A stretch of 37,493 nt of DNA from Leptolyngbyaceae cyanobacterium RU_5_1. Its GTDB lineage: Bacteria; Cyanobacteriota; Cyanobacteriia; Leptolyngbyales; Leptolyngbyaceae. The stretch is from assembly GCA_012034055.1 (NCBI GenBank), contig JAAUSG010000021.1, positions 1 to 37,493 on the forward strand, in the 5' to 3' direction. The notes beneath the pieces are model-generated. The model saw nothing but the letters and a program-made list of their open reading frames with translations. It was not told where the DNA came from and did not search any database. This document shows, piece by piece, positions 1-37,493 of this stretch. Within the stretch, counting starts at the first letter, position 1. Every line of letters starts with the position of its first letter. The translations under genes and the position numbers were made by a program.

Positions 1-1
1 T

Positions 2-370
2 AAAACCTTGCAAGGGCATATAAATCGGGTCTGGTCAGTTGCATTTAGCCCAGATGGTCGCACCTTAGCCAGTGGCGGCGATGACCAAACGGTGAGGCTG
101 TGGGATATGCAAACCGCTCAGTGCCTCAAAATCTTGCAAGGACATACCAATTGGGTACGGTCAATTATTTTCAGCCCAAATGGACAAATGCTGGCAAGTG
201 GTAGCCAGGATGAAACAATCAAGCTGTGGAATATTGAAACGGGCAAATGTTTGGAAACTCTGAGAGCGCCCAGACCTTATGAGGGCATGAATATTACGGG
301 TGCAACGGGATTGACTGAGGTTCAGAGGGCGACGCTGATTGCATTGGGGGCGGTGGAGATGGAGGGGTGA
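2..370 (+). CDS. WD40 repeat protein, C-terminal end (5' part outside window)
   Basis: The reading frame is open from the first bases of the window, so the true start lies upstream. Two WD40 blades are visible, each with the GH...V.S.AFSPDG...LASGS.D.T..LWD pattern and joined by the usual CLKILQGH linker. After the last blade comes a tail containing [15 protein letters not shown] and ending in ALGAVEMEG. From memory, this tail is characteristic of the large cyanobacterial NB-ARC/WD40 or caspase/WD40 proteins, so the missing N-terminus may carry an NTPase domain; that is inference. WD40 propellers act as protein interaction scaffolds, so no substrate can be given. The stop codon is followed at once by GATGAAGG tandem repeats. 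Confidence 0.85.
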
Positions 371-425
371 GGGGATGAAGGGATGAAGGGATGAAGGGAT
401 GGGGGGAGTAGAGGGGGTAGAGGGG
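371..425. repeat. GATGAAGG tandem repeat (STRR-like)
   Basis: Period-8 repeats of ATGAAGGG decay into G-rich sequence directly after the WD40 stop codon. Similar GATGAAG-type runs recur at about 1275-1375, 19108-19140, 21690-21800 and 23220-23320. They resemble the short tandemly repeated sequences described in filamentous cyanobacteria. No gene is seen between here and tpiA; HIP1 sites occur at 441-448 and nearby. Confidence 0.7.
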
Positions 426-540
426 ATTTAAGGGACGATCGCGATCGCTAGACCTCTAACAACTAAACGTGCGATCGCTGCCCAGAAAGCCGTAGACTGT
501 AGGATGCAAACATTTGATGTTCAACCCTACTAGGTCACCC

Positions 541-1272
541 GTGCGAAAGAGTGTTATTGCTGGCAACTGGAAGATGTACAAAACCCAGACAGAAGCGGCA
601 GAGTTTCTGCAAGGGTTTCTTCCCCTCCTTGAAGAGACCCCCGGCGATCGCGAAGTGGTGCTATGCGTCCCATTCACAGATTTGGAAATTCTGTCGAGGA
701 GCTTGCACGGCAGCAGCGTCCGCCTCGGTGCCCAAAACGTTCATTGGGAACCGGCTGGGGCTTATACCGGAGAAATTTCTGCTCCCATGCTGACGGAGTT
801 GGCAGTGCGCTATGTGATCATCGGTCATAGCGAACGACGCCAATACTTTGGCGAAACAGACGAGACGGTGAATAAGCGGATCAGAGCTACCCAGAGTGCC
901 GGACTCGTGCCAATCTTGTGCGTTGGTGAGACGAAGCAGCAACGCGATAGGGGAGAGACCGAGTCACTAATTTGTCAGCAAATTGAAGCAGGTTTGATTG
1001 GAGTTGACCAGGGGAACCTGGTGATTGCCTATGAACCCATTTGGGCGATCGGAACTGGGGACACCTGTGAGTGCAACGAGGCAAATCGGGTGATTGGTCT
1101 GATTCGCAGTCGCTTGAACAACCCAAATGTGCCCATCCAGTATGGCGGTTCTGTGAAACCTGACAATATCGATGAGATTATGTCCCAGCCTGAAATCGAT
1201 GGCGCACTCGTCGGCGGAGCTAGCTTGCAGCCTGAGAGCTTTGCCAGGATTGTGAATTATCAGGCGATCTAA
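541..1272 (+). CDS. tpiA: Triosephosphate isomerase
   Basis: Interconverts dihydroxyacetone phosphate and glyceraldehyde 3-phosphate in the Calvin cycle and glycolysis; cytosolic. All active-site elements are present, counted from the GTG at 541: N9 and K11 in AGNWKMYK, H96 in IIGHSERR, E165 in [11 protein letters not shown], and the phosphate-binding YGGSV and GALVGGASL segments near the C-terminus. The GTG start gives 243 residues, the usual family length, and places the conserved first strand ([10 protein letters not shown]) at the N-terminus. In-frame TTG 514 and ATG 517 would add nine or eight unconserved residues. It converges on the cyclase gene, and the gap is filled with tandem repeats. 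Nothing in the protein looks degraded. Confidence 0.96.
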
Positions 1273-1274
1273 AA

Positions 1275-1375
1275 GGGAGTGGGGAGATGCAGGGATGAAG
1301 CGGTGAAGAAATGAAGCGTGTGTATTTGTCTTTAATCCCTTCACCCCTCTACCCTTCATCTCCCTCGCAACAGGT
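1275..1375. repeat. GATGAAG-type repeats between convergent tpiA and cyclase genes
   Basis: Degenerate GATGAAG/GTGAAG units run from just after the tpiA stop into the last codons of the minus-strand cyclase gene. The complementary CTTCATC/CCCTTCA units on the right form an imperfect inverted repeat with the left half. The cyclase stop codon (1356-1358) lies inside the repeat. Confidence 0.6.
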
Positions 1376-2408
1376 AAGTTCTCATCTCCCCTTTGCCTTT
1401 GATGTCAATCACGCCGCGTTCCTGAAACTGATACTTGGTGTGCAGGAGCTGGTAAGTTGCTTCGGTGACCTGGATAGAGCCTGAAATACCTTGAGACTCC
1501 ATGCGGCTGGCGGTATTGACGGTATCGCCCCAGAGGTCGTAGATGAATTTTTTGGTGCCGATTACACCGGCAACGACCGGGCCAGTGCTGATGCCTAGCC
1601 GCAGACTGATGGATTCGCCCGTTTTCTGGTTGAATTTGGCGATCGCGTCCTGCATGTCCAGTGCCATCTCCGCGATCGCCTCTGCATGGTCAGGACGAGT
1701 CGTTGGAATGCCCCCCACCACCATGTAGGCATCGCCGATGGTTTTGATCTTTTCTAGCCGATGCAGATCTGCGAGATGGTCAAAGGCGGAGAAGATTTCG
1801 TTGAGCAGGCTGACGATCGCGATCGGCGCTCGGTGGCTAGAGAGTTGAGTGAAATCGACAATGTCCGCAAACAGAACGGTGGCCTCGGTAAAACTCTCCG
1901 CGATCGTTTGCTGCTCTTGTTTCAACTGTTCTGCGACTGACTTTGGCAAGATGCTTAACAAAAGCCGTTCGGACTTTTCTTGTTCGACTTGAATCTGTTT
2001 CAGATAGGCTTGTTCCTGGTCACGCAGGCGCTTTTTTTCTAAACAGGCTCCAATCCGTGCTCTCAGCAGCGTTGGATTGAAGGGCTTGAACAGGTAATCT
2101 TCAGCCCCCAGCTCAATGCAGCGAACGACGCTTTCAATGTCATCCAGTGCTGAAATCATAATCACTGGGATATGCCGCAGAGCTGGATCTGCCTTGAGCT
2201 GCTCCAGCACCTGGAAGCCATCCATCTCTGGCATCATGATATCGCAGAGCACAATGTCGTAGGGTTGTTGCTGAAGAAGGTTGATCGCCCGTCGCCCATT
2301 TTCAGCCACAGTAACGGTGTGTCCCTGTTTGCGAAGCCGACGAGACAGCAATTCACGGTTTGCCTCCACATCATCTACCACCAGCATTGAGCCGTATTCA
2401 GCGTCCAT
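1356..2408 (-). CDS. Response regulator with class III adenylate cyclase output domain
   Basis: A receiver domain (about residues 6-122, phospho-acceptor D56 in VLCDIMMPEMDG) is joined by a charged helical linker (125-170) to a class III nucleotide cyclase domain (173-345). Metal-binding D182 (FADIVDF) and D226 (TIGDAYM) are present. So are the adenine-specifying K222 and D291 (KIKTIGD, YDLWGD) and transition-state N298 and R302 (VNTASRM). By known class III rules this predicts ATP as substrate and cAMP as product, with activity set by phosphorylation. It lies 540 bp downstream of the kinase/CheY pair on the same strand, so functional coupling is plausible but not shown. A second ATG at codon 8 is an alternative start. 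The stop codon sits in a GATGAAGG repeat. Confidence 0.93.
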   Translation of the reverse strand: MDAEYGSMLVVDDVEANRELLSRRLRKQGHTVTVAENGRRAINLLQQQPYDIVLCDIMMPEMDGFQVLEQLKADPALRHIPVIMISALDDIESVVRCIELGAEDYLFKPFNPTLLRARIGACLEKKRLRDQEQAYLKQIQVEQEKSERLLLSILPKSVAEQLKQEQQTIAESFTEATVLFADIVDFTQLSSHRAPIAIVSLLNEIFSAFDHLADLHRLEKIKTIGDAYMVVGGIPTTRPDHAEAIAEMALDMQDAIAKFNQKTGESISLRLGISTGPVVAGVIGTKKFIYDLWGDTVNTASRMESQGISGSIQVTEATYQLLHTKYQFQERGVIDIKGKGEMRTYLLRGR

Positions 2409-2612
2409 GCGATACCCTCAAGCAACTAGCTGTTAGCTGTCCGCTATTAGAATGTTTGGTTTAGTTGCGTCCATCTGCTTATCCATTCGTCAGCCATTAA
2501 TTGACAGACCACCAGGTTATCCAGCCTATAGCGTTTTAGCTTACTACAGGGTTCACATGAAGGGTTCACATGAGTTGAGTCAATAGATGACAAACCGGAC
2601 TCAACCGAACTG

Positions 2613-2734
2613 AATAAGTAGGCAGCCTAATTATTTGTAGGATGGGTTAGCGTTAGCGTACCCCATGCGGGCGTTGGGCTTCCTGCGTCAACCCAACCTA
2701 CAGTATCTTCAATTTGAATAGAGCCACTTACTTA
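2613..2734. mobile_element. MITE-like palindromic element, family A, copy 1
   Basis: A 65-nt core (2637-2701) starts GTAGGATGGGTTAGCG and ends CAACCCAACCTAC, so its ends are complementary. Weak outer arms AATAAGTA and ACTTACTTA extend the symmetry to about 122 nt. A second copy with a core of identical length is at 36446-36510. It has no coding capacity. It lies in the 542-bp gap between the cyclase and CheY-like genes, where I see no gene. Confidence 0.6.
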
Positions 2735-2782
2735 CCCTAATGTCCAATAGCTGAAAGCCAATCGCGATTAGCTTTTTGCAGC

Positions 2783-2854
2783 TAAACCACATCCAGCTCG
2801 GAACCTGTAGCTTTCCCTTCAGAAAAACTCCAGGTCTGGACGTGGACAAGGTTT
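2783..2854. repeat. 72-nt dispersed hairpin repeat, copy 1
   Basis: This segment is nearly identical over 72 nt to 8519-8590. Its ends CCACATCCAG (2787-2796) and CTGGACGTGG (2836-2845) pair imperfectly, so each copy can fold into a hairpin. The shared interior includes CTTCAGAAAAACTCCAG. It lies between the CheY-like gene and the cyclase gene and may affect read-through, which is inference. Confidence 0.65.
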
Positions 2855-2950
2855 AAGTAGAACTTGTTAAGTTATTCTTCACGACTGAAAGACTCTTTCT
2901 GGAAGGTTTCTTCTAATGTAGCTAACTTCCTAGGTAATATTCACTAGGCG

Positions 2951-3328
2951 TTAAGCGATTACCTGAGTACCCAAAAGTGCTTGAATTTTAGCCATTAAGC
3001 GCGGAAATTCAACGGGTTTAGTGTCGTAGTCGTCGCAACCAGCGGCGATGCACCGTTCCCGATCGCCCGCCATTGCATGCGCTGTCAGTGCAATGATTGG
3101 AATGGAGTGGGTTTCTGGGGCAGCCCTCAGCTGCCGTGCTGCTTCCCAGCCATCCAGCTTTGGCAAACTCATGTCCATCAAAATCAGGTCAGGAATTTCG
3201 GTGCGTGCGATCGCCACTCCCTCGATGCCATCCACTGCCACTAACAGTTGAAATCCCTTGCGTTCCAGACGACGGGACAACATATCGCGGTTCATTTCGT
3301 TATCTTCAACCAGCAGAATTCTAGTCAT
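2951..3328 (-). CDS. CheY/DivK-like single-domain response regulator
   Basis: A 125-residue stand-alone receiver domain. It shows the acidic pocket (LLVEDNEMNRD), the phospho-acceptor Asp in LILMDMSLPKLDGW, the switch Thr in IIALTAHAM and the conserved Lys in YDTKPVEF. The start chosen is the ATG at 3328, preceded by GGGGAGGAAGCC, a good ribosome site; an in-frame upstream extension lies wholly inside the kinase gene. Its first 8 nt overlap the end of the hybrid kinase gene, so translational coupling is likely and it is the natural phosphorelay partner of that kinase. It has no output domain, so it should act by protein contact or as a phosphate shuttle. Confidence 0.93.
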   Translation of the reverse strand: MTRILLVEDNEMNRDMLSRRLERKGFQLLVAVDGIEGVAIARTEIPDLILMDMSLPKLDGWEAARQLRAAPETHSIPIIALTAHAMAGDRERCIAAGCDDYDTKPVEFPRLMAKIQALLGTQVIA

Positions 3329-6300
3329 GGCTTCCTCCCCTAACGTTGAGGCGATGACGAGTGTAACTACATACCACGTCACGGACTTCCTCTAATAATT
3401 CCTCGCGGTTATAGGCACCCTTCTGGAGAATTTGTTCAACGTATCCGTTCAATTTGTGTTGGTCGGCGATTGTCAAATCCATGGCCGTGACCACTACCAC
3501 TGGAATTGAGCGGTAGTCCTCGCGGCTGCGCAGCTCTGTAATGAACTGAAAGCCGTCCATTTCTGGCATCATCAAATCCAAAATAATCAGATCAGGTTTT
3601 TGCTCAAAGAGTCGCTCCAACGCTACTCGACCGTTTTCAGCCTCGATCACACTCCAACCCTGCCGCGTCAGAATCCGTTGAAAAATGACGCGCGTAGCGA
3701 GATCATCTTCGGCAACCAGGACTCGACCCGCAGACGAGGGGCGATCGCTTGCCTGAGAATTTTCATCTTGTTGCAGTCGATACTTGTTCAACACTTTGAC
3801 GAGTTGCTTGTAGTCCATGGGTTTGGTCAAATAGTCCGAGGCACCCAGCGAAAAGCCTAAATTCTGGTTATCCACAATTGTCAGTAAAACAATTGGAATA
3901 TCTGCCAGCTCTGGGTCAGACTTTAATTTGGGCAGCACCGACCAACCACTCATCTTGGGCATCATCACATCCAGTGTGATCACATCGGGGCGGAGCTTTT
4001 TAGCCACGTAGAGTCCCTCTTGTCCATTAGACGCGGTTTCGACCCGAAAGCCCTCTTTGCCCAAACGGTGCATCATCAGGTCGCGGACTGCTGGGTCATC
4101 ATCAATTACCAGAATTGTGGCGATCGGGGGTAAGGGGTCTATCGGAGCCGTTGGCGTTGAAGGCGCGATCGCAGAAGCGGGTTCAGCGAACGGTGACTCA
4201 ATGGATCGGTCGTGAACCTCAACGGGTAGACAAATGGTGAAGGTTGAGCCGTGGTTCAGTTCGCTCTCAACGGTAATGTCGCCGCCCATCAGCTGGCAGA
4301 AGCGCTGGGTAATAGCTAGTCCCAACCCGGTGCCGCCATATTTGCGGGTAGTGGAGCTATCCGCCTGGGTAAACGGCTGGAACAGCTTCGCGACTTGTTC
4401 GGGTGCAATGCCAATACCGGTATCGGAGACGCGGAAAATGATTTGGGGAGAGGGGGGGATTTTAGATTTTGGATTTTGGATTTTGGATTGAGGATTCTCC
4501 CTATCCCCCTGTCTCCATGTCCCCGTGGCAGACTCCTCTCTCCTCTCTCCTCTCTCCTCTCTCCTTGTGACTGTCAACGTAATTGTTCCGTTCTCGGTGA
4601 ACTTGCTGGCGTTGCTGAGTAGGTTGAGCAGGGTTTGGCGGACTTTGGTGAGATCGGCGTGGAGGCTGCCGGAATTTTCGGGACAAATGACGGTGAAGGT
4701 GTTGCCGTTTTTCTCAATTAGGGGTTGGACGGTGGCTTTGACTTCAGTGATCAGGTCGGCAATCTCGAACGTTTCTAGATACAGCCCCATTTTGCCTGCC
4801 TCGATCTTGGAAATATCGAGGATGTCGTTGATTAAGCCCAGCAAATTTTTGCCAGCGCCACGAATTTTTTCTAAATCGGGAATAAGGTCGTCATATCCCA
4901 GGTCGCTGGAGTCTTCTTGCAGCATTTCGCTGTAGCCGATGATGGCATTGAGGGGAGTGCGTAGTTCATGGCTCATGTTCGCCAGGAATTGGCTTTTGGC
5001 GCGGTTGGCGGCTTCAGCGACTTCTTTGGCTTTGAAGAGTTCGTCGGCGGCTCGTTTGCGATCGCTGATGTCTGTTAGCGTACCCTCGTAATACAACAGG
5101 TCACCGTTACTATCTCGCACAGCACGCGCGTTTTCAGAAATCCAGATGCTGCTGCCGTCCCGACGGTAGATTCGAGATTCAAAGTCAATCACGCCATCGT
5201 GCTGATCCATGAGCTGGATAAACTGGGAGCGTCGGTACGGCTCGACGTATAGCTCGTGCTCGATGTGATTGGACAGCCTGGCAATTAACTGGTCTGGTGA
5301 TTCATAGCCATAAATTTTTGCCAGGGCAGGATTGGCGCTGATGTACTCACCGGCAGGCGTGGTTTGAAAGATCCCATCTACCGCATTTTCAAAAATGCTG
5401 CGGTACTTTTCTTCTGCCTCCTGCAGGGCGGCTTCGGTCTGTTTACGATTGGTGATATCCATCGTGACGCCAGTCAACCGCACCGGCTTACCGTCTGCAT
5501 CCCGCATCACACTGCCGCGACTATTCACCCAATGCACACTGCCATCCGTCCAAATAATGCGGTACTCGGCATTGTATTCACTGCTACTCTCAAGCGCGCG
5601 CGACTCGGCTTCTGTGACGATCGCTTTATCCTCTGGATGGATGCACTCAAAAAAGTCAGCATATTTTTTGTCAAGACACTCTGCATCGTTTTTGACACCA
5701 AAAATACGGGCCACTTCCTTTGACCACTTTTCCTCGCCAGTGACAATATTCCAGTCCCAGGCTCCCATCCGAGCCGACTGCAGTGCCATCCGCAACAGTG
5801 CTTCCTGGTCGCTGAGTGCGGTTTCGGCGCGTTGCCGTTCCTGTTCAGCATGTTTGCGTTGGATGAACTGACCAATCTGCTTGCCGATGGTGTTCATCAT
5901 CTCCAGCAGTTTCCGATCCGGTTTGTGGGTTTGATGACTGAAAAACGCCATCACTCCCGTTGTTTGTTCGTTACAAACGATGGGGCAGGCGATCGCCGTA
6001 TGCAACCCCGCCTCAGCCGCCGCCTCGGCCCGCCGAAAACTGGACTCTTGGGAAAAATCTTTAATCCAGACCGCCTCACCTGTGCTCCACACCTGCCCAA
6101 CAACACCAATCTCTGGAGCAAACGTCATTTTTCGAGTAGTAGCAGCAAAATGGGTGAAGTCCTGGGCTGGATCATGCCAACTATGAACCAGCTCGATCGC
6201 CTCAGTATTCGGGTTAAGGGCCCACAACTCTCCCCAGTCCCACCTTAATGCGGTGCAGATGGCTTCCAGCAAGTTGGGGGTGGCCTCGTCAAGGGTCATC

Positions 6301-7385
6301 GAGTCAGCAAGCGCACGAGTCGTAGCATACTGCACGCTCAACCGTTGTTCTGTTCGACGGCGCTTCTTAAAGTTACGAAAAAGGGTAATAAAGACAGAGA
6401 GCAGGGTCAAGAACACCAACCCCCCAAAAAACTGGATTTGATATTTCCGTTGCGCGAATTGGTCGATTTTCGTTTGCAGCAACCGATCCAGTGCGGGGAC
6501 AGTCGCATCGTAAAGGCGAAATTGGGCTGCGATCGCGCGATCGCCCAGCACCTTGAAGTTGTCATAGGTAACCTTTTCAGGACTGGTACTGGCCCTATAG
6601 ATCAGCTTCAAAAACGTTTTGCTGCTTAACGTCGCTCGTTGAATATCGCTCTCCAATTCAGGCTGCAACCCTGAATTCACATTAAGGGCAACCCGGGTGC
6701 CTCGTTGAATTGCCTTTAAAGGGGTTTGAATGGAGTTATATAAAACGACCAGTTGAATTTTTTCGTCTATCTGAACATATTTGCGCTTGGCAATCTCTGC
6801 CCCAATCTCCTGAACCTGCACTGAATTCATGAGCATGGCCGGGAGCTGATTCACCGTTGCATCCATGAGGTAATACGAATCCAAATTTGCATCCAGGATC
6901 AGGTTTGAGGTATCTGCGGCATGGTCTATCAGCGACAGGAGACTGTTATTTAAACTGGTATGGAGTTCCAGATTTGTGATGGGTGAGTAGAGAAACACGC
7001 CATTCTCAAGATGCTGCCATTTCGCTTTGAGCTGTTGCCACGGGTCAGTTGTCTTCAAGGTACTGCCCAGTTTCTGATCCAGAGTATCAATTGTTTGGAT
7101 CGTGGCAGCCACCTCAGTCTGCTGACTCAAGATTCTGTCTTTCAGGTTTTCCTGACGGTGCACCCCATATTCGTGGATGAGTTGCTGATGCTGGATCAAG
7201 CGCTCCAGTAGTTGGCGCAGAGCAGCATTGTACTGAATTCCCAGACGTTCTTTTGCCGTAAACTCAATGCTGCCATTAATTTCAGCAATAAGACGATTCA
7301 GGACGACCCCAAACGGCACGACCAGGAGGATAAATAAGCTAATAAAAACTCCCTGGGGGGGCAATCGCCTCAGTAGGTTTTTCAT
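3321..7385 (-). CDS. Membrane hybrid histidine kinase (GAF, 2 PAS, HisKA, HATPase, 2 receivers)
   Basis: A 1354-residue membrane sensor kinase. Order: membrane helix 13-35, periplasmic alpha-helical sensor region about 36-316, membrane helix 318-337, GAF about 360-510, PAS/PAC about 530-648, PAS/PAC about 655-778, HisKA with H806 in NMSHELRTPLN, HATPase with N925 in LLSNASKF and glycine boxes DTGIGI and GGTGLGLAI. Two receiver domains follow, with phospho-acceptors D1139 and D1270. Residues 941-980, between the N box and DTGIGI, are low-complexity (RREERGERREE...) and are encoded by tandem repeats that look like intergenic DNA. The reading frame is kept and all catalytic motifs survive. The CheY-like gene overlaps its 3' end by 8 nt; folP diverges 238 bp away. 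The signal sensed is unknown. Confidence 0.95.
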   Translation of the reverse strand: MKNLLRRLPPQGVFISLFILLVVPFGVVLNRLIAEINGSIEFTAKERLGIQYNAALRQLLERLIQHQQLIHEYGVHRQENLKDRILSQQTEVAATIQTIDTLDQKLGSTLKTTDPWQQLKAKWQHLENGVFLYSPITNLELHTSLNNSLLSLIDHAADTSNLILDANLDSYYLMDATVNQLPAMLMNSVQVQEIGAEIAKRKYVQIDEKIQLVVLYNSIQTPLKAIQRGTRVALNVNSGLQPELESDIQRATLSSKTFLKLIYRASTSPEKVTYDNFKVLGDRAIAAQFRLYDATVPALDRLLQTKIDQFAQRKYQIQFFGGLVFLTLLSVFITLFRNFKKRRRTEQRLSVQYATTRALADSMTLDEATPNLLEAICTALRWDWGELWALNPNTEAIELVHSWHDPAQDFTHFAATTRKMTFAPEIGVVGQVWSTGEAVWIKDFSQESSFRRAEAAAEAGLHTAIACPIVCNEQTTGVMAFFSHQTHKPDRKLLEMMNTIGKQIGQFIQRKHAEQERQRAETALSDQEALLRMALQSARMGAWDWNIVTGEEKWSKEVARIFGVKNDAECLDKKYADFFECIHPEDKAIVTEAESRALESSSEYNAEYRIIWTDGSVHWVNSRGSVMRDADGKPVRLTGVTMDITNRKQTEAALQEAEEKYRSIFENAVDGIFQTTPAGEYISANPALAKIYGYESPDQLIARLSNHIEHELYVEPYRRSQFIQLMDQHDGVIDFESRIYRRDGSSIWISENARAVRDSNGDLLYYEGTLTDISDRKRAADELFKAKEVAEAANRAKSQFLANMSHELRTPLNAIIGYSEMLQEDSSDLGYDDLIPDLEKIRGAGKNLLGLINDILDISKIEAGKMGLYLETFEIADLITEVKATVQPLIEKNGNTFTVICPENSGSLHADLTKVRQTLLNLLSNASKFTENGTITLTVTRREERGERREESATGTWRQGDRENPQSKIQNPKSKIPPSPQIIFRVSDTGIGIAPEQVAKLFQPFTQADSSTTRKYGGTGLGLAITQRFCQLMGGDITVESELNHGSTFTICLPVEVHDRSIESPFAEPASAIAPSTPTAPIDPLPPIATILVIDDDPAVRDLMMHRLGKEGFRVETASNGQEGLYVAKKLRPDVITLDVMMPKMSGWSVLPKLKSDPELADIPIVLLTIVDNQNLGFSLGASDYLTKPMDYKQLVKVLNKYRLQQDENSQASDRPSSAGRVLVAEDDLATRVIFQRILTRQGWSVIEAENGRVALERLFEQKPDLIILDLMMPEMDGFQFITELRSREDYRSIPVVVVTAMDLTIADQHKLNGYVEQILQKGAYNREELLEEVRDVVCSYTRHRLNVRGGSHD
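4446..4565 (-). repeat. In-frame tandem-repeat block inside the kinase ATPase domain
   Basis: Exactly 120 nt (40 codons) within the hybrid kinase gene. On the plus strand it contains heptamer runs of TTTTGGA (about 4455-4488) and of CTCTCCT (about 4533-4563), linked by C/T-rich sequence. The same types of repeat occur elsewhere in this window only in intergenic DNA. It encodes an Arg/Glu/Ser/Pro-rich loop between two strands of the HATPase fold. Confidence 0.8.
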
Positions 7386-7623
7386 GAAGTTGCCTCATTG
7401 GATTTCCGGTAGAAATCGATCGCGCTAGCCGTTCTGATCTGTATTCAATCCACATTCAATCCACTCCGCCGGAGAAGTGGTTCACCCCTACGGGTGTGTT
7501 GAACCCGATCAAAACGCTGTAGCAGTGATGAGGTAGATGCGGCTCCTGAGTGCGGTAATTACTGATATTCCCATGCCTATTAATTTATCATTCTTTCAAA
7601 AATTTTCGGACACTTAGCATCCT

Positions 7624-8502
7624 ATGGAAATGTCCTCTACTTTCACCAACCCTTTATCTTTGCCGACGTGGACGCTGCGAAACCGGAAATTTTCCTGGGG
7701 AGAGCGTACTTATTTAATGGGGATTTTGAATGTGACTCCAGACAGCTTTAGCGATGGAGGGCAGTTCAACACGCTGGAGTTGGCTTTAAGGCAAGCGCGA
7801 TCGCTGGTTGAGTCAGGGGCAGATCTGTTGGATATTGGTGGGCAATCGACCCGGCCCCAGGCAACTGAAATTTCCCTGGATGAGGAGCTGAACCGGGTTA
7901 TTCCGATTTTGCAAGCGATTCGGCAGGACATTGATATTCCGATTTCGGTCGATACAACACGGGCCGCCGTCGCCCGGGCCGCGATCGCCGCTGGAGCCGA
8001 CCTGATCAACGATATCTCTGCAGCCACCTACGACTCAGACATGCTACCGACTGCGGCTGAATTGGGTGTTCCGATCATCCTGATGCATATTCGGGGAACC
8101 CCGCAGACGATGCAGCAGCTGACCGACTACCAGGACGTGATCGGGGAGATTCTGGAATTTCTCAAACAGCGGATTGAAGCGGCTGTAGATACGGGGGTTG
8201 ACCACAGCCAGATTGCGATCGATCCCGGGATCGGCTTTGCCAAAACCTACCGCCAAAGCCTGGAGATTCTGCGTCGTCTATCGGAGTTTCGTGCCCTCAA
8301 CTGCCCGATCCTGGTGGGACCATCCCGCAAAAGCTTCATTGGCCACATTTTGGATCAGCCCGATCCAAAACAACGCATTTGGGGAACAGCGGCGGCCTGT
8401 TGTGCCGCGATCGCGGGTTCAACCGACATCCTCCGTGTCCATGATGTTCGCAAAATCCACGATGTTTGCCGTGTTGCGGACGCAATCTGGCGAACAAAAT
8501 GA
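7624..8502 (+). CDS. folP: Dihydropteroate synthase
   Basis: Condenses 6-hydroxymethyl-dihydropterin pyrophosphate with p-aminobenzoate in folate synthesis; cytosolic TIM barrel. The 292 residues carry the family signatures in order: MGILNVTPDSFSDGG (32-46), LLDIGGQSTRP (68-78), SVDTTR (108-113), LINDISA (127-133), MHIRGTP (154-160), DPGIGFAKT (200-208), VGPSRKSFIG (231-240, with catalytic Lys 236) and RVHDV (271-275). The third residue is a second in-frame ATG (7630) and neither has a clear ribosome site, so the start is uncertain by two codons. It diverges from the hybrid kinase. From memory tpiA and folP are often close in cyanobacteria; here a 6-kb minus-strand signalling block lies between them. 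Confidence 0.95.
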   Translation: MEMSSTFTNPLSLPTWTLRNRKFSWGERTYLMGILNVTPDSFSDGGQFNTLELALRQARSLVESGADLLDIGGQSTRPQATEISLDEELNRVIPILQAIRQDIDIPISVDTTRAAVARAAIAAGADLINDISAATYDSDMLPTAAELGVPIILMHIRGTPQTMQQLTDYQDVIGEILEFLKQRIEAAVDTGVDHSQIAIDPGIGFAKTYRQSLEILRRLSEFRALNCPILVGPSRKSFIGHILDQPDPKQRIWGTAAACCAAIAGSTDILRVHDVRKIHDVCRVADAIWRTK

Positions 8503-8518
8503 ATAGCCGTCACTAACA

Positions 8519-8590
8519 TAAACCACGTCCAGCTCGGAATCTATAGCTTTCTCTTCAGAAAAACTCCAGGTCTGGACGTGAACACGGTTC
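8519..8590. repeat. 72-nt dispersed hairpin repeat, copy 2
   Basis: Near-identical to 2783-2854. The stem arms CCACGTCCAG (8523-8532) and CTGGACGTG (8572-8580) pair almost perfectly. The one arm difference from copy 1 (CCACG here, CCACA there) improves pairing. It begins 16 nt after the folP stop, in the gap between convergent folP and the SPFH gene. Confidence 0.65.
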
Positions 8591-8685
8591 AGTTGCCTAA
8601 AAATCCGAGTTTTTGGTCAAAAGGCGTAAGTCCTGCCACATTCGTAAGCGTTCTGACCAAAGCTATATTTCCATCGACCTACTGA

Positions 8686-9486
8686 TTAATTTTCTTTGCT
8701 ACTTCCCGTGATTCCTTCATTCCGGTCACCTCCAATCAGATCCGTGATGGCTTCTGTCAGCGCTTTGGGATCCATGAAAATAATTTTGGAGTTATCGCTC
8801 TTACCCAATTCATAGTTTGCTTCCACATACCGCTGGGTCAGCAGGTAACGCATGACTGCGTTGGCGTTCGGCTGTGCCTGCAAGGCTTTTGAAATGCGCT
8901 CAATTGATTCCACTGTTGCTTTTGTTTCTAGAACGGCTGCCTGACGATTGGTTTCTGCGATTCGCTCACCTTCCATTGCTCGCCGTAACTCTTCCGAGAC
9001 CTTAATTTCCTGCACTTCTACTCGAATCACCTTGACGCCCCACGGCTCAGTCGCTTTATCCAGTTCTTTCAACAATGCCTGGTTGATTTTGCTCTGTGAA
9101 GATACAGTTTCCTGCAAGTTCATTTGTCCAACTTGAGCACGCAACGTCGTCAGCACCAAATTTCTCAGCGACTCCTCCAGGTTCTCGATCGAATAATAAG
9201 CCTTCTGCACATCCAAAATCTTCCAGAACAGCACCGCATCAACCATAATTGTGAGGCTATCGCGAGTAATCACAGACTGTGGCTCAATCTCCAGAAGCTG
9301 CTCACGGGTTGTTTCCACCAGTACGGCGTCTAGCAGCGGTACGACAAAATTTAACCCTGGCTTAAGAGTCCGCTGATACCGTCCCAACCGCTCAACAATT
9401 CCCTCAAATCCTTGATTAATGATCTTCACTGACCCAATTGTGTAGCCAATGACGACCAGTGCGGCAACTGCAATAAGCGACTCCAT
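8686..9486 (-). CDS. SPFH/stomatin-prohibitin family membrane protein
   Basis: 266 residues. An N-terminal hydrophobic anchor (about 3-20) is followed by a band-7/SPFH domain: QGFEGIVERLGRY, LKPGLNFVVPLLD, ITRDSLTIMVDAV, LRAQVGQMNLQE and EPWGVKVIRVEVQEI. A Glu/Ala-rich helix follows (EELRRAMEGERIAETNRQA), then a conserved segment with MRYLLTQRYVEA near the end. Such proteins form oligomeric scaffolds in the membrane and in cyanobacteria are linked to membrane stress and FtsH-type quality control. The helical part is rather short for stomatins. No NfeD-like partner gene adjoins it. Start: ATG at 9486, at the beginning of the anchor. Confidence 0.9.
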   Translation of the reverse strand: MESLIAVAALVVIGYTIGSVKIINQGFEGIVERLGRYQRTLKPGLNFVVPLLDAVLVETTREQLLEIEPQSVITRDSLTIMVDAVLFWKILDVQKAYYSIENLEESLRNLVLTTLRAQVGQMNLQETVSSQSKINQALLKELDKATEPWGVKVIRVEVQEIKVSEELRRAMEGERIAETNRQAAVLETKATVESIERISKALQAQPNANAVMRYLLTQRYVEANYELGKSDNSKIIFMDPKALTEAITDLIGGDRNEGITGSSKEN

Positions 9487-9709
9487 AGGGTATAGGCTCC
9501 TGGTTTTTGTTAGGGCGATCGTATTCTCAGTCTAGTCGTTTCTACTCGAAAATCGAGGACAGAATGCAAAGATATGAAATAGTTGGAACCGACAAGGGGA
9601 CTAGTGGTGTCATTCAGGTTAGATGATTCAATTCAGGTTTGACATTTTCAACCCAGCCCCGACGATGATAAAACGTTAGTAATTCGTGTCCCATACTTTA
9701 AGACTTCCG

Positions 9710-10288
9710 ATGATGTTTTATAAGCTTCCTCATGCTTTGATAGGACTTCTAATTACGTTTAGTTCGACCCTGGCAACTAGCACGGTTGCTCATCCTCAAA
9801 CAAACCAATCCGAAAAGGTTATTTATGCTCCTCCTACGTCTTTCCTCTGCAACATTAAGACTATGAAAAATAGTAGGGGGATCTCCGGAAAGAGCTTTCC
9901 AGCCACAATCGCTCGAACTAATGAAGGAGATATTGTGGTCTATTACTGGACGCAGCCATACTACACTGACTCTGGTGAAGATGCCTTAACACGATGCACA
10001 CGAGTGGCTGGAATATTTGACACCTTTAATCGACGGGAAAATTTAGGTTCGATTAAAACAGGAAAAATGAATGGGAAATCGGTTATCTGTGCTGCCGATA
10101 GCTCAAGCGGTCCCTGTAAACGGTTGATTTTTCCGCTGACGCCCAACGAAGATCCGGGTGAGGTGTTACGCGATTTACGGGAGGCATTTAGAGGACTCCC
10201 GATCGCGGTTTCTGCATCAGGCTCACAGCGCCCCTTGCCGCTGCAATATGGGCTTCCAGGCAGTAGAAGACTGAGCGCTGCTCGATAA
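9710..10288 (+). CDS. Secreted COP23-domain protein
   Basis: 192 residues from the ATG at 9710; the in-frame GTG at 9686 would add eight. An N-terminal signal peptide (hydrophobic 8-27, likely cut near STVA-HP) is followed by a domain matching my recollection of cyanobacterial COP23 (circadian oscillating protein of 23 kDa). Matching points are F-C at 46-47, an aromatic strand VVYYWTQPY, TRCTRVAGIF with C96, GxxNGKSVIC with C127, and GPCKRLIFPL with C136, then a C-terminal amphipathic region. The four Cys could form two disulfides outside the cytoplasm. Molecular function is unknown; the original member is membrane-associated with rhythmic abundance. It is an isolated gene that converges on the FAD protein gene, with 21 nt between the stops. 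Confidence 0.75.
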   Translation: MMFYKLPHALIGLLITFSSTLATSTVAHPQTNQSEKVIYAPPTSFLCNIKTMKNSRGISGKSFPATIARTNEGDIVVYYWTQPYYTDSGEDALTRCTRVAGIFDTFNRRENLGSIKTGKMNGKSVICAADSSSGPCKRLIFPLTPNEDPGEVLRDLREAFRGLPIAVSASGSQRPLPLQYGLPGSRRLSAAR

Positions 10289-10309
10289 AAACGTTGACTA
10301 ATCCTCTCC

Positions 10310-11902
10310 TCACGCGATCGCCGGTGTCCCCAAGGAACTCTCAAACTTTGCCAGCCGAGTCGCTTCGACGTATTGCCCTTTGCCGTAAATCCGAGACAGT
10401 TGATTGGTTTGGGTGAGCACCTGTCTAACTTCTAAATTGGAGATCGTGGCCAGGTTGCGATTGTGCAGCAGGGCGATCGCGGCAGCAATCCCGACTCCTT
10501 GACCCACGCCAACATTAAATTCAACAATTCGCCCTGCTGCACAAGCATAGCCATCAAATCCAGAGGCAGGGCTGATCACCGCTAGATTGGGAACGCTACG
10601 CACGAGGGCATGCTGAATGCCGATGTTAAACAGCGGGGGTGTATGGAAGGTAATGCTGGTAATCCCTTTTTCCCTGGCTTTGAGACCCAATCCCTCAATT
10701 CCACCTCGCACATCCAGGTGATAGCCAAACGTGCCCAGGGCTTCGCTGGCTGACACGCCTCCTTCCAGCATGGTGGCACCGCTCAACGGTTCGACAGTGT
10801 CCGAAATATTTCCAGCATGACGGATGTACAGTTCTAAGGCGGGTTTAACGGCGGTTGCACCCAGCGATTTGAACCATCGTTCAATGAACTTAAATTCCTC
10901 CAGCATTGGCGGCGTCGGTTTCGCTGCTCCTTTGGCCAGGGCTTCGGCTTGCGAACCCGTCGTGAAAAACAGCAAGGCATTCCAGGAAAGCTTGCCATTG
11001 GGCAGAATAGCGATGTTTCCCTGGTCGAGAATCGCGCCGCTGTCTTTCAAATACAGGCGTTTACCTCGGAAAGCATGATAGGCGATCGACAACGCCCGGC
11101 TATAAACATCAATGTGATCCTGCCCAACATATAGGGTCTTCAAGTGACCCGAACTCGTCAGGAGATCTTTTCTAAACTGTTCAGCCAGTTTGGCATTTGA
11201 GCCAGCCGCAATCATCAGAAATCGCTGTGCTTCTGAGTCATTTGGATTGACCAACCGTTTCAGATAGGCAAGTTCTGCATCTTTGAGTTGCTGGATCGAA
11301 AGTCCTTCGGTTTCAAAAACGAGCGTGACAGGCAATTCTGATTCTGGTAGTCCAAACGTCTCAAACCCGCGCAGCTTTTTGACTCCGGCGGCTTGCGCCA
11401 ATTCAGCATTCACTGTCGAGTCAATAAACTGTTTGGCTAGATAGGTTTCTCCCCGCGTTAAGTGGATGCCAGCCAGCTTAGCACCGCTCTTGGTAACCGA
11501 CTTGATCTCCACCCGACTGATGATGTCTGCACCCACATCGCTGAGCATGAACCGCAAGGCAGCATCGGCTTTGCTAGAGTCAAGTGCAATTTGAGAGACG
11601 CCTGCTCGTTGTAAAAATTCTTGATAAATGGCGCACGGATCGCCAAAGGTTGGCAAACTCAAAGATTGACGAATATCAATCGGGATACTGCTGCGATCGA
11701 GATAGGCCAGCTTCCCCCGCACCAGATGTCCCCCAATTCCATCCAGGGAATTTCCCTTAAACATCAGCAGCGTTTTGGGGTTCTTGCCAGTCCGACGGCG
11801 ATACTCTCTAGCCGCAGACACTAAAGCTAAAACACCAGGAACCTCATCTCCGAAACCAATAATGTCGTAAGAACGAGGTGTAGACAGGGTTGTGGATGTC
11901 AT
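10310..11902 (-). CDS. FAD-dependent oxidoreductase-like protein
   Basis: 530 residues. The N-terminus YDIIGFGDEVPGVLAL (12-27) looks like a Rossmann strand-loop-helix with the glycine pattern of FAD-dependent oxidoreductases. A conserved FIDSTVNAELAQAAGV segment follows, where this family places the second FAD contact. The C-terminus has a glycine-rich NVGVGQGVGIAAAIALLHNRNL helix closing the dinucleotide fold. It best fits the FAD_oxidored group common in cyanobacteria; the substrate is unknown. There is no signal peptide, so it is probably cytosolic. It is a single gene, divergent from the phosphatase gene (153 bp apart). Confidence 0.75.
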   Translation of the reverse strand: MTSTTLSTPRSYDIIGFGDEVPGVLALVSAAREYRRRTGKNPKTLLMFKGNSLDGIGGHLVRGKLAYLDRSSIPIDIRQSLSLPTFGDPCAIYQEFLQRAGVSQIALDSSKADAALRFMLSDVGADIISRVEIKSVTKSGAKLAGIHLTRGETYLAKQFIDSTVNAELAQAAGVKKLRGFETFGLPESELPVTLVFETEGLSIQQLKDAELAYLKRLVNPNDSEAQRFLMIAAGSNAKLAEQFRKDLLTSSGHLKTLYVGQDHIDVYSRALSIAYHAFRGKRLYLKDSGAILDQGNIAILPNGKLSWNALLFFTTGSQAEALAKGAAKPTPPMLEEFKFIERWFKSLGATAVKPALELYIRHAGNISDTVEPLSGATMLEGGVSASEALGTFGYHLDVRGGIEGLGLKAREKGITSITFHTPPLFNIGIQHALVRSVPNLAVISPASGFDGYACAAGRIVEFNVGVGQGVGIAAAIALLHNRNLATISNLEVRQVLTQTNQLSRIYGKGQYVEATRLAKFESSLGTPAIA

Positions 11903-12055
11903 GGCAGTTATATCCGTCCCACGATGGAAGACACGATCCCAGTGTTGCCATTATGCGCTCTCAGGACTAAGGTGCGTCAACTCTCCAGAAATCTACAGGG
12001 TTAATGGCACAAAGGCTGTAGACTGGCGGGTGTTGCAGAGTTCAGGATTGTTGGC

Positions 12056-13006
12056 ATGAGACTCAACCGTCGTCGCTTGTTGGTACTGGGTGGATTAACC
12101 GGGCTGGGGGTGTTCAGCCTGGTTAAGGGATGGCTGCATAACGGGGGGGTGGCGTCATCCCCTAAGCTTAATTCTGCCCAGCTTCAGCCTCCGTCACCCC
12201 CTGAATCAAGCAACGTTGCTGATGGATCCCAGGCTGTAACTGCAAACCCTCTACTGCGATTTGTCGCGATCGCCGACACAGGAGCCGCAGACGACAACCA
12301 ATATGCAGTTGCCGACGCTATGACTCGCTATTGCCAACAGCATCCCTATAATTTAGTGCTGTTGGCTGGAGACAACATCTACAACAACGGCGAAATCTGG
12401 AAGATTGGAGAGGTGTTTGAACAACCCTACAAGTCCTTGCTAACGCGAGGCGTCACGTTCCGCGCCTGCCTTGGCAATCACGATATTCGGACTGAAAATG
12501 GCGATCCTCAAGTCAAATACGCAGGCTTCAACATGCCGCAGCGCTACTACACCTTCCGTGAGAAAACCGTTCAGTTTTTTGCCCTGGATACCAATGTGAA
12601 TGCGGACTGGAAGGCTCAACTGACCTGGTTGGATCAGGAACTGCGGCGCAGTGATGCTCCCTGGAAAATTGTGTTTGGGCACCATCCCATCTATTCGTCC
12701 GGTGCGTATGGCAGCAACCCCGCCTTTATTGACGCCCTGACGCCGCTATTCAAGAAGTACGGCGTTCAGCTTTACATCAACGGACATGAACACAGCTACG
12801 AACGCACCCGCCCAATCAACGGCACGACGTACTTGATTACAGGGATTGGCGGTGCCTACTTGCGTCCTGTTGGGCAGTCAGAGTGGACTGACTATTCGGT
12901 TTCGCAATATGGATTCACGGTGTTGGAAGTGTATGGCGATCGCATTGACGTGAGGGGAATTGCGACTAACAATCAAGTCTTCGATCGCGGCACCATCCAA
13001 CTATAA
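12056..13006 (+). CDS. Exported purple-acid-phosphatase-like metallophosphoesterase
   Basis: 316 residues. The N-terminus NRRRLLVLGGLTGLGVFSL is a likely export signal with a twin-arginine flavour. All five metallophosphoesterase blocks of the purple acid phosphatase pattern are present: D74 in ADTG, GDNIY (D106, Y109), GNHD (N141, H142), VFGH (H209) and GHEH (H244, H246). This predicts a dinuclear metal centre that hydrolyses phosphomonoesters in the periplasm. Phosphate-limitation control is plausible, but I see no clear Pho box. Start: ATG at 12056, right before the basic signal region. Its stop overlaps by 3-6 nt the end of the small convergent gene at 13001. Confidence 0.88.
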   Translation: MRLNRRRLLVLGGLTGLGVFSLVKGWLHNGGVASSPKLNSAQLQPPSPPESSNVADGSQAVTANPLLRFVAIADTGAADDNQYAVADAMTRYCQQHPYNLVLLAGDNIYNNGEIWKIGEVFEQPYKSLLTRGVTFRACLGNHDIRTENGDPQVKYAGFNMPQRYYTFREKTVQFFALDTNVNADWKAQLTWLDQELRRSDAPWKIVFGHHPIYSSGAYGSNPAFIDALTPLFKKYGVQLYINGHEHSYERTRPINGTTYLITGIGGAYLRPVGQSEWTDYSVSQYGFTVLEVYGDRIDVRGIATNNQVFDRGTIQL

Positions 13007-13171
13007 ACAAAGAGTGACAGCAGGTTGGTTAGGCGGATCAAGAACCACTCCTTGTCCCAAAACAAATTCACCATAGTCAGCCATTGTGTCCATTCCCAAA
13101 AGGTTCAGGGTGATTTCAGCGGCGATCCAAATCGTGACCTTAATAACTCTGGTTCTCCATTTAGCGTTCAT
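13001..13171 (-). CDS. Small conserved cyanobacterial protein (56 aa)
   Basis: The frame reads MNAKWRTRVIKVTIWIAAEITLN and then LLGMDTMADYGEFV. I recall a similar WLAAEITLNLLGLDDLADYGEF segment in short conserved cyanobacterial proteins of unknown function. The ATG at 13171 is preceded by GGGGTGAAGGGG, a usable ribosome site; the frame stays open 60 nt further upstream. The C-terminus may be shortened compared with relatives, since the region after GEFV is brief. It is an opposite-strand neighbour of the phosphatase and the 3' ends overlap. An overlapping plus-strand frame (13086-13301) looks less like a protein. Function unknown. Confidence 0.5.
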   Translation of the reverse strand: MNAKWRTRVIKVTIWIAAEITLNLLGMDTMADYGEFVLGQGVVLDPPNQPAVTLCL

Positions 13172-13339
13172 CCCCTTCACCCCCTGCAGTTGTTTTAATG
13201 TTCCTGTTCCCTCTATCCGTCCAAAACTCAATCCGCTTGCTATAGACCTATACGGTGAACGAGAAGAAATTATGCAGGGGGATATGAATCAGCAGAGTTA
13301 ATTTTCCTTAGTAGCACGATGTACGACTTTCGACAAATC

Positions 13340-13398
13340 CTTGTGGGGTGGACATCTTGTCCGCCCAGTCTAAGCAGGCAAGATGCCCGCTCCACGAG
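13340..13398. repeat. Imperfect palindrome (REP-like)
   Basis: The left arm (CTTGTGGGGTGGACATCTTG at 13340-13359, then CCGCCC) pairs with the right arm AGGCAAGATGCCCGCTCCAC (about 13376-13395). A hairpin of roughly 20 bp with mismatches results. It lies between the small gene and the ABC ATPase 3' end and could act as a transcript end or be an inert repeat. Confidence 0.55.
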
Positions 13399-13458
13399 AA
13401 ATCAATGCTTTCCATGATTTAGTTGCATCGCGTTACTAACAATTGCTTAAATTAGATC

Positions 13459-14973
13459 CTAAGATGTAGTAGAAAACTGTCCGCCTGCCATGAGTAGACC
13501 GATGTGTTCAAGGGTGGCGGTTTGAGCGTCCAAAATGTCGAGGAATTGACCTTCGTAGATGACGGCAATGCGATCGCTCATCGCCATCACCTCTTCCAGT
13601 TCGGTTGAAATGTAGAGAATCGCCGCTCCCCGTTTGCGTTCTGCCAGTAATGCCCGTTGCACCGCTTCGGTTGCGCCGATGTCCAATCCGCGTGTCGGCT
13701 GCATGGCAATAATTAAATCAGGTTGACCGGATAGCTCCCGTGCCAGGACGACCTTCTGTTGATTGCCACCAGAGAGTTGGCTTGCCTTCAACGTGCCGCT
13801 CGTTGCTCGAATATCAAATTGCCGAATAGCGCTTTCAGCGTTGGCCGCGATCGCGGGCTGTTGCAGTTGCCAGTGACGACAGAACGGTAACTGCTTAAAT
13901 GCCTTCAGGATCAGATTACGGGCAATGCTGAACGGCATCACTAAGCCCATCTTTTGGCGATCTTCTGGGATATAGCCGATTTTGGATTGCTGCACTCGCT
14001 GTTGCAGGGTCGTATCGGTAATATCTTTGCCCTTCAGCTTAATCGTGCCTTGCATGGCCGGGCGCAATCCGGCGATCGCGTCTGCCAGTTCGCGCTGCCC
14101 ATTCCCATCCACACCTGCAACTCCCAAAATTTCCCCCGCCCAAAGCTGAAAGGAAACCCCGCGAACAGATGGTAGGGCGCGATCGTCTTGCACTTGTAGC
14201 CCATTCACGTCTAGCACAACGGATTCAGCCGCATGAGCGGGCTTGTCTTGCCGAAACGCCACTTCGCGTCCCACCATCAGCTGTGCCAACTCGTGTGCAC
14301 TGGTATCCTGGGTGGTGGTGGTTGCAACCACTTTGCCGCGACGCAGCACCGTCACGCGATCGCACAGACTGATTACTTCCTCCAGCTTGTGGCTGATGAA
14401 AATAATCGTGTGGTGATTGGCAGCCAACTGACGCAGCACCGCAAAAAATCGCTCAATTTCCGGGGGTGTCAGCACAGCCGTTGGCTCATCCAGGATCAGC
14501 AGGGTTGCCTTGCGGTACAGTGCCTTCAAAATTTCCACCCGCTGCTGAGTCCCGATTGGCAAATCGCCAACTCTGGCAAACGGATCAACGGTGAGTCCAT
14601 AGGCTTCGGACATGGCCGCGATCGCGGCTGCCTTTTGCGCCACATTCAACCGCAGCGAAAAATCTGCTCCTAAAATAATGTTTTCAATCACTGAAAGCTG
14701 TGGTACCAGCATAAAGTGTTGATGAATCATGCCGATCCCGTGCTGAATTGCCACGCTTGGTGATGTGATCTGCACTGGCTGATTGTTCAAGTAAATCTGC
14801 CCAGTCGTGGGCCGATACAGCCCACACAAAATATTCATCAAGGTTGTCTTGCCCGCCCCATTCTCACCCAGCAACGCATGAATTGAACCTGCCTGCACCT
14901 GCATCGTGATATCGTCATTGGCAACAAACGAGCCAAAGTGTTTGGTGATTTTTTCGAGACGAAGATAAGGCAT
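13459..14973 (-). CDS. Double-domain ABC transporter ATPase, BMP/nucleoside (simple sugar) type
   Basis: 504 residues with two ATPase domains in tandem. Domain 1: Walker A GENGAGKTT (36-44), a degenerate signature PIGTQQRVEI and Walker B LLILDEPTAVL. Domain 2: the degenerate loop AGVDGNGQREL, signature LSGGNQQK and LIIAMQPTRGLD, where Gln replaces the catalytic Glu. This combination and FISHKLEEVISLCDRV/YISTELEEVM fit the RbsA/YufO class of importer ATPases. These usually serve a basic-membrane-lipoprotein (BMP) nucleoside or sugar system. It would work at the inner face of the cytoplasmic membrane with two permeases and a binding lipoprotein, none of which is encoded nearby, so it is an orphan subunit here. 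The start ATG at 14973 matches the family N-terminus. Confidence 0.92.
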   Translation of the reverse strand: MPYLRLEKITKHFGSFVANDDITMQVQAGSIHALLGENGAGKTTLMNILCGLYRPTTGQIYLNNQPVQITSPSVAIQHGIGMIHQHFMLVPQLSVIENIILGADFSLRLNVAQKAAAIAAMSEAYGLTVDPFARVGDLPIGTQQRVEILKALYRKATLLILDEPTAVLTPPEIERFFAVLRQLAANHHTIIFISHKLEEVISLCDRVTVLRRGKVVATTTTQDTSAHELAQLMVGREVAFRQDKPAHAAESVVLDVNGLQVQDDRALPSVRGVSFQLWAGEILGVAGVDGNGQRELADAIAGLRPAMQGTIKLKGKDITDTTLQQRVQQSKIGYIPEDRQKMGLVMPFSIARNLILKAFKQLPFCRHWQLQQPAIAANAESAIRQFDIRATSGTLKASQLSGGNQQKVVLARELSGQPDLIIAMQPTRGLDIGATEAVQRALLAERKRGAAILYISTELEEVMAMSDRIAVIYEGQFLDILDAQTATLEHIGLLMAGGQFSTTS

Positions 14974-15221
14974 GAGATTTCAGATTTTAGCCTTTGACGA
15001 ACCGGGTTTTGTCCGATTGGAATGGAAGAAACCCAAGGAGATTTGCGATTGGTCAAATTTCATCTATCACGCCAGCGCTGTCCTTGCAAGAAATCTCAAA
15101 CTGTCGCTTAATCCCGCTATCCTTTCCCTAAAATCCTGCGATCTCATGGCAGGGATGGAGCTTTTTGTCCAAAATCAAGTTGATGACCCTTGGTAGAAAA
15201 AACTACCTGCTCTATAAATCT

Positions 15222-15241
15222 TCAATCTACAATCTACAATC
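15222..15241. repeat. CAATCTA heptamer repeat at the CPBP gene end
   Basis: Nearly three units of CAATCTA (GATTGTAG on the other strand). The CPBP stop codon (15234-15236) is formed by the repeat. The same unit recurs at 18550-18567 and 19300-19318. Confidence 0.6.
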
Positions 15242-16046
15242 CTATCGCCCAGACTACACCTCCCGTGATTAACAACAGCAGCAAGCCCATTGCACCTGCC
15301 AGGGGTTGATTGGCAACTCCAGTCATCCAAACGGGACCGCAATTTCTGGACTGAATCATCTGGGCTGTATCTAAACTGGCAATGCCCCAAATCCATCCGG
15401 CATGAAGCCCGATCGCCAATCCCAAGTCACCGCCATTCGCCCACCGAGCCAGCACCAGAACCATCCCCATCAGCCAAAGTCCTGGCAGTTGAGGCACCGT
15501 TTCCCGTCCTTCCCAAACTAGATGCAGCAGGGCAAAGATCAGGCTAGAGAATCCAGCCGCGATCCAAAGCGGATACTCGTCCTGAAGTTGATTGAGGAGA
15601 AAGCCTCGAAAAACAAGCTCCTCGGTGACGCTGACCCAGAGTCCCAACAGCAGGGTGGGAAACAGCGCTGTTTTGAATTGAGCCAGATGCTCCTGTTGCC
15701 AGGTTATCCACCCAAATACCTGCTGCAAGCCAAACAGGGCAGCTATCCCAACAACTCCTAAGCTGATCCCAAGTGCCGTGAACGCTAATAGCATCCAATT
15801 CCAGGCAAGCCCATAATCAGAAAAGGGACGGTGTTCAAGGTATGCAGCCCCCCATAGAATGAGCGGCGCGATCGCATACAGCGAGGCGACGAGCGGCAGT
15901 TTCTGCTCAACAGTCAGCGGTTTCAGCGGTCGCCACTGGAGCGTGATTGCCAGGGGAATCGCGATTGGCAGCCAAACCGCAACCCAGGCCGCAAAAACCG
16001 CTGCTACTTTTACACCAGCAGACGCTTGAGCAAATTGATCAACCAT
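15234..16046 (-). CDS. CPBP family intramembrane metalloprotease (CAAX protease-like)
   Basis: 270 residues from the ATG at 16046; weaker TTG/GTG starts upstream would add up to 12. It is very hydrophobic, with about seven to eight membrane helices. The family motifs are present: motif 1 SVTEELVFRGFLL (the EExxxR glutamates and arginine), motif 2 FSSLIFALLH with its His, and motif 3 AIGLHAGWIWG with its His. These residues bind the metal in Rce1-type proteases. Bacterial members process or protect peptides or act in membrane maturation; the substrate here cannot be told. It lies 260 bp upstream of the ABC ATPase on the same strand. The last codons and stop lie in GATTGTAG repeats. Confidence 0.88.
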   Translation of the reverse strand: MVDQFAQASAGVKVAAVFAAWVAVWLPIAIPLAITLQWRPLKPLTVEQKLPLVASLYAIAPLILWGAAYLEHRPFSDYGLAWNWMLLAFTALGISLGVVGIAALFGLQQVFGWITWQQEHLAQFKTALFPTLLLGLWVSVTEELVFRGFLLNQLQDEYPLWIAAGFSSLIFALLHLVWEGRETVPQLPGLWLMGMVLVLARWANGGDLGLAIGLHAGWIWGIASLDTAQMIQSRNCGPVWMTGVANQPLAGAMGLLLLLITGGVVWAIGL

Positions 16047-16374
16047 GACGTTGATTTGAGCAGCGAAGACCACAGAGATCAAGAGTTAGAAGAGCGCGAT
16101 CGCCTACACCATCCTCCATGCATAACCCTCATGCCACAAGCTAGACAACTTTTAAAGCAGCGGTGACTCTGAAGATTGAGAGCAAGATTGCTGCTGGGCT
16201 AGTGCAAGAAGTCAGAAGTACGAAGTCAGAAACGATTACGGGATCAGCTCTTTACTGACTTTTAACTGGCTGGTTATTTCTCCCTGGTGTACTAGTTCTT
16301 TTTAGGATATACGGATTCAACTCATCTTGATGATCAACCCATCTAACCAGAAGGGTAAATTCAAGCAATCAGTT
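16047..16374. other. Intergenic gap without a recognisable gene
   Basis: About 330 bp between CPBP and cyAbrB2 (both minus). It holds a short direct repeat of GAAGTCAGAA (near 16209 and 16223) and no convincing reading frame or hairpin. It should contain the CPBP promoter, but I see no clear consensus. Confidence 0.5.
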
Positions 16375-16779
16375 CTACTCTTTTGCGCGATAAGAACCAT
16401 TCCTATCGCTTTCCTCACCTTCTAATTGAATTAGGCGGATGTGTTTGTATCCAAGCTTAATCTCAAATTCATCACCAGGTTTCAATCCCATTGCCTGGGT
16501 ATAAGCTGCACCAATCACAATTTGACCATTTTTGTGAACACTAACACGGTAGGTTGGTTCGCGTCCACGACCATCTTTTGAACCCTCCGGACTGAGAGGA
16601 ATTCCCCTTGCAACTAATAATGCATCATAGAAATCCGTCAGATTAACCCGAGTCTGGTTATTCTTGGTTATGGTGTAATATCCACAGCGTTTAGCTGTTT
16701 CTCGACGCGGCAAGTGTGAGAGTTCTTTTACTTTTTGAAGTAGCGCTTTTCCTGTCAAGGGAGTTGGGGTTTCTGCCAT
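16375..16779 (-). CDS. cyabrB2: cyAbrB2-type AbrB-like transcription regulator
   Basis: 134 residues from the ATG at 16779, chosen because GAGAAG lies just before it and the family begins MAE.; an alternative three codons upstream is weaker. The N-terminal segment TPLTGKALLQKVKELSHLPRRETAKRCGYY is the cyanobacterial clade hallmark, and the LPRRETAK form points to the Sll0822 (cyAbrB2) branch rather than Sll0359. Residues about 80-125 form the swapped-hairpin AbrB DNA-binding domain (TYRVSVHKNGQIVIGAAYT, LKPGDEFEIKLG). Known relatives are abundant nucleoid-associated regulators of carbon/nitrogen balance and fermentation genes. It is a single gene with a long upstream gap. The protein looks complete. 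Confidence 0.92.
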   Translation of the reverse strand: MAETPTPLTGKALLQKVKELSHLPRRETAKRCGYYTITKNNQTRVNLTDFYDALLVARGIPLSPEGSKDGRGREPTYRVSVHKNGQIVIGAAYTQAMGLKPGDEFEIKLGYKHIRLIQLEGEESDRNGSYRAKE

Positions 16780-17371
16780 TCTTCTCAACTATCCTGAAGA
16801 CTTCAGGGCGACAAATAGAACTTTAAGAGGTTGTATCCAGCACTGTAGCAATCCTAAGCGGGTCATGAACCTGTGAGATAGTTATGCTTCGATAGCCTAT
16901 AAGGCAGATAGAACGCTTACCCATCTCTGGCTTTATGAAACACACAGGAGTACTATAGTCATTTCCGAAAGATGGATCTCAACTTAGATTTGATCAAGTT
17001 CCAAGACTATTTTTCGGAGCTGCGTACTATAAAAAATATATCCTTAGATCCCTACATCTTGGCAATAAGAGTAGCCTATTTTAGGCGTAAATATTTTTAA
17101 TTCGTCTTTGTAATTTAACAACAAACGTAAATCCCTTACCTGGGCACTAGTCCTGTTGATGGGTTGAAGTACAGATTTTCTGAGTAATGTAGTTGTCCAG
17201 AGAACATAGGAATTACGTTCAACCAAATCATGTTAGATAATTAAAACAAATACAAAACTAGAGATAAGCGCAAATCGCGAGTTAAAGATTACATATCCTT
17301 CTGATCAGCAACATCCCGACTTAGATTGTTATAGTTGAGGCACCATTCAGCTTTAAGAGATCTGTTTTGGC
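16780..17371. other. AT-rich regulatory gap between divergent cyAbrB2 and sdhB
   Basis: About 590 bp between two divergent genes. An open frame at 17044-17226 (minus) lacks any family resemblance or ribosome site and is probably chance. A TATAGT box near 17330-17335 lies about 40 bp before the sdhB ATG and could be its -10 element; no good -35 accompanies it. Confidence 0.4.
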
Positions 17372-18442
17372 ATGCAAGTTATTTTCAAAATCGTTCGCCA
17401 AAATCTAGGTAATTCTCCTACAATCCAGGATTACACCTTGGAGGCAGAACCTGGCCATACAATTTTGGATTGTTTAAACCGAATTAAGTGGGAGCAGGAT
17501 GGTACGCTGGCATTTCGGAAAAATTGCCGAAATACGATTTGTGGCAGTTGTGCGATGCGGATTAATGGGCGCTCTGCGATCGCCTGCAAGGAAAATGTTG
17601 GCAGCGAAGTCGCTCGATTCAATCAAGGTGTTTCAGGACGTGGGAATGACTCCCCATCTCCCGACCCTCATCCCTGCGAAATTCCGGTCATTACCATAGC
17701 ACCGATGGGGAATATGCCAGTGGTTAAAGACCTGATTGTGGATATGGAAAGCTTTTGGATGCACCTGAAAGCGGTTGATCCCTACGTCAGTACAGCCGCT
17801 CGGCAGGTTCCCGAACGAGAGTTTTTGCAGACCCCAGAAGAGCGATCGCGGCTGAACCAATCCGGCAACTGTATTCTGTGCGGGGCGTGCTATTCCGAAT
17901 GCAATGCCCGTGAGGTTAATCCTGATTTCGTCGGTCCCCATGCATTGGCAAAAGCCTATCGGATGGTGGCCGACTCCCGCGACCAGCAAACAGCAGCCCG
18001 GTTAGAGCAGTACAACCAAGGAACGGCCGGAGTTTGGGGCTGCACCCGCTGCTATTTCTGCAACTCCGTTTGTCCAATGGGAGTGGCACCCATGGAACAG
18101 ATTAGCAAAATCAAGTCTGTCATCCTGGACGGCAAGGACGATCAAGCCAGCCGTTCCATTCGCCACCGCAAGACATTGATTGAACTGGTCAAGCAGGGCG
18201 GCTGGATTGACGAGCGTCAGTTTGGTCTAAGAGTGGTCGGCAATTCCTGCCGGGATCTGCGTGGATTAGTCAGCCTTGCCCCCCTCGGATTGCGAATGAT
18301 GGTTCGCAGGAAATTCCCCATGAGCTTTGAATCGTCAGACGGAACGGCAACGGTGCGATCGCTGATCGAATCCGTCAAACATCTAGACAATCCTCAGCAG
18401 TTTGAAACCGCGTCTGAAACTCCTGAACCCGTGGGGGGGTGA
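17372..18442 (+). CDS. sdhB: Succinate dehydrogenase/fumarate reductase iron-sulfur subunit
   Basis: 356 residues. It carries electrons from the FAD subunit to the quinone pool at the thylakoid or plasma membrane. The 2Fe-2S ligands are C52, C57, C60 and C72 (NTICGSCAMRINGRSAIAC). The second domain has C167xxC170xxC173xxxC177 and C224xxC227xxC230xxxC234. The extra C227 sits where the E. coli enzyme has a non-Cys residue next to its 3Fe-4S cluster, suggesting a 4Fe-4S third centre. An unusual stretch at about 84-103 (Gly/Ser/Pro/Asp-rich) breaks the region before EIPVITIAPMGNMPV and accounts for part of the extra length. The C-terminal 60 residues are poorly recognisable. No sdhA or anchor gene is adjacent, which is usual in cyanobacteria. 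Confidence 0.93.
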   Translation: MQVIFKIVRQNLGNSPTIQDYTLEAEPGHTILDCLNRIKWEQDGTLAFRKNCRNTICGSCAMRINGRSAIACKENVGSEVARFNQGVSGRGNDSPSPDPHPCEIPVITIAPMGNMPVVKDLIVDMESFWMHLKAVDPYVSTAARQVPEREFLQTPEERSRLNQSGNCILCGACYSECNAREVNPDFVGPHALAKAYRMVADSRDQQTAARLEQYNQGTAGVWGCTRCYFCNSVCPMGVAPMEQISKIKSVILDGKDDQASRSIRHRKTLIELVKQGGWIDERQFGLRVVGNSCRDLRGLVSLAPLGLRMMVRRKFPMSFESSDGTATVRSLIESVKHLDNPQQFETASETPEPVGG

Positions 18443-18443
18443 T

Positions 18444-18567
18444 GGGATTTTAGACTGGCGATTTTGGATTTTAGATTGGCGATTTTAGATTGAACCTCCT
18501 CAATGCTGGAGGAGTATTTACTCCCGTTGGGACAAATCTACATCTACAATCTGCAATCTACAATCTC
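18444..18567. repeat. GATTTTAG/GATTGTA-type tandem repeats after sdhB
   Basis: Degenerate GATTTTAGATTGGC units (18446-18494) follow the sdhB stop. Further right come CAATCTA/CTACAATCTG units (18540-18567) that include the stop codon of the convergent lipoprotein gene. No gene is present. Confidence 0.55.
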
Positions 18568-19064
18568 TTAATTGGCTGCCCAAAGCGGTTGTAAATTAAA
18601 ATGTCCCATTGACCGTTAGCACCCGATTCAAAGGCGATCGCATTGCCGTCTGCGCTGATGGTTGGATTACGAACTTGGGCCTTTAAGTTTTCAGTAATGT
18701 TGCGCAACTGGCGAGTATCGCGATCGTACAGATAGACTCCGGATCGCCCTTCGCGACTTCCGGCAAACACAATGTAGCGTCCGTTTTCTGAAATAGCTGG
18801 ATTGGACTCAATGGTGTCGATCGCGTTCAGTCCAGGTAGATCGATCAGACTACGAGCCACTGTGTCGTACAGATAAATATCCTGGCTGCCTCTGCGATCG
18901 GATGCAAACACGATGAAGCGACCCGCGATCGCAGGCGTCACATCGGCAAACGGACTATTTAGACTTCGCCCTGCCGAATCGAACGGAAAGTTGATTAACC
19001 GAGATCCCGTACAACTACTCAGCAGTCCAGCCAGAATGAGTATTACAAAGCGAAGAGGGTTCAC
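18558..19064 (-). CDS. TolB-like beta-propeller lipoprotein, paralog 1
   Basis: 168 residues. A lipoprotein signal with lipobox LLSSC (Cys 18) is followed by three PD40-type blades: AGRFIVFASDRRGSQDIYLYD, NGRYIVFAGSREGRSGVYLYD and DGNAIAFESGANGQWDILIYN (the last incomplete). These short WD40-like/TolB repeats bind proteins or peptides; three blades cannot close a propeller, so it may oligomerise or pair with its neighbour. It clearly resembles the gene at 19321-19896 in layout and in the GANGQWDI/GARGQWDI blade. It lies behind that gene on the same strand with a 256-bp repeat-filled gap. The end IKRL-stop is read from a GATTGTAG repeat, so the original C-terminus may have been lost. Role unknown. 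Confidence 0.8.
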   Translation of the reverse strand: MNPLRFVILILAGLLSSCTGSRLINFPFDSAGRSLNSPFADVTPAIAGRFIVFASDRRGSQDIYLYDTVARSLIDLPGLNAIDTIESNPAISENGRYIVFAGSREGRSGVYLYDRDTRQLRNITENLKAQVRNPTISADGNAIAFESGANGQWDILIYNRFGQPIKRL

Positions 19065-19107
19065 AGGTCAGTTATTGGCGAGAGGCAAAGGGTGGGAGAA
19101 GTAGAGG

Positions 19108-19140
19108 GATGAAGAGATGGAGGGATGAAGGGATGAAGGG
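19108..19140. repeat. GATGAAGG tandem repeat between the two lipoprotein genes
   Basis: GGGATGAAG-type units lie between the paralogous lipoprotein genes, upstream of the start of paralog 1. They belong to the same repeat class as 371-425. Confidence 0.6.
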
Positions 19141-19190
19141 CAGTCAATCAGGATTACCACCTGTAAATTTTCTGGTAATGGGCGATCGCT

Positions 19191-19255
19191 GTAGGGGCAG
19201 GTTTGGTAGACAATCTGGTGATCTTAGCGAGACCTGTGGCAAAACCTGCCCCTAC
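19191..19255. repeat. 65-nt palindromic repeat
   Basis: Left end GTAGGGGCAGGTTT (19191-19204) and right end AAACCTGCCCCTAC (19242-19255) are perfectly complementary over 14 bp, with a 37-nt loop. This fits the small dispersed palindromes seen in many cyanobacterial genomes. It lies in the gap between the two lipoprotein genes and could end or weaken transcription between them. Confidence 0.7.
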
Positions 19256-19320
19256 GCCACTAATGATCGTTAGATAGAAAATCATTCAATCTAAAATCTA
19301 TAATCCACAATCTACAATTC

Positions 19321-19896
19321 TTATGGTGGTGAAGCATTTGGAATCGGACGCGATCGCTGGAAATCTGGAATGTCCAATTCAACGTTTGCGCCGCGATCAA
19401 GCACCTCAATATCCCACTGTCCACGAGCACCCGTTTCAAACACGATGTAGCGTCCGTCCGGGCTAATTTTTGGGTTGCGGAACCAGCCCCGGTAGCCCAT
19501 TGTTAAAATTTGCGCTCGTTGGGTTGCCCGATCGTACAGTTCAATTTCCGGTCGGGCACTGTCGCTAGCGATATAGGCAATGTAACGTCCGGTATAGCTA
19601 AGGCTGGGAGATTCTGCGATCGCATCGCGTCGATTCAGGCGAGGCAGATAGACATAGCGCCGCTCTTTCAGGTCATAGATGAAAATGCTGCGTGTCCCCT
19701 CTCGATTGGACACAAACGCCAGAAAACGGCCATTACCGCTTAGGGCAGGCTGTTCATCGTTGTTGCGACTGTCCAGTTCGACGGAAGCCGTTGGAATGGG
19801 GGCTTGATCGCACGCGGTAATTACATGGGTGATTAGTATGCTGGCGAAGCAACCCAGCCAACGCAGCAGAGTTCTTCTTTGGATGACTCGGTTCAC
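19321..19896 (-). CDS. TolB-like beta-propeller lipoprotein, paralog 2
   Basis: 191 residues. The basic N-terminus (MNRVIQRRTLLRWLG) and hydrophobic stretch end in ITACD, a likely lipobox with Cys 29. The twin arginines before it could also suit Tat export. Three PD40-type blades follow: NGRFLAFVSNREGTRSIFIYD, TGRYIAYIASDSARPEIELYD and DGRYIVFETGARGQWDIEVLD. It is a paralog of the gene at 18558-19064. Its start is only 8 nt after the ycf66 stop on the same strand, so the two are probably co-transcribed, which suggests an envelope or thylakoid-related role. Function is otherwise unknown. Confidence 0.82.
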   Translation of the reverse strand: MNRVIQRRTLLRWLGCFASILITHVITACDQAPIPTASVELDSRNNDEQPALSGNGRFLAFVSNREGTRSIFIYDLKERRYVYLPRLNRRDAIAESPSLSYTGRYIAYIASDSARPEIELYDRATQRAQILTMGYRGWFRNPKISPDGRYIVFETGARGQWDIEVLDRGANVELDIPDFQRSRPIPNASPP

Positions 19897-19904
19897 CGTT
19901 CAGC

Positions 19905-20696
19905 CTACTCATCTCCCCAGTTATCTGACTCCTCGTCATTATTAACAGGACGATAGTCTACATATTCAGAGGGAGGGACTCTGGATTCTTCACTGCGATC
20001 GCGACTGCGAGGAGAGTCTTCAGGAGGACGAGGACGGCGCGGGTTTGAGCTAGGAGACTGATTTCCAGCGCGAGGAGGAGCACTGCTGCGGTTACGAGTT
20101 GACTTGGATCCGCGCATCTCTTCGTCATCGAAAAAGGAATCTTGAGAACCAACCCGATCATCACTGGGACGAGGACGACGACGAGGGCGCTGATCCCCAG
20201 CACCATAGCGATCGTCGCTGACACTGGTACGCCCAGCAGAGCGACGCCGTTCCCCCTCATCGTATTCATCTCGATAATCATCTCGGCTAGAGCGAGTATC
20301 TCGAGTTCCACGAATCCGCCGCGTTGTCAAACGCTCCTCCAGTGACCCCAACTCATCGAGTTCAGCCTGATAAGAACGACTAACCGGGCGCTCATCATCC
20401 ACAATGGGTGTGCTGCGTCTAGCTTGTTCGGTCGCAGCACTCCGCAAGCGGATACTTTCAACCGCAAAGAAAATTGCAGAACCCGTTAACAGAAATTGTC
20501 CAAACTGGAGAATCGGGTCTTGTCGCCATCCCTGGAAGAAGAGGATGCCACCGCATAGTAATGCCACAGCCGCGAAGAAGATATCGTGGTCACGAGCAAG
20601 TTTCGGACGCACAGAGCGCAGAAAATACAGAGCTAGCCCTGCGGCTGCCAACGCGATGCCAACAAAACTGCTCCAACCTAGTCCGACGTTTACCAT
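19905..20696 (-). CDS. ycf66: Ycf66 family membrane protein
   Basis: 263 residues. The first 90 contain three hydrophobic segments (about 8-26, 38-56, 63-82) with the Ycf66 pattern LYFLRSVRPKLARDHDIFFAA and LQFGQFLLTGSAIFFAVESIRLR. The remainder is a hydrophilic, Arg/Asp/Ser/Pro-rich tail, probably disordered, ending in acidic NNDEESDNWGDE. Ycf66 is conserved in cyanobacteria and some plastids; its role is not established but thylakoid location is likely. It lies about 400 bp downstream of psbX on the same strand, an association I recall from other cyanobacteria. The lipoprotein paralog 2 follows at 8 nt. Confidence 0.92.
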   Translation of the reverse strand: MVNVGLGWSSFVGIALAAAGLALYFLRSVRPKLARDHDIFFAAVALLCGGILFFQGWRQDPILQFGQFLLTGSAIFFAVESIRLRSAATEQARRSTPIVDDERPVSRSYQAELDELGSLEERLTTRRIRGTRDTRSSRDDYRDEYDEGERRRSAGRTSVSDDRYGAGDQRPRRRPRPSDDRVGSQDSFFDDEEMRGSKSTRNRSSAPPRAGNQSPSSNPRRPRPPEDSPRSRDRSEESRVPPSEYVDYRPVNNDEESDNWGDE

Positions 20697-21039
20697 CGCA
20701 TACCTCTCCTAAGTACATCCTATGTTAACGAGTTATGCTTAAAATCTCCAGCGTTTCAAGAGCCTGTCAGATTCACCAGAAACCGCTCAGACCAGTCATC
20801 ACCATAACGCTAAAAGCTGGTCAAAACCACTTCACGCTATTCGGATGTCCATCAGCGTAAAAGCATCAGTATACAAAATACAAAGACAGCCTCAGGAGAA
20901 TATGAACTAGAGCAGACGTGCTCGTTACTCACCCACCCAAGGCTGTAATAAAAAGTTCAGCTTATCAAGGAAATCCCTTAAATGAACACTACTGGCTCAC
21001 TAAGGCAATTCCCAGGAAAGAAATTACCAAAAATCTTGT

Positions 21040-21065
21040 TAGGGACGAACGGCTGTTCGTCCCTA
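21040..21065 (-). terminator. Perfect 11-bp hairpin behind psbX, terminator-like
   Basis: Arms TAGGGACGAAC and GTTCGTCCCTA pair perfectly around a 4-nt loop. It starts 29 nt after the psbX stop, and on the minus strand is followed by ACAAGATTTTT, so it could terminate the psbX transcript. A near-identical palindrome lies inside the MITE-like element at 29105-29212, so it may equally be a mobile repeat. The rest of the psbX-ycf66 gap (20697-21093) holds no gene. Confidence 0.45.
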
Positions 21066-21093
21066 CAGGGGTAGAATCTTTCGCAGAAATCTC

Positions 21094-21213
21094 CTAAGAA
21101 CGTTGAATTTTATCCTTTTGGCTAATGAAAACCAGTCCTACTACGATCGGAACAACGACGATGACGGACCCCAAGACCAGGCTGAATAAGAAGTTTGCTA
21201 ATGATGGAGTCAT
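21094..21213 (-). CDS. psbX: Photosystem II protein PsbX
   Basis: A 39-residue protein read from the minus strand. [15 protein letters not shown] begins it, a single hydrophobic membrane helix follows (about 8-31), and [11 protein letters not shown] ends it, which is the well-known PsbX C-terminal signature. PsbX is a one-helix subunit of photosystem II near cytochrome b559 that influences plastoquinone exchange at the QB site. The ATG at 21213 is preceded by GAAGGA at good spacing. A TACAAT box (plus-strand 21252-21257) about 40 nt upstream is a candidate -10 element. It is divergent from yggT (about 180 bp), and the accC-yggT-psbX-ycf66 order agrees with what I recall from other cyanobacteria. 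There is no sign of damage. Confidence 0.95.
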
Positions 21214-21392
21214 GAATCCTTCGCCTCTCTAAACAACTGTTTATGCTCATAATTGTAATGGTCTGTCACACACTTGAGAAGCGGGTCTAACAACAGATTT
21301 TTTGACGCGAAAGATCTGTCAGCGCAGAGTTGAATCGCGTTAGGATAATTCTGAAATTCTGTTTACATCACTTAAAATTGCTACAGTCCACC

Positions 21393-21686
21393 ATGAACTC
21401 TGTCGAGATTGTTTCCTGGATTTTGGGCCCCCTGCTGGCCATAATGACCCTGCTATTTATTTTCCGTATCGTGCTGACCTGGTATCCCCAAGTTGAACTG
21501 TCCCGGTTCCCCTTTAATCTGATTGCGCTGCCGACTGAACCTTTTCTGACACCGTCTCGAAAAATCGTGCCGCCGCTTGGTGGGGTGGACATTACTCCAA
21601 TCATTTGGGTCGGCATCTTTAGCTTGCTACGCGAAATTCTGCTGGGACAGCAGGGAATTTTAGCGATGATGACGCATGTAAGTTGA
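21393..21686 (+). CDS. YggT family (Ycf19-like) membrane protein
   Basis: 97 residues from the ATG at 21393, which begins MNSVEIVSWILGPLLAIM; an upstream in-frame start would add 21 unconserved residues. Two hydrophobic segments flank the conserved loop: first helix about 8-28 with LFIFRIVLTWYP, then the signature LIALPTEPFLTPSRKIVPPLGGVDITPIIWVGIFSLLREIL. YggT/Ycf19 proteins of cyanobacteria and plastids are needed for normal thylakoid or nucleoid organisation; the precise activity is unknown. It diverges from psbX and converges on accC, with GATGAAGG repeats between the two 3' ends. Confidence 0.92.
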   Translation: MNSVEIVSWILGPLLAIMTLLFIFRIVLTWYPQVELSRFPFNLIALPTEPFLTPSRKIVPPLGGVDITPIIWVGIFSLLREILLGQQGILAMMTHVS

Positions 21687-21689
21687 GTG

Positions 21690-21800
21690 GAAGGATGAAG
21701 GCTAAAAGCTGAAAAATCAAGGATGAAGGATGAAGTTGAAAGCCACATTTTTTATCCTTATATTTTTGAGCCTTTATCCTTTCATCTTTCATCCTTTCCT
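21690..21800. repeat. GATGAAGG-type repeats between convergent yggT and accC
   Basis: Units GGATGAAGG (21692-21740) and the complementary CTTTATCC/TTCATCC (21770-21800) form an imperfect inverted repeat that spans the gap and enters accC. The accC stop codon (21789-21791) lies within a GGATGAAAG unit. Confidence 0.6.
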
Positions 21801-23144
21801 CGCTAGCATCATTTGCTCTACAAAGTTGGTATATATCTCTCCTTGCTGGAACTCCGGAGTTTCCAGAATGCGCTGATGAAATCCAATCGTGGTGGGAAGT
21901 CCGGTGACGGCACACTCGCGCAAAGCACGGCGCATGCGGCGAATGGCAGAGGGGCGATCGTGTCCCCAGACAATCAGCTTACCAATCAGCGAATCGTAGT
22001 AGGGAGGAATTTCGTAGTCGGTATAGACATGGGAATCCATCCGCACACCGGGTCCACTGGGTGGGAGGTAGCCGCTGATGCGACCAGGATGGGGACGAAA
22101 GTTCTGATCGGGGTCTTCTGCATTAATTCGGCATTCGATCGCGTGTCCTCGTAACACCACATCATTCTGGATCAGGCTCAGTCGTTCTCCCTGAGCAATC
22201 CGGATCTGCTCTGCGATCAAGTCCAGCCCAGTGATCATCTCAGTAACTGGGTGTTCCACCTGAATTCGGGTATTCATCTCCATGAAGTAGAAGTCGCCGA
22301 ACTGATCCAGCAGGAATTCCACCGTACCGGCTCCCACATAGCTAGTCGATTTGGCCGCTAAGACGGCCGCTTTGCCCATCTTGTCCCGGAGTTCCGGTGT
22401 AAGCACAGAGCTGGGCGCTTCTTCGAGCAGCTTTTGATGGCGACGCTGAATGGAACATTCCCGCTCGCCCAGGTGAATCACATTCCCGTAGCTGTCTGCC
22501 AGGATTTGGAATTCAATGTGGCGAGGTTTTTGGACAAATTTCTCTAAATAGACACCAGGATTGCCAAAAGCTGCCTCTGCTTCTCCTTGAGCGGCTGCAA
22601 ACAATGAACCCAATTCGCTGTCGTCTTTCACCAGTCGCATTCCTCGCCCGCCCCCGCCCGCTGTGGCTTTGATCAAGACTGGATAGCCAATTTTGTGGGC
22701 GATCGCGTGAGCCTCTCGTTCATCCATCACCAACCCATCACTGCCCGGAACTGTCGGCACGCCAACGCTCTGCATCATCTTCTTGGCTGTTGACTTGTCA
22801 CCCATGGACAGAATTGCCTCTGGTGAGGGACCAATGAAGGCAATTTGGTGATCAGCACAAATTTCAGCGAAGCGGGCATTCTCTGCCAGAAACCCGTAGC
22901 CTGGATGAATCGCGGTGGCGTTTCGGGTCAGGGCAGCGGCGATGATATTGGGAATATTCAAATAACTTTTGCTGCTGGGCGGCTCGCCAATACAAACCGC
23001 CTCATCGGCCAACTGCACATGCAGCGAATGACGGTCAATAGTGGAGTGAACAGCAACGGTTGCAATTCCTAATTCCTCACAGGTGCGGAGAATCCGCAGA
23101 GCAATCTCCCCGCGATTAGCAATCAAAATCTTTGAAAACTGCAT
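21789..23144 (-). CDS. accC: Acetyl-CoA carboxylase, biotin carboxylase subunit
   Basis: 451 residues. ATP-dependent carboxylation of the biotin on AccB, the first step of fatty-acid synthesis. Biotin-carboxylase N domain (1-113, [13 protein letters not shown]), ATP-grasp domain with the glycine loop [11 protein letters not shown] (159-169), the [10 protein letters not shown] segment and the catalytic [15 protein letters not shown] (288-302), then the C-terminal domain with [11 protein letters not shown] and MDSHVY. Length and motifs are those of cyanobacterial AccC. The last three residues RKG and the stop come from a GATGAAAG repeat, so the exact C-terminus is probably not ancestral. It is a single gene, with accA/B/D elsewhere. 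Start: ATG at 23144, standard for the family. Confidence 0.97.
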
Positions 23145-23219
23145 CTTCTATAAATTGGTTCCGTAATCAGTAGAATAGACGGTTCTGGAGACATGCTGAA
23201 AGGGGCTGGTGAAAGAAAG

Positions 23220-23320
23220 GCAGGGGTAAGGGGTGGAGGGGTGAAGGGGTAAAGGGTGAAGGGATGAAGGGTGAAGGGTATTACTCTCTACCCTCTACTC
23301 TTCATCTCTTCATCCCTTAG
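23220..23320. repeat. GATGAAGGG inverted tandem repeat
   Basis: Left half: GAAGGGGTGGAGGGGTGAAG units. Right half: the complementary CCCTCTACTCTTCATCTC units. Together they form a long imperfect hairpin in the gap upstream of accC. The right half forms the last nine codons and stop of the DUF2459 gene. Confidence 0.65.
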
Positions 23321-24022
23321 CACATCGCACTCGCAACCATTGCGCAGGTGATACATGATAGGTGCAGCTAGCCCTGCCCACAGGGGCGTGTTGATATTGG
23401 CAGCACGCAGTCCGTCGGCTGTCCAGGAGTTGCAAGTTTTTATGGCAGAGTAGTAGCCGTGTGCCGCGTAGAAGCCGCTTTGTTGATCTTGTCCACTCCC
23501 GATCCGTTGCTTGTGGCCCTGCTTATCTGCTTGAAAGGAGGTGTCAATGAAATTCATCAATGCCAGATAGTCGGTTTTGCTTAACCGGATGCACTTTAGT
23601 GTTTCGTTGGGAAAGTGGGGAACCGATGAGTGTCCTTTGACGAACATGGCAGAAGCATTTTGCCAAAAGAAGAGGGAGCGGAGCGCGTTAGTGGGGCTGA
23701 CTTGATCCCAAGAAGGAGTTTCCATGTAGAAGATACGATCGCCCCAGCCAAACTGGAGGTAGCGATAGTCTTTGCTAGAGGAACCGGCAATGCCATCTAG
23801 ATTAAGATGGTCTCCCCAGTCATAAACAGATGTTTCGACTGGCACAAAGAAGTTGGTGTGGAATTCGTCACCCGATACGTAGACGGTAAACTCACAGGGT
23901 TCGGTTTGGGAAAAGCTCCATTTACGAGGCGTCAGAGCTGCGATCGCCAACAGCGCAACCCCCGCCACTAATCCCAAAACAGGATATCCCACAACTCTCC
24001 TTAAAACAATTTTACATCTCAT
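23288..24022 (-). CDS. DUF2459 (TIGR02117-like) exported or membrane-anchored protein
   Basis: 244 residues. An N-terminal membrane helix (about 12-30) is followed by an extracytoplasmic domain matching my recollection of DUF2459. Matching points are DEFHTNFFVPV near the start, YRYLQFGWGDRIFYMETPSW, ALRSLFF, a LSKTDYLALMNFIDTSF stretch, GFYAAHGYYSAIKTCNSWTADGLRAANI, and the end with hydrophobic/GC-rich features. The conserved H in FHTN and the C in CNSWTA are candidate catalytic residues of a papain/NlpC-like fold; that is inference, and no activity is established. The final residues RDEEMKSRG and the stop are encoded by GATGAAGAG repeats, implying a replaced tail. Start: ATG at 24022. Confidence 0.75.
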   Translation of the reverse strand: MRCKIVLRRVVGYPVLGLVAGVALLAIAALTPRKWSFSQTEPCEFTVYVSGDEFHTNFFVPVETSVYDWGDHLNLDGIAGSSSKDYRYLQFGWGDRIFYMETPSWDQVSPTNALRSLFFWQNASAMFVKGHSSVPHFPNETLKCIRLSKTDYLALMNFIDTSFQADKQGHKQRIGSGQDQQSGFYAAHGYYSAIKTCNSWTADGLRAANINTPLWAGLAAPIMYHLRNGCECDVLRDEEMKSRG

Positions 24023-24151
24023 TCTTTTGTCACACTTCTGTCGCTAACCTACCATTACAGGAGTTCCCTAGCCCCTAGCCCCTAACTCCCCTGAGAAGTC
24101 GTACCATTAAGCTACCCTTGCTGCATAGGAGATTACGGCAGACACCCATCT

Positions 24152-25729
24152 ATGCTGAACCCCTGGTTACTTTTGGGAACGATCGCCTTTGCGGCTAGCT
24201 TTGGCATGAGTTTGTTGATGACGCGCGATATCGGCGGATCGCTGGTTGCAGGTTCAATAACAACGCGATCGCGTGGGTAACTGCTGCTGCCGTCAACGGG
24301 TATCACAACCGCTCTGCCAACAGCCGAGTTGCCAACCTCAAGAGCCAAATTCGCTCCCTGCAACGACAACGGGCAGAAGAGTATCAAGCCGTTTTGGAGA
24401 TGTTTGACGAGAAAAACCGGGTTGCCCTGGCGCTGAACTCCATGCAAACCCAGCTCCGACACCTGCAACTGCCTGGTTCAGCCCTGCCCTCCCCCAATGC
24501 TTTAAGTTGGGATCTGTCATCCGCTGAAATCAGTCAACCCACGATTGATGTGACGCCCTCCGAGTTCTCAGCATCGCCACAAACGCTGAGTGCTCATGAG
24601 ACTAGCTTGAACCAGTTTTAGCCGAGCGGCCGCCACTAAGCAGAAGATTACCGCCAGTCTCAACCATCTTGAATCCGAACTAAGCCAGTTGAATGCCCAA
24701 ATCTCAGACCATCGCCACATCCGAGATCAGCTTGCTCAAGAAATCCAAACGTTGAGCCAGCAGAAACAGCAGCAGGTGGCAACGGCTAAAAACCTGCGCT
24801 CCGAGGTGGAAGAGTTGGAGCACTACCGGGGTGAACTGGATCAGTACATGACCTATGTAGAAGCGAAAAAGCAGGAGCTGGAAACCGGGTCTAATCCACT
24901 TCAGAAAGCACTGAAGCAACTTCAGGAGCAGGTCAGTGCCTTGCAAAAGGAATTGCAGCAACTGGAAACCCAGGTTACCGTTCGCCGAAGCGAGAAGGAG
25001 AAGTTGAACCGAGAAATCGCTGGACTTAAACAGCAACAGGATCAGCGCAAACGGCCACACGAAGACCTGCAGACGTTGGAGCATCAGGTCAGCGATCGCA
25101 AACAGGAAAAAGCAACTCTGGAACGACAGATTGTTCAACTGCAAGCTCAAACAACGGCGCTACGGAATCAATCGGCTCCATCTGGAGCTACTCAAGCAAG
25201 TTTGCCCACGCTGAACCGTCCATCGAACTCACCCGCGAAAAGCGTCAGTTCGGCAGACAAATCTCGTGCTGCTGTGTCAAAAGTGCCACAGGCGTCTACG
25301 GCAACGCGGAGTTCAGCCCGTCCTGATCCGGGCAGTCCAAACGGCAAATCTGCGGCTGCCGTCAATCAGCCTCAGCAAGACGTTGCCAACTCTCAGCCGT
25401 CTCCGGTCGCTCACACTGACAGTTCTGAATTCTCCCAAGAGCTTTCTGAATTGTGGACAGACTTTATGGTTCAGCTTCCAGAGTATGAGTTTCAAACTCT
25501 CAAGGCGATCGCGCACGAATCCAATCCGGCCCAAGTTGTCAGTAAGATTGCTAAAGACAGCCTGACAACTCCCGAAGAACTGATTCACTCCATCAACCAA
25601 CGCGCCCAGGAGACTCTTGGTGAACGGGTGATCAAGCCCAGGTCAGGGTTTTCGCCACCCGCGATCGTCCGTGAACACCTGAGAACAATTAAAAAGCTGA
25701 TTGAGACCTACGAGTATTTGACAGAGTAG
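24152..25729 (+). pseudogene. Membrane-anchored coiled-coil protein gene split by two frameshifts
   Basis: Read through both breaks it would give about 525 residues. Segment 1, from the ATG at 24152 (MLNPWLLLGTIAFAASFGMS...), ends at a stop at 24278. Adding one G after 24265 joins it smoothly to segment 2 (TAIAWVTAAAVN..., coiled coil LKSQIRSLQRQRAEEY), which ends at 24619-24621. Removing one T from TTTT at 24616-24619 joins it to segment 3 (AAATKQKITASLNHLES...), open to 25729. Two N-terminal membrane helices are followed by long coiled coils, a Ser/Pro/Ala linker and a C-terminal alpha-helical domain of about 100 residues (LWTDFMVQLPEYEFQTLKAI...). The function is not recognised. Each broken piece still reads as good protein, so the lesions are recent or are sequencing errors. 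The part from 24689 alone is a 346-residue open frame from a TTG. Confidence 0.75.
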
Positions 25730-25807
25730 GAAACGACTCCTCGCCTTCCCCTCCCTGGACTGTTCAACTTCCGCACTCCGCACCCTGAACTCCCGACTCT
25801 TTTGACA

Positions 25808-26695
25808 ATGACGCTTCACCTTCCCTTCTCTCGCCTGTTTAACTCCTCCCGTCGTCCGAGTTTATCGGTGCGGCTGACTCAAGTCGGATTAGTGATCACG
25901 GTCTTTTTCGTTGCGCTAGCGGTGCTGGCTCCGTTGATGCAGGGAGTGGGGTGGCTCCAAGATCCAGTCGAGTTTTTGGACAATCCCCCCCAGGAACCAC
26001 CGTCGTGGCACCACTGGTTTGGCACCACTCGCCTCGGCTACGATGTCTTTTCGCGCACGGTATTTGGGAGCCAGGCAGCCTGGCAGGTGGTGATTTTGGC
26101 GACGCTGTTGAGTGTGGGAATTGGGGTGCCGCTCGGAATGGTGAGTGGGTATCTAGGTGGCAGGCTGGATCGGGTGCTGGTGTTTTTGATGGATGCGGTT
26201 TACACCCTGCCAACCCTGTTAATCGCCGTGACCTTAGCGTTTGTATTGGGACGGGGGGTGCTGAATGCCGCGATCGCCCTCAGCATTGCCTACATTCCCC
26301 AGTACTATCGGCTGGTACGTAACCAAACGGTGAGCGTTAAAACAGAGCTGTTTGTGGAAGCCGCTCAAGCAATGGGGGCCTCCACATGGCGAGTCTTGAC
26401 CCGCTACCTGTTTCTTAACGTAGTCCAGAGTGTGCCGGTTTTGCTGACCCTCAACATTGCGGATGCCATTCTGATTTTGGGCGGTCTAGGGTTTCTGGGT
26501 TTAGGGTTGCCGGAAGAGACACCCGAATGGGGTCACGATCTCAAGCAGGCACTGGACGGACTTTCTACAGGCGGTATCTGGTGGACAACCCTGTTTCCCG
26601 GTTTAGCAATGACCTTGATGGTGACGGGATTATCCTTACTGGGCGAGGGATTGAGCGAGTTGATGCGCCCGATCGCGCAAAACGATCAGGGATGA
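25808..26695 (+). CDS. DppC-type ABC transporter permease (peptide/nickel family)
   Basis: 295 residues from the ATG at 25808; a TTG two codons upstream is less likely. One membrane helix at about 25-47 precedes a periplasmic loop with HHWFGTTRLGYDVFSRTVFG, the typical DppC/OppC 'GTDxxGRDxxSR' region. Five more helices follow, with the EAA loop EAAQAMGASTWRVLTRYLF that contacts the ATPase subunit. It would form the cytoplasmic-membrane channel with a DppB-like partner. Neither partner permease, ATPase nor binding protein is adjacent, so the substrate (oligopeptide, nickel or other) is unknown. It begins 78 bp after the broken coiled-coil gene and converges on the HAMP protein gene, with only 3 nt between stops. 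Confidence 0.9.
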   Translation: MTLHLPFSRLFNSSRRPSLSVRLTQVGLVITVFFVALAVLAPLMQGVGWLQDPVEFLDNPPQEPPSWHHWFGTTRLGYDVFSRTVFGSQAAWQVVILATLLSVGIGVPLGMVSGYLGGRLDRVLVFLMDAVYTLPTLLIAVTLAFVLGRGVLNAAIALSIAYIPQYYRLVRNQTVSVKTELFVEAAQAMGASTWRVLTRYLFLNVVQSVPVLLTLNIADAILILGGLGFLGLGLPEETPEWGHDLKQALDGLSTGGIWWTTLFPGLAMTLMVTGLSLLGEGLSELMRPIAQNDQG

Positions 26696-26698
26696 CTG

Positions 26699-27226
26699 TC
26701 AATCCAGTTCAGAGGCACCTCTGATTTGCTTCACTTTCCGCTTCAGATCTTGAAAATAGTCAGTCTGAGTAATCTGAGAAACTTGCTGCACCCGTCTGGT
26801 CTGATCAATTTCAATCTTGAGTTCTTCTACCTGCTGTCTCAACTGTTCTTCTCGACGTTTCACTTGCTCGACCATGCGTTGAAACACACGAGCCAGTTGC
26901 CCCAGTTCGTCATCACGCGAGATAACCGTATTTAACATCTGGGACTGAAAGGTTCCATCTTCAACCGCTGCTGCTGCCGCCGTTACACAAAATACCTGCT
27001 GGAGATACTCATTCATCTCCTCGTTTTTTTCATGCAGTTCGATCTCAATGCGGGTTGAATGCTCGGTTGTATTTTCCAGCAATATCTCTAGATCCGCGTT
27101 TTCTTGTCTCAAGTGTTCGATTTCTTGATTCAGCACCTCTACATCGACTGATGGCTGGTCAGGCGACGTAATTTTCTGAAACACTTCTTTCTTCTGGCTT
27201 TCCCAGATGTAACAATCTTGAGACAT
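26699..27226 (-). CDS. Cytosolic HAMP/coiled-coil signalling protein
   Basis: 175 residues with no membrane segment. Residues about 30-78 form a heptad-rich coiled coil (VEVLNQEIEHLRQENADLEILLE...). Residues about 79-125 read like a HAMP module (TAAAAAVEDGTF..., RDDELGQLARVFQRMVEQV), and a second coiled coil follows (KRREEQLRQQVEELKIEIDQTRR) ending in DYFQDLKRKVKQIR. I recall the same HAMP-coil-DYFQ.L arrangement in cyanobacterial proteins, often beside adenylate cyclases, kinases or ABC systems. It has no catalytic domain, so it is probably an adaptor that relays conformational signals. Start: ATG at 27226. Confidence 0.75.
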   Translation of the reverse strand: MSQDCYIWESQKKEVFQKITSPDQPSVDVEVLNQEIEHLRQENADLEILLENTTEHSTRIEIELHEKNEEMNEYLQQVFCVTAAAAAVEDGTFQSQMLNTVISRDDELGQLARVFQRMVEQVKRREEQLRQQVEELKIEIDQTRRVQQVSQITQTDYFQDLKRKVKQIRGASELD

Positions 27227-27600
27227 AACTTAAAACTTTTATTGCGAATCTAATTATTTAGCTGCAAATATTAACTGCGTTGGAGATAACCGTCATGATC
27301 TGATCATACTAAGCATTTGGTTTCTCTATCTTTAAAGCGGAATACCATCATGGGCTAGCGCCCAAATCATCAAGCCTGGTTTCCCTGTTTATTTAGGAGC
27401 GAAGCATCCAGTCGCAAAGCCTTTGCGAGAAGCATCTTTATAAGTGGGCACAAAAACAACTTCATATAACGTTGCAAGAGATTAGCCGGAAAGGGCGATC
27501 GATCCGCAGAGTTTCACTATAATGCACCCGATCAGTGCCAATAATTTTCGGGCTGTCTATCACCCGGTTCATTTGGTTCCCCGAGAGACGATCGCATCCC
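27227..27600. other. Intergenic region between divergent HAMP and MBOAT genes
   Basis: About 370 bp. It contains an imperfect hairpin around 27401-27437, where GCGAAGCATC and GCGAGAAGCATC flank CGCAAAGCCTTTGCG, a perfect CGCAAAG/CTTTGCG palindrome. No gene is seen. A frame extending the MBOAT gene upstream to 27535 is not supported by a ribosome site. Confidence 0.45.
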
Positions 27601-29090
27601 ATGAACTTCATCTCCATTACCTACGTTCTGTTCCTGCTCAGTATCATCATCTTCTACTGGTCGGTGGAGCAACAGCGGCGCAGAATGTGGATTCTGCTAG
27701 TCGCCAGCCTGGTGTTCTACGCCTCGTTCCAGGTGCAATACATCCCGCTCTTGCTGGCAGGAACGTGGATTAACTTCTGCATCGGACAGGCACTTTCAAC
27801 TCCCCCAGATTGGCGGATTGAGAACTGGCAGTTTGCTCAACAGGACTGGAATCGGCGACGGCTGAAGCTGCTCTGGTTTGGCATTGCGCTCAACATCTTG
27901 CTCCTGTTTGGCTTCAAGTACGTTCCATTTACGTTAACTACAATCGGCGAAATAGCGGGTTGGTCTGAGGCTCAGGGAATTGCTCAGTGGACCAGCAGCA
28001 ACCTGATTGCTCCACTCGGACTCAGCTTCTTCTGCTTCGAGTGCATTTCCTACCTGGTGGATGTCTATCGAGGCGCACCTGCTGCGCAACAGTTGCTCAA
28101 GTTCTCAACCTACAAATTGTTCTTTGCCAAGCTGTTATCGGGTCCCATCACTCGCTACCACGCCATGATGGGTCAAATGCAGCATCAAACTCGTCCTAGC
28201 GTCGATCGGGTTGCCGAAGGGCTGTGGTTGATTGCCTGTGGTGCAATCAAGAAAGGCTTGCTGGCAGACAATATCGGTATTCTGGTCGATTTGAGCTTCC
28301 AAAATCTGCAGCGGGCAGGCAGTGTGGATCTGTGGCTGGCAACCTTTGCCTACGGATTGCAGCTTTACCTGGACTTCAGTGGCTATGTGGACATGGCGCG
28401 AGGGACAGCCGTGCTGCTGGGCTTCAATCTGCCGCAAAACTTCAACTTTCCCTACTTCACCACCAGCATTGCGGATTTTTGGCGACGCTGGCACATCACA
28501 CTGGGAGACTGGCTGCGCAACTACCTATATTTTCCGTTGGGAGGCTCTCGCCAGGGGTTGTTCCGTACCTGCTTCAATTTGCTACTGGTGATGGCGATCG
28601 CGGGATTCTGGCACGGTGCGCCTGGGGATTTGTCGTTTGGGGCGGACTGCATGGTGTTGCATTAGTGATTCATCGGATTACAGACGCCATTTCCAACCGC
28701 AGCGAAACACTGAAGCGCTTCTGGCATCGGCCAACAGGTGTGGCCAGCGCCTGGTTGCTGACTCAGTTGACCGTGTTTGGTGCCTGGATTTTCTTCCGTC
28801 TGCCCAACCTGAAAGATTCCTGGCTCGTCGTGCAGCGGCTCTTCGGACATCCCGCCGATGCCCAATTTGCTCAAAAGGTTTACCTGGAAGCGATCGGGCT
28901 GCAACCGCTGCAAATTACCCTGCTCTTGTTTTTGCTAGTCGCTGTCATGGGCGTTGCCTACAGCTTCGAGCGCTTACTGAAACTCCAGCTCAACTGGAAC
29001 GTCAAGCTGATGCTAGTTCCCGCTTGCCTGTTTGCCGTCTGGCTTTTTGCTCCCCAAGGTGGACTGCCCTATATCTACTTTGATTTCTAA
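27601..29090 (+). pseudogene. MBOAT family O-acyltransferase, frameshifted
   Basis: An AlgI/DltB-like membrane-bound O-acyltransferase that would move acyl groups to an extracytoplasmic sugar or polymer. From the ATG at 27601 (MNFISITYVLFLLSIIIFYW) the frame runs through many membrane helices and both family histidines: H298 in WRRWHITL and H338 in GFWHGA. At 28620/28621 the frame breaks. As written it ends at 28665, but with one extra G the motif continues as HGAAWGFVVWGGLHGV and stays open to 29090, giving 496 residues of normal family length. So a single G has been lost from GCGGCC. No AlgJ/X-like or SGNH partner is adjacent. All catalytic residues lie before the break, but about 155 C-terminal residues with several helices would be lost. 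Confidence 0.85.
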
Positions 29091-29104
29091 ACCTTGGAGT
29101 GTGC

Positions 29105-29212
29105 TTAGGGACTTGCAAATAAATAAAGTACCCATATCCCAGTCTTTAGGGACGAATGGCCGTCCGTCCCTACCACGCCACTGGGATGTTATTTTCGTTG
29201 CAAGTCCCTTAA
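29105..29212. mobile_element. MITE-like element, family B, copy 1
   Basis: Terminal inverted repeats: left TTAGGGACTTGCAAATAAAT, right (reversed) TTAAGGGACTTGCAACGAAA. Within lies a second inverted pair (CCCAGT/ACTGGG) around a central palindrome TAGGGACGAATGG...CCGTCCGTCCCTA, which is close to that at 21040-21065. Copy 2 of the ends is at 31437-31565. It has no coding capacity of its own. The right arm supplies the 3' end of the adjacent APH-like gene. Confidence 0.7.
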
Positions 29213-30202
29213 AAGCTCTCTCATCAAACTTGGGATTGCCTCAACATATTGAGTTCGAGTGACTGCATCCATGTTTAATAGAACTGGTAGCCATCGTAAA
29301 GCAGCAGGAATTGATGACAGTTGCTGGGCTAGATCAAATGCGGCTTCTAATCGCTCCTTCGTCTCATATTTAACCCATGTTTCCAGGTAACATGCTGTGA
29401 GCCGTTCAAACCAGAATGAATGGCTTTCCAATTCAAATCGCTGGTCTAAATTGCCATAAACTCTGTGTAAACTGAAGAAGGGATGAGAAATGCTGCTATC
29501 GCCCCAGTCAAAGAATCTGTAGCATCCATCAAGGATAAAGATATTGCCATCATGCAAGTCACCATGATCAATTGTTTCTAGCACACCAAACGCTGATAAT
29601 TTTTCACACAACCTTGCAACACCATCAGCGCTATTTTGCAATTGCTGATATTCAGCTAAATTAAGTCCACTGGGATCATTTAAACCTAATATTTCGACAT
29701 TTTCTAGGAGTTCTTGGAACGCGGCAGGTAACACGGCTAGACGGCGATCGCATACACCCAGTTCCAGCAGTTCATCCACATGCAGCGCAGCCTCCTGCTG
29801 TAATTTTGCATAGGTTGGTAAAAGAGTTTCCCAGTGTTGAATATCATCAATCCTGGTTAGATTTTCTCGCAACCTTGCTCCTCCATCCATCATCATCAGC
29901 CATCCCTGCTGTCTATCAGCGGCTAGAATTTGCGGTACACAATCGGGATACCGATCAGACAGAGTTTGAGTGAGCGCGGCTTCATAAGCGAGATCGGAAA
30001 TAACTGCTTTGAAATAAATATCACCTGCACTCGTTGGGACACGCAATATGGTTGACCAGTGACGAATATGCGGCTGTGCGATCGCCCCCTGACGTTCAAT
30101 GCCGTGCTGATCCAACTTATCATCGATCCAACGATGGGCTTGCTCAAGCCAGGATGGCTGTATCCAAAGCATTCTGGAAGGATGGGGCTTATTCATTTGC
30201 AT
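29189..30202 (-). CDS. APH-fold phosphotransferase (aminoglycoside phosphotransferase-like)
   Basis: 337 residues with the bilobal APH/choline-kinase pattern. The N-lobe has YFKAVIS (probable ATP Lys) and a following YEAALTQTL helix. The hinge is near GWLMMMDGG. The catalytic loop is DHGDLHDGNIF, with Asp and Asn, and the metal-binding Asp is in YRFFDWGDSSISHPFFSL. Such proteins phosphorylate small metabolites or amino sugars; nothing here shows drug resistance. The last residues (LLRDLQRK) and stop are encoded by the right arm of a MITE-like element, so the native C-terminus has been replaced. Possible starts are ATG 30202, 30196 and 30172; the GGAGG near 30220 is too distant for an ideal fit. 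It is divergent from the Rieske gene. Confidence 0.78.
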   Translation of the reverse strand: MQMNKPHPSRMLWIQPSWLEQAHRWIDDKLDQHGIERQGAIAQPHIRHWSTILRVPTSAGDIYFKAVISDLAYEAALTQTLSDRYPDCVPQILAADRQQGWLMMMDGGARLRENLTRIDDIQHWETLLPTYAKLQQEAALHVDELLELGVCDRRLAVLPAAFQELLENVEILGLNDPSGLNLAEYQQLQNSADGVARLCEKLSAFGVLETIDHGDLHDGNIFILDGCYRFFDWGDSSISHPFFSLHRVYGNLDQRFELESHSFWFERLTACYLETWVKYETKERLEAAFDLAQQLSSIPAALRWLPVLLNMDAVTRTQYVEAIPSLMRELLRDLQRK

Positions 30203-30246
30203 CTGTGCATCATAATCCTCCTCCCTAAATTAACCAATAGGATGTA

Positions 30247-30274
30247 TTGATTATCAGGACTAAACCGTTATAGT
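30247..30274 (+). promoter_or_regulatory. Candidate sigma-70-type promoter for the Rieske gene
   Basis: TTGATT (30247-30252) and TATAGT (30269-30274) are separated by 16 bp. They lie about 40 bp before the ATG at 30314, in the 110-bp gap between two divergent genes. The call rests on consensus match and position only. Confidence 0.4.
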
Positions 30275-30313
30275 TTATGGTTCAGAACAGGGTGGTTGGG
30301 GGAAGAATGCACG

Positions 30314-31420
30314 ATGGAACTGGTAACGACCCTCAAAAGTCAGACGGTGCGCACGAGAATTCGAGATGTCGGAATTAACCCAAACCATTGGTATGCAGTG
30401 AGTTGGGCAACGGACCTGAAGGTGGGGCAGGTGATGCCTGTGAAAATTTGGGAGTGGGCGATCGCCGTCTACCGGGACATAAACGGTCAACTTCATGCCC
30501 TGGAAGATAGTTGCCCACGCCGAGGGGTGGCGTTGCACAAGGGCAAAGTCAAAGGTGCCAATTTAGCGTGTCGGTATCATGGCTGGGAGTTTGATAGCCG
30601 TGGGCAGTGTGTGAAAATCCCCTATCTACCACCAACCCAAAAGTTACCCTGTGCGCAGACTCGCAGCTTTCCAATTCAAGAGCTGCATGGGCTAATTTGG
30701 GTATTTCCAGGCGATTCCAGTTTGGCAGAAGCAAGCCAACCCCCATAGATTCCAGAGCTTTCCCAACCGGGTTGGTTGATGGTTCCAATCACGGGACACT
30801 TTCAGGCACACTTCTCGATCTGCAACGAGAACACAATGGACGTGTTTCATGGCGTGTTGCACGAAGATCTGCAGGGTTGGTTTGACCCGGTTTTAATTAG
30901 TCTGCAGGAGACTGATACATTGGTTTGTGCGGAGTACCAGATATCCTACAGAGGGCGGATGGCGCAGTTTTTGGGGTTGAGCGATCGCGCCGACCAAACC
31001 ACGACCCTACCAATCACCATTGAATATTGCTACCCGCACTATCGCAGCCATCTCCAGGGAATTTCAGCTCTCTACCTGATGCGGCTTCCCGTTGGCCCAA
31101 CGGAGAGTCGATCGTTTGCCATGTTTTTCTTCAAAGTCCGTCTACCCAAATGGTCGCTACGGTGGCTGCAACCCCTACTGAACAGTGTCCTGAGACGATT
31201 TTTCCTGCTCAAATTCATTGCGCAAGACCGAGAGATGATGGAGAGTGAACAGCAAACCCACCTAACCCATCCAGAACAGCTCTATGTGGAGATTAACCCT
31301 GCTATTATTGCGGTGCAACGCTTAACTGTTCGACAGTATGAGCACTTTGTGCAGCGATCGTCCGGTGAACTTCCAGCCAATAGGCGCAAAGAGATACTGG
31401 GTATCGTCTCGTCAGAGTGA
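30314..31420 (+). pseudogene. Rieske non-heme iron oxygenase with internal stop and lost cluster ligand
   Basis: A ring-hydroxylating-type oxygenase of about 368 residues if read through. The Rieske domain (about 20-140) has the second ligand pair CRYHGWEF, but the first is CPRRG where CPHRG is expected: codon CGC at 30518-30520 replaces the cluster-binding His. An in-frame TAG at 30746-30748 follows SQPP; the frame continues without shift as IPELSQPGWLMVPITGHF. The C-terminal domain keeps the mononuclear iron motif ENTMDVFHGVLHEDL (Asp, His, His). Both lesions are single transitions from the expected codons (CAC to CGC, CAG to TAG). As written only about 144 N-terminal residues would be made. 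The start ATG is at 30314, preceded by GGGGAAGAA. The original substrate is unknown. Confidence 0.85.
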
Positions 31421-31436
31421 TGCGATAACTTTTGAA

Positions 31437-31565
31437 TAAGGGACTTGCAAGAAAATAAGATGCCTGTGAATCGAGTTTCGACTGCGCTCAACTCTCAACG
31501 GCTGCGGGTTGAGCATAGTCGAAGCCCGGCTATTTGGGAACATTATTAACTTGCAGTTCCCTAAG
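31437..31565. mobile_element. MITE-like element, family B, copy 2
   Basis: The left end TAAGGGACTTGCAAGAAAAT matches copy 1 (29105). The right end reversed, CTTAGGGAACTGCAAGTTAA, is a decayed partner. The interior differs from copy 1: it holds the inverted pair TTCGACTGCGCTCAAC / GTTGAGCATAGTCGAA. So the two copies share ends but carry different inner palindromes. It lies just after the Rieske pseudogene. Confidence 0.6.
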
Positions 31566-31635
31566 TGACTCTGCCTAGAAGTAATTGACATTGGAACCTA
31601 TACTGTTTTGCTAGAGGCGATAGGCTATCTGGACA

Positions 31636-32124
31636 ATGTGGCTTGAGCTAGCATCCGACGAACATCATCTTGCCTTTGCTGAATGGGCCCAACATAATCG
31701 CCTGGAGGAGCAAACCTGCCGTCCGATCGCGAATGGCAAGAGGATTCCTCCGAGTCATGAAGTAATTACGCTTGTATTTCTCGTTGCTGGAATTGATGAA
31801 CCTGTAGGTCGTTTCAGATACTTTGACATCAACCCACGTAATCGCTCGGCTGAATTTGGATATACTATCAATCCTCAATTTAGACATCAGGGCATGGGCA
31901 CAAGAATGCTGAATCTAGCCGTTACGCATGTGTTTTCAAACACGAATTTGAATAAGCTGTACTGTCAAACTGCCGCATTCAATACTCCATCTATTAAACT
32001 ACTTGAAAAACTCAGTTTTCATCGGGATGGCGTATTACGAGAACACCATGAGCTAGATGGCAAACTATGGGATGATTGTATTTATAGTATTCTGCGCCGT
32101 GAGTGGAAAATAACAGATCGCTGA
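31636..32124 (+). CDS. GNAT family N-acetyltransferase (RimJ/RimL-like)
   Basis: 162 residues. Strand-rich core VITLVFLVAGIDEPVGRFRYFDINPRNRSAEFGYTI is followed by the acetyl-CoA pyrophosphate loop QFRHQGMGTRML (Q/RxxGxG/A). The C-terminal motif NLNKLYCQTAAFNTPSIKLLEKLSFHRDGVLREHHELDGKLWDDCIYSILRREW closes it. This is the arrangement of RimJ/RimL-type acetyltransferases, which modify N-terminal amines of proteins or small amines; the acceptor is unknown. The N-terminus is slightly short and starts at the ATG at 31636 without a strong ribosome site. The frame is intact. It lies 71 bp after MITE-like copy B2. Confidence 0.85.
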   Translation: MWLELASDEHHLAFAEWAQHNRLEEQTCRPIANGKRIPPSHEVITLVFLVAGIDEPVGRFRYFDINPRNRSAEFGYTINPQFRHQGMGTRMLNLAVTHVFSNTNLNKLYCQTAAFNTPSIKLLEKLSFHRDGVLREHHELDGKLWDDCIYSILRREWKITDR

Positions 32125-32132
32125 TCTCGTAG

Positions 32133-32157
32133 GGTGGGTTGACAAAGGAAACCCACC
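32133..32157. repeat. Short hairpin after the GNAT gene
   Basis: GGTGGGTT (32133-32140) and AACCCACC (32150-32157) pair perfectly around a 9-nt loop, 8 nt past the GNAT stop. No T-run follows, so termination is possible but not proven. The sequence resembles the GTAGGRTGGGTT end of family A elements and may be a remnant of one. Confidence 0.5.
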
Positions 32158-32305
32158 AAATGCTTACCCGATTACTCCCTCTACGTCAGAGATTGCCAAT
32201 TAACACTTACGTGCTGCGCACCGGTAGCCTCCGGACTCCTTTCAATGCTATTAAACCGGCAACAATAGACCCTGTATCTTTTAGGCTGTAACGACATTTT
32301 GTAAC

Positions 32306-32322
32306 TACAATTGGTTATTGTA
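32306..32322. promoter_or_regulatory. Perfect dyad before brnT, candidate BrnA operator
   Basis: TACAAT-TGGTT-ATTGTA is a 6-bp perfect inverted repeat with a 5-nt spacer, ending 14 nt before the brnT ATG. BrnT/BrnA modules are known to repress their own promoter through the antitoxin, so this position suits an operator. TACAAT or TATTGT could also serve as the -10 box. Confidence 0.4.
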
Positions 32323-32336
32323 CCGGTCGTTCAGGT

Positions 32337-32612
32337 ATGGAATACGAATGGGATGAAGCAAAGCGCTTTGCCAATCTTCGTAAACACGGGGTCGATTTTA
32401 CCGATGTCCCAGCCGTATTTGATGGTGATATTGTGACCATCGAGGACGATCGCTACAGCTATGGGGAGCAGCGTTTTGTCACCTTTGGTTTGTTGCAAGG
32501 GCGAGTGATTGCTGTTGTCCATACAGAGCGTGAGGATTGTACCCGCATTATTTCTGCAAGAAAAGCGACGAACTATGAACAACGAATCTACTTCGAGCAA
32601 CTCTCAAACTGA
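32337..32612 (+). CDS. brnT: BrnT-type toxin (ribonuclease), type II toxin-antitoxin
   Basis: 91 residues with the BrnT pattern: YEWDEAKRFANLRKHGVDFTDVPAVFDG at the N-terminus, then RYSYGEQRFVTFGLLQGRVIAVVHTERED and the C-terminal IISARKATNYEQRIYFEQL. BrnT is a RelE-like-fold ribonuclease that halts translation, and is neutralised by BrnA. The conserved basic and acidic residues (K in DEAK, H in KHGV, R in SARKA) are in place, so it looks active. It overlaps brnA by 38 nt, toxin first, as usual for this family. A perfect dyad lies just upstream. Confidence 0.92.
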   Translation: MEYEWDEAKRFANLRKHGVDFTDVPAVFDGDIVTIEDDRYSYGEQRFVTFGLLQGRVIAVVHTEREDCTRIISARKATNYEQRIYFEQLSN

Positions 32613-32850
32613 TTGGCAACGACTAGATGCAATGACGGATGAAGATATTGACTTATCTGATTGTCCGGAAATTACACCGGAAATGTTTGCGAAAGCAGTG
32701 GTGCGGCGTGGTTTGCCTGTTGCCAAAGCAAAAACTCAGGTTACACTTCGCATTGATAGCGATGTCTTAGAGTGGTTTAAGTCTCAAGGGCGAGGCTATC
32801 AAACACAGATCAATCAGTTGCTAAGAGCCTATATGGAGGCGCACCAGTAG
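32575..32850 (+). CDS. brnA: BrnA-type antitoxin
   Basis: 91 residues from the ATG at 32575, inside the end of brnT. The N-terminal half (DWQRLDAMTDEDIDLSDCPEITPEMFAKAVVRRG) is the part that typically wraps the toxin. The C-terminal half (KAKTQVTLRIDSDVLEWFKSQGRGYQTQINQLLRAYMEAHQ) is a ribbon-helix-helix-like DNA-binding domain. BrnA forms a complex with BrnT and represses the operon. Longer in-frame extensions upstream overlap the toxin more deeply and are not supported. The gene is intact, so the module should be functional. Confidence 0.92.
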   Translation: MNNESTSSNSQTDWQRLDAMTDEDIDLSDCPEITPEMFAKAVVRRGLPVAKAKTQVTLRIDSDVLEWFKSQGRGYQTQINQLLRAYMEAHQ

Positions 32851-33047
32851 CAATTGATTTGGTTCAACCGTGAGTTTTATAGCTGTGAAACTTCACAAGA
32901 ACTATAGCAGTTATTAAGCTAGTGAAGTACAGTGATTCTTTGCTGGCAAGGGTTTCAGAACTGAAAGCGTACCGCACTTGACCGAGAACCGCTATATCTC
33001 AATTGAGCGAATAAAATTGAAAGCATTTGTAGGTTCGGTAGTTCCAA

Positions 33048-34574
33048 ATGATTACTGAAACAAATAAAGATAGCGATCGCCCAGAAGAACCATCTAATCA
33101 CCTCAAAAACTTAGCACTCTTAATCTGTTTATTGGGTCTCTTAGTTCGCACCGTTCAGTATTTGAACAATCGCTCATTGTGGAATGATGAATTAAATCTG
33201 GTTCTGAATATTGTGAATCGTTCCTATCTGGAACTACTACAGCCACTCGACAATAACCAGGCGGCACCTCCAGGGTTTCTGTTGGTCGAAAAGCTGGCAA
33301 CTCAGCTATTTGGAGAGAATGAATACTCGCTGAGACTTTTCTCATTTATAGCAGGAATCATCTCAATTTTTGCCTTTTACAAACTAGCCAATTACTATGC
33401 CTCCAAATGGGTAATCCCGATCGCTCTAATTCTCTTTACCTGTCTCCGGTTTACTGTTTACTATTCCACCGAAGTTAAGCAGTACTCCAGTGATGTAATG
33501 GTAGCGTTACTGCTCAGTTTGCTCCTGCTTCCACTCCGCGATCAAATTCTGACTAGGAACCAGATTCTTTGGGTTGGATTGTTGGGCGCGATCGCGATTT
33601 GGTTCTCCCATCCGGCGGTTTTTGTACTTGCCGGAATTGAGTTGAGCCATCTTCTGCTTGCTCCAGTCGAAAAGCGTAAAGCGCTGATCTTGAATCGATT
33701 GCCGGTTTATCTGATTTGGATGCTCAGCTTTGCTTACCTTTACGTTCTAACCATTGTTGGCACATTAGGAAATAAAGCCCTGACGCGCTCTTGGGGAGAA
33801 CGATACCCGGACTCTCTATTGGATATTTCCTGGTTGTTTGATTCCTTTGGCAGGTTCTTTTACCGACCGTTAGGATTTTTAGGAAAGACAGATGGCGTTG
33901 CGATCGCTGCATTCATTGTGGGTTGTGTGGGTTATTTTCGTAGGGATAGAACCAAATTGCTAGTATTAATGGCTCCTGCGATCGTCACTGTGATTGCTAG
34001 CTATTTGCAGAAATATCCCTTTCGCGAACGATTGGTTTTGTTTTTGACACCCTTTTTTATTCTGGTGATTGCCGAGGGCATTGTCTTTCTATTCACTCAA
34101 GTTTCCTATCGATATCGATATTTCAAAATTTTGGGAGTTCTGGTTGCCGGGCTATTGCTACTTCCGCCGCTGTTTCAGTCCAGTAAATTGCTAATTTATC
34201 CAGAGGGTGTGCAAGAAATTAAAGTGGTGATTGAGTACGTCAAAAGCCATCAGAAACCAGGCGATATACTGTTTATTGATCTAACCGCTCGTAACCAGTT
34301 CTTGTACTATTCCAGGCGGTATGGATATTCAGCCAATGACTACATTTTGGGTGAAGCTGATTTGCAAAATAAGAAGGATTTTTCTGAGCAAGATCTAGCA
34401 AGTTTTAAGCAAGAAATCACTGCTTTGAAAGACAAACCACGTGTCTGGTTCCTGTTGACTGAACCCAAAAAATCAGAAGAAGCTGCGTTCTTGCAAAGTG
34501 TAAATTCACTGGGTCAGCAAACTGACGTATTTAGAGCCACAGGGGCGATCGCCTACTTATATGATCTCCGCTGA
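33048..34574 (+). CDS. GT-C type membrane glycosyltransferase (PMT_2/GT39-83-like)
   Basis: 508 residues. About ten membrane helices lie in the first 365 residues, and a soluble domain occupies the last 140. The first extracytoplasmic loop has NRSLWNDELN, the acidic pair expected for GT-C catalysis and metal contact, followed by QAAPPGFLLVEKLATQLFGENEYSLRLFSFI, a typical PMT_2 segment. Such enzymes transfer sugars from polyprenyl-phosphate donors to proteins or lipids on the outer face of the membrane. Donor and acceptor are unknown. The gene is single and intact, and converges on the secreted-protein locus through a stack of palindromic elements. The start ATG at 33048 has no strong ribosome site. 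Confidence 0.8.
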   Translation: MITETNKDSDRPEEPSNHLKNLALLICLLGLLVRTVQYLNNRSLWNDELNLVLNIVNRSYLELLQPLDNNQAAPPGFLLVEKLATQLFGENEYSLRLFSFIAGIISIFAFYKLANYYASKWVIPIALILFTCLRFTVYYSTEVKQYSSDVMVALLLSLLLLPLRDQILTRNQILWVGLLGAIAIWFSHPAVFVLAGIELSHLLLAPVEKRKALILNRLPVYLIWMLSFAYLYVLTIVGTLGNKALTRSWGERYPDSLLDISWLFDSFGRFFYRPLGFLGKTDGVAIAAFIVGCVGYFRRDRTKLLVLMAPAIVTVIASYLQKYPFRERLVLFLTPFFILVIAEGIVFLFTQVSYRYRYFKILGVLVAGLLLLPPLFQSSKLLIYPEGVQEIKVVIEYVKSHQKPGDILFIDLTARNQFLYYSRRYGYSANDYILGEADLQNKKDFSEQDLASFKQEITALKDKPRVWFLLTEPKKSEEAAFLQSVNSLGQQTDVFRATGAIAYLYDLR

Positions 34575-34596
34575 TTGTATGTTCAATTTGCTTAAT

Positions 34597-34865
34597 CTCG
34601 TTCCAAGGCTTTGCCTCGGGATACTACTTTAGAGACCAATACTTTTCGGTTAGTGTTGTCAGTCTAAGATCCCCCCAACCCCCCTTGATAAGGGGAGCTT
34701 CCAAACCAAGACTGGGTGGGAGTTCCCCCCTTATCAAGGGGGGCTAGAGGGGATCAGTGCAGAGTCTTCAAATCCTTAACCGAGAGGTATTGCTTAGAGG
34801 CTCTGCCTCCTTAAGCAGCGGCAGAGCCGCGTTGAAGACATTCTCAGGTAGAACCTGGGAACGAG
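34597..34865. mobile_element. Nested palindromic element (outer arms)
   Basis: Outer ends CTCGTTCCAAGG (34597-34608) and CCTGGGAACGAG (34854-34865) are complementary with one mismatch. A second pair of arms lies inside them: CCAATACTTTTCGGTTA near 34636, and the reverse complement of AACCGAGAGGTATTG near 34778. The family C element sits in the centre at 34668-34755. The whole stretch occupies the gap between the GT-C gene and the secreted-protein locus; no gene is present. Confidence 0.6.
34668..34755. mobile_element. MITE-like palindrome, family C, copy 1
   Basis: Left end GATCCCCCCAACCCCCCTTG (34668-34687) pairs with the right end CAAGGGGGGCTAGAGGGGAT. Arms are about 30 nt around a variable centre. 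The same left end, GATCCCCCCTAGCCCCCCTT, opens at 37437 at the window edge. The family is widespread in cyanobacteria in my recollection. Confidence 0.75.
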
Positions 34866-34890
34866 AAGAAGGCAAGGAATAGAGGGTTTC

Positions 34891-35729
34891 CTACTGCGCT
34901 GGTTGCGGTTCGCCGTAGATGAAATCATCCATCACCGCAACATCCGTTTTGACTCCATCATTGGGACCGAGAGCCGTTGTGCCATAGCGGATGCGGACGC
35001 GATGCACGATCGCGTTCGGAAAGACAACGCCCAGGAATGACTGTCCGTTATCCGCGATCGGCGTTTGGAAGGTGCCCAGAGACTTGCCGTTAATGTCGAA
35101 ATACTCAAACGCCGTGTGCTTGGTATCTACATCCAGATAGACGGCTCCAAAGCCACGAACCACAGCAGGGGTTTTGGTTCCTGGAACGTAGAAGGTCAGA
35201 TCGACAATGTGGCTGCCAATTGGGGAGAACAATCGCTGTTCGCTGAAGGCGTGGAACATACGCCGATAGCTGGGGTTAATATGGGCAAACCTGACTGGCG
35301 TATCCGTTGGGTTGTCGCTGTCGGCACTGACCTGAAGTGCTGTGCCTGGAGTCGTCAGCAGGGCACCACGGGCCCGTGGTTCAGTCGGGGCATTGAAGAA
35401 ATCCGAGGGCAGGTTGTTGGGGGCGGCAAACTGATCGGGAACCCCATCCCAGTTAATTTCACGACGACCGGAGGGTTGGCTACCAGGCTTGCCACTGTTG
35501 TTCACACCACCCAATGCCTGTCGATAAGCTTCAACAACTTTTGGCACCTCATCACCCGCACCCGAAATCACCTGGGGTGCAGATGTTGCTGCCGATTGGC
35601 TGACCTGACTTGAATTGGACGTGGATTGGGGTGCGGTACCGACGACTCTTGATACTCGTAGCCCATCAGAAGTACGGATGCAATAGTCAAGCCGCTGAAG
35701 AACCCAATAGTACGAATGTTGAAATTCAT
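34891..35729 (-). pseudogene. Secreted protein of unknown function, split from its signal peptide by a frameshift
   Basis: The main frame (to 34891) has a low-complexity Ser/Gln/Asn linker. After it comes a beta-rich domain: SEQRLFSPIGSHIVDLTFYVPG, VVRGFGAVYLDVD, FEYFDINGKSLGTF, SFLGVVFPN and VAVMDDFIYGEPQPAQ. I recall this domain in exported bacterial proteins with a jelly-roll look. In that frame the N-terminus runs up to 35814 without a signal. In the adjacent frame an ATG at 35729, behind GAGGGAAC, reads MNFNIRTIGFFSGLTIASVLLM, a clear signal peptide, and stops at 35568. One added base near 35640-35664 joins the two. So this is probably a secreted protein with a 1-nt deletion; sequencing error is possible. 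Function unknown. Confidence 0.65.
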
Positions 35730-35920
35730 AGGGAGTTCCCTCATTTGCTACATCTAAACTAATATCCTTCCACGTTTGATGTAGAAAAATTATGCAGCGA
35801 TCGCCCCAACTCACGACAGTGTTACATCTGTACCAGTGCTAAATCAAACTATCAGGATTCTGAGTCAGCTCCAATCCAGCCAAAACTACAGCTTCGGGTG
35901 GAATATTGAGACACTGCAAT

Positions 35921-36043
35921 TCATAGACGCCAGGACAGCACCTCATCAACCCACGGTAACAATGGGGCTGTGAGCGTTCCGCCTGGACTTGCCATTAGCG
36001 TAATCGTTGCTTCGGGCAGGTTTGCTCGTAGGGCACGCAACAT
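35921..36043 (-). pseudogene. Fragment resembling glycosyltransferase family 9 (heptosyltransferase-like)
   Basis: A 40-residue scrap reads MLRALRANLPEATITLMASP then GGTLTAPLLPWVDEVLSWRL. I recall the pattern 'LRALR...P.A.ITLL.SP.G....PLLPWVDEV' from the N-terminal part of GT9 enzymes (ADP-heptose transferases). Its start is fused to the broken 3' end of the SDR remnant at about 36040. After the stop, another frame (about 35934-35839) stays protein-like (PGVYELQCLNIPPEAVVLAG) but is not recognised. No complete GT9 gene is present. The identification is from memory of the family. Confidence 0.45.
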
Positions 36044-36399
36044 GCTTCGGATCTTGCAGTTTGTTCAACGGCGTATCTGGGAAGCGATCGAGAATAAAGG
36101 GCGTTTGCATTCCACCCGCCACGATCGCCGTCACTTTCACATGATGAGGACGGGCTTCCACATGCAGCGCGTGACTTAATCCCATCAATCCCCATTTACT
36201 GGCGTGATACGCTGTCGCATTTGCCCAGGTGCGTTTTGCAGCAGTTGAAGCAATATTGACGATATGCCCGTTGCCCTGCTGTTTCATCACAGGTAAAACA
36301 AACTTTGACAGCACAAACGGACCGCGTAAATTCACAAATGGCAGCGCCTAAACCCCGTCCACCCCCCGTAACCAGAGCAACTTTTCCACTCAATTCCAT
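36036..36399 (-). pseudogene. Short-chain dehydrogenase/reductase, internally deleted
   Basis: The N-terminus MELSGKVALVTGGGRGLGAAI (from the ATG at 36399, with the TGGGRGLG cofactor loop) is intact for about 21 residues. Then, at 36333-36338, the sequence jumps one frame over to VNLRGPFVLSKFVLPVMKQQ. This is followed by IVNIASTAAKR, the active-site YHASK and VTAIVAGGMQTPF, to DPKHVA near 36036. In a normal SDR about 80 residues separate these two parts, so roughly 250 bp are missing and the frame is broken. TGTGAA at the junction could be microhomology, which is inference. The C-terminus is also lost, replaced by a glycosyltransferase-like scrap. Not functional. Confidence 0.8.
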
Positions 36400-36416
36400 T
36401 GGTTGATCTCCTGTGT

Positions 36417-36547
36417 AATAAGTCTTAAGCCAGACTTAATTGACCGTAGGATGGGTTGGCGATAGCGTAACCCATGCTGACGTTGGGTTTCGTGCCTCAA
36501 CCCAACCTACAAGAGTTTTCCATTTAATTATGTCTACTTACTTATTT
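36417..36547. mobile_element. MITE-like palindromic element, family A, copy 2
   Basis: The core 36446-36510 (GTAGGATGGGTTGGCGATAG ... CAACCCAACCTAC) is 65 nt, the same length as copy 1 at 2637-2701. The outer arms AATAAGTCTTAAGC and ACTTACTTATTT are better preserved here. It is placed 17 nt upstream of the SDR remnant's ATG. The rest of the 36400-36862 gap is AT-rich with no gene visible. Confidence 0.65.
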
Positions 36548-36862
36548 AGTCAAAACTCTGTGAATTTTTTCTGTCGTAAACAAGTTTTGATAGTGTCATC
36601 TTAATAAAATAGCCTTCTCAAATTCATTAGGCATTTGCATAAAGAACTTAATCAACAAACTTTATTTCATTAGGCAAACGCACCATAGAACCTTGAATGT
36701 AAAGATAGGCAGTAAATCCACAAATATTTTGTTGGATATTGATAGACATTAAGAGACTCTAATCTACCAGGTCAGTCAAAAGGATGATGATTTTCTCTTT
36801 CTCTAAAATGCACATTGAACATAATCGCTTGTTTAGCCTTCAGAACACAAAGGAGAATCATC

Positions 36863-37357
36863 ATGGCTAGCTCTAAGAAAGCAGACTCTAAGAAAACAGA
36901 TATTCTCTCGTTGATCGAGACAGATCATCGTGAAGTGGAAAAGCTCTTTAAGGAAATTGAAAGTGCCAAGAACTCTAATAAAGCTCAAGAGTATTTTGAC
37001 CAAATTTATAAAGAGCTGACCTTACACGCTCAAGCTGAAGAACTCGTTTTCTATCCTGAAATGCGGGAGTACAAAGAAACCGAGAAGTATATTGAAGAAG
37101 CTGAACAGGAACACAACTCCGTCAAGATCTTGCTTGAGCAGATGAAGGCACTTAAACCCGGTGATTCTGAGTTTGAGACCAAAATGACACATTTGAAGGA
37201 ATCCGTTACCCATCATGTTGAGGAGGAAGAGAGTGAGATCTTCTCCGCGATTCGCAAGTGTATGGATGAGCAAAAACTGCACGATCTGGGTCAAGAATTT
37301 CAAGAAACCAAAACTAAACTAGAGCCAGATGTTAAAGTTCCAATTGCAAGGAAATAG
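36863..37357 (+). CDS. Hemerythrin HHE cation-binding domain protein
   Basis: 164 residues from the ATG at 36863, preceded by AAAGGAGAATCATC, a strong ribosome site; an upstream in-frame extension is not needed. A Lys/Ser-rich N-terminus precedes a four-helix bundle with likely diiron ligands: H22 (TDHREVEKLF), H55 and E59 (LTLHAQAEELVFYPEM), H84 (EQEHNSVKILLEQM), and H117 or H118 with E122 (VTHHVEEEESEIF). Such proteins bind O2, NO or iron and are often stress-linked in cyanobacteria. It is a single intact gene. The 280 bp upstream are AT-rich and probably hold the promoter. Confidence 0.92.
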   Translation: MASSKKADSKKTDILSLIETDHREVEKLFKEIESAKNSNKAQEYFDQIYKELTLHAQAEELVFYPEMREYKETEKYIEEAEQEHNSVKILLEQMKALKPGDSEFETKMTHLKESVTHHVEEEESEIFSAIRKCMDEQKLHDLGQEFQETKTKLEPDVKVPIARK

Positions 37358-37436
37358 ACTACAAACTTAGCGATTTCTAAGAATCAATCTAAGAGGATGT
37401 TTGAAAAGGTGTGGTCTGTGATGTTAAGCACTCAGC

Positions 37437-37493
37437 GATCCCCCCTAGCCCCCCTTAATAAGGGGGGAAATTAGCTCAAAGTCCCCCTTAATA
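37437..37493. mobile_element. MITE-like palindrome, family C, copy 2 (runs off the window)
   Basis: Begins GATCCCCCCTAGCCCCCCTT and continues with the internal hairpin CCCCCCTTAATAAGGGGGG. The complementary right end is beyond the window. It matches 34668-34755. Confidence 0.6.

Follow-up and report, generated by a model that had tools for sequence, protein, structure and literature searches.

Rieske non-heme iron oxygenases of the type considered here combine a Rieske domain (PF00355) with a catalytic domain (PF19112), and a functional member is expected to present the ligand set CxH...CxxH, a mononuclear iron site and a frame that is open through both domains. Within the superfamily, the chlorophyllide a oxygenase of Micromonas is an oxygenase system in two polypeptide chains (PMC9615114). 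Duplicate-gene pseudogenes of bacteria are characterized by an intact redundant copy in the same genome, relaxed selection on the broken copy, a nonsense codon and a mobile element nearby.

The window, i.e., the whole analysed stretch of 37,493 nucleotides, is contig C218 of the Leptolyngbyaceae cyanobacterium RU_5_1 assembly, which comprises 382 contigs totalling 5.6 Mb (87.84% complete, 2.79% contamination). The oxygenase frame at 30314-31420 (+) is very probably a recently inactivated duplicate, that is, a pseudogene, of a cyanobacterial Rieske non-heme iron oxygenase. The initial annotation of this sequence had read it as a broken gene, an interpretation that is supported in part by the present analysis; the displaced-duplicate nature of the copy is beyond what that first reading could see.

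The interrupted oxygenase frame and its intact paralog

The oxygenase gene occupies a single frame of 369 codons that ends with TGA at 31418-31420. It reads EDSCPRRGVALHKG around the codon CGC at 30518-30520 (+), where Arg69, within CPRRG instead of CPHRG, replaces the first Rieske His ligand, and ASQPP*IPELS around an in-frame TAG at 30746-30748 (+), which is codon 145. Besides this TAG the frame contains no internal stop, and its coding part aligns with the intact paralog without gaps or frameshift; both lesions are as first described. The second Rieske motif is present as CRYH; the CxH...CxxH set is incomplete, with Arg69 in place of its first His. Pfam places the Rieske domain PF00355 before the TAG (residues 25-111, 30386-30646, +; E = 9e-22) and the VanA_C domain PF19112 after it (E = 1.1e-06); the two domains are thus separated by the stop, and the frame is not open through both. 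The C-terminal remnant, counted from the first in-frame ATG past the TAG (30779-31420, +), carries the mononuclear iron site, whose stretch NENTMDVFHG..H and residue D305 are unaltered, as the initial annotation had noted. Judging by the family, H179, H183 and D305 would act as the iron ligands; each is kept in 99 of 99 homologs and unchanged in the window copy.

A query of the genome with the N-terminal part of the frame returned three places, namely the window, contig C268 (87% identity, open) and contig C71 (47%, open). The intact paralog that the first reading had proposed to look for is the C268 gene (G000:C268:12591-13688:-), which encodes 366 aa, retains CPHRG, is free of stops and shares 87% amino-acid identity with the window copy. 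It matches PF00355 (6.4e-25) and PF19112 (2.1e-05), and it is probably the working enzyme. The nearest solved sequence is dicamba O-demethylase DdmC (3gb4, 2.1e-29). The closest NCBIfam model is NF052579, for the 4beta-methylsterol monooxygenase SdmA; the match (E = 1.5e-69) scores 234.6 bits, below the curated cut-off of 600, and the paralog is therefore not assigned to SdmA.

Homologs were collected from 109 loci, 102 of them distinct, with 29 coming from relatives and 80 from named genome contigs; the named loci matching the paralog are nearly all cyanobacterial. The column of Arg69 holds His in all 102 distinct homologs, a set that leaves out the cluster-less copies described below, and in all 99 with a CDS of at least 1000 nt; a natural Arg at this position, which the initial annotation had named as a possible counterexample, was sought among the 102 and found in none. 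That annotation had also taken both lesions for single transitions. This holds for CGC, one transition from the CAC of the paralog, and fails for TAG, which faces GAT in the paralog, more than one transition away. In the 102 homologs the TAG column is occupied by E (30), D (29), S (12), Q (4) and others, and a CAG to TAG transition would require an ancestral Gln, which is rare in the family. Three of the 102 homologs are themselves interrupted, so loss of this oxygenase gene copy is sporadic in the family: L111 (Prochloron didemni) and L136 (Leptolyngbya sp. PCC 7375) by a stop, and L126 (a Chroococcidiopsidaceae MAG) by a frameshift and stops.

Displacement of the duplicate and the downstream insert

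The oxygenase frame lies within a duplicated segment (30225-31640, +) that is homologous to C268:12487-13778 (reverse) at ~87% DNA identity and is split by an insert at 31440-31561. On either side of this insert, identity to C268 is 86.8% (30225-31440 or 31441) and 94.9% (31562-31640). The two copies are sisters relative to 14 outgroups, with a branch support of 100%. On C268, the oxygenase gene is followed by a gene for a 425-aa PLP enzyme (PF00155), whose best NCBIfam models are bioF and related acyltransferases, including serine palmitoyltransferase, all under their cut-offs. This PLP-enzyme gene follows the oxygenase in 12 of the 14 regions from relatives, and the two regions that lack it hold second paralogs, from two genomes. 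No PLP partner accompanies the window copy, which is situated between a gene at 29189-30202 and a GNAT gene. Since the PLP neighbour is kept at C268 and absent here, the conserved locus is that on C268, and it is the window copy that moved. The flanking gene at 29189-30202 occurs in only one of 58 genomes, its own, and the empty site of the duplication could not be mapped via relatives.

The copied segment stops ~14 bp short of the PLP-enzyme gene start and takes in a promoter-like stretch (31562-31632, +) with a TATACTGTT core, which precedes the PLP-enzyme gene on C268 and the GNAT gene in the window; the core was found in 10 of 12 intergenic sequences compared. Truncation of the GNAT gene by the duplication, a candidate raised by its Pfam match starting at profile position 17, was rejected, as the four closest orthologs share the position of its Met. 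Gene conversion at the 3' flank, considered for its high identity, was likewise not convincing in permutations: the length of the longest identical run (63) was reached in 119 of 5000, and that of the longest run when a single mismatch is allowed (70) in 404 of 5000; the joined alignment carried a superfluous base where the insert lies, which adds a spurious difference. In L044-L055, a Rieske oxygenase gene and the gene of an alpha-oxoamine-synthase-like PLP enzyme after it form a conserved cyanobacterial pair, with a gene of the FA_hydroxylase type nearby (PF04116, checked in L044 alone); the pair and this third gene perhaps belong to a lipid pathway.

The insert at 31440-31561 (+) is a MITE-like sequence of 122 bp with terminal inverted repeats GGGACTTGCAAG.../...CTTGCAGTTCCC. 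It is flanked by a target-site duplication TAA (left copy 31437-31439, +; right copy 31562-31564), represented by a single TAA in the empty site on C268. The insert folds as a long hairpin with its inverted ends paired (z -3.4). A second copy with 97% identity is located at C165:1851-1981, with TTA as the target-site duplication, and a matching end at C314:16114-16137, where only one end was found, adjoins a DDE transposase (PF13359) that matches the IS5 model NF033581 at 7e-19 (68.3 bits, below the cut-off of 140). In all, the assembly contains the element twice in full, plus a partial match to one end, and the insert, which starts 19 bp past the stop codon of the oxygenase frame, may be read as an IS5-derived miniature element.

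Several other features were observed in the window. An MBOAT (PF03062) acyltransferase gene at 27535-29090 has an apparent frameshift near 28615, where the Pfam match stops and the apparent C-terminus runs on in another frame, and the stretch 29102-29211 is a dispersed repeat that is matched on nine further contigs of this genome. A BrnA antitoxin gene (PF14384) lies at 32509-32850, within 32336-32850, and the sequence ahead of it starts like BrnT; a 90% copy of 32285-32451 is located on C254. At 35946-36335, a short-chain dehydrogenase fragment covers only profile positions 107-186 of PF00106 and appears truncated or frameshifted.

Cluster-less paralogs in genus g7

In two genomes of the related genus g7, G006 (L140, L141) and G033 (L142), paralogs were identified that lack ~50 residues bearing all four Rieske ligands. 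Counted from the homologous Met, their frames (L140:1227-2141, L141:1539-2453 and L142:1564-2454) are open over 304, 304 and 296 aa, respectively, and the iron site is retained; in the two that were scanned with Pfam, L140 and L141, VanA_C was found and the Rieske domain was absent. Pairwise identity among the three is 65-72%. Between L140 and L141, dN is 0.19-0.20 and dS 1.2-1.5, values indicative of purifying selection; in the remaining two pairs dS is either saturated or could not be computed. Each of the three genes is divergent to an adjoining sensor kinase gene (HisKA_3/HATPase_c). Such copies occur in two of the eight g7 genomes, and class-wide, at E up to 1e-60, they were detected in two of 388 genomes, the other matches listed starting at query residue 71 or later.

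Because these copies are open and apparently under purifying selection, loss of the cluster is in itself no proof of death in this family. The argument of the initial annotation that His loss speaks against another use of the protein is qualified by this comparison, and as a general rule the equation of His loss with a dead gene appears weakened. A broader proposal is that the family repeatedly yields cluster-less subunits, with the g7 copies kept as catalytic-domain proteins that either receive electrons from an intact neighbour subunit in mixed trimers or act as ligand sensors for the adjacent HisKA_3 kinase, and with the window copy, given its lost ligand and its stop at the domain boundary, as an early step of the same course instead of plain decay; we consider it very unlikely. 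The g7 paralogs would make it possible to test for reuse of a Rieske oxygenase's mononuclear iron domain in the absence of its own cluster, and they merit separate study.

Probable decay of the window copy and its interpretation

Pairwise comparison of the window and C268 copies (NG86) gave dN of 0.065 and dS of 0.483. In codon models of ten sequences, for which 8 of the 14 chosen outgroups were used, and with equal synonymous length assumed for both copies, omega was 0.242 for the window copy, 0.096 for the C268 copy and 0.095 for the background. Under this equal clock a single shared omega was rejected (2dlnL 13.95, 1 df, p about 2e-4). The comparison of dN/dS with homologs, which the first reading had suggested, thus reveals relaxed constraint on the window branch. 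As omega = 1 over the whole branch was also rejected under the equal clock (2dlnL 48.8), most of the history of the copy was constrained, and a simple switch from 0.095 to 1 would leave ~16% of the branch unconstrained by an arithmetic estimate. With free branch lengths, the window omega is 0.47 and omega = 1 is not rejected (2dlnL 0.36), so the dating of the loss of constraint depends on the clock; no closer species was found for dating the event.

Outgroup majority assigned 16 of the 48 amino-acid differences to change in the window copy and 6 to change in the paralog, and left 26 unpolarised. Among 91 columns conserved in at least 95% of 99 homologs (the 102 less three with a short CDS), the window copy alone departs at two (H69R, R322Q), the paralog alone at none, and both share departures at two more. 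Further changes at conserved sites of the window copy are Y316H and R323L (alignment columns 317, 323 and 324 correspond to residues 316, 322 and 323). The decay is slight, with one nonsense codon and zero indels in 1.1 kb; one stop is seen where ~1.5 would be expected for 35 neutral substitutions and ~9 for 220.

Several alternatives to a pseudogene were weighed against these data. An assembly or base-calling error that hides an intact gene could be invoked given the fragmented assembly and the apparent frameshift of the neighbouring MBOAT gene, but a few miscalled bases cannot explain 166 differences over 1293 aligned columns, both flanks are unlike C268, and the insert with its target-site duplication and the additional conserved-residue changes would remain to be accounted for. 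Two independent lesions would both need to be false, as the initial annotation had argued in setting aside a sequencing slip; we agree, and regard such an error as highly improbable. Still less credible, in fact hardly so at all, is a full protein with an altered cluster made by programmed read-through or recoding of the TAG. The frame is open on either side of it, yet TAG terminates 10 of the 26 other genes listed in the window and is an ordinary stop here, the window scan found no tRNA, and the His ligand is lost. The view of the initial annotation that read-through is unlikely is borne out. We judge it unlikely that the window copy, instead of being a within-genome duplicate, came from another strain as a stray contig or is a xenolog. 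The contamination estimate and the 13% DNA divergence, high for a recent duplication, speak for it; one genome is favoured because the assembly has a single gene for triosephosphate isomerase (TPI), which is on the window contig, and because the repeat and the insert have copies on other contigs, and neither flank resembles that of the C268 locus. Decay after a transfer from a near relative is conceivable.

Expression might also persist for the C-terminal remnant, which starts near 30779, and its product might serve without a Rieske domain as a catalytic subunit or a sensor, after the manner of the g7 paralogs. The stop sits between domains, an in-frame ATG follows 30 bases past the TAG, the iron site is intact, and cluster-less paralogs elsewhere are under apparent purifying selection. 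The C-terminal half is nevertheless as relaxed as the N-terminal one (omega 0.26 vs 0.24) and contains the changes R322Q, Y316H and R323L, no obvious ribosome-binding site was seen by eye upstream of the ATG, and the g7 copies retain an N-terminal stretch of ~63 residues that the remnant lacks. The window copy is not of the g7 cluster-less architecture, and a surviving remnant of this kind seems most improbable.

Three observations carry the diagnosis of a dead gene, namely the stop, a rate that is relaxed in each half and an intact copy elsewhere that makes this one redundant; the window copy probably yields no product. On the preferred reading of a recently inactivated duplicate, a segment of ~1.3 kb with the upstream region, the oxygenase gene and the promoter-like stretch was copied from the C268 locus to a new place, leaving the partner gene behind. 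For most of its history the displaced copy would have been held under amino-acid constraint, and only later would constraint have been lost and the nonsense codon, the Arg at the [2Fe-2S] ligand and the other conserved-site changes have been acquired, in an order that can be suggested only tentatively. An IS5-type miniature element also inserted just downstream, and the loss would have been tolerated as the intact C268 gene kept the function.

The locus offers a clear case of a displaced duplicate that decays while the copy at a conserved, operon-like locus stays constrained, and a warning for annotators that two oxygenases should not be counted here. The chlorophyllide a oxygenase of Micromonas, which reportedly carries its cluster and its mononuclear iron on different chains, is a working two-gene system, whereas the remnants in the window are relaxed in both halves. 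With Rieske oxygenases of the PF00355 and PF19112 type the paralog has its domains in common, and the window copy differs in lacking one Rieske ligand and in being cut by a stop. From the duplicate-gene pseudogenes of bacteria, whose traits it shares, it shows no difference in kind: it is an ordinary decaying duplicate.
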